A stretch of 64,000 nt of DNA, from the NCBI RefSeq assembly GCF_030845195.1, contig NZ_CP132543.1, positions 1,195,501 through 1,259,500 on the forward strand, read 5' to 3'. The stretch is from Sanyastnella coralliicola. Lineage in GTDB: Bacteria > Bacteroidota > Bacteroidia > Flavobacteriales_D > Sanyastnellaceae. The translations under genes and the position numbers were made by a program. The notes under the pieces are model-generated. The model saw nothing but the letters and a program-made list of their open reading frames with translations, made no database searches and was not told where the DNA came from. This document shows, in pieces, positions 1 to 64,000 of this stretch (position 1 is its first letter; every line of letters starts with the position of its first letter).

Positions 1-654
1 AATCTTCCAACCTTGCTTGTCACGGGGGTAACGACTCCGAATTGTGGTGAAGACGGTTTTCCTACGAGCGAAGAGCTCGATGTATTGTATCCGATTGCAG
101 ACGAGATTATAGAAGAGTTGGGAAGGCTTACGTCCAGTGAGAATGTGGGGTCGTTCACCTACCAGTGTGAACGACTAGAGTATTTCTACATTGCCGATAG
201 CACAGGGATCAGAGAACATCTCGAGAGCCTATATCAGGAGAACTACCCGCAGTACAAGTTCTACATCAATATTGAAAGCGATCCTGACTGGAAGGCCTAC
301 CAAGAATTCCTCTACCCGAATGAGGAAACCTTGGAATTCATGGCGAATAACAAGGTGCTCTTACAGCTTTCAAATGCGGGAGATAATCTACTCCAAGCGC
401 GAATGATTGACCATTTCATCCTGTTTGAAAATGAGACTGAGTTGAAGCTTTTCGAACGATGGGCAAAAGAACAAGGCTACGCATCTGCAAGTACGACCCT
501 CGATCGATCGAACGATCTACCATACACGCTTCATATCGCTCGTGTAGATCACGTGAAACCGCCTGAAATCAACAATCTGACCTATTCGCTTCGCCGAAAG
601 GCAGAAGAAATGGGAGGGGTATACGATGGCTGGGAGACCGTGGTAGTCAGATAG
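1..654 (+). CDS. DUF695/RraB-like protein, 5' end outside window
   Basis: The frame is open to the left edge: residues N-L-P-T precede the first possible start (TTG at 13), so the true start lies upstream of the window. The N-terminal half (to about residue 130) resembles DUF695. The last 80 residues resemble the RraB fold (motifs ERWAKEQGY and YTLHIARVDHV). In gammaproteobacteria RraB binds and inhibits RNase E; in Bacteroidota this two-part protein is common but its role is unknown, so an RNase-regulating function is only inference. It ends at a TAG and is followed by about 160 bp without a recognisable element before the next plus-strand gene. Confidence 0.7.
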   Translation, partial: NLPTLLVTGVTTPNCGEDGFPTSEELDVLYPIADEIIEELGRLTSSENVGSFTYQCERLEYFYIADSTGIREHLESLYQENYPQYKFYINIESDPDWKAYQEFLYPNEETLEFMANNKVLLQLSNAGDNLLQARMIDHFILFENETELKLFERWAKEQGYASASTTLDRSNDLPYTLHIARVDHVKPPEINNLTYSLRRKAEEMGGVYDGWETVVVR

Positions 655-820
655 GGTTCAGAAAGTTCATTTCATGGTATGCCTAACTTTGGATTGTATG
701 GCGTCTAATTCCTTTCTAGTTATCATTGTAAAATGAGCGAGGTAAGCTCAGGCAATTTTTAACGGTAAATGTCGCCATCCACCATGTAATCATAAGCATG
801 CGCTGTTTTCAAGTTACCTC

Positions 821-1534
821 ATGATGAAATTTCTTTGGTTGATTATTCCTATGCTCTTCTTTTTCCACGAGGGAAAAGCTCAGCAGTTGCAGCAAGCGTC
901 AGAAATCTTGACCTATACTGTGCGGGAACCGAAAGTGGAAATTGATAATCCTCCGCTGTTGCTATTACTTCATGGCCTAGGTTCCAATGAGCGCGATTTA
1001 ATGCCTCTTGGAGAGCAGCTAGATGATCGATTTCTGATCGTGTATCTCAGAGCTCCTTACACTCAAAGGCAGGGGAGATATGAATGGTACGATGTCACCT
1101 TTACCCAAGATGGACCGGTTGGGAATGATGAGCAGGCAAAACATAGTGCTGAATTAATCAAACAGTTCATTTCTGCCCTCAGCAATGACTACGATTTCGA
1201 CTCCGAAAAGATCTACATAGGAGGATTCAGCCAAGGTGGAATCATGTCTTACGAAGTAGGCCTAGCTCCCGACACTCCAGTTAAAGGGCTCGTTGTACTT
1301 TCTGGAAGAATGATGAACATCACCAAAGAGACCATTCGAGAACATGGCATTCCAGCTGTAGAGGTTTTTATAACTCATGGCACAGAAGACCAAGTAATTA
1401 GTATTGATTACGCCCGGGTAGCCTGGAAACTTCTCGAAGAGGATGTCCGTGTCTCATATCTTGAATACAGAGGCGCACACAATGTCGGCCAATCAGCCCT
1501 TGAAGCGTTAAATAAATGGCTAGGGCATCAATAG
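821..1534 (+). CDS. Secreted alpha/beta-hydrolase, phospholipase/carboxylesterase family
   Basis: A 237-residue serine esterase of the Abhydrolase_2 (carboxylesterase/YpfH-like) group, probably exported. Residues 1-20 form a signal peptide ending near KAQQ. The oxyanion strand LLLLLHGLGSN is at 46-56, the nucleophile elbow GFSQG at 135-139 (Ser137), the acid in HGTED (Asp190) and the catalytic His in GAH (His220), so the triad is complete. The length is slightly above the usual 210-220 because of the signal. Two adjacent ATG codons (821, 824) could serve as start. Substrates cannot be read from sequence; short acyl esters or lysophospholipids are typical for the family. A heptamer repeat array begins 6 bp after the stop. 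Confidence 0.85.
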   Translation: MMKFLWLIIPMLFFFHEGKAQQLQQASEILTYTVREPKVEIDNPPLLLLLHGLGSNERDLMPLGEQLDDRFLIVYLRAPYTQRQGRYEWYDVTFTQDGPVGNDEQAKHSAELIKQFISALSNDYDFDSEKIYIGGFSQGGIMSYEVGLAPDTPVKGLVVLSGRMMNITKETIREHGIPAVEVFITHGTEDQVISIDYARVAWKLLEEDVRVSYLEYRGAHNVGQSALEALNKWLGHQ

Positions 1535-1540
1535 GGGTGT

Positions 1541-1680
1541 GGTTCGTGGTTCGTGGTTCGTGGTTCGTGGTTCGTGGTTCGTGGTTCGTAGTTCGTAGTG
1601 CGTGGTTCGTAGTGCGTGGTTCGTGGCAATAGTTATCGGTTATAGATTATAGTTTATCGATTATAGACTCTAGTCGCTTG
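1541..1680. repeat. Heptamer array 1 (GGTTCGT family passing into TTATAG family)
   Basis: Twelve consecutive 7-bp units (1541-1624) are GGTTCGT, AGTTCGT or AGTGCGT. In the same register follow GGCAATA, GTTATCG, GTTATAG, ATTATAG, TTTATCG, ATTATAG and ACTCTAG to 1673. The period stays exactly 7 bp while the unit sequence changes. The array fills the gap between two plus-strand genes and ends just before a promoter-like element. Confidence 0.9.
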
Positions 1681-1696
1681 TCTCTCGTCCGTAGTT

Positions 1697-1704
1697 TACC
1701 TTTG
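1697..1704 (+). promoter_or_regulatory. Bacteroidota-type -7 element
   Basis: TACCTTTG matches the Bacteroidota -7 consensus TAnnTTTG. A TTG lies 19 bp upstream (1678-1680), the expected place of the -33 box. The start codon of the DUF2721 gene is only 5 bp downstream, which implies a leaderless or nearly leaderless transcript. Confidence 0.5.
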
Positions 1705-1708
1705 CAGT

Positions 1709-2131
1709 ATGGAAGAACTCACGCTCACCACACCCGCACTTTTGTTCTCAGCGATTTCCTTGATCATGCTAGCATATACGAATCGCTTTCTTGCCTACGC
1801 AGCGGTTATCAGAAACCTTCATGACCAGTTTCTGGATAAGATGGATCAAAACCTCCTGCAGCAAATTGCCAATCTGAAAATGCGACTCAACTTGACGCGC
1901 TACATGCAGCTTTTGGGGATTTCGAGTCTCTTACTTTGTGTGCTCACGATGTTCTTGATTTACATCGACTACCACATTCAAGCAGTTTGGGTATTTGGTG
2001 CCGGCTTGTTCCTTCTCCTGCTTTCCCTTGCATTATTGATCTGGGAAATTCAAATTTCTGTCCGCGCATTAGGCTTCCATATTAGTGATATCGAAAATCA
2101 CCTGAAAGAGGTGAAGAAGAGGAAGGGGTAG
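1709..2131 (+). CDS. DUF2721 family membrane protein
   Basis: A 140-residue integral membrane protein resembling DUF2721. There is one hydrophobic segment near residues 9-28, then a charged amphipathic stretch (about 29-66, IRNLHDQFLDKMDQ) and two more transmembrane segments at about 68-88 and 92-114. The C-terminus is charged and likely cytoplasmic (SDIENHLKEVKKRKG). No catalytic residues are evident and the family has no established function. It is transcribed alone: a heptamer array lies upstream and a purine-rich element plus a second array lie downstream. Confidence 0.75.
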   Translation: MEELTLTTPALLFSAISLIMLAYTNRFLAYAAVIRNLHDQFLDKMDQNLLQQIANLKMRLNLTRYMQLLGISSLLLCVLTMFLIYIDYHIQAVWVFGAGLFLLLLSLALLIWEIQISVRALGFHISDIENHLKEVKKRKG

Positions 2132-2200
2132 AGGAAGAGTTGGAGGAAGAGTTAGAAAGAGAATAAGAATTTGAGAGGGACGCATAATATGCGTCTACAC
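2132..2200. repeat. Dispersed element copy 1 with 17-bp palindrome
   Basis: A purine-rich stretch (GAGGAAGAGT-like) leads to the 17-bp block AGAATTTGAGAGGGACG, which is also present at 9629-9644. It is followed by a palindrome at 2179-2195 (GACGCATA, A, TATGCGTC), an 8-bp stem with a one-base centre. A heptamer array follows immediately, as in the second copy near 9.6 kb. Confidence 0.75.
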
Positions 2201-2210
2201 GCTTGATCGT

Positions 2211-2341
2211 GGAACGTAATTCGTGGTTCGTAGTTCGTGGTTCGTAGTTCGTGGTGCGTAGTTAGGTTATAGATTATGGATTATCGTTTCTAGATCTCTC
2301 GTTCAGTTATAGATTATAGATTATAGATTCTAGATTTCTTT
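2211..2341. repeat. Heptamer array 2 (TTCGTGG and TTATAGA families)
   Basis: Units of 7 bp: GGAACGT, AATTCGT, then alternating GGTTCGT/AGTTCGT, GGTGCGT, AGTTAGG, TTATAGA, TTATGGA, TTATCGT, TTCTAGA (2211-2294). After a short phase shift come three TTATAGA and one TTCTAGA (2307-2334). The array runs past the stop codon of the convergent cutC gene, so repeat-like sequence codes for the last CutC residues. Confidence 0.9.
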
Positions 2342-3037
2342 CGTCTCTAGTCTCTCGATCATTGCACGAACCACTCCTGAATCCACCGAAGTATATCCTG
2401 GCGCGAAGAATCCTCTTGAGTAAACTCCTTCTTCTGTGGTGCCTGCTGCTGTGTGGATTTCGTCTACACCTACTTCTAATAAATCATCAATTTGTTCCAG
2501 GCGAATGCTGCCACCAGCAAGAATCATGGGACGTTCTTTGAGGGCTACTAACTCCCTAAGGGTGTCCAGGCCTTCTGCGGCACGTGGTGCTTGTCCTGCG
2601 GTGAGGATGCGGCCATAGCCGAGATCATAAAGGTCTTTCGCTGCTTGTTTGAAGTCGTTGCACACATCAAAGGCCCGGTGGAAAGTGATCGGAAGATCGC
2701 CAGCTGCTTTTTTTGCCGCTTCCACGAAAGCGAGGTCAAGATCAAGAGCAGGTGTAAGGCTACCTACAACCACACCGTGAACGCCAAGGTCGGCCATGGC
2801 AGCGATGTCATATAACATAGCCTTCTTTTCATTTTCTGAATACACGAAGTCGCCTTCACGTGCTCGGAGGAGAGGAAAGACTGGTACCCCTGAAATTTCC
2901 AATGCGAGTTTAGTCAACCCTGGAGAAGGAGTGATACCGCCACAAGAAAGGTCAGAGCAGAGTTCAATGCGTTGCGCTCCTCCTTGAAGGGCGTTTTCAA
3001 GAGCGGGTACTCCAGGACAAACAACTTCTAAAAGCAT
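2330..3037 (-). CDS. cutC: Copper homeostasis protein CutC
   Basis: A TIM-barrel protein of the CutC family, about 235 residues. Recognisable blocks are the N-terminal LEVVCPG, RIELCSDLSCGGITPS, FPLLRAREGDFVYS, GVVVGSL, ITFHRAFD, ILTAGQ, ILAGGS and VDEIHTAAG. CutC proteins are linked to copper tolerance in bacteria and animals, but the biochemical activity is unsettled. The ATG at 3037 is preferred because the conserved fold starts directly there; an in-frame start at 3064 would add nine residues unlike the family. The last residues (RLETKEI) are encoded by the edge of a heptamer array, suggesting the C-terminus was reshaped by repeat spread. It lies downstream of a terminator hairpin, so it is probably transcribed separately from the giant gene upstream. 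Confidence 0.9.
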   Translation of the reverse strand: MLLEVVCPGVPALENALQGGAQRIELCSDLSCGGITPSPGLTKLALEISGVPVFPLLRAREGDFVYSENEKKAMLYDIAAMADLGVHGVVVGSLTPALDLDLAFVEAAKKAAGDLPITFHRAFDVCNDFKQAAKDLYDLGYGRILTAGQAPRAAEGLDTLRELVALKERPMILAGGSIRLEQIDDLLEVGVDEIHTAAGTTEEGVYSRGFFAPGYTSVDSGVVRAMIERLETKEI

Positions 3038-3065
3038 GACAGAATTTTTGCGGAAGATAGGCAAA

Positions 3066-3097
3066 GAAAAGCCCCGCTGTGAGCAAGGCTTTTTCTT
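3066..3097 (-). terminator. Rho-independent terminator of the 2128-residue T9SS cargo gene
   Basis: Read on the minus strand, AAAAGCC (3087-3093) pairs with GGCTTTT (3067-3073) across a 13-nt loop and is followed by a T-rich tail. It lies 12 bp past the stop of the giant gene. Confidence 0.7.
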
Positions 3098-3108
3098 AGG
3101 GTGGTTGA

Positions 3109-6100
3109 TTATTTGGTAATCACTGAACGGTAACTGTTTCCAGGGACGTCCAGGATTAGATAATACATTCCTGAAGGAAGTAAGGCGAGCTTGGTGTTGA
3201 TGATATACTTACCATTCAACAGCACGAGGTCTTCCTTATTCCAGATGTGTACAAGGCGTGCATTGGCATCATACAAACGAACTTGTGGTTCATTGCTCCA
3301 TACCGAACTCGCTTCAATAATGATCTCTTCACTAAATGGTACAGGATAGACACTGATGCCTGCGCTTGTCATTTCTTCGATTCCCGTGATCGTTACATCT
3401 ACTTCGTTCGATAGCATTGACGTACAGAAATCAGAAGCCAAGGTCACGGTGTACACTCCGCTTTCAACAGGGATAAAGGCATTTCCTTCTTGTGTAATTG
3501 GGGTGCCATTGAGGTACCATTGGATTTCATAGTTGTTCGGGTTGAACACGCTGATGGTTGTTCCATCGAATGTGATTTCAGGTGTTTCCGGGGCCGCCTC
3601 AATGTTCAAGCCATCAATAGCGAAACCTTCACATCCGGCTCCATTCTCCACGTAGTATGCTACTTCGTGGTATCCTGGGTCGTAATCTGAGACGTCAAGT
3701 GTACTTACCAATACACCATCAATAGTGTATTGACCTCCTTCTGGTGTGCCAAAGTCAAGAGGAATGATCCCTTCGCTTTGACATACTGAAGTAGGCATCG
3801 TAAGCTCCACCATCGGAGTCTCGACAACCTCGATTGTTGAAGTAACCATTCCGATACAACCATGAACGTTTACCGCCATGTATGTGATGTCATAAGTGCC
3901 AGGGTCTACCATCGTTGGAACAAAGTAGTTTCCATCAGTTCCTTCTCCTTCGAAGATTCCTCCAACTGGATTCGGATCCATATGATGAGCTTCCGCGTTA
4001 GCGCAAATCTGTTGTGGAAGATCCATAAACGGTTCAGGAGTAGGGTTGACATCCAAAGTAGCGATAGCCGTATTCACACACCCTGATTCCGCAGTGTATG
4101 AATAGTTGATCGTGTAACTTCCTGCTGGAGCTTGGTCTGCATCGAACTGGTCACCGGTCACGAATTCACCCCAGAAGCTACCTCCTGCAGGAGACACTTC
4201 AGGTAGGTTCACCAGACCTTGTCCTTGACAGGCTGGTTCTGCTGGGTACATCGTAATCTCAGGAAGATCATAGACGTTCACCGTTAGCTCACCTTCAGCC
4301 ATACAACCGGCTGCATTGCTGTATTCGTAATGAAGCGTATGCGTTCCGGCGTTAGCCAATTCAGGATAGAACATACCACCATCCACTCCCGGACCGCTCC
4401 AAACACCACCCATTGGCGTAGCGCTTAGATTTACGGCAACGGAGTTGGTACACATATCACCCACTTCAACAAGGGCAACAGAAGGGGCATCGTTCACTTC
4501 TACTGTAGTGGTAGCTTGGAACAAACAACCTTCTGGAGAGTAGTGGTTGTAGGTGATTTCGTGCATTCCCAATCCGGCTTGTGATGGGTAGAAGATGTTG
4601 TTCGTTACAAAGTCACCTTCGTAGAATCCTCCACTTGGCTCACCTTGTGGAAGTTCAAACTGACCTTCTTGAGTACACAGCACTGGAAGTTCAGGAATTG
4701 AGACCGCCTGAGCTGGGTAAATAGTCAACGGGTCACCGCTGGTAGGGCCAACAGATGCTGGGTTTGTGGCTTCCAAACGGATTCGGTAGTTGAAACCAAG
4801 AGGGATGTTTAACGGCACTGTCATCCATTCGCTTCCATTGCCTGTATTAGCTTGGAATTCTCCTAGAATGGAAGGGAAGGAGAAGCCTCCATCGGCATCG
4901 GAAAGCTGAACAACAAAGGTGTTCGCCGGACCAAAGCCTTCTGAAGTCACGTTCCATAGAATTTCAAAATCAGAGCCAGGACATAGTTCAGTAGAGGTAG
5001 TCATGACTTCCGCTACAGGTCCGTCTCCGCCACCGCCGTTGTTGTCATCAGTTACGGTGAGATAAACTTCAATGAGGAAGATCTCAGCATTCACGGCATT
5101 TGAAGACACCATGACTTCTGAATAGTAATCTCCCGGATCTAATTCGTTTGTGTCAATTTCGACTGTGCTCGTGGCAATGTTTCCTGGCGCAAGAACTCCA
5201 TTTTGAGGCATGCCGTTGGAAATCCATGTATCAGGGATAAACGTTGAAAGCATCCACTGCAGGTCTTCATCACCGTTGTTGATGATGTCGAAATCATAGC
5301 TACCAGACTCTCCTGGAGCCAATTCAATTTCCATGACGTTCGGGATCACTGCGATCGCTGGGCCGGAGTTTCCTCCACCACCGTTGCCCCCGCCATCACC
5401 ATTCACAGTTAGAGTGACTGGAATAACGAGTTCAGACGCGTTCGATGCATTGGAAGTGATCGTGATGCTGGAATTGTAAGTTCCTGGATTGAGTCCATTG
5501 GTATTCGCTGCTGCAAACGTGTTGTGTTCACCATTTGGTGGAATACTACCCGAAGGAGGGTTGTTCACGTTCAACCAAGTGTCTTGAGCCGGAGTAGAAA
5601 TATTCCACTGAAGGTTCGGACTTCCATCATTGGAAAGGGTGAAAGGTTGGGTTGCATTCGAATTGGCATCAGCGAAGAAGTTGATAGCTTCTGGGTTTAC
5701 AGTAATAATTGGCGTATCACCTCCATTACCGCCGCCGCCATTGCCGCCGCCGTTACCTCCACCGCCGTTTCCGTCGCCACCATTGTCTCCACCGGCATCT
5801 CCATCAACAGTCAAAGAAACTGGAATGATGAGTTCAGGTGTATTGGATGCGTTCGAAGTGATGGTGATAGATGAGGTGTAGCTTCCTTCTGAAAGACCGT
5901 TGGTATTCACGGCAGCAAAGGTGTTGTGCTGACCGTTAGGCGGGATACTACCCGAAGGAGGGTTGTTCACGCTTAACCAAGAGTCTCCAACCGGAGTGGA
6001 TACATTCCACTGCAAATTTGGACTACCATCATTTGAAATCGTAAATGGAATGGTCGCGTTAGAATTAGCTTCAACAAAGAAGTTCAAGTTCATCGGATTC

Positions 6101-9100
6101 ACAGCGATGATTGGGTTTCCACCGCCACCGCCACCGCCGCCGTTTCCGCCGCCGTTGTCGCCTCCACTGCCGTCACCTTCAGTGACGTTCAAGTTAAATT
6201 CAACTACAAGTGTTGGGTTTAACGAGGCATTGCTATTGAAGATCACGACACCAACGTAGTTACCGGCACTTACGCCGTTGGTGTTGATGTGTACATCCAA
6301 TTCTGTTGAGCCGCCATCGGCATCTAGAGTGCCTCCAGATGGAAGGACTTGCGTCAACCAATTGGCGGTGACATCGGTGCTTCCACTCCATGTAACGTTC
6401 TCAGTTCCGTTATTGGTAATAGTCAGTCCGTAAGTAGTTTGCTGTCCGGTAGCAATGGAGAGGAATACTACCTCTTCAGATACTTCGAACATACCTGTGT
6501 AATTCACTTCTACCAGTACAGGAATTTCCACTTCTGGGGTGTCAGGATCGTTGGAGGTGATGTAGATATTACCCCCGTGGATTTCATCTCCAGGTAAGTT
6601 CGCTGCGTCGAATGTAATGTACTGAGCAGATGATTCACCTGGGTTCAATGTACCTGAAGTCTCAGTAGGTATGATCCAATCTTGATCAGTGCTGACCTCA
6701 TAAGTTAACGGCACCACACCTGTATTCTCGATAAAGAGCTGTTCGCTATCAGAGTTTCCTGCAATAATCGTTTTTGAGATAGCCGTTGGAGACCAGACTA
6801 TATTCGGATCTGGCGAAACTGGAGCCACACACGGACCAAATTCAGACGAATGGTTTGTCGCGACATTGGTCATCAATGCAGAGAAAACAGCATGTTCGGC
6901 TTCCGGTGTATGTGTATAGTCTACAGAAGCTTGTCCGCTACCATCAGTAGTCATTTCAATGCTTGTGATGTAGTATCGTCCTTCTCCGTATTCAGAGTCA
7001 TCGCATTCCGCGTTAGCGTATAGATCTACCACATAAGTAGTAGAAGGAGCAGCGTCAACGAGAATGGAGATAATGTAATCATCTCCGCTTTCAGCTACCT
7101 GTTCGATAACTGGGTGATTGATACCGTCATTCGGACCTGCATCAGCGTCACCAGCATCGTTTTCGTTCGGCCACCAATCGAATCCGCGGTCAATACCTAA
7201 ACCGCCATTTCCGAAGATGGTATTGCCTCTGAATGAGTTACCACTTCCCGCAGTACTTAGCAGCACTAGTCCGTGTAGGCCAACGCCGGTAATCGTATTG
7301 CCTTCTCCGGCCAGCGTGCCGCCAATTTGATTATCGCTACAGCTTACTCCAATGAACACACCAGCGATTGCTGTTCCATCGTTGGTGGTAATGGGATTGC
7401 CGTCAGTGTCGGTGTTAATGAAGTTTCCGGTGACAATATTGTTGTTCGCTGCTTGATCAAGAACCAAGTGTGCGACGCCTACAGTTTGCGGACACATCAC
7501 GTTATTCGTGATAATGTTACCAGAAGAACCGCTAGTTGCGAGAATAGCAGTGTTGTATCCACCTACTTGAGTGGTGAGATCTTGGCTAGCGCCGAAGATG
7601 TTTTCGTCAATGAGATTGTTGTTTGAATTTTCGAGGGAAATAGCGCGATTGTAGCCTCCGAGTGCTACGTTGTTGATCATCGAATTTTCATCTCCCGAGT
7701 TGAAGGTGATGGCTGATGCCCCTTCATTCACCAGCATCGTGTTTCCTTCTCGGTTGGTGTCGAACTTGTTGTTCTGGATAATCGAGTTGGATCCGTCTCC
7801 CCAGATGCTACGAAGGATAATATTCGCTTGCTCGGGGTTTTCTCCTCCGATTCGAGTTCCGTCGACATCGTAGAGCACCACACCGTACGATCCATTTGTT
7901 CCTAGGTCTTGCGCACCATCTGTTTGGATGAAACATCCTTCAATAAAACAGCTATCAGCACGAACAGCGATGTTAGTGTTTCGGAATTGGATGCCCTTCA
8001 GACCGCAATGGTTGACGTTGAATTCAAAGGCTTCGTTGTTGTTGAAGTCAATGATTACTGAGTGTTGGGCGTTGTTTGTCTCGTTCCATGCGGCCGTATT
8101 GGGAACGTACCCATCTTGAGTCGACCCATCAAAAACAACAGGACGATTGACACCACCTGCTGGCCCATCAAGGCTAATTACTCCACCACTTGGAATGTCG
8201 AATCCAATGACGATCAATGAATCTGCGTGTGAAGCAGGTCGCATGTTCGACTCCTGTAAAGCCGCAAGCACCGTACATCCACCTGCTTCTGATTCACAGA
8301 TACCGTCGCCAGGACGAGCATCATATGAAGAAGCAGTGGAGTTTACGGTCCATCCATCAGTCTCAAATTTGTTCAATTGGAAAGGCACACGAACTAGGTC
8401 TCGGTCGTACGTTGACCCAGGATGCCAGCGTGTATAGTACAGCCAGTTATCTCGACCTGTTTGTGTGAAGTTTCGGGTAGTGTCGTTGTGGTCGATGACG
8501 CTTCCGTAAAGCGTTCGGTCAACGTTCGTTGGAGCATTGACATTGGTCCATACGTTCGATTCCAAGATGAGTTTTGGGGCAGACCAACTGATGAGATCAT
8601 CTGAAATTCGGTAATAGAATCCCCAAGTATCGTCAGCGACACCGGGTCCAACAACCATCCATTTTTCGAAGTAGGTATTCCACGAAAGTGAACCTTGCAT
8701 GAAGATGTCAAGAGGATCAACTTTGTGCATCGCCGGGCTTGCAACATCATCATTGTAGATATCAACGAAGTCCACTGTGAATGCTTCACCATCCCATCCC
8801 AACCAGCTTGTGGGGTCTTCAGGAGTTAGTGTACGAACAATTCCGGTTCCTCTATCTTGACCTCCAATTGTTTCGATTTGGAACAACATGTAATAGTACC
8901 CATCACGAGGATTGAGAACGATATCACTAGGCTTGAAGTATCCACCAGGTCCGCTTCCCTCATTAAATTCATAAGGGGGAGCCAAGGCCAGATGGTCCGG
9001 ACCTGGATCATGTGTATAGGTCTTACCAGAATCGGTTGAAGTTGCGAAAGTGATTGAGTTGTACCAACACTCAAGGTATCCACCCGGACAGCCGTAGTTG

Positions 9101-9495
9101 TGACCATGCCATTCGTTGTGGATATAAGCGTAGATCGTTGCCCCGTCATAAGTGAACAACGAGTGAATCCAACCGTGATCGTCATGATCTCCAATACTTG
9201 AATTCAAATTCGATTCGTACACTGGACCATTAGCACAATCACGAACCAAGTTGTCAAAATCTGGTCCGATCATTCGGAACGCGTCGTAGTGTCCTGCGAT
9301 CATTTGAATATTCCCATCGGCATCGCGGAAGAAGCGCGCTTCGTTATCAGGAATATCCTCCGTCTCACAGTTGTCTGTAGTCCAATCAAATACTACTTCT
9401 TCTGCGCCGGTAATGGTACAATCATCAGGATATACCATCTGTGCTGAGAGGGATACACAGAAGAGAGAGAAAATGAGAATAGCTGTTGTTTTCAT
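3109..9495 (-). CDS. Giant T9SS type A cargo: beta-helix plus BACON-like and Ig-like repeats
   Basis: A 2128-residue exported surface or secreted protein. A signal peptide (1-18) is followed by a region with FATSTDSGKTYTHD and FKPSDIVLN motifs resembling glycosidase/propeller ectodomains (about 50-390). A right-handed parallel beta-helix follows (about 420-800, many NNIVTGN and GNSFRGNTIFG turns). Five BACON-like beta-sandwich repeats of about 105 residues (about 890-1480) contain SNDGSPNLQW and PPSGSIPPNG motifs, separated by Gly/Asn/Asp linkers. Then come Cys-containing Ig-like repeats (about 1490-2000) and a type A sorting domain at the C-terminus (SVYPVPFSEEIIIEA, PSGMYYLIL). BACON-like copies three and four are nearly identical in DNA (about 5.4-6.2 kb), pointing to recent duplication. 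It probably binds or processes a polysaccharide; no catalytic site was identified. Two CGCTAACGCGGAA words encode ANAE. Confidence 0.85.
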   Translation of the reverse strand: MKTTAILIFSLFCVSLSAQMVYPDDCTITGAEEVVFDWTTDNCETEDIPDNEARFFRDADGNIQMIAGHYDAFRMIGPDFDNLVRDCANGPVYESNLNSSIGDHDDHGWIHSLFTYDGATIYAYIHNEWHGHNYGCPGGYLECWYNSITFATSTDSGKTYTHDPGPDHLALAPPYEFNEGSGPGGYFKPSDIVLNPRDGYYYMLFQIETIGGQDRGTGIVRTLTPEDPTSWLGWDGEAFTVDFVDIYNDDVASPAMHKVDPLDIFMQGSLSWNTYFEKWMVVGPGVADDTWGFYYRISDDLISWSAPKLILESNVWTNVNAPTNVDRTLYGSVIDHNDTTRNFTQTGRDNWLYYTRWHPGSTYDRDLVRVPFQLNKFETDGWTVNSTASSYDARPGDGICESEAGGCTVLAALQESNMRPASHADSLIVIGFDIPSGGVISLDGPAGGVNRPVVFDGSTQDGYVPNTAAWNETNNAQHSVIIDFNNNEAFEFNVNHCGLKGIQFRNTNIAVRADSCFIEGCFIQTDGAQDLGTNGSYGVVLYDVDGTRIGGENPEQANIILRSIWGDGSNSIIQNNKFDTNREGNTMLVNEGASAITFNSGDENSMINNVALGGYNRAISLENSNNNLIDENIFGASQDLTTQVGGYNTAILATSGSSGNIITNNVMCPQTVGVAHLVLDQAANNNIVTGNFINTDTDGNPITTNDGTAIAGVFIGVSCSDNQIGGTLAGEGNTITGVGLHGLVLLSTAGSGNSFRGNTIFGNGGLGIDRGFDWWPNENDAGDADAGPNDGINHPVIEQVAESGDDYIISILVDAAPSTTYVVDLYANAECDDSEYGEGRYYITSIEMTTDGSGQASVDYTHTPEAEHAVFSALMTNVATNHSSEFGPCVAPVSPDPNIVWSPTAISKTIIAGNSDSEQLFIENTGVVPLTYEVSTDQDWIIPTETSGTLNPGESSAQYITFDAANLPGDEIHGGNIYITSNDPDTPEVEIPVLVEVNYTGMFEVSEEVVFLSIATGQQTTYGLTITNNGTENVTWSGSTDVTANWLTQVLPSGGTLDADGGSTELDVHINTNGVSAGNYVGVVIFNSNASLNPTLVVEFNLNVTEGDGSGGDNGGGNGGGGGGGGNPIIAVNPMNLNFFVEANSNATIPFTISNDGSPNLQWNVSTPVGDSWLSVNNPPSGSIPPNGQHNTFAAVNTNGLSEGSYTSSITITSNASNTPELIIPVSLTVDGDAGGDNGGDGNGGGGNGGGNGGGGNGGDTPIITVNPEAINFFADANSNATQPFTLSNDGSPNLQWNISTPAQDTWLNVNNPPSGSIPPNGEHNTFAAANTNGLNPGTYNSSITITSNASNASELVIPVTLTVNGDGGGNGGGGNSGPAIAVIPNVMEIELAPGESGSYDFDIINNGDEDLQWMLSTFIPDTWISNGMPQNGVLAPGNIATSTVEIDTNELDPGDYYSEVMVSSNAVNAEIFLIEVYLTVTDDNNGGGGDGPVAEVMTTSTELCPGSDFEILWNVTSEGFGPANTFVVQLSDADGGFSFPSILGEFQANTGNGSEWMTVPLNIPLGFNYRIRLEATNPASVGPTSGDPLTIYPAQAVSIPELPVLCTQEGQFELPQGEPSGGFYEGDFVTNNIFYPSQAGLGMHEITYNHYSPEGCLFQATTTVEVNDAPSVALVEVGDMCTNSVAVNLSATPMGGVWSGPGVDGGMFYPELANAGTHTLHYEYSNAAGCMAEGELTVNVYDLPEITMYPAEPACQGQGLVNLPEVSPAGGSFWGEFVTGDQFDADQAPAGSYTINYSYTAESGCVNTAIATLDVNPTPEPFMDLPQQICANAEAHHMDPNPVGGIFEGEGTDGNYFVPTMVDPGTYDITYMAVNVHGCIGMVTSTIEVVETPMVELTMPTSVCQSEGIIPLDFGTPEGGQYTIDGVLVSTLDVSDYDPGYHEVAYYVENGAGCEGFAIDGLNIEAAPETPEITFDGTTISVFNPNNYEIQWYLNGTPITQEGNAFIPVESGVYTVTLASDFCTSMLSNEVDVTITGIEEMTSAGISVYPVPFSEEIIIEASSVWSNEPQVRLYDANARLVHIWNKEDLVLLNGKYIINTKLALLPSGMYYLILDVPGNSYRSVITK
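3991..4003 (-). repeat. 13-bp dispersed word, A variant
   Basis: Plus strand TTCCGCGTTAGCG, i.e. CGCTAACGCGGAA on the minus strand. It encodes A-N-A-E in the giant T9SS cargo gene. Confidence 0.8.
7006..7018 (-). repeat. 13-bp dispersed word, A variant
   Basis: Second CGCTAACGCGGAA copy in the same gene, again encoding A-N-A-E. Confidence 0.8.
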
Positions 9496-9584
9496 TGGGT
9501 CACAATTTCGAACGCAAGCTATCTTACTGGTATTCAGTATGCTGTAGGGGAGAGGTTTAAGGGGATGTCAGATTTTGGGAAGTG

Positions 9585-9664
9585 GAGGGTAAGAGGGAGA
9601 GGAAGGGATAGAGGAAGAGTGAGAATGAGAATTTGAGAGGGACGTAAGAATTGCGTCCGCACAA
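9585..9664. repeat. Dispersed element copy 2 with compensated palindrome
   Basis: Same organisation as 2132-2200: a purine-rich run, the shared block AGAATTTGAGAGGGACG (9629-9644 region), then an inverted repeat at 9640-9658. Its stem differs from copy 1 at several bases, yet pairing is kept (one T-G wobble, loop GAA). A heptamer array follows. This and the adjacent arrays fill the 346-bp gap 9496-9841; nothing else was seen in it apart from the rplS terminator. Confidence 0.75.
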
Positions 9665-9665
9665 T

Positions 9666-9742
9666 GGTTCGTGGTGCGTAGTTCGTGGTGCGTAGTTCGT
9701 GGTACGTAGTTCGTGGTGCGTAGTTCGTAGTTCGTAGTAAAT
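9666..9742. repeat. Heptamer array 3a (GGTTCGT/GGTGCGT/AGTTCGT)
   Basis: Ten consecutive 7-bp units alternate between GGTGCGT or GGTACGT and AGTTCGT, ending in AGTAAAT. Same family as arrays 1 and 2. Confidence 0.9.
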
Positions 9743-9751
9743 TGTCCCAAC

Positions 9752-9789
9752 GGACGCCGGACGCCGGACGCCGGACGCCGGACGCCGGA
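9752..9789. repeat. Heptamer array 3b (GGACGCC x5)
   Basis: Five perfect GGACGCC units and a partial sixth. The period is again 7 bp but the sequence is GC-rich and unrelated to array 3a. It ends directly at the rplS terminator. Confidence 0.9.
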
Positions 9790-9790
9790 A

Positions 9791-9823
9791 ATAAAAAAGC
9801 CCCACCATCCGGCAGGGCTTTCT
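9791..9823 (-). terminator. Rho-independent terminator after rplS
   Basis: Minus-strand AAAGCCC (9815-9821) pairs with GGGCTTT (9796-9802), then a T-run. It lies about 20 bp after the rplS stop. Confidence 0.8.
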
Positions 9824-9841
9824 TCAACAGTGTTGAATATC

Positions 9842-10195
9842 TTATTTGAAGGTTTTCTTCTCCTTGATACGAGCTGCCTTACCAGTAAGACCGCGTAGGT
9901 AGAAGATACGAGCACGACGTACACGTCCGCGCTTGTTCACCTTGATTTCTTCAATGAATGGAGATGCAAGAGGGAAGATACGCTCAACTCCAACTCCGTT
10001 AGTAATCTTACGGATAGTGAAAGTCTCAGTCGTACCAGATCCACGACGCTGGATAACAACTCCTTGGAACTGCTGAACACGCTCTTTGTTCCCTTCCTTG
10101 ATCTTGTAGCTAACAGTTAGAGTATCACCTGCGTTGAACTCAGGCCATTCCTTCATCTCAACAAGTTTGTTAGCGATTTCCTTAATCTTATCCAT
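9842..10195 (-). CDS. rplS: 50S ribosomal protein L19
   Basis: A 117-residue L19, the usual length, which sits at the interface of the ribosomal subunits. Family blocks are present: [29 protein letters not shown], the [11 protein letters not shown] strand, [13 protein letters not shown] and the basic tail [22 protein letters not shown] (each quoted in part). It follows trmD on the same strand with a 154-bp gap, as in many Bacteroidota where rpsP-rimM are not part of this cluster. The terminator close behind marks the 3' end of the unit. Confidence 0.98.
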
Positions 10196-10349
10196 GACAG
10201 TGTCTGTGGTTACTTTGCAAAATGGGGTGCAATATTACGAATTCTCATTGAAATAGCTGTAGTTTCTGTGTGATTTTTTCGTCAGCCACATAGATTTCTT
10301 TTTGATCACTATTTCAGTTGTTGCAGTTGTTTAAATAACAGCAACTTAT

Positions 10350-11030
10350 CTATTTATCCTCCAGTAGGTCTGGACGACGTTCCATTGTACGTTTTACGGC
10401 TTGATCATGACGCCAATCGTCAATGGCTTTCAGATTACCGCTTCTCAGGATATCCGGAACAGTCCAACCTTTGTATTCCGCTGGTCTTGTGTAAACAGGT
10501 GGGGCCAATAAATTATCCTGGAAAGAGTCGCTCAAGGCACTCGTTTCGTCGTTCAGAACGCCAGGTAGCAAACGTATGATACTGTCTGCGAGTACAGCCG
10601 CTCCTAATTCACCTCCACTCAGAACATAATCGCCAATGGAAATTTCGCGTGTTACCAGGTGATCACGCACGCGTTGATCTACACCCTTGTAATGTCCACA
10701 CAGAATCATGATGTTCTTTTTCATCGACAGTTCGTTGGCGATCTGTTGATTCAGCGTTTCACCATCAGGTGTCATGTAGATGACCTCATCGTACTCACGG
10801 GCTTCCTTCAACTCCTCCATGCAGTCATCAATTGGCTGAATGGTCATCACCATCCCAGCACCGCCACCAAAGGCGTAGTCGTCTACTTTTTGGTGTTTGT
10901 CTTTCGACCACTTTCGGATGTCATGAATACCCACTTCTACCAAGCCTTTCTCGATGGCTCGTTTGAGAATGCTGTCTGCAAAAGGGCTTTCCAGCAGTCG
11001 AGGAAGAAGTGTCAAAATATCAATGCGCAT
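10350..11030 (-). CDS. trmD: tRNA (guanine-37-N1)-methyltransferase
   Basis: A 226-residue TrmD of the SPOUT superfamily; it methylates G37 of tRNAs with AdoMet and prevents +1 frameshifting. The N-terminus [17 protein letters not shown], the [13 protein letters not shown] loop and the deep trefoil knot region ([30 protein letters not shown]) are all visible. The C-terminal domain carries [13 protein letters not shown] and [10 protein letters not shown]-like residues (here [13 protein letters not shown]). Its ATG overlaps the stop of the upstream aldo/keto reductase gene (TAATG at 11030), suggesting translational coupling. rplS follows downstream. Confidence 0.97.
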
Positions 11031-12013
11031 TAGTACTGCGGATGCTTTGGTTTGTTGTCGAGAATTCCTTCGATCATTTCCATGATCTCATCGGTCAGCA
11101 AAGGTACCACGTCAAATGCTTTCAGGTTCTCCACCAACTGGTACTCCTTAGAGGCACCTAAAATCGCTGTAGATACATTTGGGTTCTTCAATACCCACGC
11201 AATCGCTAACAATGGGAGAGAGGTTCCAAGCTCGTTCGCAAGGTCACCTAAGCGAGATACCTTATTGAGATTCTCTTCTGTGACCATCGCTTCTGCCAAC
11301 CAATCTAGTTCCTTTCGCTTCAGGCGAACGTCAGCCTCTGGTCCTGCATTGTACTTTCCAGTCAGAATACCACTGCACAAAGGACTCCAGATCGTCGTTC
11401 CCAATCCTACAGTTTTGTAGATCTGATCGAACTCTACTTCTACTTTACGGCGAACAAGCATGTTGTATTGCGGCTGCTCCATTGTAGGGCCAATCAAGTT
11501 GTATTGGCGTGCTACCATATGTGCTTCCATGATCTCTTGAGCAGACCATTCTGAGGTTCCCCAGTACAAGATTTTCCCTTGTTGAATCAAGTTGTGCATC
11601 GTCCAAACGGTCTCCTCAATTGGAGTCTGCTTATCAGGACGGTGACAGAAGTACAAGTCGAGGTAGTCAGTGCGCAAGCGCTTCAACGCCTGTTCACAAG
11701 CCTCAACCACGTGTTTGCGATGCAATCCACGTTGCGTTGGAAGCTTTCCACCAGCTCCAAAGAATACCTTCGACGAAATGCAGTAAGAATCACGTGACCA
11801 GTTCTTCTTCGAAAGAATCTCACCCATTACTTCTTCGCTCTTCCCAGCTGCATAAACCTCGGCATTGTCAAAGAAATTCACGCCAGCATCGTAAGCGATA
11901 TCCATCAAACGATCAGAAATCCCATCTTCAATCTGATTCCCGAACGTAATCCAACTTCCAAAACTCAACGCAGACACTTGAAGTCCACTTTTTCCTAGTC
12001 TTCTGTATTCCAT
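11030..12013 (-). CDS. Aldo/keto reductase, potassium-channel beta-subunit type
   Basis: A 327-residue NADPH-dependent aldo/keto reductase resembling the Kv-beta/YghZ group. The catalytic tetrad is Asp49 (FFDNAEVY), Tyr54, Lys82 (ISSKVFF) and His124 (LYFCHRP). Conserved [10 protein letters not shown] and [17 protein letters not shown] segments lie mid-protein, and the cofactor region near [12 protein letters not shown] is present. The substrate is unknown; methylglyoxal and other aldehydes are typical. A TAGATTTG promoter element lies 4 bp before the ATG, suggesting a leaderless mRNA. The stop codon shares a base with the trmD start, so this gene probably heads the trmD operon. Confidence 0.92.
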
Positions 12014-12017
12014 GGCG

Positions 12018-12025
12018 CAAATCTA
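12018..12025 (-). promoter_or_regulatory. Bacteroidota-type -7 element
   Basis: Minus-strand TAGATTTG followed by CGCC and the ATG at 12013. No convincing -33 box was seen. Confidence 0.45.
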
Positions 12026-12046
12026 AGAGAAAAGCACCTTTTTGTT

Positions 12047-12081
12047 TAGGCTTTAGGCGTAGGGCTTAGGGTTTAAGTGGG
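12047..12081. repeat. Heptamer array 4a (TAGGCTT-like)
   Basis: Five 7-bp units: TAGGCTT, TAGGCGT, AGGGCTT, AGGGTTT, AAGTGGG. The family resembles the reverse complement of the TAACGCC units at 25286-25320. Confidence 0.7.
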
Positions 12082-12110
12082 GATCTTCGTAGAGGGATAG
12101 CATGATTAGT

Positions 12111-12123
12111 CCGCCTTCGGCGG
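12111..12123. other. Short GC-rich hairpin
   Basis: CCGCC-TTC-GGCGG forms a 5-bp stem with a 3-base loop. It is flanked by TTAG-rich sequence and has no T-run, so it is not a clear terminator. Confidence 0.5.
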
Positions 12124-12332
12124 TTAGCATGTTTAGCTTCTAGAGATTGGTTGTTAGTTCTTGGTTGTTAGTTCTTGGTTGTTAGTTCTTGGTTGTTAGT
12201 TCTTGGTTGTTAGTTCTTGGTTGTTAGTTCTTGGTTGTTAGTTCTTGGTTCTTAGTTATGGATTATCGTTTCAGGACCCTAGACTCTCGACTAATTAATC
12301 GAAAATCTATAATCGATAAGCTATAACTACGG
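12123..12332. repeat. Heptamer array 4b (TTGTTAG/TTCTTGG dimer, then mixed)
   Basis: A 14-bp dimer TTGTTAG-TTCTTGG is repeated about seven times (12151-12248). The 7-bp register then continues through TTCTTAG, TTATGGA, TTATCGT, TTCAGGA, CCCTAGA, CTCTCGA, CTAATTA and ATCGATA-like units. The TTATGGA-TTATCGT pair also occurs in array 2. It fills the divergent gap between the reductase and the YHYH gene; together with array 4a and the hairpin it accounts for most of 12014-12475. Confidence 0.9.
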
Positions 12333-12433
12333 GTCGTTTAATGAATACAACGGTCGATTGTTCTCGGCTTCTGTGGCCGGTTCTCGATCGATTTAGACCA
12401 TTGATTTTCGTTTATAGATTCAAGATTAAACCA

Positions 12434-12446
12434 TTCCGCGCTAGCG
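12434..12446 (-). repeat. 13-bp dispersed word, G variant
   Basis: TTCCGCGCTAGCG on the plus strand, 30 bp upstream of the YHYH protein start. This is the only copy of the word outside a coding region. Confidence 0.8.
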
Positions 12447-12475
12447 AAGTCAAACCCGAAACACCTATTCGAATC

Positions 12476-13804
12476 ATGCGACTAACACTTACGATCATTG
12501 CGCTATTGGGCGCGAGTTTTGCTTATTCTCAAGCAGAAATTACCTCTTGGATTTTGACTGACGGGTCTACTGGTCAGTATTATAATGACAATGGAAACCT
12601 CATTGATAGTGGGGTGGAAGTGGATATTCAACTTGTTCAGTATTCAGATGACAATGTCTATGTGACTTGTGAAGGGATGCCGAGTTATCCAATTGGGCCA
12701 TATCCTGATGGTAATCCAGCGCAAGCAGGAGGGCACGGTTACTTGTTTCGCATTCCTCGAAATCCGGTGCAGGAAGAGGGGAATTTGACTTCGCCTGGGT
12801 TGGGGCACATTGGTGTGTTGATTAACGGAGTTCCTATTTACAATGCGGAAGATGCGATGTCGTATAACAACCAAGGCATTTGGCACCAAGATGCGATCTA
12901 CTTTGAAAACGACGGATTCGATTGTTCGAAGGGGCATCCGGCGCCAGATATGCAAGACATCAACAACGGCTATTACCACCATCACCAGAATCCGGTAACT
13001 TTTGATTCAGCTACGGATGTGATCTCGAATATTTGCGATGACTACCCAAGTGATGCATTGTATGAGATGGATCCAAATACGCATTCACCGCTGATTGGGT
13101 TTGCCTTTGATGGATTCCCGATCTACGGCTCTTTTGGCTACGATGATACCGAAGGACAAGGTGCGATTGTACGCATTGAAAGTAGTTACCAACTGCGTGA
13201 TATCACCGAGCGTACCACATTGGCTGATGGGACAACCTTAAATGCCAATCAATATGGCCCAGCCATCAACAATACTTTCCCTTTAGGAGCATATATAGAA
13301 GACTACGAGTTTGTAGAAGGATCAGGACATCTCGATATCCACAACGGACGTTGGTGTGTTACCCCTGAATACCCTGAAGGTACTTACGCGTATTTCGCGA
13401 CGATAGGAGAGGATTGGAATTCAGCATACCCATATTTTATTGGTCCTACTTACTACGGTGAAGTCGCAACAGACAATTTTGCTGTGATGGGGCCGAACGG
13501 TAGTCCAACAGACGTTGATATCAACGAAGATGTTGAAACATGGGACGGAACAATTAGCGTGGCTGAGTTGACTTCATTCGGAGTGACTATCTATCCGAAT
13601 CCAGCTTCAACGGTTGTCATGATTGATAGCGAAGCGCAATTCACTTCTGTTCGGATCACTGATCTTCAAGGAAGAGTCGTGATGAGCTCAGGCGTTCTTC
13701 AGCAGCAATTTGACGTGTCTGTGCTCCCTTCCGGGTGGTATGTTGTGAACCTTGATATGACGAATGGGGCGATGATCAGCGAAAAACTCTTGATCCGTCG
13801 ATGA
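12476..13804 (+). CDS. YHYH domain protein with T9SS type A sorting domain
   Basis: A 442-residue secreted protein. The start is placed at ATG 12476 because a clear signal peptide begins there (MRLTLTIIALLGASFAYSQA). The longer frame from 12341 would add 45 residues encoded by repeat sequence. The core resembles the YHYH family: HGYLFRIPRNP, LGHIGVLINGVPIYNAEDA, GIWHQDA, the histidine cluster YYHHHQNP and LIGFAFDGFPIYG. The C-terminus is a type A sorting domain (VTIYPNPASTVVMID, LPSGWYVVNL). YHYH proteins have no established activity; the His cluster suggests metal binding. Its stop overlaps the next start (ATGA at 13801), so the two genes form an operon. Confidence 0.85.
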   Translation: MRLTLTIIALLGASFAYSQAEITSWILTDGSTGQYYNDNGNLIDSGVEVDIQLVQYSDDNVYVTCEGMPSYPIGPYPDGNPAQAGGHGYLFRIPRNPVQEEGNLTSPGLGHIGVLINGVPIYNAEDAMSYNNQGIWHQDAIYFENDGFDCSKGHPAPDMQDINNGYYHHHQNPVTFDSATDVISNICDDYPSDALYEMDPNTHSPLIGFAFDGFPIYGSFGYDDTEGQGAIVRIESSYQLRDITERTTLADGTTLNANQYGPAINNTFPLGAYIEDYEFVEGSGHLDIHNGRWCVTPEYPEGTYAYFATIGEDWNSAYPYFIGPTYYGEVATDNFAVMGPNGSPTDVDINEDVETWDGTISVAELTSFGVTIYPNPASTVVMIDSEAQFTSVRITDLQGRVVMSSGVLQQQFDVSVLPSGWYVVNLDMTNGAMISEKLLIRR

Positions 13805-15294
13805 GGAATCTCACGACCATATTGATTCTATTCTGCGCCTTTCATGTGAATTCGCAGTGGGTGTTGGATGAAGCCTATGGAAGTTTTGGCCATGCACATA
13901 TCAATGAAGCATGGTTTGAGTTGCCAGTGGCCCTCATCAGTTCTGCAGAGCATGAAATGGTCGTGTCTCAATGGATTCACGAAGAGAATTACTTCGAATC
14001 AGAAATTGGTATCACGCTCCTGGATCATGACGGAAATGTAGTGGATGCGTTTCCGGTTACACATGAATCTTATGACCACGTGATTCCGCGAGAAGTTGAA
14101 ATACTTGCCGGTGAAAAGGTATTGGTCATCGGTGAGTGTTTTGACCTCGATGTTCCCAATCAAATTGAGCCTTTTGCTGTGATGCTTACGAATACAGGTG
14201 AGGTGGTCACAGCATACGCTAATCAAGGTTGGATGACAACAGAATTCCTGGGAATCGATGAGGCGTTCAACGGCTTGCATGCCACTGATGAACAGGTGGT
14301 TTTGGCAGGCTTTAGCCTCGACTCCAATTACATCCATCGGGAGACGCCGGTCTTAATGTTACTTGATTCAGAGGGCTTTCCAGAGGAGTCGTTTGGGACG
14401 CATGGTAAGATTGCACTCGATTTCTCAGACAACACGGTTAACGACACCATTCGTCATGAGAACGGTGGTTTCTTCGCTGATGCATTGTTGACTGATGATC
14501 GTATCTACGCTGTTGGTGCATATAACAATAGTCTCTATTACACCTGTCTCATCGCTGCTTTTGATTACCACGGACAATTAGATCTTACATTCTCAGATGA
14601 TGGAATCTTCACTATTGACTATATCCCCTACGCGAACAACTGGTTTAACGCTGTGCACCTCGCTCCCAATGGGGAGTTGATTTGCAACGTCTTCTCAGAA
14701 GGAGAAACGGACGGGAGCCTTTCGTTCCTGCGAATAGGTACTGAAGGGTCTATTGCGGGTGTTACTGAGTTTAACGCTAGCGCGGAATTGATCTTCGAAG
14801 ACATGACGAAGCTTTCCTCAGGCGAATGGGCTGTGACAGCCCGTTGTTTAGCCGGAGAGGAGAATGCTTACAATAGCGATCAATTAAGTCTGTTCATCAT
14901 AGACCCAGCCTTTGAAGAAGAGGTCTACAGCGTTCAACTGGAAGACAATATGACTACCCTCACAGGAATGGAACTTACCGAAGGACAAAACGGAGAACTC
15001 TACGTCTGTGCCTACGCCGAAGGCGCGATGACAGATGAGTTTCTTTACCGTTTCGAATACATGGTGGGGATGAATGAAATCAATCCATCGTTTAACCTCT
15101 ATCCCAACCCTGCGAGTACATCCTTCACAATTGAGGGCAGGGACCAATACAGCGTATACAACACTGCAGGACAGTTAATCGAACAAATCTCCGCCCAAGG
15201 GGCAGTTGTTACTGTAGATTGTTCACGATACCCTGATGGAGTCTACTTCGTCCATTCAAATGAAGGCGGATGTCAAAAACTAATCGTCCGCTAG
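13801..15294 (+). CDS. Delta-60 repeat-like protein with T9SS type A sorting domain
   Basis: A 497-residue exported protein with a signal peptide (1-18, ending HVNSQ). The middle carries propeller-like repeats typical of the delta-60 family (ESFGTHGKIALDFSDN, LDLTFSDDGIFTIDY), usually spaced by about 55-60 residues. The C-terminus is a T9SS sorting domain (NPSFNLYPNPASTSFTIEG, YPDGVYFVHS). It is translationally coupled to the YHYH gene. Function is unknown; an extracellular binding or scaffold role is likely. Its TAG stop lies within a CTAG shared with the stop of the convergent gene. One copy of the 13-bp word encodes A-S-A-E at 14775. Confidence 0.8.
   Translation: MRNLTTILILFCAFHVNSQWVLDEAYGSFGHAHINEAWFELPVALISSAEHEMVVSQWIHEENYFESEIGITLLDHDGNVVDAFPVTHESYDHVIPREVEILAGEKVLVIGECFDLDVPNQIEPFAVMLTNTGEVVTAYANQGWMTTEFLGIDEAFNGLHATDEQVVLAGFSLDSNYIHRETPVLMLLDSEGFPEESFGTHGKIALDFSDNTVNDTIRHENGGFFADALLTDDRIYAVGAYNNSLYYTCLIAAFDYHGQLDLTFSDDGIFTIDYIPYANNWFNAVHLAPNGELICNVFSEGETDGSLSFLRIGTEGSIAGVTEFNASAELIFEDMTKLSSGEWAVTARCLAGEENAYNSDQLSLFIIDPAFEEEVYSVQLEDNMTTLTGMELTEGQNGELYVCAYAEGAMTDEFLYRFEYMVGMNEINPSFNLYPNPASTSFTIEGRDQYSVYNTAGQLIEQISAQGAVVTVDCSRYPDGVYFVHSNEGGCQKLIVR
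14775..14787 (+). repeat. 13-bp dispersed word, G variant
   Basis: CGCTAGCGCGGAA, encoding A-S-A-E within the delta-60-like gene. Confidence 0.8.
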
Positions 15295-15617
15295 TTATTG
15301 GATACAGCAATGAGTCCACGGATCAATTGAATACCGCCGAATACAATGGCACCCCAAAAAACGTAGCCAAAGTCTGCGATGGTAGCGATCAAACCACCAA
15401 TACACCACACGGAGCCCCAGAGAATGTCTTTCTGACCTTCTTTCTTTTGGGCTTCAACAAAAGGAGCGGTTCTTTCTTGCACAAGTGCCCGTGCGGCTTC
15501 ACGGTCCATACCTTGTTCAACGAGAATATCAACGGTTTCACTCGGAGTTCTTCTTCCCTCGAGCATGTCTGATAAGGCAATATCAATCTGTTCTTGACTG
15601 TGGTTCAGTTCAGCCAT
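15291..15617 (-). CDS. Small membrane protein with N-terminal helical domain
   Basis: A protein of about 108 residues. The start at 15617 (MAELNHSQEQ) is preferred over an in-frame start at 15659, which adds 14 atypical residues. Residues 1-50 are charged and helical (ALSDMLEGRRTPSETVDILVEQGMDREAARALVQE), resembling a short protein-interaction helix bundle. Two hydrophobic segments follow (about 66-83 and 86-104). I do not recognise a family. The gene is convergent with the delta-60-like gene and the two stop codons overlap in one CTAG. An 11-bp-stem hairpin lies upstream. Confidence 0.6.
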   Translation of the reverse strand: MAELNHSQEQIDIALSDMLEGRRTPSETVDILVEQGMDREAARALVQERTAPFVEAQKKEGQKDILWGSVWCIGGLIATIADFGYVFWGAIVFGGIQLIRGLIAVSNN

Positions 15618-15742
15618 GAGTGAGTTTATTTTCAGTTTAGCGACCCCAACATAATACATATTTGTTGTCCCAAGTAGAACGCTAGGGTAGTTTTCGACGA
15701 TTGACTTCCCATATTCCGGGTTTAGGGGGATGAAGACATAAA

Positions 15743-15774
15743 AAAAGAGCCTGAGTGTTCACCCAGGCTCTTTT
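15743..15774 (-). terminator. Strong terminator after the S46 peptidase gene
   Basis: An 11-bp perfect stem AAAAGAGCCTG (15743-15753) / CAGGCTCTTTT (15764-15774) with a 10-base loop. Flanking A and T runs would allow termination on both strands; it lies 20 bp past the peptidase stop. Confidence 0.85.
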
Positions 15775-15793
15775 CAATATGACGAGAACGTGC

Positions 15794-18010
15794 TTAGTTC
15801 TGCATTTCCATTTCAGGAGCTACTTCAGTTGATTCTTCAACTGGCTTTGGCATTGTCTTCACGAAATCAATCTCTTCGATCAAGTTCGAAGCACCAGCCA
15901 ACTTGTCGATACAGAACATCACGTAGCGAATGTCTACTGAAATTGTACGCTGTAGTTCAGGCTCGAACGCGATATCTCCGCTCATCGCTTCCCAGTTACC
16001 GTCGAAAGCAAGACCGATCAAGTCTCCATTTCCATTGATTACTGGAGATCCAGAGTTACCACCTGTAATGTCATTGTTTGAGATGAAACAAACCACAAGG
16101 TCACCGTTGTCATTCGCCCAACGACCGAAGTCTTCTGCTTCGATCAAACGAGACAATTCAGCAGGAACAACGAACTCAGGGTTCGAAGGATCACGCTTCT
16201 GTAGGATACCATCTGTAGTAGTGATGAAATCGTAGTGTACAGCATCCGCAGGGTAGTAGTCACCTACTGTTCCGTATGTCAGACGCATTGTAGAGTTTGC
16301 ATCTGGGTAGTACGCTTGGTTGCTGTTCATCTTACGTAGTCCGTCAACGAATAGGCGGTAACCTTTGTCAAACTTCTCTTGAGCTGGGTTTGCAAATGTT
16401 CCACGGTAAGCTTCGATCATTGAGTTCCCTAGCATGATTGCAAGGTCTTTGTCGTAAGCTTTCTTCATCTTCTTTGCTGGAAGTTGCATGAACGCGTTCA
16501 AGCTGCTTTCGCTAGCCAAGAAGCTCGTAGAGTAAAGCGTCTCAACAAAGCGATCAATGTCTCCCTTGAACTTACTGTCAATGTATTCGAAGATGCTTGG
16601 TAAGTACTGCTTGTCAACGTTCTCTTTATACATCTTAAGTGTATTGCGAAGAAGATCGCGGTCAGTAGCCAAGTCGTAATCCTTGAAGAATCCTTCAGAA
16701 GTACCTGCGAATGACCCCATGATCTGCTTACGCGTCTCCATGTCATCTTCTGCCATAGCCGCACCGTAGATACGGTTGAAGCGGAAGGCAAACAATGTAA
16801 TGTCAGCACCAATGATACCCGCTTCTAGCGCGTATACATTCGACTTGATCATTGGATCTGAAGATTTATAGAAGTCTTCAATCATTCCAAGTGCCTCGCC
16901 GTATTTCTTCTGGCGATCAGCATCTTTTGCCACCCATGCAGCGAATTCACTTTCAATCTGCTGTTTCTTACCGTATACATTCAAACGCTTCAGACCTTTA
17001 GTTTGTCCGATGTAGTACTTCCAGTAGTTCGCAGTGCTTGCGTACTTAGAAGCGTACTGAATGCGAACAGCTTTGTCAGCGTCCATGTGCTCCTTCATGG
17101 TTTTCAGCTTCACGTCACGAACCTCTACTACAGTTGGGTTGTAAAGGTTAATCGCTTGCTCAACTCCCCATGATGAAAGGTAACGGTCAGTAGACCCAGG
17201 GTAACCCATGATCATAGTAAAGTCTCCAGGTGCTACACCATCAAGAGAAACGTTCAAGTGACGTTTTGGAGTGTAAGGAACGTTGTTATCTGCGAAGTCT
17301 GCAGGGTTGTTGTCTTTGTCAGCGTAGATACGAAGTAGAGAGAAGTCTCCTGTGTGACGTGGCCACATCCAGTTATCTGTATCTCCACCAAACTTACCAA
17401 CGCTTTCTGGTGGTGCACCTACAAGACGAACATCGCGGTAAGTGTTGTAAACGAATAGGTAGTATTCGTTTCCGTAGAAGAATCCTTTTACTTGAGCGTT
17501 ATAGTCTGTTCCTTCAGTGGCTTCAGCTGCAATTGCACGTGTCATCTCACCGATTTTCGCTTCACGCTCGCTTTCGCTCATATCGTCATTGACACCTTCG
17601 AGAACTCGTGATGTTACGTCTTCGATACGCACCAAAAAGCTCACTTCGAAATCATCGATGTGCATCTCTTGGTCTTTGCTCATTGCCCAGAATCCGTCTG
17701 TTAGGTAGTCGTTTTCTTTAGAGCTGAAGCTTTGGATTGCTCCGTAAGCACAGTGGTGGTTCGTAAGAACAAGTCCTTGATCAGAGATTACCTCAGCTGT
17801 ACACATACCTCCGTTCAACATTACGATCGCGTCTTTAAGACTCGCTTTGTTGATGTCGTAGATATCTTCTGCACTCAGGTTAAGCCCCATGTTTTTCATT
17901 TCGGCTTCATTGATCTTCTTCAGCATATGAAGAAGCCACATTCCTTCGTCTGCCTTTGCCATTACAGAGGCACCCAGAAGGATAGTCATCATCAAGATCA
18001 GTTTTCTCAT
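15794..18010 (-). CDS. S46 family dipeptidyl-peptidase, DPP7-like
   Basis: A 738-residue periplasmic serine exopeptidase that releases N-terminal dipeptides; the family is frequent in peptide-feeding Bacteroidota. A signal peptide covers 1-20. The chymotrypsin-like triad is His85 (VLTNHHCAYG), Asp in GGDTDNWMWPRHTGDF, and Ser653 (GNSGSP). Residue 671, in FDGNWEA, is Gly. In the family, Gly at this place goes with hydrophobic P1 (DPP7) and Arg with acidic P1 (DPP11), so DPP7-type specificity is inferred. Length agrees with characterised S46 enzymes (about 710-720 plus tail). The acidic C-terminal tail (EESTEVAPEMEMQN) is extra. A strong terminator follows. Confidence 0.93.
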   Translation of the reverse strand: MRKLILMMTILLGASVMAKADEGMWLLHMLKKINEAEMKNMGLNLSAEDIYDINKASLKDAIVMLNGGMCTAEVISDQGLVLTNHHCAYGAIQSFSSKENDYLTDGFWAMSKDQEMHIDDFEVSFLVRIEDVTSRVLEGVNDDMSESEREAKIGEMTRAIAAEATEGTDYNAQVKGFFYGNEYYLFVYNTYRDVRLVGAPPESVGKFGGDTDNWMWPRHTGDFSLLRIYADKDNNPADFADNNVPYTPKRHLNVSLDGVAPGDFTMIMGYPGSTDRYLSSWGVEQAINLYNPTVVEVRDVKLKTMKEHMDADKAVRIQYASKYASTANYWKYYIGQTKGLKRLNVYGKKQQIESEFAAWVAKDADRQKKYGEALGMIEDFYKSSDPMIKSNVYALEAGIIGADITLFAFRFNRIYGAAMAEDDMETRKQIMGSFAGTSEGFFKDYDLATDRDLLRNTLKMYKENVDKQYLPSIFEYIDSKFKGDIDRFVETLYSTSFLASESSLNAFMQLPAKKMKKAYDKDLAIMLGNSMIEAYRGTFANPAQEKFDKGYRLFVDGLRKMNSNQAYYPDANSTMRLTYGTVGDYYPADAVHYDFITTTDGILQKRDPSNPEFVVPAELSRLIEAEDFGRWANDNGDLVVCFISNNDITGGNSGSPVINGNGDLIGLAFDGNWEAMSGDIAFEPELQRTISVDIRYVMFCIDKLAGASNLIEEIDFVKTMPKPVEESTEVAPEMEMQN

Positions 18011-18161
18011 GTTATCTAGTTTGAATCCGCTAGGGCGGAGTAAGTTCTAAGTAATCTAATTCGGGATAGTAAAAGTAGCGTTTCTTCTTTCGCCTAAACG
18101 GCGGAATGGGATGAGCATCCGTTGTCCGTGTCAAGCGGTCATTGACCTAGACATTCGGTGC

Positions 18162-18692
18162 TTATTGATTGCTCCCGTCCTTTGACCAGTCAATCTTCAC
18201 AATCAACGAATCAATCGCATTGTACAACTCGCGAAGGTCTGGACCTTGGTAACGGTTATTTACCCGCTTATCGCCAATCTGTGTGATGGTGGCAGGCAAA
18301 TCTGTCACCATAGGTTGGTCATAGGTAGTTTGAAGCGTATCATAACCGAGCTTTTCCGCGATAGCGAAAACTTCAGCGAATAACTCAGTATTAGCCTCTG
18401 CCTTATACTTGCCAATCATGTCAACGAAGTTGCGTCCTTCATAGAAACACATTCCGTTGTCAAGGGCTTCAAAAGTGAAGGTCGGACATGTGCCAAAGCA
18501 AGCCGTACGTTCGTAGTAAATCGCTGTCTTAGGCTCTACTGTTTCCGGAATTTCAACTGAATCAACTTGAACAGGAGTCGGAGGAGGTGGTGGCGGAGGA
18601 GGTGTTTCTGCCAAATCATCCTTTGCTTTACAACCAGCAATTCCAGCACTAATGATTAGTACTAGGAAGACGTATCCGATCACAGTTCTCAT
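18162..18692 (-). CDS. DUF6438 lipoprotein
   Basis: A 176-residue lipoprotein. The lipobox AGIAGC puts the lipidated Cys at about residue 21. A Pro-rich linker with eight consecutive prolines follows. The DUF6438 core begins with IYYERTACFGTCPTFTF, whose two Cys could pair or bind a ligand. The family has no established function. Its ATG overlaps the YidC stop (ATGA at 18689-18692), so it is co-transcribed with yidC; this link suggests an envelope role. One T-variant of the 13-bp word (18354) encodes A-I-A-E. Confidence 0.8.
   Translation of the reverse strand: MRTVIGYVFLVLIISAGIAGCKAKDDLAETPPPPPPPPTPVQVDSVEIPETVEPKTAIYYERTACFGTCPTFTFEALDNGMCFYEGRNFVDMIGKYKAEANTELFAEVFAIAEKLGYDTLQTTYDQPMVTDLPATITQIGDKRVNNRYQGPDLRELYNAIDSLIVKIDWSKDGSNQ
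18354..18366 (-). repeat. 13-bp dispersed word, T variant
   Basis: Minus-strand CGCTATCGCGGAA, encoding A-I-A-E in the DUF6438 gene. Confidence 0.8.
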
Positions 18693-20584
18693 TTCTTCTT
18701 GTTTTTCTTAGCGTTCTCTTGCTGAAGTTTTTGCATCTCTTCCAGACGTTGCTGGAAGTTCGACTTTTTCTTCGGTGTCGCCTTGTTCTTTTCGATCTTC
18801 TCGCGAATCTTATCCTCGTCGATCAAGTAGTTCTTGATCAATACCATTTGACCAATTGACAACAAGTTAGAACAGAAGTAGTAGAAGCTCAATCCCGCTG
18901 CGAACTTGTTGAAGAATACGAGCATGAACAACGGGAAGATGTTCATGATCACCTTCATATTCGGCATACCCGGTTGCTGTGCATTCGGCATATTGGCCGA
19001 ACTCAAACGAGTGTAGAAGAAGGTAGAAACCGCCATCATTACTGTGAATCCAGATACGTGGTTTCCGTAGTAAGTAGACACAACAGGAATGTGTTGGCTC
19101 CAAGAAATAATCGCATCATACGCTCCAAGGTCGTCCGCCCATAAGAAGCTCACACCACGAAGATCAATGTTCGCAGGGAAGAAGCGGAACATCGCATAGA
19201 GAATAGGAAGCTGCAACAACATCGGTAAACACCCCGCAAATGGGTTGACTCCCGTCTCTCGATACAGCGCCATAGTAGCTTGTTGCTTAGCCATGGCGTC
19301 ATCCTTGTGCTTTTCGTTGATCTGCTCAATCTCTGGACGAAGTACACGCATCTTTGCAGATGACATGAAGTTCTTCCATGTAATAGGAGAGAGCAATAGT
19401 TTGATCATAATCGTGATCACCAAGATGGCAATGCCGATACTGCTAATGAAGCTTGTCAACCAGTTGAATACTGGAAGAATCAACCATCGGTTTACCCATC
19501 CGAAGATGAACCAGCCGTAGTCAATAATGCGATCAAACTCCTCTACTTGGTGGCTTTTTAGTTCGTTCAGCTCATTCGGACCGAAATAGAATTCTAGTGA
19601 CTGTACACTATTCGCAGAAGCCAGCATTGGCATTGGCAGCTTCGCGTCGTAGAACATGTTTACCGTAGTATCCTCGTCTGCTGTAGGAGGGTTAGATTTG
19701 ATGTCTGCACCTGCGGCAAAACCTTCGCGATTAATCACCGCTGCACTGAAGTAGTTTTGTTTAAACGCCATCCAGTTCAGCTCACGCTCAAGCACTTCGT
19801 CGTCTTCGCGCCCATCTCCAAGATAGTCGCGGCCTTGTCCCATTTCTCGGAAATAAATCGCACTGTGCTGGCGCTCCCATGCAATTCCTTTCTCGTTGTG
19901 CTTACCTGCAGTAGACCAGTTGAACTGACCGGTCGGTAGATCAAGAGTTTGGTCAAGCCCGATGGCCTGCATCTGAAGATTTACAATGTAAGCATCCGTA
20001 TTCAGCTCGTAAATGTAGTCTAGGTACTTGCTAGGGTCGTTCGTCTGCAGGCGCATAACAACACGCTGTGAACTGTCTGTCTTCTCTTCACTTACTTTAG
20101 TGAAGTAGAGATCGGACAGATTCATTTTCCCTTTTCCACGGTACTCGAACCACATATCCATCTGGTTCTTTTCTGCGTGCCAAAGCTCAATGTTTTCCTT
20201 TTCCCAGAATGACTGGAATTGCTCCAGTTCAGCGCTGTAGAACAGACCACCTTTGGAGTTGATTGCCACCTTCACTTTCTCATTCTGCATGAACGTAAGC
20301 TCTTCCGATCCTTGCGCAGATGGTGAGAAAATTCCCCATCGAGAGGCGTTCTCAGCTGCAATGCGCACAGCACGTGCGCTATCGGTTTCTTGAGCCACGT
20401 TCGCTGCAGGTGCGAGTGATCCAGGATCGTCTCCCGCAGACGTATTCATATCTACCTGGCTGCTGTCGGTAGTCTGTGTGGTTTCTGTTTGGGGTTTTGG
20501 CTCTTCATCAGGAGTGAAGAAGTAAGTGTATCCAACGAAGAATAACACCATCAATAACAACCCGGTAACCGTATTCCTATCCAT
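18689..20584 (-). CDS. yidC: Membrane protein insertase YidC
   Basis: A 631-residue inner-membrane insertase of the Gram-negative type. An N-terminal transmembrane segment (about 4-22) is followed by a Thr/Gln-rich linker and a periplasmic beta-supersandwich domain (about 75-370). The conserved C-terminal core starts near WLILPVFNWLTSF and includes the LLSPITWKNFMSSAKM loop, GVNPFAGCLPMLLQLPI, and the last helix before a Lys-rich tail that could contact ribosomes. It inserts membrane proteins alone or with Sec. A TATCTTTG promoter element lies 18 bp upstream of the start. It is coupled to the DUF6438 lipoprotein gene. Confidence 0.97.
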   Translation of the reverse strand: MDRNTVTGLLLMVLFFVGYTYFFTPDEEPKPQTETTQTTDSSQVDMNTSAGDDPGSLAPAANVAQETDSARAVRIAAENASRWGIFSPSAQGSEELTFMQNEKVKVAINSKGGLFYSAELEQFQSFWEKENIELWHAEKNQMDMWFEYRGKGKMNLSDLYFTKVSEEKTDSSQRVVMRLQTNDPSKYLDYIYELNTDAYIVNLQMQAIGLDQTLDLPTGQFNWSTAGKHNEKGIAWERQHSAIYFREMGQGRDYLGDGREDDEVLERELNWMAFKQNYFSAAVINREGFAAGADIKSNPPTADEDTTVNMFYDAKLPMPMLASANSVQSLEFYFGPNELNELKSHQVEEFDRIIDYGWFIFGWVNRWLILPVFNWLTSFISSIGIAILVITIMIKLLLSPITWKNFMSSAKMRVLRPEIEQINEKHKDDAMAKQQATMALYRETGVNPFAGCLPMLLQLPILYAMFRFFPANIDLRGVSFLWADDLGAYDAIISWSQHIPVVSTYYGNHVSGFTVMMAVSTFFYTRLSSANMPNAQQPGMPNMKVIMNIFPLFMLVFFNKFAAGLSFYYFCSNLLSIGQMVLIKNYLIDEDKIREKIEKNKATPKKKSNFQQRLEEMQKLQQENAKKNKKK

Positions 20585-20602
20585 TTACAAATCTTAGGGG
20601 GG

Positions 20603-20610
20603 CAAAGATA
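20603..20610 (-). promoter_or_regulatory. Bacteroidota-type -7 element of yidC
   Basis: Minus-strand TATCTTTG, matching TAnnTTTG; the start codon is at 20584. No clear -33 box. Confidence 0.45.
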
Positions 20611-20658
20611 TATCTTCTCATGGCATCTACCGCATGGGGATGTGGTTATTGGTTGGCG

Positions 20659-20756
20659 GTGGACGGTAGACGGTTGACTGTTGACGGTAGACGGTGGACG
20701 GTGGACTGTTGACGGTAGACGGTACTTAGTGCACCGTGGACTGTGGACCGTGGACC
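20659..20756. repeat. Heptamer array 5a (GTGGACG/GTAGACG/GTTGACG)
   Basis: Fourteen consecutive 7-bp units of the form GTNGAC[GTC], broken only by GTACTTA and GTGCACC, which keep the register. Same family as array 6. Confidence 0.9.
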
Positions 20757-20801
20757 GGAGGCTTCTGAATATACTTCTGATTTCAGCATTTAGACTTTCG
20801 T

Positions 20802-20843
20802 CCACGAACCACGAACCACGAACCACGAACCACGTCCTACCGT
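20802..20843. repeat. Heptamer array 5b (CCACGAA x4)
   Basis: Four CCACGAA units plus CCACGTC and CTACCGT. This is the reverse complement of the TTCGTGG family in arrays 1-3. Confidence 0.9.
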
Positions 20844-20852
20844 CCACTCGCC

Positions 20853-21686
20853 TTATACAGTCTCATTCACAGGGAACATACTCTTCATCATACCGAAGAA
20901 TTCCGGGTCAGACATTGAGTAGCGCGCTCCTAGGAGTTGGTCTGCATCTGCACCGGCTTGGTAGCGTAGCGTGTCTGAACCGTCTGTTGCCGCATTCCAG
21001 ATGACATCGGCAATGAGGTCTGGATGGCTCATGTTTTCTGGGTTCATTGCATTCTCGTAAGACTTCATCATTCCACCAACAAAGGCGTTGTATTCAGTAA
21101 GCTCCTCGTTGTGTTGGAAGTCAAGTGAACGGGAACCAAAGTCTGTGGCAACACCACCAGGCTCAACGATTTTTACTTTAACTCCTACCGGTGCTAACTC
21201 ATAATGAAGAGACTCGCTAAAGCCCTCTACAGCAAACTTAGTGCTGTGGTATAGAGGCATCAGTGGGAAGGTCATACGACCACCGATTGAGGAGATGTTT
21301 ATGATCGTTCCGTCGTGGTTCCCTCTAAAGTGTGGGAGAATAGAACGTGTTACATCGAAGAGGCCAATGACATTGGTATTGAACTGACGAGCAACGGCTT
21401 CTTTAGAAGCTGACTCGAAGGTTCCCATAAGTCCGTAACCTGCATTGTTAAGAACCACATCGATCTTTCCAAACTTCTGGATGCCTGCGTTAATCGCGCT
21501 ATCGATGCTTTGTTGGTCAAGAACGTCTAGTTGTTCAACAATGACATTTTCTAGCGCAGCAAGATCAGCGCCTTTTTCTGGTGTGCGCATAGTAGCGATT
21601 ACGTTCCAGCCTTCCTTTTGAAATTTTAGGGCGGAGTGACGTCCGATTCCTGTGCTTGCTCCGGTAATTAGAATTGTCTTTTTCAT
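20853..21686 (-). CDS. SDR family NAD(P)-dependent oxidoreductase
   Basis: A 277-residue classical short-chain dehydrogenase/reductase. The cofactor motif TGASTGIG is at about 7-14, NNAG at about 80-83, the catalytic Ser in INISSIGG, and the YxxxK motif in YHSTK. It resembles the group of SDRs acting on ketones or hydroxy compounds, but the substrate cannot be told. Upstream on the same strand are a SnoaL-like protein and an AraC regulator, suggesting a small inducible set. A two-part heptamer array (20659-20843) separates its 3' end from yidC. Confidence 0.9.
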   Translation of the reverse strand: MKKTILITGASTGIGRHSALKFQKEGWNVIATMRTPEKGADLAALENVIVEQLDVLDQQSIDSAINAGIQKFGKIDVVLNNAGYGLMGTFESASKEAVARQFNTNVIGLFDVTRSILPHFRGNHDGTIINISSIGGRMTFPLMPLYHSTKFAVEGFSESLHYELAPVGVKVKIVEPGGVATDFGSRSLDFQHNEELTEYNAFVGGMMKSYENAMNPENMSHPDLIADVIWNAATDGSDTLRYQAGADADQLLGARYSMSDPEFFGMMKSMFPVNETV

Positions 21687-21811
21687 GGGGTGAGATTTAT
21701 TTCGTTTTTAATTCTTACTCCAAAGTTCATCCAAACAATTCCTGAGCATAAACACAGAAAACGGATTGTCTAACACAAAATCATGGGGTACTCATAACCA
21801 CTGTTAAAAGC

Positions 21812-22591
21812 CTAAAATTTTCCGCTATTCACGGGGTTTTCAGGAACTGGTTCTACATTGTCCCAATGTTCAACAACGCGTCCGTTCTCTACTCTGAAGA
21901 TGTCTACCTGAGCATAGTCTTGATCTAGTTTGCCATCGTTCCAATTCGCCTTAGATAGCGTGGCTACGAAGTTTCCTTGTCCAACACAGAGTACAATCTC
22001 TTTGTAATTCAGCGGACGCTGTGGGTCCTTGGCTAATTGGTAAAAGGCATCTCTTCCGTCAGCTACCTCTTTGTTATGCTGGATGTAATCCTCAGCTACA
22101 AACTCTTTAATGAGTTCTGGATTGCCGCCCTCCATCAAGGCATTGTGCAAAAGGTTCTTCACGAGGGCAACATTCTCATCGGTTTTATCTAGATCAACGA
22201 TCTCCGTGGGTCCATCAATCGAAGTATGTCCTGAAGGGGTACTATCTGCGTACGCTGAGATTACATCCCAGTGCTCAATGATCTTGTCATCTTCATCGTA
22301 TGCGAAGAAATCTGTCGTGACCCACTTCGCTTCACCATTATTAATGTCTTGATATGCTTGTACGAATACGTGTTTGCCGTCATCCCAGCCTCTGATAATT
22401 TGAATGTCGCGTACCGGACAACGTTCAACGAAGTCACCAAAGAATTCGATGAATCCTTCTTTACCGTCTTTAACACCTGTACTGTGTTGCTTGTAGTAAG
22501 CTCCAGTATATTTATTAATGGCCTCAACATAGTGTCCGTCGCGGATACCTTCGAGGTAGAGTGCTTTTGCTGATTCTAGTCTTTTGCTCAT
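21812..22591 (-). CDS. Tandem SnoaL/NTF2-like protein
   Basis: A 259-residue protein with two NTF2-like (SnoaL polyketide cyclase-type) domains, about 1-118 and 128-250. Each ends in a paired motif: FFAYDEDDKIIEHWDV in the first and IFRVENGRVVEHWDNV in the second. Domain two contains EDYIQHNKEVADGRDAF, with the His and Asp typical of SnoaL pockets. Members act as cyclases, isomerases or binding proteins. No signal peptide is seen, so it is cytoplasmic. It lies between an AraC regulator and an SDR on one strand. Confidence 0.85.
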   Translation of the reverse strand: MSKRLESAKALYLEGIRDGHYVEAINKYTGAYYKQHSTGVKDGKEGFIEFFGDFVERCPVRDIQIIRGWDDGKHVFVQAYQDINNGEAKWVTTDFFAYDEDDKIIEHWDVISAYADSTPSGHTSIDGPTEIVDLDKTDENVALVKNLLHNALMEGGNPELIKEFVAEDYIQHNKEVADGRDAFYQLAKDPQRPLNYKEIVLCVGQGNFVATLSKANWNDGKLDQDYAQVDIFRVENGRVVEHWDNVEPVPENPVNSGKF

Positions 22592-22678
22592 GGTCGTGTT
22601 GTTTCAAAATGACAACACAAATGTGGAATCCTCAAGTAAACAAGGAGTTATAGATTCAAGTGTATCTATGGTAAATGT

Positions 22679-23554
22679 CTAACCATTCATCGTTCTGAAT
22701 TGCTGAGGGGTGAATCCAGATTGCTTCTTGAACCACTTGCCGAAATTGCTTGGCTCATCAAAACCTAGCTCAAATGCGATCTCTTTCGCGCTTTGCTTCC
22801 CAAAGACCAATGCTCGCTTTGCGCTTAGCAGCAGCTGCTCGTCGATATAGGCCTTGATGGTAAGTCCCGTAATTGCCTTTGAAATTTCGTTCAGGTGCTT
22901 GTAAGAAACACCCAGCTTTGCTGCGAAGAAATTGGCATCACGCGAGTCGGAGAAGTGTTGTTCATGCAGCTCAAGGAACTGATAAAACAAGTCACTCTGG
23001 CTAGTTATTGGATCTTGATCTGGCAGCTGTAAACACAATTCGAGCAAGAGGGAAGTCAACAGAGTACCAAGTTTCAATTGTCCATTTCCAGAAGAACTTG
23101 AGGCGTAGCTCTGGGTTAACAAGCGCAACAATGTTTGCAGGTGTTCACTTTGATCAAACGCTTGAACATTCGTCCTGGTCAAGAATGAGCGTTTAAATCG
23201 AGCTAGTGCTGCTTGTGAGGCATGTTGGTCCAGAAATTCTTCAGTGAAAAGAACGAAGGTTCCTTTATAATTCCGAGTAACATCGAAGGCGTGAACCTGT
23301 CCTTTGGTCAATAGAAGTGATTGCCCTTTGTGGAGATCAAGTGGTTCAAAATCTACTTCATGTTTGACGTAAGAAGACTCGAGGAAGATGATTACGAAGA
23401 AAGCTAATCGGTGCGCCTTGAAAGGGTCGTGATCTAGGTCAGCAGGAATGTCAAACAGCTCCTCGATTCGTTTGATTTCGAATCCATGGGCAGTACGCTC
23501 ATCACTTTCGTGAAATTGAATTCGGGGAATGGATCTTGGACTGTTCTTCATCAT
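22679..23554 (-). CDS. AraC family transcriptional regulator
   Basis: A 291-residue regulator with a cupin-like N-terminal sensor region (HKGQSLLLTKGQVHAFDV, about 80-100) and a C-terminal double helix-turn-helix (FFAAKLGVSYKHLNEISK and KEIAFELGFDEPSNFGKWFKKQSG). The start is taken as the ATG at 23554, whose A is shared with the TAA stop of the upstream DUF1287 gene (TAATG); an upstream TTG in frame would add two residues. It is likely to control the SnoaL and SDR genes that follow; the ligand is unknown. Confidence 0.9.
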   Translation of the reverse strand: MMKNSPRSIPRIQFHESDERTAHGFEIKRIEELFDIPADLDHDPFKAHRLAFFVIIFLESSYVKHEVDFEPLDLHKGQSLLLTKGQVHAFDVTRNYKGTFVLFTEEFLDQHASQAALARFKRSFLTRTNVQAFDQSEHLQTLLRLLTQSYASSSSGNGQLKLGTLLTSLLLELCLQLPDQDPITSQSDLFYQFLELHEQHFSDSRDANFFAAKLGVSYKHLNEISKAITGLTIKAYIDEQLLLSAKRALVFGKQSAKEIAFELGFDEPSNFGKWFKKQSGFTPQQFRTMNG

Positions 23555-24135
23555 TAGCAATCATCGGTCATACGGTAATGACCAATGATCGTGAACTCGA
23601 AAAGCATGTCTTCTAAAACCTGTCCAGATCCAATGTTGTGTACAATCTGGAAGGCACCTGAGCTGCCTTTCACTCCTGATACAACGCCAATGTGTTTAAT
23701 TCCACCTCCAAGATTCCAACAAACGATGTCACCTGGAAGGTAGTCTTCCGCGCTAGCGCTAATGGTCAATTCCTTACCAAATCTAGAAAAGAACACCATG
23801 AGATTCGGAACTCGGCGGTGATCAATGTTGTAATCAGGTCGTGAGAGTCCCCAATTCGCAGGGTAGAGGTGAAAGTTGTTTCGCATGTCTTCATGTACCA
23901 GCTGTTGCAGGTCGATTCCCATTTTGCGATAAGCGCGAATCACGACATCTGTGCAAACTCCTTTGTCAGCCGGGACATCTCCCATAGGGTAGCTCAATTT
24001 GAAGTAACTAGGGTCGTAGGTGACTTGGTCCTGTGTTAACGCTAGCGCGGAATCGGCCAAGGCACGTTCGAATTCCTGTCCACAAATGGAGAAGGAACAA
24101 AGGAACAGAGAAAAGAAAACGAGTGATCTGAGCAT
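23554..24135 (-). CDS. DUF1287 exported protein, NlpC/P60-like
   Basis: A 193-residue exported protein with a signal peptide (about 1-19, SFSICGQ). It resembles DUF1287, a family with an NlpC/P60-type papain-like fold. Candidate catalytic residues are the Cys in DKGVCTDVVIRAYR, the His in IKHIGVVSG and a second His in IVHNIG. A role in cutting peptidoglycan peptides or other amides is plausible but unproven. Two copies of the 13-bp word lie in this gene in opposite orientations (23746 and 24040). It is coupled to the AraC gene by TAATG. Confidence 0.8.
   Translation of the reverse strand: MLRSLVFFSLFLCSFSICGQEFERALADSALALTQDQVTYDPSYFKLSYPMGDVPADKGVCTDVVIRAYRKMGIDLQQLVHEDMRNNFHLYPANWGLSRPDYNIDHRRVPNLMVFFSRFGKELTISASAEDYLPGDIVCWNLGGGIKHIGVVSGVKGSSGAFQIVHNIGSGQVLEDMLFEFTIIGHYRMTDDC
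23746..23758 (-). repeat. 13-bp dispersed word, G variant
   Basis: Minus-strand CGCTAGCGCGGAA, encoding A-S-A-E in the DUF1287 gene. Confidence 0.8.
24040..24052 (+). repeat. 13-bp dispersed word, G variant
   Basis: CGCTAGCGCGGAA on the plus strand. Read in the gene it is TCC-GCG-CTA-GCG, giving S-A-L-A; inverted relative to the copy 294 bp away. Confidence 0.8.
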
Positions 24136-24183
24136 TCACTAAGATGTAAAATGCGCACTTAACTCCCTAGGGATTAGGATGTT

Positions 24184-24405
24184 TTAACTCCTTTGGGCGA
24201 TGGTAATAAGAGTAACTACAAAGATGGTGACAACTATCGGAATGGTGGTCCAAATGTAATTTTCAAGCTTACCCGCTTTGGTAGCCCAAAGACCTGCAAC
24301 TACTATGGCGAAACATTCGAAGCCCCTTAAGGAGAACACAACGGTAAGTGCACTTATCATAAGTAGAGCACGAAGCCACCATGGCACACGCTTTTTAGCT
24401 TCCAA
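24184..24405 (-). CDS. Small two-segment membrane protein
   Basis: A 73-residue protein with a basic N-terminus (MEAKKRVPWWLRAL) and two to three hydrophobic stretches (about 10-25, 29-43 and 50-68). I do not recognise the family with certainty. It sits 26 bp after the stop of the next gene upstream on the same strand, so the two are probably co-transcribed. Confidence 0.55.
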   Translation of the reverse strand: MEAKKRVPWWLRALLMISALTVVFSLRGFECFAIVVAGLWATKAGKLENYIWTTIPIVVTIFVVTLITIAQRS

Positions 24406-24431
24406 AAGTCGACGGAATAATCCTTGATGGT

Positions 24432-25181
24432 TTAAATGATCTTGACGCTTTCAACTCGGAAACGATCTCCCAACTGTTCTACAACGAAAGCGTACTTCCG
24501 TAGTACTTCATTCCCACTTCCAAATCCAACTTCAATCTTCAATTCGTTTGCAGTTCGTTCAATGGATTGGATACGGCCGATATTCAAATTACCCCTGGTG
24601 AATTCGTCTTCTTTAGTCAGCACAAAGAATTTCTGGCTCACTTGCATTGAAGGTAGTGGAGGCTCTAAGCTCCCATCTTGTTTGAAGTACATCTCTTGAG
24701 TTGACTTGATGCCTTCTTGCTCCCGCAAATCTGCTTCCATCGCTCCTAAAAGCGCTAGGTAGTATTCGCTTTCGATCAATTCAATGAAGGTGACAATAGG
24801 GGAGATGCCACCTGCGGCGTACCTCAAGTTCTGTTTATTTGATCTGATCTGCACAGTAATGCGCTCATTCTTCTTTTGCTCATCATCACTTGATTCAATC
24901 GACGCAAACAAGCGCTCAACACCAGACTTCAATCGCGAGGTAGGAAACTCGGTATAAGGAAAGGTCTGTCCGTTGATTCGATACACAACTCCAGTCGTCG
25001 CCTGCGTAATTCGCAACTTGATCAACCCACGATCATCTCGATCCTCCCCAGAAATAGAAGGCGTAGTGAAGTTGATCGTCACGGTCGCTTCGTCTTCAAA
25101 CACCATGTCAACGGCGTCTTGAGCTGTCAAAATAACGGAAGCAAACAGAAATAGAAAGTTCAGTAGTAGTTGGCGGGTCAT
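24432..25181 (-). CDS. Exported protein of unknown function
   Basis: A 249-residue protein with a signal peptide (about 1-20, LFASVILTAQDA). The remainder is rich in beta-strand-like and charged segments (TVTINFTTPSISGEDRDDRG, VQIRSNKQNLRYAAGG) with no cysteines and no recognised domain or sorting tag. It is presumably periplasmic. It heads a short minus-strand unit with the small membrane protein behind it, and a heptamer array lies 28 bp before its start. Confidence 0.6.
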   Translation of the reverse strand: MTRQLLLNFLFLFASVILTAQDAVDMVFEDEATVTINFTTPSISGEDRDDRGLIKLRITQATTGVVYRINGQTFPYTEFPTSRLKSGVERLFASIESSDDEQKKNERITVQIRSNKQNLRYAAGGISPIVTFIELIESEYYLALLGAMEADLREQEGIKSTQEMYFKQDGSLEPPLPSMQVSQKFFVLTKEDEFTRGNLNIGRIQSIERTANELKIEVGFGSGNEVLRKYAFVVEQLGDRFRVESVKII

Positions 25182-25208
25182 GGACTAATATAGGGATAAA
25201 CGGTGGTG

Positions 25209-25320
25209 GTTGACGGTGGACAGTGGACGGTAGACAGTAGACGGTAGACAGTAGACGGTAGACAGTAGACGGTTGGATAATGCACTAACGCCTAACGCCT
25301 AATGCCTATAGCCTAAAAGC
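25209..25320. repeat. Heptamer array 6 (GTAGACR, then TAACGCC)
   Basis: Nine units GTTGACG/GTGGACA/GTGGACG/GTAGACA/GTAGACG (25209-25271). Then GTTGGAT, AATGCAC, TAACGCC x2, TAATGCC, TATAGCC and TAAAAGC follow without loss of the 7-bp register. It occupies the divergent gap before the peroxidase gene. Confidence 0.9.
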
Positions 25321-25358
25321 CCACGTTTGCCCTTTCGACCTGGGAACCATTAAACCTA

Positions 25359-25375
25359 GACTCGAATCCCGAGTC
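25359..25375. promoter_or_regulatory. Inverted repeat upstream of the peroxidase gene
   Basis: GACTCG and CGAGTC flank a 5-base centre, 38 bp before the ATG at 25413. It could be an operator or a leader hairpin; no binding protein can be assigned. Confidence 0.35.
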
Positions 25376-25412
25376 AAATCTTCAACTAGCAACAAAACCA
25401 ATACCTAAGATC

Positions 25413-26627
25413 ATGAGAAGAAGCATTGAAATTCTTGGATTGATTCTACTTCTCTCCGTGGCAGTCGTAGGCTGTAAGAAGGACGACGAAGAGGATCAAG
25501 ATTCTAACTCAAATAATGTAGGGGCAACAGGAGCTTATCCGGCAGTGGAAGCTACGTTTGGTGGTTCGATCGACTTAAATAACCTGTTGGATTACGGTGA
25601 TGGGAATGTTCCAGTTTACATCAACAAAGACAATACGAACGGAAATTTTATCACAGACGCCGGGGCTACGCTGGGCCGCGTTCTGTTCTACGATAAAAGT
25701 CTTTCTGTAGACTATACTATCAGCTGTTCCTCTTGCCATCAACAATCTGCAGCCTTTTCAGATATCGCAGTCCAATCAGATGGTGTTGCGGGAGTCACAG
25801 GACGACACTCCATGCGATTGATTAATTCTCGATTTGCAGATGAATCGCGGTTCTTTTGGGATGAGCGTGCCTTTTCTCTTGAAGAACAGACGACCATGCC
25901 AATTCAAGATCACATTGAAATGGGATGGAGCGGAGAAGATGGAGACCTTGAGTTTAATGAGCTTTTCGATCGCCTTGAGGCTATCGATTACTATCAAGAG
26001 CTCTTCACCTATGTATATGGGACAAGTCAAGTGACTGAAGACCGCATACAACTCGCATTAGCCCAGTTTATTCGCAGCTTTCAGAGTTTCGATAGTAAGT
26101 TCGACGAAGGCATGGCTGATGCACCGAATGCAGGGGTGAACTTCAATAATTACACTGCTCAAGAGAATAACGGAAAAGGCCTCTTCTTGGCACCCGCAGA
26201 TCTAGATCCGAATACTGGCGAACGTATTGGAGGAGGGTTAGGATGTGGTGTATGTCACCGACCTCCTGAGTTTGATATTGATCCAAATAGCGCTAACAAC
26301 GGTGTCATCGGCGTAGCCGGAAGTGCCGATGTTGATACGGATGTAACGCGCTCACCAAGCCTTCGTGATCTTGTGAATCCAGAAGGAGGTTCAAATGGAC
26401 CTTTCATGCATGATGGGTCATTGGCTACGCTCGACGACGTCATAGATCATTACAACAACATTCCAATAAATCCTGATAATGATAATCTAGATCCTCGATT
26501 ATCTGGTGCGGGTAATGGACAACAATTGAACATCACAGACCAGGAACGCAATCAGATCATCGCATTCCTTGAAACATTAACTGGAGAGGATATTTACACG
26601 AATGAAAAGTGGTCTGATCCTTTTTAG
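25413..26627 (+). CDS. Di-haem cytochrome c peroxidase (MauG/CcpA family) lipoprotein
   Basis: A 404-residue exported lipoprotein; the lipobox VAVVGC puts the modified Cys at residue 21. Two c-type haem sites are present: CSSCH at about 105-109 and CGVCH near 278-282. Conserved family segments are GRVLFYDKSLS, SCHQQSAAFSD, RHSMRLINSRFADESRFFWDERA and RSPSLRDL with FMHDGSLATLDDVIDHYN. Members reduce hydrogen peroxide with electrons from cytochromes or oxidise protein residues. The haem attachment depends on a Ccm system, whose genes start 1.3 kb away. It is convergent with the DUF6625 gene, the stops being one base apart. Confidence 0.92.
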   Translation: MRRSIEILGLILLLSVAVVGCKKDDEEDQDSNSNNVGATGAYPAVEATFGGSIDLNNLLDYGDGNVPVYINKDNTNGNFITDAGATLGRVLFYDKSLSVDYTISCSSCHQQSAAFSDIAVQSDGVAGVTGRHSMRLINSRFADESRFFWDERAFSLEEQTTMPIQDHIEMGWSGEDGDLEFNELFDRLEAIDYYQELFTYVYGTSQVTEDRIQLALAQFIRSFQSFDSKFDEGMADAPNAGVNFNNYTAQENNGKGLFLAPADLDPNTGERIGGGLGCGVCHRPPEFDIDPNSANNGVIGVAGSADVDTDVTRSPSLRDLVNPEGGSNGPFMHDGSLATLDDVIDHYNNIPINPDNDNLDPRLSGAGNGQQLNITDQERNQIIAFLETLTGEDIYTNEKWSDPF

Positions 26628-26628
26628 A

Positions 26629-27603
26629 TCATTTCCATAAACGACGTTTAAGTCCCCCAAGCAGTCGTTTTGTTACGAGCTCGTGTGCCTTTGGTGCGCG
26701 GGCTTTTTGTTTGCGATCAGCTATTTCGCTGGCTACGTTTTCATGGTTTCGATGGAAGCCATAATGGCTCACCCAGAATTCATTCGGAATAGTTTCCCAG
26801 TCAGGGTAACTGAACTTGTAAGATCGCTTCTCAGTAACCCAGTGGTAGTGTAAGAAGGAGGCGGGAGCCGCCGTTCCGCGTTTAGCGAGAACATGCCCAT
26901 CTTTGAAATGAATCAACTCATCTTCAGCAATGAACTCTTTTATTCGATTTTGGAAGTACAGACGTTGACCATGTTCATGGAAGAAGACTACTTCAGAAAA
27001 ACTGTGGCAAGTTGTATTCAGATCTTGTAAAGACTCTCCGTTGCGAAGGTTGTCGTAGATGTTGTCTCTCTTATTTGGAAGTCGAGCAGCTTCGTCAAAA
27101 CCAACGTATCGAGCTTGCTCAAAGACCTTTTTCCAGTCTGGAGATGCTTGGTATAGGATGCGGTTTACCTCGTTATTCCTAAAGAAGGCAAGTGAGCCGG
27201 AAAGCCAGTGTTGGCGGAAACTTATGATGTCAAATTGGTCAAAGATTCCTTCCGCCTTCAACGAGTGAAAATCACCCAGCACAAGGTCGATGTCTCCAAT
27301 TCCCCACCAATCGGTGTCTGTTAAAAGGTCTTCAAATAGATGTCCGTAGGCTGGCTTGAGATCACACAGCTTATATGGGTAGGTGAGGTCTAGGTTGATG
27401 CCAAGTTTCCCTTTCGCTCGAGATACCAGCTCATCTGATGAACAATGGACCTTACGGACGTTCGATGGGTGTTCCGGCGGTAATTCTAGATCAGTGACGA
27501 ACAGAAAATCAATGAAATCAGCGTATTCCGCACTTTTTAAGAAGAGAGGGAAGTATGGAGGGAAAGCGTCTCCAACATACGGTATGATGACCTTAATCGT
27601 CAT
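26629..27603 (-). CDS. DUF6625 family protein, probable glycosyltransferase
   Basis: A 324-residue protein resembling DUF6625. The N-terminus IKVIIPYVGDAFPPYFPLFLKS and the acidic motif WWGIGDIDLVLGDF resemble nucleotide-sugar transferases with a metal-binding DxD-like site (GDIDLVLGD). The SFRQHWLSGSLAFFRNN segment is typical of the family. Substrate and acceptor are unknown; the adjacent KdsC-type gene suggests surface glycan work. It begins directly after the KdsC stop and ends the long ccm operon. Confidence 0.7.
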   Translation of the reverse strand: MTIKVIIPYVGDAFPPYFPLFLKSAEYADFIDFLFVTDLELPPEHPSNVRKVHCSSDELVSRAKGKLGINLDLTYPYKLCDLKPAYGHLFEDLLTDTDWWGIGDIDLVLGDFHSLKAEGIFDQFDIISFRQHWLSGSLAFFRNNEVNRILYQASPDWKKVFEQARYVGFDEAARLPNKRDNIYDNLRNGESLQDLNTTCHSFSEVVFFHEHGQRLYFQNRIKEFIAEDELIHFKDGHVLAKRGTAAPASFLHYHWVTEKRSYKFSYPDWETIPNEFWVSHYGFHRNHENVASEIADRKQKARAPKAHELVTKRLLGGLKRRLWK

Positions 27604-28128
27604 CTACCATTCGTGCGACTCGTCATCAAACCACTTGCCTTGAACTTTCATGGTCTGTTCCAAAATGTCTCGAACGCATCCTTTACCACCATCAACCGGC
27701 GAAATGTAGTCGGCAATTTCGCGTATCTCTGGGGCTGCGTCGTTCGGACATGTTGCCAACCCAGCCATACCCATCACTCGGTAATCAGGAATATCATCGC
27801 CCATGTAGCAAACTTCATCAGCTGTGATACCCTCTTTGGCCAAATAGTCATTGAAGACTTTCACTTTGTTCGCGCTTGATAAGAACACATCTTTCACGCC
27901 CAAGCCTTCGAATCTCTTCTTTACAGCTTCTGAACGTCCACCTGTAATAATCGCTACGCGGTAGCCTTTCTTTACAGCTAATTGCACTGCATAACCGTCG
28001 CGAACATTTGCCGTACGCAATTGATCACCGTCTGTAGAAAGGATAACGATTCCGTCAGTAAACACTCCGTCAACGTCGAAACAGAAAGTGGTGATATCGT
28101 TGAGTTTAGTCTTGTAATTATCGCTCAT
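27604..28128 (-). CDS. KdsC-type HAD phosphatase
   Basis: A 174-residue HAD hydrolase of the C0 (capless) type, like 3-deoxy-D-manno-octulosonate-8-phosphate phosphatase. Motif I is FDVDGVFTDG (Asp18 nucleophile, Asp20), motif II is IITGG, and the Asp pair of motif IV is in CYMGDDIPDYRVM. KDO-8-P is the likely substrate and lipopolysaccharide core the pathway, but related sugars such as Neu5Ac-9-P are possible. It overlaps the upstream DUF2520 gene by 11 bp. Confidence 0.88.
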   Translation of the reverse strand: MSDNYKTKLNDITTFCFDVDGVFTDGIVILSTDGDQLRTANVRDGYAVQLAVKKGYRVAIITGGRSEAVKKRFEGLGVKDVFLSSANKVKVFNDYLAKEGITADEVCYMGDDIPDYRVMGMAGLATCPNDAAPEIREIADYISPVDGGKGCVRDILEQTMKVQGKWFDDESHEW

Positions 28129-28882
28129 AGCTTTTGATAATGCTGTTGCTGATTAGGGCGTAAATATCTTTGAGCTCGGGATATTCCTCGAGCAAAATTA
28201 GGTGCGAATCTAATGTCTTCTCATCATTGCGCAAGGCAGGACCTGTTTGGGCTTCAAATGCTGACATTTCACCGGTCTTGGCAATGGTTTCTTGAATGAG
28301 CGGACGCAATAGATCGAGCGTAAGATCGTGATCCTCGAGATACTGCTCGGCTTGATGAAATAGGTGATTCGTAAAGTTATTTACGACCACTGCCGCCACG
28401 TGCAAGTGTTTTCGTTGATCTGAATCAATGCGTTGGACGTTCGAAGAAAGGTACTCCGCGAGTTCGATCAACTCTTGTTCCCACTCAATGTTATTGGCTT
28501 CAATGCACAATGGAATATCATCCCAGGTTGGCTCTCTTGAATCACTAAAGGATTGAAGAGGGTAGAACACTCCACTATTTTCATGGCTTAACTGATCGAG
28601 TGCTGCAGTTCCTGATGTGTGTGCTACTTTTCGCTCGCGCGGAATCGATTGTCCTACCGAGGAAATGGCATCGTCACTAACAGCGATAATCAAAGGAAGA
28701 TCATCTCCTGGAATTTCATCATAACCGATACTCGTAGCATCGATTGATGAAGCAAAGAACTGAAGCTCTTCTGGCCTGCGGCTGATGATATGTCTTACTC
28801 GCACTCCCTGATCGACAAATCGTTTGGCCAGGTGATGTGCCACCTTGCCAGATCCTGCGATATCAAGGATTAAGTCATTCAT
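28118..28882 (-). CDS. DUF2520 Rossmann-fold protein
   Basis: A 254-residue protein with an N-terminal Rossmann-like domain (LDIAGSGKVAHHLAKRF, about 5-21) and a C-terminal helical DUF2520 domain (HLHVAAVVVNNFTNHLF, about 160-180). The pattern resembles F420/NADP-dependent and 6-phosphogluconate dehydrogenase-like enzymes; the true reaction is not known. In Bacteroidota it often stands next to a KdsC-like gene, as here. It overlaps ccmF by 4 bp (ATGA). Confidence 0.85.
   Translation of the reverse strand: MNDLILDIAGSGKVAHHLAKRFVDQGVRVRHIISRRPEELQFFASSIDATSIGYDEIPGDDLPLIIAVSDDAISSVGQSIPRERKVAHTSGTAALDQLSHENSGVFYPLQSFSDSREPTWDDIPLCIEANNIEWEQELIELAEYLSSNVQRIDSDQRKHLHVAAVVVNNFTNHLFHQAEQYLEDHDLTLDLLRPLIQETIAKTGEMSAFEAQTGPALRNDEKTLDSHLILLEEYPELKDIYALISNSIIKSYER
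28632..28644 (+). repeat. 13-bp dispersed word, single-base variant
   Basis: CGCTCGCGCGGAA differs from the main word at one position. Its reading frame in the DUF2520 gene (P-R-E-R) differs from the other copies. Confidence 0.5.
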
Positions 28883-31689
28883 GCCTTTTTCGGACGCTTA
28901 GACAGTTTGATTCGATGTCTTACTGCGAGTGTTGTTCCGATAATCATGATGATACAACCTAACCACAGAATGTTGATCTGAGGGAAGATGACCGCTTGCA
29001 TAACAATGAAGTCACGACGGATACTCTCATGCTCCCAGATGGTCATATTGATGTTCTGATCCACAGGGTTGAAGCTGTTCACCAAGAATTTCAATCCCCA
29101 GTTGTCGTAAGTCTGAGCATCAGGAACAATGAGTGAATCACGTATGATGTATAACGGATCAATAGCTTCTACGCGATTGCGTTCACGAAGCGAACAATGC
29201 ACGCGTAGTGCAATGTCTTTCTCGAGAAGGCTATACGCTGGTTTTAAGCTATCTGGGACTGCTGACAGTGAGTCAATCGTCACCAACACATTGCTTACCA
29301 AAAGACTATCACCTACATGCAGGTCATGCGCTCGACCGCCCAAGAATCCTTCTTCATCAGTCTCAGGAGGGGAGATCTGACCCCACTTAATATGCGTGTA
29401 CAGATCTTGATGAATGAAGTGCTTCGTATCTGGCTCTGGTGCGTTACCCATCTGCTCATTAAGCTGAACACGAGGTTCAAGGGTAAAGAGCTTCTCACCC
29501 GGAATACCTGCTACCCAACGCTGTGCCTCACGCGCATGGCGCTCGTTTGGCAATGGGATGGTGCGCCACTTGCTCTCCATATCTCGGATGAAGGTGCGCG
29601 AAGCCAAGTGGTCTTCCTTCGCCTCGAAGAACATGTTACTGAAGAAGATCACGTCGCCTTCTTTGAACTGCTTAGGTACCATCTCGAAGTAATCGATCTC
29701 AAACATCACGTGGATGCCTTTGTCGTATCGATCCTTGTAAGAGATAAAGTAGTCACCCATTTGAAGGGTGTCACCTTGAAGCAGTAGAATGTCTTCGCGG
29801 TTATCGAAGTCGTTATTGAGGGTAGTGATATCTCCCATTTGGTTCTGAGAGATAATGTCTTTCTGAGACGTACTGATGACAGCTCCAAAGATCAATAAGC
29901 CAAAGCCTATGTGCGCTATCGCGGAACCAGACTTATCCCATTTCCCTTTGACCATTGAAACCAGGTAGTCAAAGTTGGATGTCACCGCGAAGATGGTTGC
30001 AAACACCAGTGCGATACGAGGGAATTCACCTGCAGAGAAGTCGAAGAATAGCAGCACCAACATCAACAAAGCTCCCGCTGCAACAAACGATCGTACGATT
30101 TGACCGAGGAATTTCTTTGGGTCTGTCTTCTTGTATTTTAACCACTGAGTAAAGCCAATCAACATGATAAACAAGAATGCCAAAGGCACCTGGTACACGT
30201 GATAAGCAGCCTCCATATCAGTAGAAGGGGCAAAGTTGTGGTCTGCCAATGACTTGAACCAAGCCCAGCCAGTACTTTCATGAAGTCCCATGAAGGTTTC
30301 GCTGTATGGTTCGAGTAGTTTATTGAATACTGGAATCGACGTCGCAAATGAAATTTGAATCCCTGCAACGAGTAGAATCACACTTCCAATAAAGATCCAG
30401 AACTCGCGCGACCATAGGTCTTCTTCGACTTTTGGTCTAGGGATATGCTTTGCATAAGCTATGATCAGAACCGCTGCAAGAGAAGCAAGGAAAACGATGG
30501 TAACGTTCATTGTTGCCTTTGAACTTCCCCAAATTCCGATGGCTAGGAGAACAGCCCAAAAAGTCGCGATCATCCAACGCCAACGAATATGCTTAAGCAT
30601 CATCACAGCCCCAACACCAGAAAAGAATAAAAGGTATACCAATAGCTGCGGAAGAATTCCGCTATCCACGAAACTGTGCACTGAAGTGTCACCCAAGATT
30701 CCACTCTTGGTCAAGAAAGTAGAGTAGACGATCAGAATGAATGACCCCATGATCAAGAACAACGCAGAGAATACGGATGTCACTTTGTTACGGTTGACCA
30801 TAAGCAGGTGTCCACCACCTACGAGTAGCAACCATGGTACCAGTGAACTATTCTCAACAGGATCCCACGCCCAGAATCCACCGAAGCTCAATGCTTCATA
30901 GGCCCAAGCACCTCCCATAAGGATTCCGGTCCCAAGAATCATGATACCGAAGAACGCCCATGGGGTCGCTGGACGCATCCACTCGATGTATTGTTTCTTC
31001 CATAAACCGGCAATCGCGAAGGCAAATGGCATCAACGTACTAGCGAATCCAAGGAATAGAGTAGGAGGGTGAATCACCATCCAGTAGTTCTGAAGCAACG
31101 GGTTGAGTCCTTGTCCGTCAGCAAACAATGGCAAGCTTAGATACTCCGCATTTCGAGTCCATGGTAAGCCAATATTTTCAGGAGCTTCTCGGATGAGCAA
31201 GAAAGGATCAATTCCAAACTGATAGTCTCCAAAGTAAACACCCAGTAGCATGCATGCCAGCCACGCTTGCACCGAAGCAATGATGGCCATTACAGGCGCT
31301 TCCCATGTAGAACGACGTCTAATGAAGATGAGTGCTAGTACAATGTGCCAGAACATCCAAAGCAGGAATCCTCCTTCTTGTCCGCCCCAAAAGCAACTAA
31401 ACTGCAGTGGGGTACCCATCTGGTTATTCAGGTGTTTCCAGATATATTGGAATTCGTAGCGGTGGTTGAAGATGAGGGTGTATATGAGCACAATCACCAA
31501 CAGGAAGGATACAGCATGTACAATAAAAGCGGTTCTTCCGAAACGCTTCCATGACTCATTGCCCTTTCCAAGAGCCCCCATTAAATAGCCGATAAATCCG
31601 GCAATCGCAGCGGCAAATCCTCCAGCGATTAAGAACCTACCCAGCGTAGCTGCCCAGGTCCATTCTCCTTGGTAAACGATATCTTCCAT
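28879..31689 (-). CDS. ccmF: Haem lyase CcmF family protein
   Basis: A 936-residue polytopic membrane protein, larger than typical CcmF (about 650) because of a long extracytoplasmic C-terminal part (about 600-910). The haem-handling WWD-type motif is visible as WAWDPVENSSLVPWL (about 270-285), and WGGQEGGFLLWMFW lies nearer the N-terminus. CcmF with CcmH moves haem from CcmE to apocytochromes. Its ATG overlaps the ccmE stop (TAATG at 31689). A T-variant 13-bp word lies at 29914, encoding S-A-I-A in a transmembrane region. No ccmG or ccmH is next to it. Confidence 0.93.
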   Translation of the reverse strand: MEDIVYQGEWTWAATLGRFLIAGGFAAAIAGFIGYLMGALGKGNESWKRFGRTAFIVHAVSFLLVIVLIYTLIFNHRYEFQYIWKHLNNQMGTPLQFSCFWGGQEGGFLLWMFWHIVLALIFIRRRSTWEAPVMAIIASVQAWLACMLLGVYFGDYQFGIDPFLLIREAPENIGLPWTRNAEYLSLPLFADGQGLNPLLQNYWMVIHPPTLFLGFASTLMPFAFAIAGLWKKQYIEWMRPATPWAFFGIMILGTGILMGGAWAYEALSFGGFWAWDPVENSSLVPWLLLVGGGHLLMVNRNKVTSVFSALFLIMGSFILIVYSTFLTKSGILGDTSVHSFVDSGILPQLLVYLLFFSGVGAVMMLKHIRWRWMIATFWAVLLAIGIWGSSKATMNVTIVFLASLAAVLIIAYAKHIPRPKVEEDLWSREFWIFIGSVILLVAGIQISFATSIPVFNKLLEPYSETFMGLHESTGWAWFKSLADHNFAPSTDMEAAYHVYQVPLAFLFIMLIGFTQWLKYKKTDPKKFLGQIVRSFVAAGALLMLVLLFFDFSAGEFPRIALVFATIFAVTSNFDYLVSMVKGKWDKSGSAIAHIGFGLLIFGAVISTSQKDIISQNQMGDITTLNNDFDNREDILLLQGDTLQMGDYFISYKDRYDKGIHVMFEIDYFEMVPKQFKEGDVIFFSNMFFEAKEDHLASRTFIRDMESKWRTIPLPNERHAREAQRWVAGIPGEKLFTLEPRVQLNEQMGNAPEPDTKHFIHQDLYTHIKWGQISPPETDEEGFLGGRAHDLHVGDSLLVSNVLVTIDSLSAVPDSLKPAYSLLEKDIALRVHCSLRERNRVEAIDPLYIIRDSLIVPDAQTYDNWGLKFLVNSFNPVDQNINMTIWEHESIRRDFIVMQAVIFPQINILWLGCIIMIIGTTLAVRHRIKLSKRPKKA
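29914..29926 (+). repeat. 13-bp dispersed word, T variant
   Basis: CGCTATCGCGGAA, inverted relative to ccmF, encoding S-A-I-A. Confidence 0.8.
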
Positions 31690-32093
31690 TAATTCTCTAC
31701 CTCTGCCGTCTCTAGGTTGTGCTTATTCTTGTTGTACTTCGATGGACACTTCATCAACATCTCCGTGGCAATGAACTCACCGTCAATGACACGTCCGTAC
31801 AAATCAATTGATTCAGATTGCTCTAATCCTGTGGGCTTCGCTTTCTTCAAGTTGACCACTTGTGAATTCCCTTCCTTATCGAACATGTGGAACACGGTAA
31901 GTTCGCTATTCGTTTGAGGATCGTAGGTCACAGGGTAATCTCTGTTCAGCGTTCCTGAAATCTTGTATTCTTTGCCAGGATTGGCGAACGCTTCTTCAAA
32001 AGCCACAGATGTATTGGCACCTGTGAAAGTGGCGATGAAAGTTCCAACTACAACGGCGATCAAAATGATCAATACGATTTGAGTCTTTTTCAT
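31689..32093 (-). CDS. ccmE: Cytochrome c maturation protein CcmE, CxxxY type
   Basis: A 134-residue haem chaperone with one N-terminal transmembrane anchor (about 5-24) and an OB-fold domain (YKISGTLNRDYPVTYDP, SIDLYGRVIDGEFIATEML). The haem-attachment site normally reads HxxxY; here it is CPSKY (Cys116, Tyr120), the CxxxY form known from some other lineages. It carries haem covalently between the exporter and CcmF. Start and stop overlap or abut its operon partners. Confidence 0.9.
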   Translation of the reverse strand: MKKTQIVLIILIAVVVGTFIATFTGANTSVAFEEAFANPGKEYKISGTLNRDYPVTYDPQTNSELTVFHMFDKEGNSQVVNLKKAKPTGLEQSESIDLYGRVIDGEFIATEMLMKCPSKYNKNKHNLETAEVEN

Positions 32094-32096
32094 GGT

Positions 32097-32318
32097 CTAC
32101 TTCTTTTCAGCTTCTTTTTCAAGTTTGCCGATCTTACGATCAAGTACAAAGAGGTATACAAAGATACCTACCAAAATAACAGCTGCGACAGCCATGACTA
32201 CGGGCATTTTGCCACTTGAGAACATGGTCTCCTCAAGAGGAGAAATCGTTTCCGCGCTAGCGAAAACAGAAGTCAACATCAATACGGCAAGCAGCCCAAT
32301 GGATTTAAGCATCTTCAT
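32097..32318 (-). CDS. CcmD-like small membrane protein
   Basis: A small protein of about 73 residues. The preferred start (32318, MKMLKSIGLL) gives a signal-like first hydrophobic segment ending in SVFASAETI, then a transmembrane helix (about 41-61) and a charged coiled tail (DRKIGKLEKEAEKK). Its position between ccmC and ccmE and its length fit CcmD, which helps release haem-loaded CcmE; sequence alone is weak. It overlaps the 3' end of ccmC by 14 bp. The 13-bp word at 32250 encodes its A-S-A-E. Confidence 0.7.
   Translation of the reverse strand: MKMLKSIGLLAVLMLTSVFASAETISPLEETMFSSGKMPVVMAVAAVILVGIFVYLFVLDRKIGKLEKEAEKK
32250..32262 (-). repeat. 13-bp dispersed word, G variant
   Basis: Minus-strand CGCTAGCGCGGAA encoding A-S-A-E at the apparent signal cleavage region of the CcmD-like protein. 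Confidence 0.8.
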
Positions 32319-33339
32319 CGTAATACAACTTAAGTTCAAGACGGTTCATGCGCAGACGCAAACGGTAAATCCAGTATCCTAAAAGGATCCAGCCAAGTAC
32401 GGCTGGGTAGAAAATCGCTCGCAAGCTGCTATCGAGATCATAACTATTGAATCCAGGGTTTCCTCCTTTACCTGGGTGGAGTCCTTCGCTGAATCTTGGA
32501 AGAATCATCAACAAGATGAACAAGATGACATAGGCGAAGATGTTGAACACAGCGGCTACACGAGCGCGCTTTTGTTCGTCGTCAATACCAGCGCGTAACA
32601 CCAAGTAACCGACATAAATCAAGAAGGTCACAAGGGCACCGTTAAGCTGTGGGTCATTCACCCACCAGCTACCCCAAGTGAATCGCGCCCAGATCGAACC
32701 AGTGATCAACCCGAGAACCGCGAAGGTGATTCCTACGCGATTGGCCGCTTCTGCACGCAAATCAAATTCTTTCTTTGGCTTATTCAAGTACTTGATCGAA
32801 GAGATAAATCCGATCAACATGATGAAGAACATCGTAAACCACATCGGAACGTGGAACATCAAGTTTCGAATGGTTTCGAAGATGACCGGTTGGAATGGTA
32901 TTTCGAATACTAAACGAGTGTTCCACCCGCCTGATGGAGGCGTACAATACCCTTCGGCATTAGCGTCTAACTCAACTCCTTCGAGGTAAACAGCGTTCGG
33001 GAGCATGGTGGTTCCATCCGTCGTATTGCGGACGTAAACATTGAAAAAGCTCGCCTTCACGCGCTCTGGAAGGTCAAGTGCAACTCGAAGACGGTCGTGG
33101 GCAATAACTTCTTCAACCGTTCCGCACATGTACGTCGAGTCATGGGCAAAGAAAACTTCGGGAGTCTCACTAGCGTCAAAGTGCGTGTTGTAACCAACAA
33201 TAATGCACTCATTTTGACCAGGTTGGAAGCTGGTATTGTCAACGGCAATCAGGCCAGGACCTAGCTTAACTAAGAACGAGGCGGCGATGACATAAAGAAG
33301 GAGCAGGAAAGCCAGTACTTTCCACCAATTCTTAAGCAT
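32305..33339 (-). CDS. ccmC: CcmC-like haem exporter subunit with extracytoplasmic insert
   Basis: A 344-residue member of the CcsA/CcmC family. After a first transmembrane segment (about 8-28) there is about 120 residues of extracytoplasmic sequence with two Cys (NECIIVGYN, YMCGTVEE) before the conserved core. The core carries His in LMFHVPMW, the tryptophan-rich WWD motif WGSWWVNDPQLNG and a second His in EGLHPGKGG. CcmC presents haem to CcmE. The insert makes the protein about 100 residues longer than classical CcmC. It starts 14 bp after the ccmB stop. Confidence 0.9.
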   Translation of the reverse strand: MLKNWWKVLAFLLLLYVIAASFLVKLGPGLIAVDNTSFQPGQNECIIVGYNTHFDASETPEVFFAHDSTYMCGTVEEVIAHDRLRVALDLPERVKASFFNVYVRNTTDGTTMLPNAVYLEGVELDANAEGYCTPPSGGWNTRLVFEIPFQPVIFETIRNLMFHVPMWFTMFFIMLIGFISSIKYLNKPKKEFDLRAEAANRVGITFAVLGLITGSIWARFTWGSWWVNDPQLNGALVTFLIYVGYLVLRAGIDDEQKRARVAAVFNIFAYVILFILLMILPRFSEGLHPGKGGNPGFNSYDLDSSLRAIFYPAVLGWILLGYWIYRLRLRMNRLELKLYYDEDA

Positions 33340-33353
33340 TCAGTGAATGAATT

Positions 33354-34016
33354 TTAATCGCGCCAAAGGTAGGGAAATAACAAGTAGCTCAGTACCCCGA
33401 TCGCGATGCTAAGTACTAACAAAAAGGAGAGATTTATCAGGTTCTCTCCGAGTGGTAACCCCGCAATGACCTGTTTGTTGTAGTTGTTGATCAAGATGAT
33501 CAATGGAATGGCAATAGGGAGGCCTAAGACTGCTGTTAGTCCGATCCCGGTTTCACTTTGTGACGCTATCGCGGAAATGAGTGTCAGTAATGTGGCGAAT
33601 CCGAAACACCCACCAAGCAGGCCAAGGATGAAGGAAAGCTCCTTTCCATCAATTGGTGTGCTTCCCAAGAATAGCGCGTATGAGCCAAATGCCACCAGAC
33701 CTAACAACATCATCAAAAAGCTGTTGTAGAAGACCTTCGCTAAGATGTACTCTTGAGGCTTAATGGTGTAATAGAGGTACAAACGAATGCCTCTTTCTTG
33801 GGTTTGAAAACTCTTGCCAACCGCACTAAAGGCAGTGAAAAGCACGATCACCCAAAGCAGCGCATTCCAGGTTGTTTCGTCTTCCAAACTCTCAAAAGCT
33901 TGATAACACAGGTACACAGTACTCAACGCGAACAGGCCAATACCCACCAGGGTGTGCTGTTGACGAAACTCCAAACGAGCCTCATGCCGGATCAGAAAGA
34001 ATATTCGGTTGAGCAT
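33354..34016 (-). CDS. ccmB: Haem exporter permease CcmB
   Basis: A 220-residue permease with six hydrophobic segments, a member of the CcmB family. The start at 34016 (MLNRIFFLIRHEARLEFRQ) matches the family; the in-frame extension to 34163 would translate a heptamer array. The conserved QTQERGIRLYLYYTIKP loop and the LGLPIAIPLIIL helix are present. Its partner ATPase CcmA is not encoded nearby. It heads the ccmB-ccmC-ccmD-ccmE-ccmF unit. A TACCTTTG promoter element ends 4 bp before the ATG, so the message is probably leaderless. Confidence 0.92.
   Translation of the reverse strand: MLNRIFFLIRHEARLEFRQQHTLVGIGLFALSTVYLCYQAFESLEDETTWNALLWVIVLFTAFSAVGKSFQTQERGIRLYLYYTIKPQEYILAKVFYNSFLMMLLGLVAFGSYALFLGSTPIDGKELSFILGLLGGCFGFATLLTLISAIASQSETGIGLTAVLGLPIAIPLIILINNYNKQVIAGLPLGENLINLSFLLVLSIAIGVLSYLLFPYLWRD
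33564..33576 (+). repeat. 13-bp dispersed word, T variant
   Basis: CGCTATCGCGGAA, inverted relative to ccmB, encoding S-A-I-A. Confidence 0.8.
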
Positions 34017-34020
34017 GCCG

Positions 34021-34028
34021 CAAAGGTA
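34021..34028 (-). promoter_or_regulatory. Bacteroidota-type -7 element of the ccm operon
   Basis: Minus-strand TACCTTTG, then CGGC and the ccmB ATG. No clear -33 box. Confidence 0.45.
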
Positions 34029-34053
34029 GTTTAGATTTCGACGTTGGTTTGGT

Positions 34054-34134
34054 GTGGAATGTTGAATGTTGAATGTGGAACGTTGAATGATGAATGAATT
34101 CGAGCACTTCTTTCCACGTTCAACATTCCACGTT
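34054..34134. repeat. Heptamer array 7 (GTTGAAT) with inverted arm
   Basis: Units GTGGAAT, GTTGAAT x2, GTGGAAC, GTTGAAT, GATGAAT (34054-34095). After an 18-bp spacer come CCACGTT, CAACATT, CCACGTT (34114-34134), which are complementary to the first arm. The divergent ccmB-glpK gap could therefore fold into a hairpin. Confidence 0.85.
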
Positions 34135-34163
34135 CCGCAAAAAGCTTTCCCTATATTTCTCAC

Positions 34164-35645
34164 ATGATCCTAACCATTGACCAAGGAACCACCAGTTGTC
34201 GTTCATTACTCGTCTCTTCGAAAGGAGAGGTCATGGCTGTTGCCCAAGAAGAGTTTACACAGTTCTTTCCTCATCAAGGATGGGTGGAACATGATGCAGA
34301 CGAAATCTGGGAGACGCAGTTAAGAACGATTCAAGCTGTGTTTGAGAAGGCCAAGGTCTCTCCCAAAGAGATTATGGGAATTGGGATTACCAACCAGCGT
34401 GAAACCACGGTGGCGTGGGACAAAACGACAAGCAAACCCATCTGCAAAGCCATCGTTTGGCAGGATAAACGCACTGCTGCGATTTGTGAAGACATCAAGA
34501 TCAAAGGATTGGGCGAGCGAGTACGCGAACGTACGGGCCTCGTCGTAGATGCTTATTTCTCAGCTTCCAAAATGATGTGGATCCTCAGCGAGGTGCCAGG
34601 GGCAAGAGAATTAGCGAATCAAGGAAAGCTCTTGCTAGGAACTATTGATAGCTGGCTGATGTGGAAATTATCTGAAGGCGAACTCTTTGCCACAGACGTT
34701 TCGAACGCTTCAAGAACCATGCTCTTTGACATTCATTCACTAGAATACGATGAGGTGTTGCTAACAGAGTTCGATATCCCTCGATCAGCACTTGCAGAGG
34801 TGAAACCTTCCATAGGCACCTTTGGTTATGCGAATATTCTGGGCGAACGAATTCCCATTACTGGTGTCGCTGGCGATCAACAGTGTGCCTTGTTCGGACA
34901 AGCGTGCTTTGAGAAAGGAATGGTAAAGAACACGTACGGAACAGGATGTTTCATGTTGATGAATACCGGCACCACCTGCCATCAAAGCAAACACGGACTA
35001 TTATCAACCATTGCATGGGCCAACGGAGAGAAAACAGTGTACGCGTTAGAAGGATCAGTATTCATTGCTGGCGCAGCTGTTCAGTGGCTGCGTGATGGTC
35101 TGGAAATCATTGAAAACGCTGCTGACTCAGAAGAGTTTGCAGAACAAGCGGAGTACAAAGAACACGTATACGTAGTACCAGCATTTGTTGGTCTCGGCGC
35201 ACCCTATTGGGATATGTATGCTCGAGGTGCCGTATTCGGCTTAACCCGAGATACCGGAAAGAATGAAATCGTTCGCGCCACTTTGGAGTCTATGGCATTT
35301 CAAACACGAGATGTTCTGGATGCCATGTCTGAAGACGCCGGTTTGAAAATAACCAAACTCCGTGTTGACGGTGGTGCCTCCGCGAACGACCTTCTCATGC
35401 AGTTTCAAGCGGATATCATCACTACGGAGGTTGACCGACCTGCCAATGTGGAGTCTACCGCCTTGGGCGCTGCATACATGGCAGGTATCGGTTGCGGACT
35501 ATGGCAACAGTCTGAAATCAAGCAACTAAGACGCTCAAATCGTGTTTTTAAACCATTAATGGAACAAAAACGCGTTGATCGCATATACAAAGGCTGGAAG
35601 AAAGCCGTTGAACGCAGTATGCAATGGATCGATCATGAACCGTGA
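34164..35645 (+). CDS. glpK: Glycerol kinase
   Basis: A 493-residue FGGY-family kinase that phosphorylates glycerol to sn-glycerol-3-phosphate with ATP. The N-terminal ATPase loop ILTIDQGTTSCRSLL, the substrate block ITNQRETTVAWD and IVWQDKRT, the signature GVAGDQQCALFGQ and the C-terminal KLRVDGGASANDLLMQFQAD are all clear. The catalytic Asp is in GVAGDQQ. The length is typical. Its 3' end overlaps glpD by 11 bp, so the two are translated together as a glycerol-use operon. No glpF facilitator is in the window. Confidence 0.97.
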   Translation: MILTIDQGTTSCRSLLVSSKGEVMAVAQEEFTQFFPHQGWVEHDADEIWETQLRTIQAVFEKAKVSPKEIMGIGITNQRETTVAWDKTTSKPICKAIVWQDKRTAAICEDIKIKGLGERVRERTGLVVDAYFSASKMMWILSEVPGARELANQGKLLLGTIDSWLMWKLSEGELFATDVSNASRTMLFDIHSLEYDEVLLTEFDIPRSALAEVKPSIGTFGYANILGERIPITGVAGDQQCALFGQACFEKGMVKNTYGTGCFMLMNTGTTCHQSKHGLLSTIAWANGEKTVYALEGSVFIAGAAVQWLRDGLEIIENAADSEEFAEQAEYKEHVYVVPAFVGLGAPYWDMYARGAVFGLTRDTGKNEIVRATLESMAFQTRDVLDAMSEDAGLKITKLRVDGGASANDLLMQFQADIITTEVDRPANVESTALGAAYMAGIGCGLWQQSEIKQLRRSNRVFKPLMEQKRVDRIYKGWKKAVERSMQWIDHEP

Positions 35646-37230
35646 TGTAGCTATCGAACGTATGAAGTCTGCCAGTGTTGATCTGGTGGTCATAGGAGGG
35701 GGAATCACCGGATGTGGTATTGCCCTCGACGCTGTGTCTAGAGGTTTGTCGGTGGCACTCGTGGAGCGTGAAGACTTTGCTTCAGGAACCAGCAGCCGCA
35801 GTACCAAACTCATTCACGGCGGTCTTCGTTACCTCAAGCAATGGGACTTCAAGCTCGTGAATGAGGTTGGTAGAGAGCGGGCTATCGTGCACAAGATTGC
35901 CCCGCATTTAGTGCACCCAGATAAGATGCTGCTTCCGCTGGTAAAGGATGGGAAGTATGGATACTGGTTAACGAACGTAGGCCTAACCGTCTATGACCTG
36001 TTGGCAGGAGTGAACGGTGATGATCGTCGCCAAATGCTCAATAAAAAGGAAACGTCGGAGCTTGAACCTTTGTTAAGAGATGATATTCTCGAGGGTGGGG
36101 GCTTTTATGCTGAATATCGCACGGATGACGCCAGATTAGTGATGTCAGTGCTTAAGTCAGCAGTATACGAAGGAGCATTGGCGGCAAACTACTGCGAAGT
36201 CGTTGATTACAGAATCAAGAAGGATAAAATCCGCGGGGTACGCGTGATAGATGTGCTTTCTCAAGAAGAGTTTACCATCAAGGCAAAGCTCGTAGTGAAC
36301 GCAACGGGGCCATGGGTAGATCAGCTCAGAGCAAAAGCAGATGCCCTGCATGGGAAAAAGTTGTTCTTGAGTAAGGGAGTGCACCTGGTGGTTTCAAGAG
36401 ACCGATTCCCGATTAACAACACCGTGTATTTTGATAATGAAGACGGACGTATGCTATTCGCCGTACCAAGGATCAACAAGGTTTACTTAGGGACTACTGA
36501 TACTGCCTATTCCGAAGATATCGCTTCACCTCAAACGAGCGCGGAAGATGTTGATTACGTGTTGAAGGCCGTCAATCACATGTTTCCGTCTATCAAGCTT
36601 CAAGTTCAGGATGTCGAGTCGACATGGGCCGGACTTCGGCCGCTCATCTTTGAAGAGGGCAAAGGCGCCTCAGAGATGAGTCGTAAAGACGAAACCTTCG
36701 AAGCCCACAATGGATTGATCTCCATTGCTGGAGGAAAGCTGACGGGTTATCGAAAGATGGCAGAGCGAATTGTAGACCTCGTATTCGATCGACTTGAACG
36801 CGATAATCCTGGATGTACTACAGATCAAAGAACCCTTCATGGAGGTGAATTCCTAGATTACGCCGCCGTAGAAAAGGCAGTGAAGAAACTGACGAAGGAG
36901 GGGATGGAATCAGACTTAGCCACCTATTTAGTCCATAACTACGGCTCCAACGTTGGTCTGCTCTTGCATGATGTGAAGAGCTTCGAAGCCAAGGATATTA
37001 TCAAAGCCGAATTGAACTACGGAATTGAGCACGAGATGGTGATTCGTGCCAATGACTTCCTCGAACGTCGAACTGGCCGACTGAATTTCGATATCCATAG
37101 CGTCAGAAAGTTCTATCCGAAAGTGATTCAGTGGATGGCGAAAAGGCTATCCTGGGACGAAGAACGTAAGGAACAAGAGAAGAAAGCCGTGGAATCAAAA
37201 CTCGATGAGGTTACCTCAATGCTAACCTAG
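35635..37230 (+). CDS. glpD: Glycerol-3-phosphate dehydrogenase (FAD)
   Basis: A 531-residue membrane-associated flavoprotein that oxidises glycerol-3-phosphate to dihydroxyacetone phosphate and passes electrons to the quinone pool. The FAD-binding motif VVIGGGITGCGIALDA is at about 18-33, followed by FASGTSSRSTKLIHGGLRYL. The C-terminal domain contains SIAGGKLTGYRKMAERI. ATG 35635 (MNRDVAIERM) is chosen over the frame-open extension from 35575. It overlaps the stop of glpK and, at its 3' end, overlaps the convergent exonuclease gene by 9 bp. Confidence 0.96.
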   Translation: MNRDVAIERMKSASVDLVVIGGGITGCGIALDAVSRGLSVALVEREDFASGTSSRSTKLIHGGLRYLKQWDFKLVNEVGRERAIVHKIAPHLVHPDKMLLPLVKDGKYGYWLTNVGLTVYDLLAGVNGDDRRQMLNKKETSELEPLLRDDILEGGGFYAEYRTDDARLVMSVLKSAVYEGALAANYCEVVDYRIKKDKIRGVRVIDVLSQEEFTIKAKLVVNATGPWVDQLRAKADALHGKKLFLSKGVHLVVSRDRFPINNTVYFDNEDGRMLFAVPRINKVYLGTTDTAYSEDIASPQTSAEDVDYVLKAVNHMFPSIKLQVQDVESTWAGLRPLIFEEGKGASEMSRKDETFEAHNGLISIAGGKLTGYRKMAERIVDLVFDRLERDNPGCTTDQRTLHGGEFLDYAAVEKAVKKLTKEGMESDLATYLVHNYGSNVGLLLHDVKSFEAKDIIKAELNYGIEHEMVIRANDFLERRTGRLNFDIHSVRKFYPKVIQWMAKRLSWDEERKEQEKKAVESKLDEVTSMLT

Positions 37231-37842
37231 TTTACGTAACAATTGGCGTCGTTGAATATCGAGCAAAGGCGTCCAATCACCGAACATTTCCTCTAAAATT
37301 CGCGCTGTATTTCGCGCATCGTCAATGGCACGGTGTGAAGTACCGTCAAAAGTGAGTCCGGTGTACTCAAGTGCGGTTTTAACCCCTACAGGTTCTTTGA
37401 GTTTAAGAAGTTTAGAGTGACTCATCTTCAAACACAGGAAGTGATTCAGCCAAGGTAGTTCGATCTCGTGGAGTTCTCCGTCTCGTAATAGCTGTTGCTT
37501 GTCATAATCACCCCAGCTGGCTAAGAGATAATCACCTTCATTCGGCTTGAGCCAATCTTCAAATGACCACATGACATCTTGAAAGTCCTCAGCACCGTCA
37601 ATATGATGCTGCTCGATAGACGTAAGCTCTTTACAGAAAGAGGAAAGGGTGGGGTTGAGCTTAGGTTTGATGAACTCTGAGAATTCACTCATGCGCTGAC
37701 CATACTCGTCAACCATCACTGCTCCCAGTTCAATGGTTTCTTGACGGGGAGGTTTTCTCCTTCTCCAGCACGTGGCTTCTAAGTCAAAAATGACGTATCT
37801 CAATCGCTCAGTCTTTTTGTAGGCTCGATTTAGTAGAGCCAA
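37222..37842 (-). CDS. DEDDh 3'-5' exonuclease (KapD/ERI-1 type)
   Basis: A 206-residue exonuclease. Exo I is FDLEATCW (Asp20, Glu22), Exo II includes the Asp in SWGDYDKQQLL, and Exo III is SHRAIDDARNTARI, giving the DEDDh set. The ERI-1-like group trims RNA or short single strands; the target here is unknown. The only start before the catalytic motif is TTG at 37842, overlapping the upstream gene by 13 bp. This suggests translational coupling to the pRiA4b-like gene. Confidence 0.85.
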   Translation of the reverse strand: MALLNRAYKKTERLRYVIFDLEATCWRRRKPPRQETIELGAVMVDEYGQRMSEFSEFIKPKLNPTLSSFCKELTSIEQHHIDGAEDFQDVMWSFEDWLKPNEGDYLLASWGDYDKQQLLRDGELHEIELPWLNHFLCLKMSHSKLLKLKEPVGVKTALEYTGLTFDGTSHRAIDDARNTARILEEMFGDWTPLLDIQRRQLLRKLG

Positions 37843-38405
37843 TCCTCATCCAATGAGTCGATGTAATCATCGATCTCTTCGAGGTCTTCATTAATCACCG
37901 ACATTCTAAATTGGGCAGGATCATATTCTCCACCATACCAGTCTACTTTTTCCTCGTATTCCGGAAGTCGTGGGTTAGACATGATTTTCAGAAATTCATG
38001 GTAACCGCTAATTCCTCCTACATCTTCTGGTGGGCAATTACGCTCTCCTGCAAGACAAATCGGAATGTGCTCGCTTTCGTCGTTCTCTACGATTTTCTCC
38101 AGTGTAATGGTATGTGACCATTTGTCACCAAAGTCATAAACATAGTTGATCTTATCACCAGCACTTTGGACGAATTCATCCAAATTTACTTCGTGGTCTT
38201 CAACGAAGTCTTCATCTTCCAAGAACTCTAATTGCGAGATCTTTTCAACTGCTGTTGCGAAGTAGTATAGGTGACAGTTTTCCCAGCCCATGGCGAGCTG
38301 AATAGTGTGGTGTAAGGTGCGCATGTCAATGTCTGAATTAACGCGCACTCGGCGCCAAACTCTCGGTTCCAGAGAATCAAGCTCGATGAGTAGTTCGAAG
38401 ATCAT
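37830..38405 (-). CDS. pRiA4b ORF-3-like protein
   Basis: A 191-residue protein of the plasmid pRiA4b ORF-3 family, with the signature LEPRVWRRVRVNSDIDMRTLHHTIQLAMGW (seen in pieces), LYYFA, YDFGDKWSHTITLEK, and the Cys-containing LAGERNCPPEDVGG. The C-terminal tail is acidic. The family is spread over bacteria, sometimes as transposon passenger, but its function is not known. No transposase is near, so there is no sign of a mobile element here. It is coupled to the exonuclease gene behind it. Confidence 0.88.
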   Translation of the reverse strand: MIFELLIELDSLEPRVWRRVRVNSDIDMRTLHHTIQLAMGWENCHLYYFATAVEKISQLEFLEDEDFVEDHEVNLDEFVQSAGDKINYVYDFGDKWSHTITLEKIVENDESEHIPICLAGERNCPPEDVGGISGYHEFLKIMSNPRLPEYEEKVDWYGGEYDPAQFRMSVINEDLEEIDDYIDSLDEDWLY

Positions 38406-38555
38406 CGTTGAGAAAAAGAATAGATATTTACAGGAATCTGTATTGGAGCCTGTGTCTCCATAGGTTAGTGATTGTTTTGCAGTGTGAAAATAGTCAATAG
38501 CTACTACCTAGCGTCGCTCTTAACCGAAATTTTACACCGTTCATGGATTTCTACG

Positions 38556-39071
38556 TTACTCAGAACAAGAATGTTCTGTCCAGATTAAGGTGCTGAGATC
38601 AAAGCCTTCGTTCTCTGCATGTTGCATGAGTTGACTACTAATATCCTTCGGTAAAACAGGAGTTCTACTCAGAATCCACAAGAATTCTCGGTCAGGAGAA
38701 CCAACCAAAGCATATCCATATTCGTCATCTAGCTGCATTACGTAATAGTCACCATAGAAAGGCTTAAAGAAGCTAACTTTCAGTACTCCAGGTACTTCAG
38801 TATTCGGGCGTTTCGCTTCTCCTTCAGAAACAGATGCTGAACCATCAGCGATGCTAACACCACGATTCACTACCTGAACCTTTCCGTTCTCTTTGATCGT
38901 GTATTCTGCCGTGACACACTTAAGTCCGTCTTCAAATTTATTGGGTAGTCTGGCTACCTCATACCATTTACCAGCATAGCGATTCAAGTCTAATGTTTCT
39001 ACAGTAGTGAGTGGTTCGCTTCCGCCGCAGGCGAATAAAAGCAGCATAAATAGCGGGAATAGTTGTTTCAT
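38556..39071 (-). CDS. Lipocalin lipoprotein (Blc type)
   Basis: A 171-residue outer-membrane lipocalin. The lipobox LLLFAC gives the lipidated Cys at about residue 15. The lipocalin signature GKWYEVARLPNKFE begins at about 34, with VTAEYTI, PGVLKVSFFKPFYGDYYVM and the C-terminal FLWILSRTP block present. Blc-type lipocalins bind lysophospholipids and fatty acids and help with envelope stress. It is transcribed alone; a 150-bp gap without a recognisable element lies on its 3' side. Confidence 0.93.
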   Translation of the reverse strand: MKQLFPLFMLLLFACGGSEPLTTVETLDLNRYAGKWYEVARLPNKFEDGLKCVTAEYTIKENGKVQVVNRGVSIADGSASVSEGEAKRPNTEVPGVLKVSFFKPFYGDYYVMQLDDEYGYALVGSPDREFLWILSRTPVLPKDISSQLMQHAENEGFDLSTLIWTEHSCSE

Positions 39072-39154
39072 AGCAGTAAATTAAGGTAAAGTACGGCAGA
39101 TGCCTTACAGAAAAACCTGATTTGTGTTAGACCTTTGTACTAGACGAAGTGATT

Positions 39155-39796
39155 ATGAAGATACAAGTGGCCGTAGCTGAGGATAACCCTAATCTTATCC
39201 GTTCTGTTCTCGAGAAACTCCAATTGTTTGATCAAGTGGAGGTCATGTGGGTGGCCAGCAACGGCGTGGAGGTGATTCAGAAAGTCACTAATCAGCAGCC
39301 TGATGTTATTCTGATGGACATCAACATGCCTGAAATGAATGGGGTAGAGGCTACTCGAAAGGTCAAAGATCAGTTTCCGAAGGTCAAAGTGATTATGCTA
39401 ACCGTATTTGATGAAACAGATAAGATCTTCAATTCTATTCTTGCGGGGGCCAGCGGTTACTTGCTGAAAGACGAGAAACCTGGAAAACTCATTCAGGCCA
39501 TTGAAGAAGCCATGGAAGGTGGTGCTCCGATGTCTCCTGTGATAGCGGCTAAGTCGTTGCAACTAATTCGCTCAGGGAAGCAAGAACCTGTAGAATCCGT
39601 TGATTTTGGATTGACCAATCGTGAAATGGAAATCTTGGAAGAAATTTCAAAAGGAAAGAACTACCAGCAAATTGCCGATAAACTCTTCATTTCGCCTAAA
39701 ACCGTTCGTAAGCACATCGAGAATATCTATCGAAAGCTTCAGGTTCACAATAAGGTAGAAGCGATTCAACTGGCTATGAAGCACGGGATTATTTAA
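39155..39796 (+). CDS. NarL/FixJ-type response regulator
   Basis: A 213-residue regulator with an N-terminal receiver and a C-terminal LuxR-type helix-turn-helix. The phospho-acceptor is Asp55 (VILMDINMPEMNG), with the conserved Lys in YLLKDEKPG and the acidic pair near residues 9-10 (AEDN). The DNA-binding domain is LTNREMEILEEISKGKNYQQIADKL with VRKHIENIYRKL. ATG 39155 is preferred over GTG 39149. It converges with the histidine kinase gene, stops 4 bp apart, and is probably its partner. Confidence 0.93.
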   Translation: MKIQVAVAEDNPNLIRSVLEKLQLFDQVEVMWVASNGVEVIQKVTNQQPDVILMDINMPEMNGVEATRKVKDQFPKVKVIMLTVFDETDKIFNSILAGASGYLLKDEKPGKLIQAIEEAMEGGAPMSPVIAAKSLQLIRSGKQEPVESVDFGLTNREMEILEEISKGKNYQQIADKLFISPKTVRKHIENIYRKLQVHNKVEAIQLAMKHGII

Positions 39797-39798
39797 TT

Positions 39799-39811
39799 CG
39801 CTAGCGCGGAA
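39799..39811 (+). repeat. 13-bp dispersed word, G variant, at a stop codon
   Basis: CGCTAGCGCGGAA spans the gap between two convergent genes. Its internal CTA is the TAG stop codon of the histidine kinase. Confidence 0.8.
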
Positions 39812-42788
39812 GCAAAAGCTCGATCTGTGTGCCTTTGCCCTCTTGGGTGCTTAACTCCAGTTTACCACCAATTTCCTTCATTCGAGTCACCATGTTCTTC
39901 ATGCCGTAGTGACCTTCTCTTTCTTTACCAGAGAATCCTACGCCATCATCTGAGAAACGCATTCGGATAGTGTTTGCTTCAGTAGTCACTTCAAATTGGA
40001 AATGCTCTGCGTTGGCGTGCTTGATCGCATTATTGGCCGCCTCCTGCAACACTCGGAACATGTGAATGGCCTCGGAAGGATCTAGAATATGCTCGTGTGA
40101 GATATCAGTCTTCGAATCAAATATTGGGCGTTCGCGATGAGCCAAGATTCGTCCCATGTAATCTTGAAAACGAACAGAAAAGTCTTCAATCTCAACAAAA
40201 TCTTGATTGATTGTCCAAATCGTATCTCTTAAGGTTTGCATGGTACCGCGAGCAAAATCGCTGAGGTCATCAAGGTCAGCTTCAGGCTCAGCGCTTTTCC
40301 CAGTAGAGATTTTATAGCTCATGTTATCGAGTGAAGTAATCACATGGGTGATCTGAGCACCGATGTTATCGTGAAGCTCCATAGAAATGCGTTCACGCTC
40401 ATGTTGCACGCGTTCGATCGCCTCGCGTTTTAGAATCTCCTCTCTCAACCTTCGCTGAGCTATATAACGCACAACCATGATGATAACCAGCACACCAGCG
40501 ATGATCAGGGCCACCAAGAACCAAGTAGTTTCCCAAAACGGAGGGTGCACCACTAGCGACACTTGTCGAATTCGTCCCACCAATTCATCAGCCGCCCATC
40601 GTGTGCCAATCTCTAGGTCCGATTTGCCATGGGGAAGACTATTAAAGTTCAATTGGGTGCTTCGCTTTCCTGTGCAAATCCATTGCTCATTTTGGTCTAA
40701 GCGGTAGCAGATTTCACAGTCTTGAACACCTATTCCCGGTTGCGCAATCGAAAGCGTAATGTTTTCATCTTGAGGGTATAGGTGGATGACTTCAGGATAT
40801 AACAGGCCACCTTGAACTTGATCTAATTGTTCTGAATTGAGTGGTTGGTAATTGAGCTGCACACTCGTGATCAACACCGTGTGATCATTGCGCTTTTCCT
40901 TCTGTAAATCAGGCAACAAGAAATAACAACCATCCACACCACCAAACCAAGGGATATCTTTTACCATGCCCCCGGCGTTCTGGCTATGTTCTAAGAACGG
41001 AATCCCTTGTTCGAGAACGAGGTTTGACACTTTAAAACCCTCGCCAATTCTATCCGAGCTAATGATGCTCAAGCCTTCATTCGTGCATGCGATGAACGCC
41101 CCGGAGGTCTCTACCAGATCATAGACCACCTCGTTCTTCAGTCCTTGTTCAACGCCAATAACTTCGAACTGAATAAGGCCACCGTTTTGATCAACAGCGA
41201 TACCTCCACCCATGGTTGAAATCCACAAATCGCCTGCATTACTGAGAAATGAGTTGGTGACCACATTGAACGGGAGTTCATCATCTCCTTCGCCCTCAAC
41301 GAAAACACGTAAAGACGCATCATCGAGCTGGAGTTGATACAAACCCATAATGCCAGGAAGCCAAAGCTGATTTCCATCTACACGTAAACTCAAACAGTAG
41401 TTTGACCCTTGTGCATCAGGTGATAGGTCTGCAGGTAGGATGGTTTGGATTGTCCCATCCGCTTCACGTATGAAAACCCCGTCAGTACTGCTCATGACCA
41501 ACCTGCCATCGTCTAGTTGATCAATCATACTGATCCCCGGAACATCGCGAAACAGGTCCAAATCTTCTATCCATTGTCCATCTTGTTGTGTGAAGCATTT
41601 CAATCCTTCGCTTCTAGTTCCAACCCACAAACGTGATTCATCCATGAATAAACACGTAGGGTGGAAACCTTCTAAGCGTTGAACCATCTTCATACGAGCT
41701 TCAGGTTGTATGGTAGGAGAGAAGAAGTCATCTTCTAGCTCGAAGACATTGATTCCTACGGTTGAACATACCAATAGCTGATTGTTGATCAACTCCACAG
41801 ACCAAACAATGGGGTCGTCAAGAATCTCTCCAGGGATGTGTAGAATCTGTGAGCAGTTTGGATCCCAACGAAATGCACCGTAGCGGTTCGTTCCCATCCA
41901 AACACTACCATCTTGAGCTTGAAAAAAGCCACCTACATGATCGTTTTGAATGGCTGCATGATCCTTGTTGTAAATCATGGCAGGTGCTAAGCCATTGTCG
42001 TTCAGTGTGTATAGCCCCTTATTTGTTCCAAAGATGAACTCATTTCCTACCAAGCCAGCATCTTGAATGTCAATACTTTCAGCTGGTTCATTATTCCAGT
42101 CTTGGCCATCGTAAATAGACAGCTCGTCTTCGCTCCAGGCGAAAAGGTAGTCGCCAGCGACACTCAGATTTATGACTTCACTCAAGCCAAATTGAGTGCG
42201 GAATGGAGAAATCCTTCCTTCTTCAAACAGATACAATGAATCTCCATTCGATATAAGGGTTTGTCCCTTGTATGTCTCAAGCCGATTGTAACCTTCATAT
42301 CCAAGAAGAGATGAAGCGGTGTACGCCGTATCAGATGAATTCAGAAAGTACAGCTGGCCAAAATGAAAGCTTAGAATTCCTCCTTCAGTCTTGGTGAGGT
42401 CTTGAACAGATTGATGGAAATCACCATTCGCGTCTGACGGGACGTGCAGCTGATGTATTCTACCGGTATGTGGATCTAGACGATTGAGCCCGTGGCGCGT
42501 TCCTATCCAGATGATGCCTTGATCATCTTCTACCATGTTGATGACGAAGTTATCTGTCAGTCCGCTTCCGTCGCGTTTCCTTCTAATAACCTCAAACTCT
42601 GAACCGTCGAAACGGCACAGTCCATCTTGCGTTCCGAACCACATCAACCCTTGTTGGTCTTCAATGATGGCACTTACGGTATTCTGATTCAAGCCGTCCT
42701 TGATGCTTAATGAAGAGAGTCTTATTCCACTTTGCGCTAGCGCGGAATAGGATAGGATGAATAGACAACTGATCAGTAACGAACGCAT
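39801..42788 (-). CDS. Propeller-sensor histidine kinase (Reg_prop, Y_Y_Y, HisKA_3)
   Basis: A 995-residue sensor kinase. The start at 42788 (MRSLLISCLFILSYSALAQ, a signal peptide) is used; the frame-open extension to 43043 overlaps the divergent sirtuin gene. Two Reg_prop beta-propellers (repeats like DQQGLMWFGTQDGLCRFDG and DQGIIWIGTRHGLNRLDP) fill about 30-640, then a Y_Y_Y domain, a transmembrane segment (about 755-776), a coiled coil and the kinase core. The HisKA_3 phospho-acceptor is His806 (ISMELHDNIGAQ), and ATPase motifs are AANNAIKHA, DDGVGF and GMKNMVTRM. This architecture senses extracellular ligands such as glycans and signals to a NarL-type regulator, here the convergent gene. 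Confidence 0.93.
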   Translation of the reverse strand: MRSLLISCLFILSYSALAQSGIRLSSLSIKDGLNQNTVSAIIEDQQGLMWFGTQDGLCRFDGSEFEVIRRKRDGSGLTDNFVINMVEDDQGIIWIGTRHGLNRLDPHTGRIHQLHVPSDANGDFHQSVQDLTKTEGGILSFHFGQLYFLNSSDTAYTASSLLGYEGYNRLETYKGQTLISNGDSLYLFEEGRISPFRTQFGLSEVINLSVAGDYLFAWSEDELSIYDGQDWNNEPAESIDIQDAGLVGNEFIFGTNKGLYTLNDNGLAPAMIYNKDHAAIQNDHVGGFFQAQDGSVWMGTNRYGAFRWDPNCSQILHIPGEILDDPIVWSVELINNQLLVCSTVGINVFELEDDFFSPTIQPEARMKMVQRLEGFHPTCLFMDESRLWVGTRSEGLKCFTQQDGQWIEDLDLFRDVPGISMIDQLDDGRLVMSSTDGVFIREADGTIQTILPADLSPDAQGSNYCLSLRVDGNQLWLPGIMGLYQLQLDDASLRVFVEGEGDDELPFNVVTNSFLSNAGDLWISTMGGGIAVDQNGGLIQFEVIGVEQGLKNEVVYDLVETSGAFIACTNEGLSIISSDRIGEGFKVSNLVLEQGIPFLEHSQNAGGMVKDIPWFGGVDGCYFLLPDLQKEKRNDHTVLITSVQLNYQPLNSEQLDQVQGGLLYPEVIHLYPQDENITLSIAQPGIGVQDCEICYRLDQNEQWICTGKRSTQLNFNSLPHGKSDLEIGTRWAADELVGRIRQVSLVVHPPFWETTWFLVALIIAGVLVIIMVVRYIAQRRLREEILKREAIERVQHERERISMELHDNIGAQITHVITSLDNMSYKISTGKSAEPEADLDDLSDFARGTMQTLRDTIWTINQDFVEIEDFSVRFQDYMGRILAHRERPIFDSKTDISHEHILDPSEAIHMFRVLQEAANNAIKHANAEHFQFEVTTEANTIRMRFSDDGVGFSGKEREGHYGMKNMVTRMKEIGGKLELSTQEGKGTQIELLLPR
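42735..42747 (+). repeat. 13-bp dispersed word, G variant
   Basis: CGCTAGCGCGGAA, inverted relative to the kinase gene, encoding S-A-L-A in its signal peptide. Confidence 0.8.
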
Positions 42789-42836
42789 GATGCAAGGTAC
42801 CAACTTTTGAGGCGTTACATCACTTACCTTTAAGGC

Positions 42837-43517
42837 ATGAAAAGGATCGTTGTGATGAGTGGCGCTGGAATGAGCGCAGAAAGTGGAATACCAACTTTTC
42901 GTGGGGCAGATGGCCTTTGGGAAGGACATCGAATCGAAGAAGTGGCTACTCCTGAAGCTTGGCATGCAGACTACCGAAAGGTGCTTGAATTCTACAACTT
43001 CCGACGCAAAGGTGTAATGGAGGCAGAGCCAAACGAGGGGCACCTAGAACTGGCGCGAATGCAAGATGATTTCGATGTGCAGATTGTAACTCAAAACATT
43101 GATGATCTACATGAACGTGCGGGTTCAAATAATGTCATGCACCTACATGGAGAAATCATGAAGGCTCGCAGCACTGTTGATCCTTCACTCATTACCTCAC
43201 TTGATCATTGGGAGCTGAAAGATGGTGACCGATGTGAAAAGGGAAGTCAGCTTCGTCCACACATTGTTTGGTTTGGGGAAGCCGTGCCAATGATGGAGTC
43301 AGCGATCGCCATGGCTCAAACCGCAGATATATTCCTCGTGGTTGGTACAAGCCTGTTGGTTTATCCGGCAGCTAGCCTGGTCAATTTCGTACGGCCTGGA
43401 ACTCCGATTTACCTGATTGATCCAAATCTTCAAGGCATTGAAGGTTCGTCGGGCGTCACAGTTTTCAATACTGGAGCGGTAGAGGGGATGAAGTTGTTCC
43501 GTGAGGCAATCAGCTGA
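42837..43517 (+). CDS. cobB: Sirtuin NAD-dependent protein deacylase
   Basis: A 226-residue sirtuin that removes acyl groups from lysines using NAD. The motifs GAGMSAESGIPTFRG, TQNIDDLHERAG and catalytic His104 (HLHGE) are intact. Tyr53 and Arg56 (YNFR) match the pair used by CobB and SIRT5 for succinyl/malonyl groups, so desuccinylase activity is inferred. The Zn-binding Cys set is missing: only one Cys is present in the zinc-module region (GDRCEKGSQLRPHIVWFGE). This is common among Bacteroidota members. It is divergent from the histidine kinase gene with a 48-bp gap. Confidence 0.93.
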   Translation: MKRIVVMSGAGMSAESGIPTFRGADGLWEGHRIEEVATPEAWHADYRKVLEFYNFRRKGVMEAEPNEGHLELARMQDDFDVQIVTQNIDDLHERAGSNNVMHLHGEIMKARSTVDPSLITSLDHWELKDGDRCEKGSQLRPHIVWFGEAVPMMESAIAMAQTADIFLVVGTSLLVYPAASLVNFVRPGTPIYLIDPNLQGIEGSSGVTVFNTGAVEGMKLFREAIS

Positions 43518-44303
43518 TTACATTCCGAAGTAATTCAGAATAATCAAGAGATCTGACACACCAACTTGGTTGTCGTTGTCATAATCTCCATCAGCACATC
43601 CGCCGTTTACAGTATTTCCTATGTTGTTCAGGAAGGCTAAGAAGTCCGCAGTGTCAATCACGCCGTTTCCATTCTGATCAATGCAGCCAGGGTTAAACAT
43701 CATATTTTCCTGAATGAACTCACCGTAGTAAGTGGTACTCCAACTACCATTGGCATCTTGAGTTCTGATATACAAATCATGCGGTCCTGGAGCCAAGGCT
43801 GTGGTTGGAATCTGAAGGGTTAGATCGACATCGAGTATATCAGGGTCAACATCGATTGGGAAACCATTTCCAAAACCAGGGTCTTGGTCGAAGAAGTACT
43901 CCAATTGAGCGAGAACAGGTCGTTCCGGTGCATCTAGAATGTTAAAGTCGATGATAAAGGGCAAGCTGGCATTTCCCGCATCGTCGAAAGCGACCAATGT
44001 AACCTGAACTCCTTGAGCTGAGGTGAATGGTGCAATAGGGATGCTCACGGATACATTGGCATCAACCGCTGGATTGAAGGCATCAAAGTTCACGATCCCA
44101 ACACCCGGGTCAGGAAACAGCTGATACTCGATAGAAGCAATCGGTGTTAATGGGTCAGCTGACAATGTTTCGACGTACAAGGGAAGGTAGAGCTCGCCTA
44201 GGAGCACTTCGTTATCATATTCTACATTGATAATCTGTGGTAATTGAGCGTTGATCTGGATCGAACAAACCAAGGCAAAAATGAAGCTTAGTAGAACTCT
44301 CAT
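43518..44303 (-). CDS. Secreted protein with C-terminal dockerin-like Ca-binding repeats
   Basis: A 261-residue exported protein with a signal peptide (about 1-19, SIQINAQ). The middle has two related beta-sandwich-like segments (IASIEYQLFPDPGVGIVNFDA and LAQLEYFFDQDPGFGNGFPID). The C-terminus carries two EF-hand-like loops, DQNGNGVIDTADFLAFLNNIG and DYDNDNQVGVSDLLIILNYFG, each 12-residue loop plus helix, as in type I dockerins. There is no T9SS sorting domain. It may anchor by Ca-dependent pairing with a cohesin-like partner not found here. Its ATG overlaps the upstream gene's stop (TAATG at 44303). Confidence 0.75.
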   Translation of the reverse strand: MRVLLSFIFALVCSIQINAQLPQIINVEYDNEVLLGELYLPLYVETLSADPLTPIASIEYQLFPDPGVGIVNFDAFNPAVDANVSVSIPIAPFTSAQGVQVTLVAFDDAGNASLPFIIDFNILDAPERPVLAQLEYFFDQDPGFGNGFPIDVDPDILDVDLTLQIPTTALAPGPHDLYIRTQDANGSWSTTYYGEFIQENMMFNPGCIDQNGNGVIDTADFLAFLNNIGNTVNGGCADGDYDNDNQVGVSDLLIILNYFGM

Positions 44304-45328
44304 TACTTGTTGGTTTTAGTTTTGATCTGAATTTCTAGATCTCCGTCACTAGAAGTTTCTTGCTCATAGAAATAGATCGAAGGTATTGGCGGCATCCCTG
44401 ACAGCACATAGCTAAACTGTCCACCAAAGATTCCTACATCCGTACCATCGCTTCCTGCATTTAGTAAGGCGTTAGGAATGTCTGTTCTCAATCCAAATTG
44501 TGCATCTCTACTCGCAATCGAAAGTACTTCAAAGGTGCTATCCGTCTCCACAATATTATCGGTGGGCTGGTAGAGCGACAAAAAGGAATTCTCTGCAAAG
44601 TTGCTGCTCGCTGCTACGTTGGTCGAGAGTGGATCAATGACGCTTTCTTCAAAGACATTGTTGTCGAGCTGCACGTTGTTAAGCAACACTGAGGTAGAGC
44701 CGTAGAAAACGTTATTGTAGACCATCGCAGCAGAAGACGCTGAAATAATCAAGTTCGTAGCGGTAGGATCACCAAGGATATCCGTTTCATTCCACAATAG
44801 GTTATTGTGAAACTTCATGCTAATGCTATTGACAACATTCACGAGATCGGGAACTGTTGCTCGCATGTAGTTCTGACGCACGATGTTGAACTTCGTAGGA
44901 CCAACATCACCAACAGTTAGGGTGCTTGAGACGTAATTGCGTTCAAACACAACACTATTTGCATTGATTCGTGCATCGGTGATGGAAAGTCCACTGACCA
45001 CAACGCCATCAGCCGTGATATTGATTGGCCCAAGTTGGCTGGCACGAATATCTGCTTGATTTCCTGGGTTATCTACGAGGAAGAAGCCCGTTCCGTAAAT
45101 GACGAGCTCGATATTAATCTCGACCTCGGAAACATTGTAGGCCACGTCAGAATGCTCAATGACAAGGGTGTCACCCGCAGCGCTTCCCGCGATAGCGGAA
45201 GCTAAATCCGTGAAGTCAGCACTGACTCCCGGGTTATTGTTCACTCGGTACCTTGACTGCGCTGAAGCATAGTTAGTCAAGACAACAAAAAAGCATACCA
45301 CGAGGCATGCTGCGATTTGTCTATACAT
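44303..45328 (-). CDS. Secreted right-handed beta-helix protein
   Basis: A 341-residue exported protein with a signal peptide (about 1-23, TNYASAQ). The body looks like a pectate-lyase-like parallel beta-helix: repeated short strands with Asn turns (VVSGLSITDARINANSVVFERNYVSST, NNVFYGSTSVLLNNVQLDNNVFEES). The C-terminus (IPSIYFYEQETSSDGDLEIQIKTKTNK) is not a classical sorting tag. No catalytic residue is evident. It is translationally coupled to the dockerin-like gene, so the two products may work as a pair. A TAACTTTG promoter element precedes it. Confidence 0.75.
   Translation of the reverse strand: MYRQIAACLVVCFFVVLTNYASAQSRYRVNNNPGVSADFTDLASAIAGSAAGDTLVIEHSDVAYNVSEVEINIELVIYGTGFFLVDNPGNQADIRASQLGPINITADGVVVSGLSITDARINANSVVFERNYVSSTLTVGDVGPTKFNIVRQNYMRATVPDLVNVVNSISMKFHNNLLWNETDILGDPTATNLIISASSAAMVYNNVFYGSTSVLLNNVQLDNNVFEESVIDPLSTNVAASSNFAENSFLSLYQPTDNIVETDSTFEVLSIASRDAQFGLRTDIPNALLNAGSDGTDVGIFGGQFSYVLSGMPPIPSIYFYEQETSSDGDLEIQIKTKTNK
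45184..45197 (-). repeat. Degenerate 13-bp word with one inserted G
   Basis: Minus-strand CGCTATCGCGGGAA equals the T variant plus one base. It lies in the beta-helix gene. Confidence 0.35.
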
Positions 45329-45338
45329 AGCAAAGAGG

Positions 45339-45346
45339 CAAAGTTA
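45339..45346 (-). promoter_or_regulatory. Bacteroidota-type -7 element
   Basis: Minus-strand TAACTTTG, 10 bp before the ATG of the beta-helix gene. Confidence 0.45.
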
Positions 45347-45415
45347 GTTACCCGAATATACTAATTCTGAGCCGATTGAACGGCATAAATGAATGATTCG
45401 TCGAAAAGATACGCG

Positions 45416-48400
45416 CTAAATGACGCTGCGATGCTCTTGGTGTAACAATGACAAAAAGCCCGGATTTGGTCGCATAGAGTGATCAGCATCAGCGAATTCC
45501 TCCTTGAATCCAATCAGCCAATACATATCGAGCTTTCCTTTGCCCTTCACTTCAATTTTCCCTCGATACTCACATTGGAAGTATTCCTGAATTAACTCAT
45601 AGGTGTGCGCTGTAATATTAATGCGCCCCGCTTCACTCTCTGATTCCATTCGAGAAGCAGTATTCACGGTATCACCCCAGATATCATAGGCGAACTTTTT
45701 CTTTCCAACGACTCCAGCAATGACCTGACCACTGTTGATTCCAATGCGAAGATCCCAAGGTTCTTTGCCAGACTTACTTCGTTCGGTATTGATTTCCTGG
45801 GCTTTGTCCAGCATATAGAGTGCGAATGCACACACACGCATGGCATGAGTATCACTCTTTGCCGGAAGACCAGCGGCACACATGTACGCATCTCCGATGG
45901 TCTTGATCTTTTCAATTTTCAAATCTCCAAGCCCTTCATCCCAGGCCTGGAAGTAGCTGTCAAGGATCATTACCAATTCATTGGGATCCATCGTTTGCGT
46001 CCGACTCGTAAACCCTGCAAAATCACTGAAGAGAACACTCACGTTTTCGTAAGTCTGAGTTTGAGCTTTTCCATTCTCTTTCAGCTCGTCAGCAGTTCTT
46101 TTCGGGAGAATATTCAACAAGAGATTCTCCGCTTTCTTGCGTTCATGATTCACCTGCATAGTGCGTGTGGCCACTTTTTCCTCGAGCTCTTCATTCTCGA
46201 TTCTCAGACGATAGGTACGCCATCTGACCAGAAGGTAAATCGTGATGGCAGCCAGAATAAGGCATGCAACAAGGAACCAAGTGGTCTTCCAGAAGGGTTG
46301 ATCAATGGTAAACCAGTAATCTTCTGTCGGACCAACATGACCGTCAGAGCCGACAGCTCGAACTTGGAATTTATACTCTCCTGGCGGAATGCTTTGGTAG
46401 GTAGTAGAGCGTACCTTTGAAGGTTTCGACCAATCTCTATCGACGCCTTCCAAGAAATAGGAGAATTGTACCTCACGCTCGTCAACCCAATCAAAACCAT
46501 CGAAATGAAAGGTCAAGTGGTTCTGGTCGTAACCAAAGAACGGATTCCAAGGAATGTCGTAGTTGTTCTGAATTGCCTCAAAATGAATGTAGTCAGCATC
46601 CAAAGTACTCATGGCCTTGCGCGGCTGAGTGCGTTCATCAATCAGGGTATCGCGCCAGTTGATCTCTCTACCATAAAGGTCGACACTCTCTACAAAAGCC
46701 CATGGCTCAAATTGACGTTCAGGCGCATTCTCAGTACGGAATGAAAACAAGGTGTTATCTCCCAACCAGAGTTGTTCGGTTTCATCTACTGTCACTGCTT
46801 CTCCTTGAGAAAGAAACTTGATTGGAATCTCCTTGTTAGCCTCAAATACACGTATGATTTCTTTCGATTCGGTATTGAATTGGACAAGCCCTTTACGGGT
46901 GCTGAAATAGATGGTGTTTGCCTCACTGGCTTCGTGTATATGAAGTACCTGCAAATCTGGAAATTTCGACTTGTGTTGTTTAAAGGAATCGGGGTTTGGA
47001 ACGGTGAAATCTCCCTTTTTCAAGTCGAAGAGATTCACAGAATACAAACCCCCGCCATTCGTGCCAATCCAAAGAATTGAATCTTCGATGTGGACGCTTG
47101 ATAAAACACTCGATTCTGAGAATACTTCCGAACCTATAGTATAAAAGGAAGCACCTTTTTCTGGCGAAAGAACAGAAAGGCCATCCGCAGTCGCGCACCA
47201 GGCGAATCCTTGATCGTCCATTTCGATGTCATAGATCGTATTACTTCTTAATCCATGTCCTTTGTCTAGGGTAATGATGGAGTCACCTTCAAATACAAGA
47301 AGTCCGGCAGAAGTGGCAATGGCCAACGCATTTGGATAGGCGGGTAGTTCTACAACATCATAGGTGTTCAAAAAGCGATCTTCATCGGGGACTAAGGTTC
47401 GCAAGCTTCCGTCATAGATTAGAATCTCTGCATTTGTTCCCAGTATCAGGGATTGATCAAAAGGAGATTCGCCTATGTACGAGATGCCACGACCAATCGA
47501 AGGGTACGACGTAGGCTGCAATGCACCATTCTGATACGATTGAATGTCACCTATTTCATTTGAGACTAATACTTCTCCAGACCGCAGTTTAGTGACAGCC
47601 TTAGTGGTTTGATCAACGCCCTCTTGCGTATCAGGCTGTATCGACTGAAAGGCTTCATTTTCAAGTTTGATTAATCCTCTTGCGATGCTACCAAACCAAA
47701 CATTGCCTTGTGGATCAACGGCAACACCGGTTTTCTTTCCTTCAGGAATGCCTTCTGTGCTCCCATATGCGGTTAAACTGCCATTGGTGTATTTCACTAG
47801 TTCACCTTCTAAGGTGGTTAACCAAATGTCATCTCCGTTACGGTTGTAGTAGCCTTTGAACTCTTGTGCAGCTGAGAAATACTTGGTTCCAATAATCCCG
47901 TCCGAGAGTCCAGTGATTTGACCGTTTGATACCAAGGCTAAGCCCTGATTAGTCACCACCAACATCCCGTTAGGAGTGGGGAACATCGATCGAATGGTTC
48001 CGGCAGGGATTCCATCATTTTCACCTAAATACCGCCATGAACCTTCTTTGTTGATGGAGATGTTTCCTGTCCATGATCCATACCAAAGGCTGCCTTCTTC
48101 ATCTTGCGCTATCGCGGAAGTGGTATTTCCCTTTGGCTGGTTGTCTTCTTGATAGAACGAAATCTGGTCCCCTTCAATACAAAAGACACCCAGCTTGTTG
48201 GTCCCGAACCAAATACGTCCTTGGTCATCTGGGAAAATACTCAACACCTTCATACGTTCTCCAGGGAGCCCCGATTTATCGGAGTATTCGGTGATATGTT
48301 GACCGTCGTACTTGACAATGCCATGTCCTGCGGTACCAATCCAGAGGTTCCCTTCCTTGTCGTTCGCGAAGCAGTTAATGTTCTTATCCGTGAAACAAGG

Positions 48401-48709
48401 AAGATGGCTATACACCTTGAATCTCACACCGTCGAAACTGACCAGTTGACCTTTAAATCCTCCAATCCACAACAACCCGCGGTTATCAAAGTGAAGGCTG
48501 AGAACGATGTTAATCGGTAGGTTCTGATCTTGGCTTAATTGATGGAATGGAAACTGCGTATGATCATCAAATCGCATGCTCTCGCTCTCGATTACTTGAG
48601 AAGGAGAGATGTCATACTCAATTCCTTCTAGGGGAAACACCTCGGTCTGGGCAATGGTACCCATACAAAGTAAAAGTCCGAGAAAGAGATATGTGATCTT
48701 GTGTAGCAC
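45416..48709 (-). CDS. Propeller-sensor adenylate cyclase (Reg_prop, Y_Y_Y, class III CHD)
   Basis: A 1097-residue membrane sensor with a cyclase output. A signal peptide is followed by two Reg_prop propellers (LLWIGGFKGQLVSFDG, NLWIGTAGHGIVKYDG and later repeats), a Y_Y_Y domain (about 730-800), one transmembrane helix (FLVACLILAAITIYLLVRW), a coiled coil and a class III cyclase domain (about 890-1070). Metal-binding Asp896 (LFSDFAGF) and Asp940 (IGDAYM), substrate Lys936 and Asp1009 (YDIWGD), and transition-state Asn1016/Arg1020 are present. Lys plus Asp marks an adenylate, not guanylate, cyclase. The ectodomain plan equals that of the histidine kinase at 39.8 kb. A T-variant 13-bp word is at 48107. 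Confidence 0.92.
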   Translation of the reverse strand: MLHKITYLFLGLLLCMGTIAQTEVFPLEGIEYDISPSQVIESESMRFDDHTQFPFHQLSQDQNLPINIVLSLHFDNRGLLWIGGFKGQLVSFDGVRFKVYSHLPCFTDKNINCFANDKEGNLWIGTAGHGIVKYDGQHITEYSDKSGLPGERMKVLSIFPDDQGRIWFGTNKLGVFCIEGDQISFYQEDNQPKGNTTSAIAQDEEGSLWYGSWTGNISINKEGSWRYLGENDGIPAGTIRSMFPTPNGMLVVTNQGLALVSNGQITGLSDGIIGTKYFSAAQEFKGYYNRNGDDIWLTTLEGELVKYTNGSLTAYGSTEGIPEGKKTGVAVDPQGNVWFGSIARGLIKLENEAFQSIQPDTQEGVDQTTKAVTKLRSGEVLVSNEIGDIQSYQNGALQPTSYPSIGRGISYIGESPFDQSLILGTNAEILIYDGSLRTLVPDEDRFLNTYDVVELPAYPNALAIATSAGLLVFEGDSIITLDKGHGLRSNTIYDIEMDDQGFAWCATADGLSVLSPEKGASFYTIGSEVFSESSVLSSVHIEDSILWIGTNGGGLYSVNLFDLKKGDFTVPNPDSFKQHKSKFPDLQVLHIHEASEANTIYFSTRKGLVQFNTESKEIIRVFEANKEIPIKFLSQGEAVTVDETEQLWLGDNTLFSFRTENAPERQFEPWAFVESVDLYGREINWRDTLIDERTQPRKAMSTLDADYIHFEAIQNNYDIPWNPFFGYDQNHLTFHFDGFDWVDEREVQFSYFLEGVDRDWSKPSKVRSTTYQSIPPGEYKFQVRAVGSDGHVGPTEDYWFTIDQPFWKTTWFLVACLILAAITIYLLVRWRTYRLRIENEELEEKVATRTMQVNHERKKAENLLLNILPKRTADELKENGKAQTQTYENVSVLFSDFAGFTSRTQTMDPNELVMILDSYFQAWDEGLGDLKIEKIKTIGDAYMCAAGLPAKSDTHAMRVCAFALYMLDKAQEINTERSKSGKEPWDLRIGINSGQVIAGVVGKKKFAYDIWGDTVNTASRMESESEAGRINITAHTYELIQEYFQCEYRGKIEVKGKGKLDMYWLIGFKEEFADADHSMRPNPGFLSLLHQEHRSVI
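48107..48119 (+). repeat. 13-bp dispersed word, T variant
   Basis: CGCTATCGCGGAA, inverted relative to the cyclase gene, encoding S-A-I-A in a propeller. Confidence 0.8.
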
Positions 48710-48758
48710 GAAGGGAAAGTTTCCTTCGCTAATCTACTAAGCTTCCAAGAAACTGGAG

Positions 48759-49379
48759 TTAATTCGAGGCAACGTCGTACTCAGGGAGTTGAACTGGAAT
48801 AATTCCAAGTTCAATTTCACGCACGATTCGCTCAATCGGCCAATCTTCGCCATAAGGATCGTAGTCGTCTTTGAGGTTATGGCCGAAGATTCGCGCCACA
48901 CTTTGCCACATAAATGCTGAGAAACTCCCTTTGAGCTCATCGATGAGTTCGAACGATGTGTCGCCTGTTTGGCGGTCAATGAGTTTGATGAGAATAATAC
49001 CTTCAGAAACGGTCATCTTGCGAAGCTCTCCTTCAAACTGATCTTTGAGTTTCGATTCGCATTCTTTCAAATAGTGACGTTGATCTGATTTGTTGTCCAT
49101 CGCCATCAAATCCGTTTCGTATTCCTTCATCAAGAGGCCGGCGGTGTAGGCGTAGGGGTAGACCTTCACAACCTTTTCTTCGAGACGATGCTTTTTGCGA
49201 ATAGAGCGGCTTGATTCACCGTCTTTACTGCCTGCGATCACGGCCAAATCAAGGTTTACGACAGCCAAAGTGTCTCCATCAACCACCTCTTTTTCGCAAA
49301 GGTGACCAACAGCAGTAGAACGTTGCGCCTGCATAGAAACAGCGGTAACAAGCGATATGACCAGTAGTAAGATTCGCAT
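48759..49379 (-). CDS. DUF4294 exported protein
   Basis: A 206-residue exported protein with a signal peptide (about 1-18, VSMQAQ). The DUF4294 core is clear: VVDGDTLAVVNLD, VVKVYPYAYTAGLLMKEYE, MTVSEGIILIKLIDRQTGDTSFELI, and AFMWQSVARIFG. The family is nearly restricted to Bacteroidota and has no known activity; the invariant hydroxyl, Lys and Arg residues and Gln/Ser tract would be candidates for tests. It is transcribed on its own. Confidence 0.85.
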   Translation of the reverse strand: MRILLLVISLVTAVSMQAQRSTAVGHLCEKEVVDGDTLAVVNLDLAVIAGSKDGESSRSIRKKHRLEEKVVKVYPYAYTAGLLMKEYETDLMAMDNKSDQRHYLKECESKLKDQFEGELRKMTVSEGIILIKLIDRQTGDTSFELIDELKGSFSAFMWQSVARIFGHNLKDDYDPYGEDWPIERIVREIELGIIPVQLPEYDVASN

Positions 49380-49467
49380 ACCTCGTTAACGAAAGATACG
49401 AAGCTTTGGTCTCAGAGTTCCGTTTTGAATTGCCAAATAATGGGAATCCGAAGCTAGAAATCAGCGA

Positions 49468-50934
49468 TTAACGCTTGAGTTTCCAAAGACTTGGGCCTTC
49501 AGAAGTAGCATGTTGGGCTGGTGAATCACTCAACAATTTGAACGCAGCAATCGCAGCGGCATGAGCTTCTTCCTTGTCGTAGGTGTCAAGGAATTCCGGT
49601 TTGTAGTGATCTTTCACGAACAAGGTGTCAAAATCTCCACTGCGGAAAGCGTTGTGACGAATAGCGAAGCGACCGAAAGACAAGGTGGTTTCTACACCTG
49701 AAATCTTGTACTCATCGATGGCACGTGTCAATTTCTCAATAGCTGCTTCACGGTCTTCGGCGTGAGCCACCAGCTTTGAGATCATCGGATCGTAATAAAT
49801 CGGAATCTCCATTCCTTCTTCGTATCCGTCATCAACACGAACACCTGGTCCTTCTGGACGACGGTAAGTTCTCAACGTACCTACATCAGGTAAGAAATCA
49901 TTCTTTGGATCTTCAGCATACACACGCAATTCGATGGCGTGTCCGTTGATCGTCAAGTCTTCTTGGTTGAATGAGATTTTCTCTCCGCGTGCGATTTGAA
50001 TCTGCTCTTTCACCAAGTCAACACCTGTGATCATTTCTGTCACCGGGTGTTCCACCTGCAAACGCGTATTCATTTCGAGGAAGTAGTAGTTTCTATCCCC
50101 ATCCATCAAGAACTCTACGGTTCCTGCTCCCACATAATCACAAGCACGGGCAACATCACATGCGCTTTTACCCATGGCGTCGCGTAGTTCAGGAGTAAGG
50201 ATGCTTGAAGGAGCTTCCTCCACTACTTTTTGGTGACGACGTTGTATGCTACACTCCCGTTCGAATAGGTGAACCACGTTCCCGTGTGTGTCGGCAAGTA
50301 CTTGAACCTCAATGTGGCGAGGTGAGCTAACAAAACGTTCAATAAACACTGAACCATCTCCGAAAGAGCTTTCCGCTTCAGAAATCGCACGCTTCATTTG
50401 GCTTTCAAGATCTTCTTCGCGCTCAACAATACGCATCCCTTTTCCACCACCTCCGGCAGAAGCTTTAATAAGAATAGGGAAACCGATTTCACGCGCAATG
50501 CGAATAGCTTCTTCCGCGCTAGCGACAGCTTCATCTGTTCCCGGAACCATAGGAATACCAAACTCCTTTACAGCAGCTTTGGCCGCGAGCTTACTACCCA
50601 TGACTTCCATGGCTTCAGGTGAAGGACCAATCAACGTAATACCTGCTGCTTTCAACTCACGTGCAAACGTGGCGTTTTCAGAAAGGAAACCATACCCTGG
50701 GTGAACGCCCTCAGCACCAGTATCTTGACAAGCTTTGATAATGCGCTCAATGCGTAGGTATGATTGAGATGATGCTGGAGGACCAACAAACACTGCTTCG
50801 TCAGCGTAACGCACGAACGGCGCGTTTTGGTCTGCTTCAGAATAAACGGCTACAGTAGCGATTCCCATTTCTCTCGCTGTACGCATAACACGCAAAGCAA
50901 TCTCTCCTCGGTTAGCAACAAGTATTTTCTTCAT
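49468..50934 (-). CDS. accC: Biotin carboxylase subunit of acyl-CoA carboxylase
   Basis: A 488-residue biotin carboxylase that carboxylates biotin with ATP and bicarbonate. The N-terminal KKILVANRGEIALRVMRTA, the ATP-grasp loop KASAGGGGKGMRIV, ERECSIQRRHQKVVEEAPS, FLEMNTRLQVEHPVTE and AEDPKNDFLPDVG are present. The C-terminal 35 residues (to EGPSLWKLKR) resemble the propionyl/acetyl-CoA carboxylase alpha subunit of Flavobacteriia rather than E. coli AccC. No biotin-carrier domain is attached, so it must be encoded elsewhere. One 13-bp word (50512) encodes A-S-A-E. Confidence 0.93.
   Translation of the reverse strand: MKKILVANRGEIALRVMRTAREMGIATVAVYSEADQNAPFVRYADEAVFVGPPASSQSYLRIERIIKACQDTGAEGVHPGYGFLSENATFARELKAAGITLIGPSPEAMEVMGSKLAAKAAVKEFGIPMVPGTDEAVASAEEAIRIAREIGFPILIKASAGGGGKGMRIVEREEDLESQMKRAISEAESSFGDGSVFIERFVSSPRHIEVQVLADTHGNVVHLFERECSIQRRHQKVVEEAPSSILTPELRDAMGKSACDVARACDYVGAGTVEFLMDGDRNYYFLEMNTRLQVEHPVTEMITGVDLVKEQIQIARGEKISFNQEDLTINGHAIELRVYAEDPKNDFLPDVGTLRTYRRPEGPGVRVDDGYEEGMEIPIYYDPMISKLVAHAEDREAAIEKLTRAIDEYKISGVETTLSFGRFAIRHNAFRSGDFDTLFVKDHYKPEFLDTYDKEEAHAAAIAAFKLLSDSPAQHATSEGPSLWKLKR
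50512..50524 (-). repeat. 13-bp dispersed word, G variant
   Basis: Minus-strand CGCTAGCGCGGAA, encoding A-S-A-E in the biotin carboxylase gene. Confidence 0.8.
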
Positions 50935-50957
50935 GGTACGTCTTTGGTTCGGCCAAA

Positions 50958-51773
50958 TTACGACTTCGGACCGCGAAGTCCGTAATGACCGGCAATTAGT
51001 TTTTCAAAGGTTCTTCCACCAAGAGATTTATGGAGGAAGACACTCAAACGCTGAACAGGCGTAGCCACCCGGTAGCGCAGTTTCGGACGTTTAGACTTCA
51101 GAATGCGTTCGACGGTTTTGGCAACAAGAATAGGGTCTTTGGCGCCAGCAACTTCACGGTTGATTTGATCCAAGGCCTGATCAAAGTTGGTATAAACCGC
51201 CTTGTCAATGTTTGAAGCCACCTTTCGGTTGTCGTTGATTTTCGTCTTGAAATCACCTGGTTCAATGATACTCACGTTGATTCCAAATTGCCAAAGTTCC
51301 ATGCTGAGCACTTCGCTAATTCCCTCTACGGCGGATTTGCTTGAGCAATAAATGCCTCGGTAAGGAAGGCCAAACATTCCACCGATACTAGTGATATTGA
51401 TGATGTTTCCTTTCGACATGCGTAGGGCAGGAGTGGCCACTCTGCACGTGTTAAGAACACCGAAAACATTGGTATCGAAGATCTCCTTCGCCTCAGCATC
51501 TGATGTGCTTTCCAACGGACCTGCCATACCAAGGCCGGCGTTATTAATAAGAACATCAAGTCTGCCTTCTTTGTCTAAAATGAGATTCAAGGCATGTTGA
51601 ACAGTAGCTTCGTCAGTTACATCCATACGAACAATACGAAAGCCTTGCTCGGTCATTCCTTCCGAAGCACTTCTGCTGGTGCCATATACGACGTGTCCTT
51701 TAGACGACAAGTATGTGGCAACTGCCTTTCCTATTCCAGCTGATCCGCCGGTGACAAGGATTACTTTAGACAT
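50958..51773 (-). CDS. SDR family oxidoreductase
   Basis: A 271-residue classical SDR: cofactor motif TGGSAGIG at about 8-15, NNAG near 80, the catalytic Ser in IINITSIGG and YCSSK for the Tyr-Lys pair. Like the enzyme at 20.9 kb it ends in a C-terminal segment with basic residues (KRPKLRYRVATPVQRLSVFLHKSLG), which may lie on a membrane. The substrate is not deducible. It lies 23 bp upstream of accC on the same strand, so co-transcription is likely. Confidence 0.9.
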   Translation of the reverse strand: MSKVILVTGGSAGIGKAVATYLSSKGHVVYGTSRSASEGMTEQGFRIVRMDVTDEATVQHALNLILDKEGRLDVLINNAGLGMAGPLESTSDAEAKEIFDTNVFGVLNTCRVATPALRMSKGNIINITSIGGMFGLPYRGIYCSSKSAVEGISEVLSMELWQFGINVSIIEPGDFKTKINDNRKVASNIDKAVYTNFDQALDQINREVAGAKDPILVAKTVERILKSKRPKLRYRVATPVQRLSVFLHKSLGGRTFEKLIAGHYGLRGPKS

Positions 51774-51863
51774 GGGGCAAATATCGAATTTTTAGGACAT
51801 CTGTCTTTGTTCAGAAATGTGATGTGGTAGAAGAAGGCAGTTGAGCGGAAAAAAGAGCAAAAA

Positions 51864-51966
51864 AAATGTGGCAAGCTACTCACATCGCACCGCTCAACCA
51901 TCTACCCTTGCTGCCTTCCGGCCCTGGGGGAGTTCAATAGGAGCTGGTCGTGTAAGACTTGCCACG
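51864..51966 (-). ncRNA. ffs: Signal recognition particle RNA, small type
   Basis: A 4.5S-type SRP RNA of about 100 nt on the minus strand. The conserved apical part reads CCAGGGCCGGAAGGCAGCAA (around 51908-51928): the GGAA tetraloop region and the asymmetric loop that binds Ffh M domain. The ends pair: 5' GTGGCAAG (51958-51965) with 3' CTTGCCAC (51868-51875), followed by a T-run at 51857-51866 acting as terminator. A TACCTTTG element lies 4 bp upstream of the deduced 5' end. It would target membrane proteins to the Sec/YidC machinery. Confidence 0.92.
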
Positions 51967-51969
51967 GCG

Positions 51970-51977
51970 CAAAGGTA
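51970..51977 (-). promoter_or_regulatory. Bacteroidota-type -7 element of ffs
   Basis: Minus-strand TACCTTTG ends about 5 bp before the deduced 5' end of the SRP RNA, the right spacing for a -7 element. Confidence 0.6.
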
Positions 51978-52101
51978 ATGAGTTTTTCTCGACCTACACC
52001 AGCACTTTTTTCCGATGAGCCCTCTTTTTTGTTCGCTCGTCCCAAAATGTCCTGATTTGGTAAACTTTAACTTAATTTCACCGCAACTGAAATCCAACAT
52101 T

Positions 52102-52635
52102 ATGAATCAGAAAGCTATTACCTACGGAGTGATTGGAGGATTAGTCTCTATCGCAGCCACACTTGTTATGTACATCGTTAACCCAGCCTTGCTTGCGAGC
52201 TTCTGGATAATGATGCTCTTTATCCCTGTCCAGATTGTATTCGTTGTTCTAGGAACCATTGCCGCACGCAAGAACGCGGGAGGATACATGCCTTTTGGTA
52301 AAGCATTTCTGAACGCTTTTGTCTGTGGTATGGTCATGTCACTGTTGGGTGTTTTGTTCAATATTATGCTCTTCCATGTGATTGACCCAGAGCTTCCAGC
52401 GTACTTGATGGAAGAGGCCATGCAAAATACAGCTGAAATGATGTCGAAATTCGGAATGCCAGAAGAGGCAATGCAAGAAGCAATGGCACAAGCAGGTGAG
52501 GATATTGAAAAAGGCTTCTCGGTAGTGGGAATGTTTAGCAACCTCATCACCTCTGCATTCTTCTGGGGATTCATTGGATTGATCGTCGGACTGATCGTTA
52601 AGCGTAATCCACCTGAAGCTGATCCAGTGGTTTAA
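52102..52635 (+). CDS. DUF4199 membrane protein
   Basis: A 177-residue integral membrane protein of the DUF4199 family with four hydrophobic segments (about 6-28, 37-53, 73-92 and 142-166) and a Met-rich, charged stretch between the third and fourth (EEAMQNTAEMMSKFGMPEEAMQEAMAQAG). The ATG at 52102 is used; the frame extends upstream to 52015 without family similarity. It precedes a GT2 glycosyltransferase by 30 bp, an arrangement common in Bacteroidota, suggesting a joint role in envelope glycan or lipid work. Confidence 0.85.
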   Translation: MNQKAITYGVIGGLVSIAATLVMYIVNPALLASFWIMMLFIPVQIVFVVLGTIAARKNAGGYMPFGKAFLNAFVCGMVMSLLGVLFNIMLFHVIDPELPAYLMEEAMQNTAEMMSKFGMPEEAMQEAMAQAGEDIEKGFSVVGMFSNLITSAFFWGFIGLIVGLIVKRNPPEADPVV

Positions 52636-52665
52636 TGTATTTTCGCGTTCGAGTAACGCTTTACT

Positions 52666-53628
52666 ATGACACAACCAGAGGTTTCCATTATTGTACCTCT
52701 TTTAAATGAAGAAGAATCCCTGCGCGAGCTGCATGCCTGGATAAAGAAGGTAATGCTGGCGCAGGGATTATCTTATGAGGTAGTCTTCGTTGACGACGGA
52801 AGTACGGATGATTCATGGAAAGTCATTCAAGAACTTCGAAGTCAAGACGAACAGGGTGTGCGTGGAATTCGCTTCATGCGAAACTATGGAAAAAGCGCTG
52901 CCTTGAATGAAGGGTTCAAGATTGTGCGAGGCAAGGTGGTGATCACCATGGACGCTGATTTGCAAGACTCCCCGGATGAGATTCCTGAGCTGCGTTCTAT
53001 GATTATGGATGAAGGCTATGATTTGGTAAGTGGCTGGAAGAAAAAGCGTCACGATCCAATCTCCAAGACGATCCCAACCAAACTATATAACTGGGCTACG
53101 CGGAAGATGTCTGGTATCTACCTCCATGATTTTAACTGCGGACTCAAAGCATACCGCGCCAATGTGGTAAAGAACATTGAAGTCTATGGTGAAATGCACC
53201 GCTACATTCCGGTAATTGCTAAACGGAATGGCTTTGGGAACATAGGCGAGAAGGTGGTAGAACACCGTGCGCGTCAATTCGGTAAATCGAAGTTCGGATT
53301 GGAACGATTCATGAACGGATTCCTTGATCTACTTACGATTACATTCATTTCTCGCTTCGCGAAGAAACCGATGCACTTCTTCGGAAGCTTAGGAACCTTG
53401 ATGTTCGTCTTCGGTTTCATTCTATTCGTTTTCATTGGAGGTGAGAAGTTGTGGGCACTAGCCAATGACATTGAAGCCAAGAACATCACAGAGATTTCTG
53501 GTTTCTACATTGCCCTGATTGCAATGGTGATTGGAACACAGTTGTTCCTCGCTGGTTTCTTAGCAGAGTTGATTTCGCGCAATGCGCCGAATCGCAATGC
53601 CTACCTAATCGCCGATCGGATAGATTAA
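52666..53628 (+). CDS. GT2 family glycosyltransferase, membrane-bound (GtrB/DPM1-like)
   Basis: A 320-residue inverting glycosyltransferase of family GT2, similar to dolichyl/polyprenyl-phosphate sugar transferases. The GT-A nucleotide site is VSIIVPLLNEEES and VVFVDDGSTDDSW; the DxD is in ITMDADLQDSPDE. The acceptor region holds FNCGLKAYR. Two C-terminal transmembrane helices (about 235-255 and 275-300) anchor it in the inner membrane. It likely moves a sugar from a nucleotide donor to undecaprenyl phosphate. It follows the DUF4199 gene. Confidence 0.92.
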   Translation: MTQPEVSIIVPLLNEEESLRELHAWIKKVMLAQGLSYEVVFVDDGSTDDSWKVIQELRSQDEQGVRGIRFMRNYGKSAALNEGFKIVRGKVVITMDADLQDSPDEIPELRSMIMDEGYDLVSGWKKKRHDPISKTIPTKLYNWATRKMSGIYLHDFNCGLKAYRANVVKNIEVYGEMHRYIPVIAKRNGFGNIGEKVVEHRARQFGKSKFGLERFMNGFLDLLTITFISRFAKKPMHFFGSLGTLMFVFGFILFVFIGGEKLWALANDIEAKNITEISGFYIALIAMVIGTQLFLAGFLAELISRNAPNRNAYLIADRID

Positions 53629-53653
53629 GATTCCGCTGTTAGGCTGAAAGAAA

Positions 53654-54844
53654 TTACATCACAGCAGAGCCAATGAGCTCCTCTCCATCGTACCAAGCAA
53701 AGAACTGACCTGCTGCAATTCCGCGTTGAGCGTCATCAAAAACAACGCGTAAGTGATTCTCTTCCCAGAATAAGGTACAAGGCTGCAAAGGTTGACGGTA
53801 ACGAATGCGTCCTAGATAAGAACGTGATTCACCCAAGGTCATCTTTAGATCCTCTCGAATCCAATGAACTTCATGGTGAGGAATGTAGAGACCACGGCGA
53901 TATAGGCCAGGGTGATCATCACCTTGGCCAACGTAAACCACATTCTCTTTGACATCCGTTCCAATCACAAACAGAGGTTCAGCTTTACCACCAACGTGAA
54001 GGCCCTTACGTTGCCCTACAGTGAAGAAATGTGCACCAATATGTTCCCCCACAACTTCACCCATTGAAGGTTCAAGTTTGAAGGCTTGGTAATTGATGTC
54101 GCCTCCGGCGGAACGGCTTTCGCCTTCTTCAGTTAATACCAATTGCTGAAAAACTTCGTGTTCCGGAGTGATCTCAATGATTCTTCCTTTTTTCGATTTG
54201 AGTTGTTGCTGCAAGAAAACAGGCAACTTCACCTTCCCGATGAAGCAAAGTCCTTGTGAGTCTTTTTTATCTGCAGTGGGAAGTCCGATTTCGGTAGCGA
54301 TCTCGCGCACCTTAGGCTTCACCAAATGTCCGATAGGGAAGAGGGCTTTGGAAAGCTGTTCTTGCGTCAATTGACACAGGAAGTAACTCTGGTCCTTATT
54401 ATTGTCTGCCCCAGCGATCAACGAGTGAACTTCCTTTCCATCCACTACTTGAGTGGCTTTCTGACAGTAGTGTCCTGTGGCAACAAAGTCAGCTCCCAAT
54501 TTCATCGCAGCATCGAGGAAGATGTCGAATTTGATTTCGCGGTTACATAGTACATCGGGATTCGGCGTGCGACCAGCTTCGTACTCAGCAAACATATAGT
54601 CAACAATTCGCTCACGATACTCGTCTGAAAGGTCAAGCACCTGGAATGGAATCCCAAGGTGTTCGGCCACGAGCATAGCATCGTTCGAATCATCGATCCA
54701 TGGACACTCATTGTTGATAGTCACTGATTCATCATGCCAGTTACGCATGAACAGTCCAATCACTTCGTATCCTTCTTCTAGTAAAAGGTGTGCGGCGACG
54801 CTTGAATCAACGCCTCCTGATAAACCAACTACAACTCTTTTCAC
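53654..54844 (-). CDS. mnmA: tRNA 2-thiouridine(34) synthase MnmA
   Basis: A 396-residue tRNA sulfurtransferase that thiolates U34 of Lys, Glu and Gln tRNAs. The PP-loop SGGVDSSVA lies at about 9-17. The catalytic Cys is in VLCNREIKF (about 105) and the second in [13 protein letters not shown] and QSYFLCQL blocks are also typical. The start is GTG at 54844. A TAATTTTG promoter element lies 4 bp upstream of the start, so the message is probably leaderless. A degenerate 13-bp word (53719) is in its 3' half. Confidence 0.96.
53719..53732 (-). repeat. Degenerate 13-bp word with one inserted base
   Basis: Minus-strand CGCTCAACGCGGAA, the A variant with an extra C, in mnmA. Confidence 0.3.
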
Positions 54845-54848
54845 AATG

Positions 54849-54856
54849 CAAAATTA
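54849..54856 (-). promoter_or_regulatory. Bacteroidota-type -7 element of mnmA
   Basis: Minus-strand TAATTTTG, CATT, then GTG start. Confidence 0.45.
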
Positions 54857-54978
54857 CCACAACTACACCGAAAAACGATGTGTAGGATGATTCTTACATC
54901 CGGGACAGATAGATGCCCTACAATGACGGAAAAGGTGTTGACCTAACTTGGGTAAGCCAATACCTTCACTTTAGAACA

Positions 54979-55374
54979 ATGAACTATGTCAATTCTGTAC
55001 TCTTGATCGACGACAATCCGAGCTGTAACTTCATTATGAGCGAGTTTATTAAACTAGCTGATGAGCGAATTGAAGTGCATGTATCCGAGTCCGTGCAAGA
55101 GGCGCTGGAGAAACTGAATGATCCATTGATTTGCTTCCCAGAAGTAATCTATGTTGATCTCAACATGCCCGTTCAAAACGGATTCGAATTTATTGAAGCC
55201 TTCGAACAACGCTTCATGATCACCCATCCGGGAAGTAAGCTCTTTATGTTGAGCAGTTCTTTAAGACCCGAGGATAAAGAGCGCGCACTCACATACCAAA
55301 GCGTGCAAGATTTCGTTAGTAAAAACGACATTGACACCTTTTTACAGAAAACTTTGCTTCGCGCTGTCGCCTAA
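54979..55374 (+). CDS. Single-domain response regulator
   Basis: A 131-residue receiver-only protein. The acidic pair is at residues 11-12 (LLIDDNPS), the phospho-acceptor is Asp60 (VIYVDLNMPVQNGFE), the conserved Ser/Thr is in FMLSSS and the Lys in DFVSKND. No output domain is present, so it must act by protein contact or as a phosphate relay. ATG 54979 is preferred over the open frame from 54913. It lies 120 bp upstream of the ECF sigma factor gene on the same strand; no terminator was seen between them, so a joint function is possible. Confidence 0.9.
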   Translation: MNYVNSVLLIDDNPSCNFIMSEFIKLADERIEVHVSESVQEALEKLNDPLICFPEVIYVDLNMPVQNGFEFIEAFEQRFMITHPGSKLFMLSSSLRPEDKERALTYQSVQDFVSKNDIDTFLQKTLLRAVA

Positions 55375-55494
55375 ACAGCTGTCTGTCAAAGACATACATA
55401 TTAGGTGTTTCTATTTTCTTAAAATTTCCTTATTTCGTTAGCCAGATAAGAGGCAACCGTTGTGGTTTGTCCTCGTCTAATCAACGTCTCGTTC

Positions 55495-56064
55495 ATGATA
55501 GATGATGAACTTCGGGAGCTAATCTTAGGATGTGTTCGTGGGAGCAGAAAGTCTCAGGAGGGCATCTATCGTAGATTGTACGGGACAATGATGGCCGTTT
55601 GTATGCGGTATACTAAGAACGTTGACCAGGCACATGATATTTTGCAGGAAGGCTTTCTTAAAGTATTCGCAAACATTGGAAAATACGGTTTCGAAGGCTC
55701 GTTTGAAGGCTGGGTGCGAAGAATTATGGTGAATACTGCCATTGATACTTTCCGAAAGAAGAGAACAGACTTCGTGTTACTTGGGGAAGATCAGTCGATT
55801 GAAGATTATACTGACGTCGCTGAAGATGATGATGAAGAAGCGGAATTTGAATTCACAGCTTCAGATGTGGTGGAAGCCATGCAGCAGTTGACCCCGGCGT
55901 ACCGTACCATCTTTAACCTTTACGTGTTTGAGAACCTTACACACGTGGAGATCGCAGAGCGACTTGGAATTAGTGTCGGAACCTCTAAATCCAACTATGC
56001 GAAAGCGAAAAGAAATTTGAAACGGATATTAACTAACGATTTCAGGAATCGCGATGACGGATAA
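55495..56064 (+). CDS. ECF-type RNA polymerase sigma factor
   Basis: A 189-residue sigma-70 family factor of the ECF type. Region 2 (about 20-90) includes YGTMMAVCMRYTKNVDQAHDILQEGFLKVF and FEGWVRRIMVNTAIDTFRKKR. An acidic linker (EDDDEEAEFEF) precedes region 4, with LTPAYRTIFNLYVFENLTHVEIAERLGISVGTSKSNYAKAK. It directs transcription of a regulon in response to envelope signals. ATG 55495 is preferred over a GTG 33 bp earlier. It overlaps the next gene by 11 bp, which puts that gene in the usual place of an anti-sigma factor. Confidence 0.93.
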   Translation: MIDDELRELILGCVRGSRKSQEGIYRRLYGTMMAVCMRYTKNVDQAHDILQEGFLKVFANIGKYGFEGSFEGWVRRIMVNTAIDTFRKKRTDFVLLGEDQSIEDYTDVAEDDDEEAEFEFTASDVVEAMQQLTPAYRTIFNLYVFENLTHVEIAERLGISVGTSKSNYAKAKRNLKRILTNDFRNRDDG

Positions 56065-57352
56065 GTTTGATGCCTTTGAGCATAGCATGAGGAACGTGCT
56101 CAAAGATTACGAAGTGCCTTTCAACGAGGCCAGTTGGGAAGAACTAAAAGGACAAATTCCAGGCGGATCAGCTTGGACCAATCCTTGGACGATTGCTGCG
56201 ATCTTTGCAGGTCTGTTAACCGTTGGCGCTACCTCTTGGTATTTCCTCAGCTCTGACAACGGTACGATGGCGCAAGCAGCGAATCCTACAGATCTCGTTA
56301 TCAATAAAGACACATACGAAGGTATCCGCTCAAAAACGGAACAATACCTACTAGCTGTTGCTGACAACAGCGGAGATATGATCTCATTCGAAGACGCAGT
56401 CCTCGCGTCTGAAGAAGCGGCGAATGCAAATGATAGCCGTGGCACGCAGCTCGCCGTGAACAATACGACTTCAAACACTACTCAACCAACATCTACTGAA
56501 GAGACCGAATCTTTAGTATCGGCAGACGTAATTGATACCGCTGAAGAGGAACTTGTTGGAATTCCTGCTGAAGGAGATAAGCCAGCAATTCCAATCTCTA
56601 TTAGTACGCGTAAAGGATGTGTTGGTACTACTGTTGAATTCAATATTTCGCTTGAAAGCGAAGACGGTAACTACCTATGGAACTTTGGTGATGGTAACTT
56701 CTCGAACCAACCAAATCCAACGCACACATATCTGAAGGCTGGTACCTACGACATTACATTGTCTGTAACTAGCAACGATGACGGTGTCATCCGCACAAAA
56801 ACGATGGATAACCTCATCGTTATTAACCCAACTCCTGAAGCAGACTTCGATTGGTCATTCGTTGACTCAACGTCTGGAACACCAACAGTTCGCTTCAACA
56901 ACCGCTCAGCTAGAGCGCAAGATTCAGAGTGGGTAATCGTTGATCAGATCTCTACGGATATCAATCCTACAGAAGCAATCAACAAGAAAGGAGTTCACGT
57001 AATTGAACTTGTAGTGAGCAACGAATTCGGTTGTTCAGATACAAAAGCACGTACAATCTCTGTTAATGCCGATTACGCATTGATGGCTCCTTCACAATTC
57101 TCTCCAGATGGAGATGGAGTTTTCGATAGCTTCATGCCTCGCGCCTTTATGGATGACGACATGAACTTCGATCTCAAAATCTACAGTGGTGATGAGGTTG
57201 TGTTCCATACAACAGACGCAGACAACCCATGGAAAGGTCAGCTTCCAGACGGATCTACTGCTCAGAAAGGCAAGGCCTACAGCTGGGTAGCGATCGTGAA
57301 AGACCTGAATGGTGAGAAATATTACAGTGGTACAATTACAATTACGCCTTAA
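56054..57352 (+). CDS. Membrane anti-sigma-like protein with PKD and CHU_C-type domains
   Basis: A 432-residue protein with an unusual plan. Residues 1-42 are cytoplasmic (MTDKFDAFEHSMRNVLKDY, FNEASWEELKGQ), like short anti-sigma segments in this phylum. One transmembrane helix spans about 44-64. A Ser/Thr/Asn-rich linker follows. A PKD domain begins near 190 (YLWNFGDGNF, HTYLKAGTYDITLSV) and a second Ig-like part follows. The last about 85 residues resemble the CHU_C / T9SS type B domain (APSQFSPDGDGVFDSFMP, FDLKIYSG, GKAYSWVAIVKDLNGEKYYSG). It has no signal peptide for release, so the type B-like end faces the periplasm or outside while the N-terminus could hold the sigma factor. It overlaps the sigma gene by 11 bp. 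Confidence 0.8.
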   Translation: MTDKFDAFEHSMRNVLKDYEVPFNEASWEELKGQIPGGSAWTNPWTIAAIFAGLLTVGATSWYFLSSDNGTMAQAANPTDLVINKDTYEGIRSKTEQYLLAVADNSGDMISFEDAVLASEEAANANDSRGTQLAVNNTTSNTTQPTSTEETESLVSADVIDTAEEELVGIPAEGDKPAIPISISTRKGCVGTTVEFNISLESEDGNYLWNFGDGNFSNQPNPTHTYLKAGTYDITLSVTSNDDGVIRTKTMDNLIVINPTPEADFDWSFVDSTSGTPTVRFNNRSARAQDSEWVIVDQISTDINPTEAINKKGVHVIELVVSNEFGCSDTKARTISVNADYALMAPSQFSPDGDGVFDSFMPRAFMDDDMNFDLKIYSGDEVVFHTTDADNPWKGQLPDGSTAQKGKAYSWVAIVKDLNGEKYYSGTITITP

Positions 57353-57380
57353 CCAAAATTGTAAATAATCATGTTGAGAG

Positions 57381-57412
57381 AAGGCTTTAACCTAGCGGTT
57401 AGAGCCTTTTTT
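57381..57412 (+). terminator. Rho-independent terminator of the sigma/anti-sigma unit
   Basis: AAGGCTTTAACC pairs with GGTTAGAGCCTT (one T-G wobble) around a TAGC loop, then TTTT. It lies 28 bp past the stop at 57352. Confidence 0.85.
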
Positions 57413-57414
57413 CG

Positions 57415-57422
57415 TAGTTTTG
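57415..57422 (+). promoter_or_regulatory. Bacteroidota-type -7 element
   Basis: TAGTTTTG just after the terminator and 24 bp before the ATG at 57447. A further near match (TAACCTTTG with one extra base) lies directly before that ATG. Confidence 0.4.
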
Positions 57423-57446
57423 CACAATTGTTAATAACCTTTGCCA

Positions 57447-60400
57447 ATGCCCTTGGGATTCCTCGTATTTAGGAAGCATTTCCGATACGCTGCGATCAGG
57501 CTGCTATGGATTTGTCTTGTGCTGTTGCCTTCCACCATGTGGGCGACCATAGACCCCATACCCAGTACTGACTGTGTCTCATGTAACGGCTCGGCAACCG
57601 TTTCTACCAACTTCGCAGGAGAAGTAACCTACGAATGGTACAATGCACTGGGTGTTCTCCTAGGGCTCGACCAAAACAATTTTGGAAACTCTTCAGTCTT
57701 CAATCTTTGTCCTGGAGTATATCAAGTGCAATACACGAATGGCACTGACTCCGCCATAGAATGGTTCTCCATTGCTGTACCTGGAGCAGATGCTGGTCAA
57801 CCAGACGCGGTTTCTTACTGCTCAGAAACTGGAAACTACGACTTGTTCGCGGCATTGCTTGGAACACCGCAAGCAGGAGGGGATTGGTTCGATCCACTAG
57901 GACAACCGCACTCAGGAACCTTTGATTCAGCAAATGATATTCCTGGGTTCTACCAGTATGTCATCAATGCAGGAGCATGCACCGTTACCTCGGGTATCGA
58001 CATTACGTTGATTCAGAATGCAAATGCAGGTTTGTCAGCAACCTATCTGATTTGTGAGACCTACGACGAATTCTTCCTCACAGAGGTGCTCGCTGGAGCT
58101 CCTGATCTTGGGGGCACGTGGTTTGACAGTAACCAGAATGCCTTCGACGGATTTTATGACCCAGATGTTGATGTGACAGGCCTATTCACCTATATGATCG
58201 ACACGGTGGCGGGATGTCCTCCAGTATTCTCGACACTCTTTGTGATTGAAAATGCGCTTCCTGATCCGGGTATTGACACAGAATTAGCTGTTTGCCCGAA
58301 TGCCACGCCATTTGATATGACTGACCAGTTGAATGGAACTCCTGACGCGGGAGGGGCATGGTATGATGAAAATAATGACCCCGTCGGACCCATTTATGAT
58401 CCGGCTGTGCTCGATGAGGGAGTCTACAACTACGTAGTGCAAGGTCTAACCCCTTGTCCGATTCAAGAGTCTTTCCTTACGGTAACGTATACACAGGGTA
58501 TTGATGCCGGAGAAGATGGGAACTTGGCTGTTTGTGTCAATAACGGAGTTGCTGACTTGTTCAACTCCATTGGAGGAACACCTACGGCAACTGGTAATTG
58601 GACAGACCCCTCAAATGCCCCTTCTGATGGAATGGTAGACCCAGCAACTGCATTAGAAGGAATCTATACGTACACCGTGAACGCCGTTGGATGTCAGCCA
58701 GAGAGTTCAACTGTTTCCTTCACAGTGGAACAACTCCCGATCGCAGGAACAGGGCAAACGATGTCTTTCTGTGAAAATGGAAGTCCAGTGGATCTCGACG
58801 GATTATTGTCAGCAGACGCTCAGGCAACAGGGGAGTGGACAATCGGAGGTCAGCCAGTGAATGGAAGCCTCGTTGTTGAAGGTGGACAAACCTACGAACC
58901 TCTATACACGGTAGCTGGTGTTCTTTGTCCTGACGATGCAGCGTCATTTGAAATTGTTGTGGATGAGTTGCCCAATGCTGGTCCTGACAATGACCTTTTC
59001 ACCTGTTCGAACGCATTAGCAGTTGACATTGCCGTTCTAATGTCTCCTGATCAAAGCTTCACTTCCGAGTGGATCGACCCCATGGGTAATCCGACCAATA
59101 ACGTAGTTGACCCTGCGATTGATTTGCCAGGACAGTACACGCTGATTTCTTACAGTGAAAACTCGTGTCCTGACGACCAGGCTATTTTGAATGTGACGAT
59201 ATCTGATCCTGCATTTGAGAATGGCTTCGACACCTTCGAAGACTGTACCATCGGTCAGCAGTATGATTTGAATGACGTTCTTCCAGAGAATATTCCGGAT
59301 AATGGTGCTTGGAGTCAAGACGGACAAAACGTGCCTCAGCTTGTAGATGGAAATGAATTAAGCTCAGGAGTATACCTCTACACAGTTGACAATCCTCAAG
59401 GCTGCGAACCTTCTGTATTTACCTTTGATCTTGTCTTGGTTGAACCCCTAAATGCTGGTGAAGGAGCTGAAATTGCAATTTGCTCTACATCTCCGGAATT
59501 TACCCTAGACGATCAGCTTCAAAATGATGTTGATTTAGGGTACTGGGAGTACAATGGCGAAGGATTAGGAAGCACCATCATCGACCCGTCAAATTCTTCT
59601 GATGGAGTTTACACTTACGTAGTTCCTGGCATTGGTCCGTGTCCTGCAGATAGCGCTCAAATTGTCCTTGATATTCAAGAAGGCTTTGCTTTCACGGCAG
59701 GCCCAGATTTGACAGTATGTGAAGGTGACGACAACGTCTTCTTAGGAGCAGGCACTTGCGACAATTGCGAGTTTGATTGGACCAATGAAGATCTTTTGAA
59801 TGACGCTAGCGCGGAATCGCCATTATTCATTGTGCCGGAAGTACAAAGCACCGAGACATATCAGTTCTTTGTCAGTGTAGACAACGGTGTATGTGAGGTG
59901 CAAGACGAATTGATAGTGACGGTTCATCCTTCTCCAGAATTAAATCTTCTGGGTGATCAAATCCTTTGTGCTGGTGACGAGGGGACATGGAATGTTGCAG
60001 GGGCTAACTCTTATGAATGGACCTCCTTGAACAACCAAGTTCAGTCAACAGATGACACCTACACAGGGCTGCTTTACCTCAATGAGTCGATCATCGTCAC
60101 AGGTACATCGCTTGATGGGTGCGCAACAGAAGCTGTCTTGAATGTGATTGTAAACCCTTTACCAGAGCCGATCTTCGATTTGGAAGACCAGAATGGATGT
60201 GGTCCGGTAGTAGTGCAGTTGTATTTACCTGAAGCCGATGGCAATGACTACTGGTACGAAGTGGATGGAGTGATTTATGACGAAGAGGTGAACTCACTTG
60301 TTATGGTGAATGATGGGGAATATGATGTCACCTTATTCGCAGAATCGCAAGAAGGATGCCTGAATTCATTCACAAATGACAACGTGATCAATGTATATGG

Positions 60401-60941
60401 TTATCCAGAAAGTAGCTGGTACTTCGCCAACGATCAGCTGGGCATTTTATCAACTGAAGTTGAATTCGTGAACACCAGTATCGACGCAACTCAATTTGAG
60501 TGGCAATTTGATGCCTTGGGAACCTCGACAGAAGAGTCACCAATACTCAGCCTTCCTGCAATTGCAGATCAATCTTATGACATCTGCTTAGTAGCTGAAA
60601 ACCAATACGGTTGTCCTGATACGTTGTGTCGTGAGGTCTATCTTGGAGGCGAATTACTCGTATACGTTCCGAATGCCTTTACCCCTGATAACGACGGTAT
60701 TAATGAAGTGTTCCTGCCATCGGTTCTTGGTCATGATCCAAGTGAATTCGAGTTTAGCGTGTTTAACCGCTGGGGAGAGCTCATCTTCCGATCAGAGGAC
60801 GAACAGCAAGGATGGAATGGCTCTTTCAATAACGGGCAATACTACGTCCAAGACGGTGTGTACACTTGGGTGCTTTCAGTCAAAGATGCCTACACAGCAG
60901 AACTCAGGAAGTTCTCAGGTCACGTGACCATCATGCGTTAG
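57447..60941 (+). CDS. T9SS type B cargo with eight Cys-containing repeats
   Basis: A 1164-residue secreted protein. The start is ATG 57447; a TTG 6 bp upstream is in frame. A signal-like hydrophobic stretch ends near PSTMWATI (about 30-36). From about residue 115 come eight repeats of roughly 85 residues, each opening with a pattern like DAGxDxxLxVC and containing GGxWxDPxxxP and GxYTYxV motifs. The next 300 residues have PKD/Ig-like parts (SWYFANDQLGILSTEVEFVNTS). The C-terminus is the gliding-associated CHU_C domain (VYVPNAFTPDNDGINEVFLP, FNRWGELIF, DGVYTWVLSVKD). It is likely an adhesin or surface layer protein. One 13-bp word (59804) encodes A-S-A-E. Confidence 0.85.
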   Translation: MPLGFLVFRKHFRYAAIRLLWICLVLLPSTMWATIDPIPSTDCVSCNGSATVSTNFAGEVTYEWYNALGVLLGLDQNNFGNSSVFNLCPGVYQVQYTNGTDSAIEWFSIAVPGADAGQPDAVSYCSETGNYDLFAALLGTPQAGGDWFDPLGQPHSGTFDSANDIPGFYQYVINAGACTVTSGIDITLIQNANAGLSATYLICETYDEFFLTEVLAGAPDLGGTWFDSNQNAFDGFYDPDVDVTGLFTYMIDTVAGCPPVFSTLFVIENALPDPGIDTELAVCPNATPFDMTDQLNGTPDAGGAWYDENNDPVGPIYDPAVLDEGVYNYVVQGLTPCPIQESFLTVTYTQGIDAGEDGNLAVCVNNGVADLFNSIGGTPTATGNWTDPSNAPSDGMVDPATALEGIYTYTVNAVGCQPESSTVSFTVEQLPIAGTGQTMSFCENGSPVDLDGLLSADAQATGEWTIGGQPVNGSLVVEGGQTYEPLYTVAGVLCPDDAASFEIVVDELPNAGPDNDLFTCSNALAVDIAVLMSPDQSFTSEWIDPMGNPTNNVVDPAIDLPGQYTLISYSENSCPDDQAILNVTISDPAFENGFDTFEDCTIGQQYDLNDVLPENIPDNGAWSQDGQNVPQLVDGNELSSGVYLYTVDNPQGCEPSVFTFDLVLVEPLNAGEGAEIAICSTSPEFTLDDQLQNDVDLGYWEYNGEGLGSTIIDPSNSSDGVYTYVVPGIGPCPADSAQIVLDIQEGFAFTAGPDLTVCEGDDNVFLGAGTCDNCEFDWTNEDLLNDASAESPLFIVPEVQSTETYQFFVSVDNGVCEVQDELIVTVHPSPELNLLGDQILCAGDEGTWNVAGANSYEWTSLNNQVQSTDDTYTGLLYLNESIIVTGTSLDGCATEAVLNVIVNPLPEPIFDLEDQNGCGPVVVQLYLPEADGNDYWYEVDGVIYDEEVNSLVMVNDGEYDVTLFAESQEGCLNSFTNDNVINVYGYPESSWYFANDQLGILSTEVEFVNTSIDATQFEWQFDALGTSTEESPILSLPAIADQSYDICLVAENQYGCPDTLCREVYLGGELLVYVPNAFTPDNDGINEVFLPSVLGHDPSEFEFSVFNRWGELIFRSEDEQQGWNGSFNNGQYYVQDGVYTWVLSVKDAYTAELRKFSGHVTIMR
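59804..59816 (+). repeat. 13-bp dispersed word, G variant
   Basis: CGCTAGCGCGGAA, encoding A-S-A-E in the T9SS type B cargo gene. Confidence 0.8.
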
Positions 60942-61033
60942 AATTCCAATTCACACATTGAAATAGGGCGCTTTTCAACGCGAATTGTTGACGCTTCGTG
61001 CCCATTTGTGAACTTCTCCCCAAGGTCATTTCG

Positions 61034-61041
61034 TATTTTTG
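61034..61041 (+). promoter_or_regulatory. Bacteroidota-type -7 element
   Basis: TATTTTTG matches TAnnTTTG and ends 21 bp before the ATG at 61062. A TTTG lies at 61005-61008, about 25 bp upstream, slightly farther than ideal for a -33 box. Confidence 0.4.
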
Positions 61042-61061
61042 CGGCTGAACCCATGGAACCT

Positions 61062-64000
61062 ATGAGGAGAATATTAATCGGATGCTTAGGATTGTTAGCA
61101 ATGACCTTATCAATCGGAGCGTTCGCACAGGTGAATGTAGTTATGGACAATGGTACATTCTTCTCTTGTGCTGGAGCATTTCTAGATAGTGGAGGTCAAG
61201 GTGGTCCCGGTTATCAGAACAACGAGTATTTCACCACAACCATTTGCCCTGAAAACGAAGGGGATGTCATTACGGTTGACTTCATCACATTCCAACTTGA
61301 TCAAAGCGGTGTTCAAAGCTCTTGGGATTACATGGCCATCTTCGATGGTGACAATGTAACCGAAGCATCCCTCGGTGTTTATACAGGAGATGACCTTGAA
61401 GGGTTATTCGTAACAGCAACCTCACAAAACACCTCCGGGTGTTTGACCTTCGTATTCCAATCAAACGGAGTAGGAACAGGAAACTTCGGTGGAACCATTA
61501 CTTGTGGTACTCCATGTGATCGCCCAACTGCTGAAGCAACATACGACGCTCCTGAGACAAAGCGAATCTGTATTGGCGATGTCATCAACTTTGATGGTTC
61601 AGGCTCTTTTGCCGCTCCTGGATTTGAAATCGTAGAATATCTCTGGGACTTCGCTGATGGTACTACAGACGATAGCGGTCCGATTGTGTCACATTCTTGG
61701 GATGAACCCGGAGAATACGTTGTTGAGCTCTTCCTGATAGACGATAATGGGTGTGCATCTACCAATCGCGTGAGTCTTCAGCTATTGGTTGCTACACCAC
61801 CTTCATGGTCACCATTCCCAAATGACACTACGCTATGTTTAGGAGAGGACCTTTGTTTGGAAGCTTTCCCGAATGATTACGAGTTGACCTGGAGTGGACC
61901 AGAAGAGTCATACAGCAACTCTGACAATACCGTGCTTGAAGATAATGTTGGTGAGTGTTTCGTTTCAGAAATTGAAGTAGGAGGTTTTTCTCCAGGACAA
62001 ACATTGACCAACGTGAATGACCTCTTTGGAATTGACGTTTCCATTGAGCACAGCTGGTTGTTTGACCTCGTTATTTCTATTGAATGTCCGACAGGGCAGA
62101 CGGTGGTCCTTCACCAGCAAATGGAACAACCAATTGGAGATGACGTGGCTTCCAATGGTTCTGACCTCGGTGTTCCGGATACAGAATTCTGGGATTACAG
62201 CTGGACTCCAGATGCTACTCAAGGTACTTGGTCTCAAGTTGCTACTGATCTCGCAGGAGGTGAAGCGCTCCCAGAAGGAGATTACAATGCTCTCGAGAAC
62301 CTTGACCAATTGGTAGGTTGTGACTTGAACGGTACATGGTCTATCGAAATTTGTGACCTCTGGGGAGGTGACAACGGAGAGTTGAACGAATGGGGATTGA
62401 ACTTTAATCCTGCGATTATCCCTGAAGTCACTGAGTTCACTCCTGATATTGGAGCCGGTTCTGATAGTTCATTCTGGAGCCTTGACGCCACAGGGTTAGA
62501 TCTCTTCAATGAAGATCCAGAAGGAAACTCGTTATGCCTGACTCCGCTTCAGGAAGGAGATTGGCCGATTACCTTTACCGTCATTAACAACCACGGTTGT
62601 CAGACAGACAGTGTCATTACGGTTTCAGCATATCAAGCTTTGCTTGCAGATGCGGGTGAAGACTTTTCTTGGTGTGGTGAAGGCACGACCATGAGCGGTG
62701 GACTCGACGGACTACCGACGCCTGAATGTTCTGCAGACGCAGGTAACTACACTTACTGTTACACCAACGGAGCACCACAATCATTTACTTACTGCCCAGA
62801 CAACCCAGGAGATGGCATCGCTTTCATGGACATCACCTTCAATGCTGGAACGGTCGAGAACTTCTTCGATGAATTCTGGGTGTATGATGGAGACAATACA
62901 GGAGCTCCGCTTCTAGCAGGTCCGATTTACGGAGATCTTTCAGGACTGCAGTTCATCGCAACAAACCCGACCGGATGTATCACAATCGAAGTGACTCCTG
63001 ATGGAAGTGTTGACTGTGCAGGTGGTTCTCAAGTGGAATGGAACTTTGACGTGGGTTGTAACCTCGGTGGACCACAGTATGATTACATCTGGGAACCGGC
63101 AACGGGACTTTCTGATCCGAACATTTCAAACCCTGTGGTTGATGAAGTGTTTGAACCAACGACGTACGAACTCACAGTGTTCCCTACAGGACACCCTGAT
63201 TGTGCATCTACTGATCTTGTGACGGTATTCCCGACTTACTCGTATGAAGTGACCTTTGTACAACCAGTATGCTTTGAGCCTACGGGTGAAATCAACGTAT
63301 TCATTGATGAGACTACAGGAGATGGACCATGGGATGTATACCTCTACGAAGCAGGAGAAGCCATAGATTCATTAACGACAACAGGAGGTGACTCAACATT
63401 TGATGGATTACTCCCTAGTGATTACATCGTCATCATTGGTGATGAGACGTGTACCTATGAGGAGGAAGTCAATATGTCTACACCTCCGGTGATTACTTTG
63501 ACACCTACTCCGGCGGATACAACCATCTGTTACACAGGTGTAGCCACGCTTTCAGCAGTACCTAGCTTCGACACAGGAGATATGGAATACTTCTGGAATA
63601 ACGGGGCTGTTGGACAAGAGATTCAAGTGAATCCTCTACTGGATGAGTCGTACACAGTGTACGCCACTTTCGGCGGAGCTTGTTTCACAGATACAGTTCA
63701 AGTCAACGTAGAAGTACTCGATCCCATCACGCTTGATATTACCGCAGGGAATACAATCTGTGAGGGTGATTCGATCTTCATTGGAGTAGATAGCGCTACG
63801 GGCGGTTTGGAACCGTATGTGCATACTTGGACTTGGGATGCAGGTGGAGAAATCATTACCGATGGAACCTTCGTTTATCCGGAGTACACAGCGAACTGGT
63901 GCTGTACAACCACAGATCAATGTGAAACTCCAGCGGTGACACAGTGTATCGAAATCGCTATTTCGGATCCGATTGATCCTTCATTTGAAGCAGATACGCT
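61062..64000 (+). CDS. Giant secreted CUB/PKD/P-domain protein, 3' end outside window
   Basis: The frame is open to the right edge; 979 residues are visible. The ATG at 61062 is preferred because the signal peptide MRRILIGCLGLLAMTLSIGA starts there; an in-frame ATG is 9 bp upstream. A CUB domain (about 30-150; SSWDYMAIFDGDN, TSGCLTFVFQSN) is followed by a PKD domain (EYLWDFADGTT, HSWDEPGEYVVELFL) and a P-domain-like (proprotein convertase) segment (FGIDVSIEHSWLFDLVISIE, GTWSIEICDLWGGDNGELNEW). A second CUB-like domain and several Ig-like repeats come after. A type B or type A sorting end is expected beyond the window. It would be an adhesin or matrix protein. Confidence 0.85.
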   Translation, partial: MRRILIGCLGLLAMTLSIGAFAQVNVVMDNGTFFSCAGAFLDSGGQGGPGYQNNEYFTTTICPENEGDVITVDFITFQLDQSGVQSSWDYMAIFDGDNVTEASLGVYTGDDLEGLFVTATSQNTSGCLTFVFQSNGVGTGNFGGTITCGTPCDRPTAEATYDAPETKRICIGDVINFDGSGSFAAPGFEIVEYLWDFADGTTDDSGPIVSHSWDEPGEYVVELFLIDDNGCASTNRVSLQLLVATPPSWSPFPNDTTLCLGEDLCLEAFPNDYELTWSGPEESYSNSDNTVLEDNVGECFVSEIEVGGFSPGQTLTNVNDLFGIDVSIEHSWLFDLVISIECPTGQTVVLHQQMEQPIGDDVASNGSDLGVPDTEFWDYSWTPDATQGTWSQVATDLAGGEALPEGDYNALENLDQLVGCDLNGTWSIEICDLWGGDNGELNEWGLNFNPAIIPEVTEFTPDIGAGSDSSFWSLDATGLDLFNEDPEGNSLCLTPLQEGDWPITFTVINNHGCQTDSVITVSAYQALLADAGEDFSWCGEGTTMSGGLDGLPTPECSADAGNYTYCYTNGAPQSFTYCPDNPGDGIAFMDITFNAGTVENFFDEFWVYDGDNTGAPLLAGPIYGDLSGLQFIATNPTGCITIEVTPDGSVDCAGGSQVEWNFDVGCNLGGPQYDYIWEPATGLSDPNISNPVVDEVFEPTTYELTVFPTGHPDCASTDLVTVFPTYSYEVTFVQPVCFEPTGEINVFIDETTGDGPWDVYLYEAGEAIDSLTTTGGDSTFDGLLPSDYIVIIGDETCTYEEEVNMSTPPVITLTPTPADTTICYTGVATLSAVPSFDTGDMEYFWNNGAVGQEIQVNPLLDESYTVYATFGGACFTDTVQVNVEVLDPITLDITAGNTICEGDSIFIGVDSATGGLEPYVHTWTWDAGGEIITDGTFVYPEYTANWCCTTTDQCETPAVTQCIEIAISDPIDPSFEADT

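Follow-up and report, generated by a model that had tools for sequence, protein, structure and literature searches.

A family of probable REP-type hairpins, some in GA-rich tracts and in reading frame, beside divergent RAYT-like genes in Sanyastnella coralliicola

Two short hairpins in the 64,000-nucleotide stretch of Sanyastnella coralliicola DNA analysed here (the window; contig NZ_CP132543.1, positions 1,195,501 to 1,259,500) belong to a genome-wide family of palindromes. We estimate a probability of roughly 80% that these hairpins are REP-type palindromes, copied around by RAYT enzymes. The REP/RAYT kind and complementary change in REP stems have already been published (Nunvar 2010, PMC2817692; Di Nocera 2013, PMC3733652; TnpAY1 survey, PMC6006769; each cited for the excerpts available), and what we describe is a variant in which a subset of hairpins sits in GA-rich tracts and some lie in frame. 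Excerpts of PMC12306157 list REP predictions for Flavobacterium species. A literature search of open-licence PMC, with search terms other than the genus name, returned no paper whose listing describes GA-tract REPs. The two window copies consist of the following parts.

2102 to 2163, plus strand: GA-rich (purine) lead of copy 1, from the tract scan
2166 to 2182, plus strand: block AGAATTTGAGAGGGACG of copy 1, with the GAGAG head
2178 to 2196, plus strand: hairpin of copy 1, GGACGCATA-A-TATGCGTCT, outer pair G-T, from sequence, covariance model and fold
2207 to 2263, plus strand: heptamer array 3' of copy 1, judged a neighbour outside the element
9575 to 9632, plus strand: GA-rich (purine) lead of copy 2, from the tract scan
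9628 to 9644, plus strand: block AGAATTTGAGAGGGACG of copy 2, with the GAGAG head
9640 to 9658, plus strand: hairpin of copy 2, GGACGTAA-GAA-TTGCGTCC, one T-G wobble, from sequence, covariance model and fold
9667 to 9738, plus strand: heptamer array 3' of copy 2, judged a neighbour outside the element

The copy 1 lead begins with the 3' end of a DUF2721 gene (1709-2131), stop codon included. Exact AGAATTTGAGAGGGACG occurs at these two places only in the genome (2166-2182 and 9628-9644). In copy 1 the arms GACGCATA (2179-2186) and TATGCGTC (2188-2195) pair with each other, and a further G-T pair lies at 2178/2196; in copy 2 the arms are GGACGTAA (9640-9647) and TTGCGTCC (9651-9658), with one T-G wobble. 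Folded as single-stranded DNA, copy 1 reaches -7.0 kcal/mol (z -3.5; seven pairs, loop of three, basal bases GACG) and copy 2 -5.6 kcal/mol (z -2.4; centroid with eight pairs including one T-G, loop of three, basal bases GGAC). The initial annotation had described stems that differ while pairing is preserved, with one wobble. Pairing is indeed kept in both copies, but the degree of compensation was overstated: a single pair, next to the loop, is altered on both sides (T-A to A-T), and one inner pair (C-G in copy 1, T-G in copy 2) and the outer pair (G-T in copy 1, G-C in copy 2) differ on one side. Taken by themselves, these two copies would be thin evidence for pairing.

A covariance-model search of the 4.10 Mb genome, as the initial annotation had proposed, gave 93 matches at E ≤ 10 in 91 distinct places, the last of them doubtful; a high copy number of this kind is characteristic of REPs. 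The further copies keep their pairing across very different stems, a result that is partly circular because the model prefers paired copies, and one-sided breaks are seen among orthologs. A pattern made from these further copies finds copy 1 on both strands (two matches vs 0.02 expected in the window) and misses copy 2 within three mismatches in the same window. After merging, 90 hairpins remain, 58 on the plus and 32 on the minus strand, some of them between divergent reading frames. Their heads are GTAG (38), ATAG (15), AGAG (12), TTAG (8), CTAG (2), GAAG (2) and TGAG (1), with 12 unassigned. According to the available part of PMC6006769, a REP carries a GTAG or GTGG head 0-2 nt 5' of the stem, and the stem is fully paired over 7-20 positions with a loop of 2-5 and at least three G/C among its first four bases. 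Both window copies have such a stem, and both have AGAG directly 5' of it instead of the prescribed head. Across 40 genomes at E ≤ 0.001 the model matches only this genome (G000) and its relative G001. At E ≤ 10 it gives 111 matches in G002, arrays included, and a phyletic pattern with G002 as hairpin-free was dropped on that account.

Four hairpin families, in this genome and two others of the genus, each flank a gene for a divergent RAYT (HUH transposase). Five RAYT-like genes adjoin hairpins: L046, immediately preceded by some 12 direct copies of ATAG-GGGCACGCATGCGTGCCC; the orthologous pair L153 and L265 (the latter in G001), with GTAG-GGATGGATGAAATCCATCC and GTAG-GGACGGATGAAATCCGTCC; L284 of G001, flanked on either side by GAGAG-GGACGGAT..ATCCGTCC, whose head is that of the window copies; and L269 of G002, beside GTAG-GGACGCATTTAATGCGTCC and a GTAG-GGACGCACCTCGTGCGTCC array. 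In this genome it is the ATAG and GTAG families that flank a RAYT-like gene; the GAGAG family does so only in G001, and the searched loci of this genome yielded no RAYT with GAGAG hairpins. L153, L284 and L269 were found by tblastn over selected loci. The motifs PDHxH, WQ and Y..NP are invariant in all five proteins, which thus carry the HUH motif and catalytic tyrosine of a RAYT. For each of them the best NCBIfam match is NF047646, REP-associated tyrosine transposase (60.9, 48.4, 52.9, 51.7 and 49.8 bits), at scores below its curated cut-off of 80 bits. Only one of the five passes a Pfam cut-off, two are without any Pfam match at E ≤ 0.001, and PDB sequence searches found no relative. A structure model of L046 (low confidence, mean pLDDT 60) has structural matches to IS608 transposases and to 4er8, in which a RAYT is in complex with a REP hairpin. 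PF01797 was rejected as a RAYT detector, as it reports one gene in G000 and misses L153, L284 and L269; genes with this domain occur in 21 of the 40 genomes irrespective of hairpin matches at E ≤ 0.001. The protein-bound cruciform put forward in the initial annotation survives in kind, as a protein-bound hairpin, with a RAYT acting on single-stranded DNA as the likely partner in place of a cruciform binder.

Comparison of orthologous sites shows hairpins that are present in one genome and absent from another, or exchanged. The G001 orthologs of copies 1 and 2 read GGACGTAA-AAA-TTGCGTCC and GGACGCAA-AAA-TTGCGTCC, and the purine lead of copy 2 is 24 bases longer there. At 3765426, 3875612, 3667865 and 2825860 the hairpin is present in G000 and absent from G001, with GA-rich sequence in both, a distribution compatible with mobilisation by a RAYT. 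In one gene, at 3667535-3668464, matches to the model are confined to G000 and G001, with none at E ≤ 1 in 22 loci from 21 other genomes, so that these hairpins were probably gained. The two genomes between which sites are empty or exchanged share 93% identity over 9.8 kb.

These sites also bear on the strongest rival, which we regard as unlikely: that pairing is under no selection, the arms being matched by template switching in the palindrome at replication or whole hairpins being swapped by gene conversion. Such exchange would account for the double changes at 3668081, which come as a block (GGGGTGCACATGTGCACCC vs GGGACGCATCCTTGCGTCC between orthologs, forms close to other copies of the same gene), and for the region of 2869162, orthologous by one flank only, where in G001 a GA tract lies further upstream and another palindrome comes after it. 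Among 20 orthologous hairpins we counted five one-sided pair-breaking changes against three paired double changes, and since breaks outnumber paired changes, base-by-base selection on pairing is not established. Yet over 18 sites the stems are more conserved than their flanks, with 304 of 326 stem columns kept (93%) vs 1492 of 1755 (85%) and gaps in 3 of 329 vs 261 of 2016. Exchange also leaves unexplained the RAYT-like neighbours, the shared head and the hairpins at sites that are empty in relatives. The two processes can act together.

The REP reading extends to the purine lead, which is truly associated with hairpins: one subset, to which both window copies belong, is placed immediately 3' of GA-rich tracts. 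Because the relative has such tracts without a hairpin, the tract is probably a landing site or tolerant context. As predictors the tracts are too few to lean on: 3 of 17 in 464 kb adjoin a perfect stem of at least six pairs vs about 0.85 expected from shuffles, in a scan that ignored G-T pairs and therefore missed copy 2. In three predicted proteins hairpins lie in frame in Glu-rich linkers, where they read as R-[GD]-A-x-x-[HR]-P or a close variant of it. All three genes have in-frame insertions that are lacking in relatives, as is typical of Rickettsia palindromic elements (RPE); for one gene the absence is seen in outgroups, for the other two only in G001, for one hairpin each. We tentatively propose, at odds somewhat below even, that a REP subfamily with mostly TTAG or CTAG heads and a stem centred on CACATGTG is a GA-tract specialist. 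Its machinery would enter polypurine DNA and so colonise Glu-rich linkers, where the palindrome would survive because one of its frames, R-[GD]-A-x-x-[HR]-P, is free of stops; palindromes at such sites would then be swapped like cassettes, selfish DNA rewriting disordered linkers.

A structured RNA, whether a regulatory leader, an mRNA 3'-end stabiliser or a terminator, was the other interpretation in the initial annotation, and we now find it improbable. Pairing that is kept with G-T pairs included would suit an RNA fold, as would the start of copy 1 about 45 bases 3' of a stop codon and the statement in the available part of Di Nocera 2013 (PMC3733652) that many REPs are transcribed. However, neither hairpin has an Rfam match at gathering thresholds (the only one in the window is an SRP RNA elsewhere), a terminator scan placed no site at either, copies occur on both strands, between divergent frames and within three reading frames, and several hairpins are absent from G001.

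Least credible is a single composite mobile unit of purine lead, hairpin and heptamer array. The initial annotation was right that block, purine lead and downstream arrays recur, all of them being found at the coordinates above, and over 140 bases the window copies are 79% identical and have all three parts in common (family D5); its inclusion of the arrays in a larger element is unsupported. A period-7 array lies within 220 bp of 23 of the 90 hairpins, leaving 67 without, whereas 456 of 2877 non-ORF positions (16%) have one as background, against which the composite was rejected. A 130-base composite search returned 46 matches, 41 to the array part alone and two spanning the composite, and between orthologs array and lead vary in length while the hairpin stays in place. 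In the same intergenic regions the heptamer arrays form a distinct, unstable class of tandem repeat and are a common background.

For the hairpins themselves, the motifs and neighbourhoods suggest the following mechanism. A conserved 5' head (GAGAG in the window copies; GTAG, ATAG, TTAG or CTAG in sister copies) directly before the GC-rich hairpin would be recognised together with it, in single-stranded DNA, by a RAYT, a Y1/HUH transposase specific for single strands. This putatively mobilising enzyme would copy or move the hairpin to new places, with GA-rich tracts as the presumed entry sites of one subset. If the fold itself is recognised, one arm may change provided that the other changes too, and stems can differ yet pair. 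The in-frame copies may be translated, and any benefit to the cell is conjectural.

A two-copy curiosity thereby becomes a testable system within one genus, with several families, different heads, and each family beside its own divergent RAYT-like gene. RAYT specificity for head and stem would become testable in Bacteroidota. The in-frame copies would add to the published cases another in which selfish palindromes supply sequence to protein linkers, perhaps with a preference for GA tracts. If the ordinary part alone holds, this is one further REP/RAYT genome.

Among known systems, IS200/IS605 (IS608) Y1 transposases share the HUH and Tyr motifs, and the L046 model matches IS608 structures. They differ in that NF033573 (IS200) scores 24.8 for L046 vs a cut-off of 55 and is absent for the other four proteins, and in that the genes here adjoin REP-like arrays or clusters. 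Rickettsia palindromic elements, such as the intragenic repeats RPE-4 and RPE-6 of R. conorii (PMC3733652, available part), resemble our in-frame copies as palindromes in frame within genes, whereas here the Glu-rich linkers of three genes are occupied in one reading frame. Further counterparts are REP/GTAG palindromes with their RAYTs (REPtrons). As in these, a short GC-rich hairpin stands directly 3' of a conserved head, here in about 90 copies; several families per genome flank RAYT genes, with an array adjoining a RAYT; stems change in complementary fashion with palindromy kept, and some copies lie within genes. Unlike them, the window copies have GAGAG as head where GT[AG]G is typical, the proteins encoded by the RAYT-like genes are divergent, and a subset of the hairpins is set in GA-rich tracts.

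Both copies of the element proposed in the initial annotation are present in the window, each with an identical block (AGAATTTGAGAGGGACG), a GA-rich lead, a hairpin and a downstream heptamer array, with limits corrected as follows.

Copy 1
2102-2163: GA-rich lead
2166-2182: identical block
2178-2196: hairpin
2207-2263: heptamer array
Copy 2
9575-9632: GA-rich lead
9628-9644: identical block
9640-9658: hairpin
9667-9738: heptamer array

Copy 1 is bordered by a DUF2721 gene, which ends at 2131, and by CutC on the opposite strand. Copy 2 is flanked by two minus-strand features, rplS and the start of a 2128-aa reading frame. Besides BACON_2 and HYDIN-type Ig-like domains, this frame (3109-9495) has a Por_Secre_tail match slightly under the cut-off. 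A small SRP RNA (Rfam RF04183, 96.2 bits) maps to 51865-51971 on the minus strand. Compensatory change between the two stems had also been claimed: one pair is altered on both sides, but the compensation is less extensive than that wording suggested, since one inner pair and the outer pair are altered on one side only. In a second genome from this genus, G001, which matches the window at 93% identity across 9.8 kb, copy 2 has C-G in place of the T-G wobble, and copy 1 reads GGACGTAA-AAA-TTGCGTCC, including a change from T-A to A-T.

The proposed covariance-model search of the whole S. coralliicola genome (G000, a single contig of 4,097,636 bases, with the window at 1195501-1259500) was carried out with a model built from 13 aligned hairpins, some of which came from a palindrome scan and were hence selected for pairing. 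It returned 93 matches at E ≤ 10, or 91 distinct places with two opposite-strand doubles. The counts below use a merged set of 90 hits, which leaves out a genuine neighbour at 3667865. Across 103 model matches within the G000 loci examined (95 distinct rows; some palindromes are counted on both strands, and there is overlap between a few of the loci), 98.6% of 760 cells are paired as compared to 78% in shuffles, a statistic with some circularity, since pairing is what the model rewards. Both-sided changes occur in seven of the eight stem pairs.

We also observed clustered two-hairpin units, in which a GCGCAT-ATGCGC type hairpin is followed after about 40 bases by TGTAGGG[AG]CGCATGAAATGCGTCC (G000:C1:3614600-3622000, L169; 3831000-3840500, L172; 183200-185200, L145). 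These units look like REP doublets. A second doublet consists of a GGCGCC..GGCGCC hairpin and, some 20-25 bases further, GTAGGGACGGATGAAATCCGTCC (loci L149, L166, L167 and, G001, L266, L248).

Comparison with G001 covered 25 of the 90 hits, each with both flanks (250 bp or more) in the G001 sequence examined; the aligned flank of copy 1 is too short for inclusion. The hairpin is absent from G001 at five sites (3765426, 2825860, 3875612, 3743681 and 3615564, the last within a cluster of unsure orthology). At 3743681 the automated alignment is false, having matched unrelated DNA. At the other 20 sites (3743681 excluded) 150 stem pairs are unchanged, three changed on both sides and three changed on one side still pair, five are broken by one-sided changes, two are unpaired after both-sided changes, and four contain gaps. 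The expectation that further copies keep their pairing is thus mostly borne out, but with three paired double changes against five one-sided breaks, compensation is no commoner than breakage. The paired double changes all lie in hairpins of GA tracts, at 3668081 and 2825971. Identity at 18 sites (3767501 and 3615662 left out of the 20) is 93% in stem columns (304/326) and 85% in flanks (1492/1755).

Of the 90 hits, 10 are preceded by 40 bases with at least 80% purine, a level reached at 0.10% of all background positions and at 0.21% of those outside ORFs (464 kb); this excess is inflated because four of the ten are model seeds and the first model positions are purine-biased. The remaining six came from the search (3743681, 2798165, 2974193, 2825971, 2825860 and 2884651). 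All eight places with CACATGTG in the core are preceded by 40 bases of 75-93% purine. In G001, GA-rich sequence without a hairpin occurs at 3765426, 3875612, 3667865 and 2825860, and at other sites the lead differs in length by 6 to 36 bases. We interpret the GA tract as surrounding context or a landing site, not as a component of the element.

Heptamer arrays near hairpins are in mild excess at most: a period-7 array lies within 220 bp of 23 of the 90 hairpins; among non-ORF positions, which are not mutually independent, the figure is 456 of 2877. Array length varies between G000 and G001 in whole units. An excess of heptameric repeats in bacteria is a topic of PMC4692102. The window's intergenic tandem arrays, with a 7- or 14-base period, have very unlike units (GTGGTTC, CGGACGC, TTGGTTGTTAGTTC, GACGGTA, TGTTGAA).

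Tandem arrays of period 7 or 14 in the window
1539-1626
2207-2263
9667-9738
9751-9789
12147-12257
20651-20847
25212-25273
34053-34096

At 20651-20847 and 34053-34140, heptamer arrays precede a second array with complementary units; judged by eye, pairing between the two would be possible, as in a large inverted repeat.

Three reading frames contain hairpins within Glu-rich linkers.

L003 (348 aa; adjoining a gene that we take to be rsmI): three hairpins and a degenerate fourth
L160 (377 aa): three hairpins
L063 (379 aa): one hairpin

Six copies located by script share the codon start position and are predicted to translate to RGAHVHP (twice), RDASLRP, RGSHVRP, RGAHVRP and RDAHVHP; a further copy in the same frame, read from the DNA by eye, gives GDAYIRP, and the degenerate copy SVAPVHP. 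In G001, the hairpins in this linker of the L003 gene differ in part from those of G000 and are likewise in frame. A search of 22 loci from 21 other genomes, some covering only part of this gene, gave no model match at E ≤ 1. The G001 ortholog of L063 reads EEELEGEVELEE, without a hairpin. All three proteins lack a Pfam match at E ≤ 0.001.

A PF01797 search of G000 identified one gene, L046 (25.9 bits, cut-off 23), with about 12 direct hairpin copies immediately upstream; this hairpin type has 31 genome-wide matches at up to three mismatches, strands counted separately. Using the L046 protein for tblastn over the loci examined, we found four further genes resembling REP-associated tyrosine transposases (RAYTs) that adjoin hairpins, named below by the bases directly before the stem.

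L153 (G000) and its G001 ortholog L265: GTAG hairpins
L284 (G001): GAGAG hairpins on both sides
L269 (G002, a third genome of the genus): GTAG hairpins and an array

In L269 (G002:C1:84927-85800) a direct array of 45-base hairpin units comes after the gene, a layout resembling that of L046. All five proteins retain the catalytic motifs, and NF047646 is the top NCBIfam match for each, under its cut-off. The PF01797 genes of G001 (C22) and G002 (C2) encode proteins other than these five, and their examined flanks hold no L046-like hairpin array. The predicted structure of L046 is poor (mean pLDDT 60). Foldseek with this model ranked IS608 transposases first; 4er8, a RAYT with REP hairpin, came 13th by E-value, and of the first 29 matches it had the highest query-normalised TM-score (0.44).

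A literature search of partial coverage returned no paper describing a GAGAG head that has its own RAYT, REPs that lie in GA tracts, or REP copies that occupy Glu-rich linkers in a single frame. REP subfamilies marked by alternative, complementary residues in the stem, and REPs that lie within genes, are both described in Di Nocera 2013 (PMC3733652).
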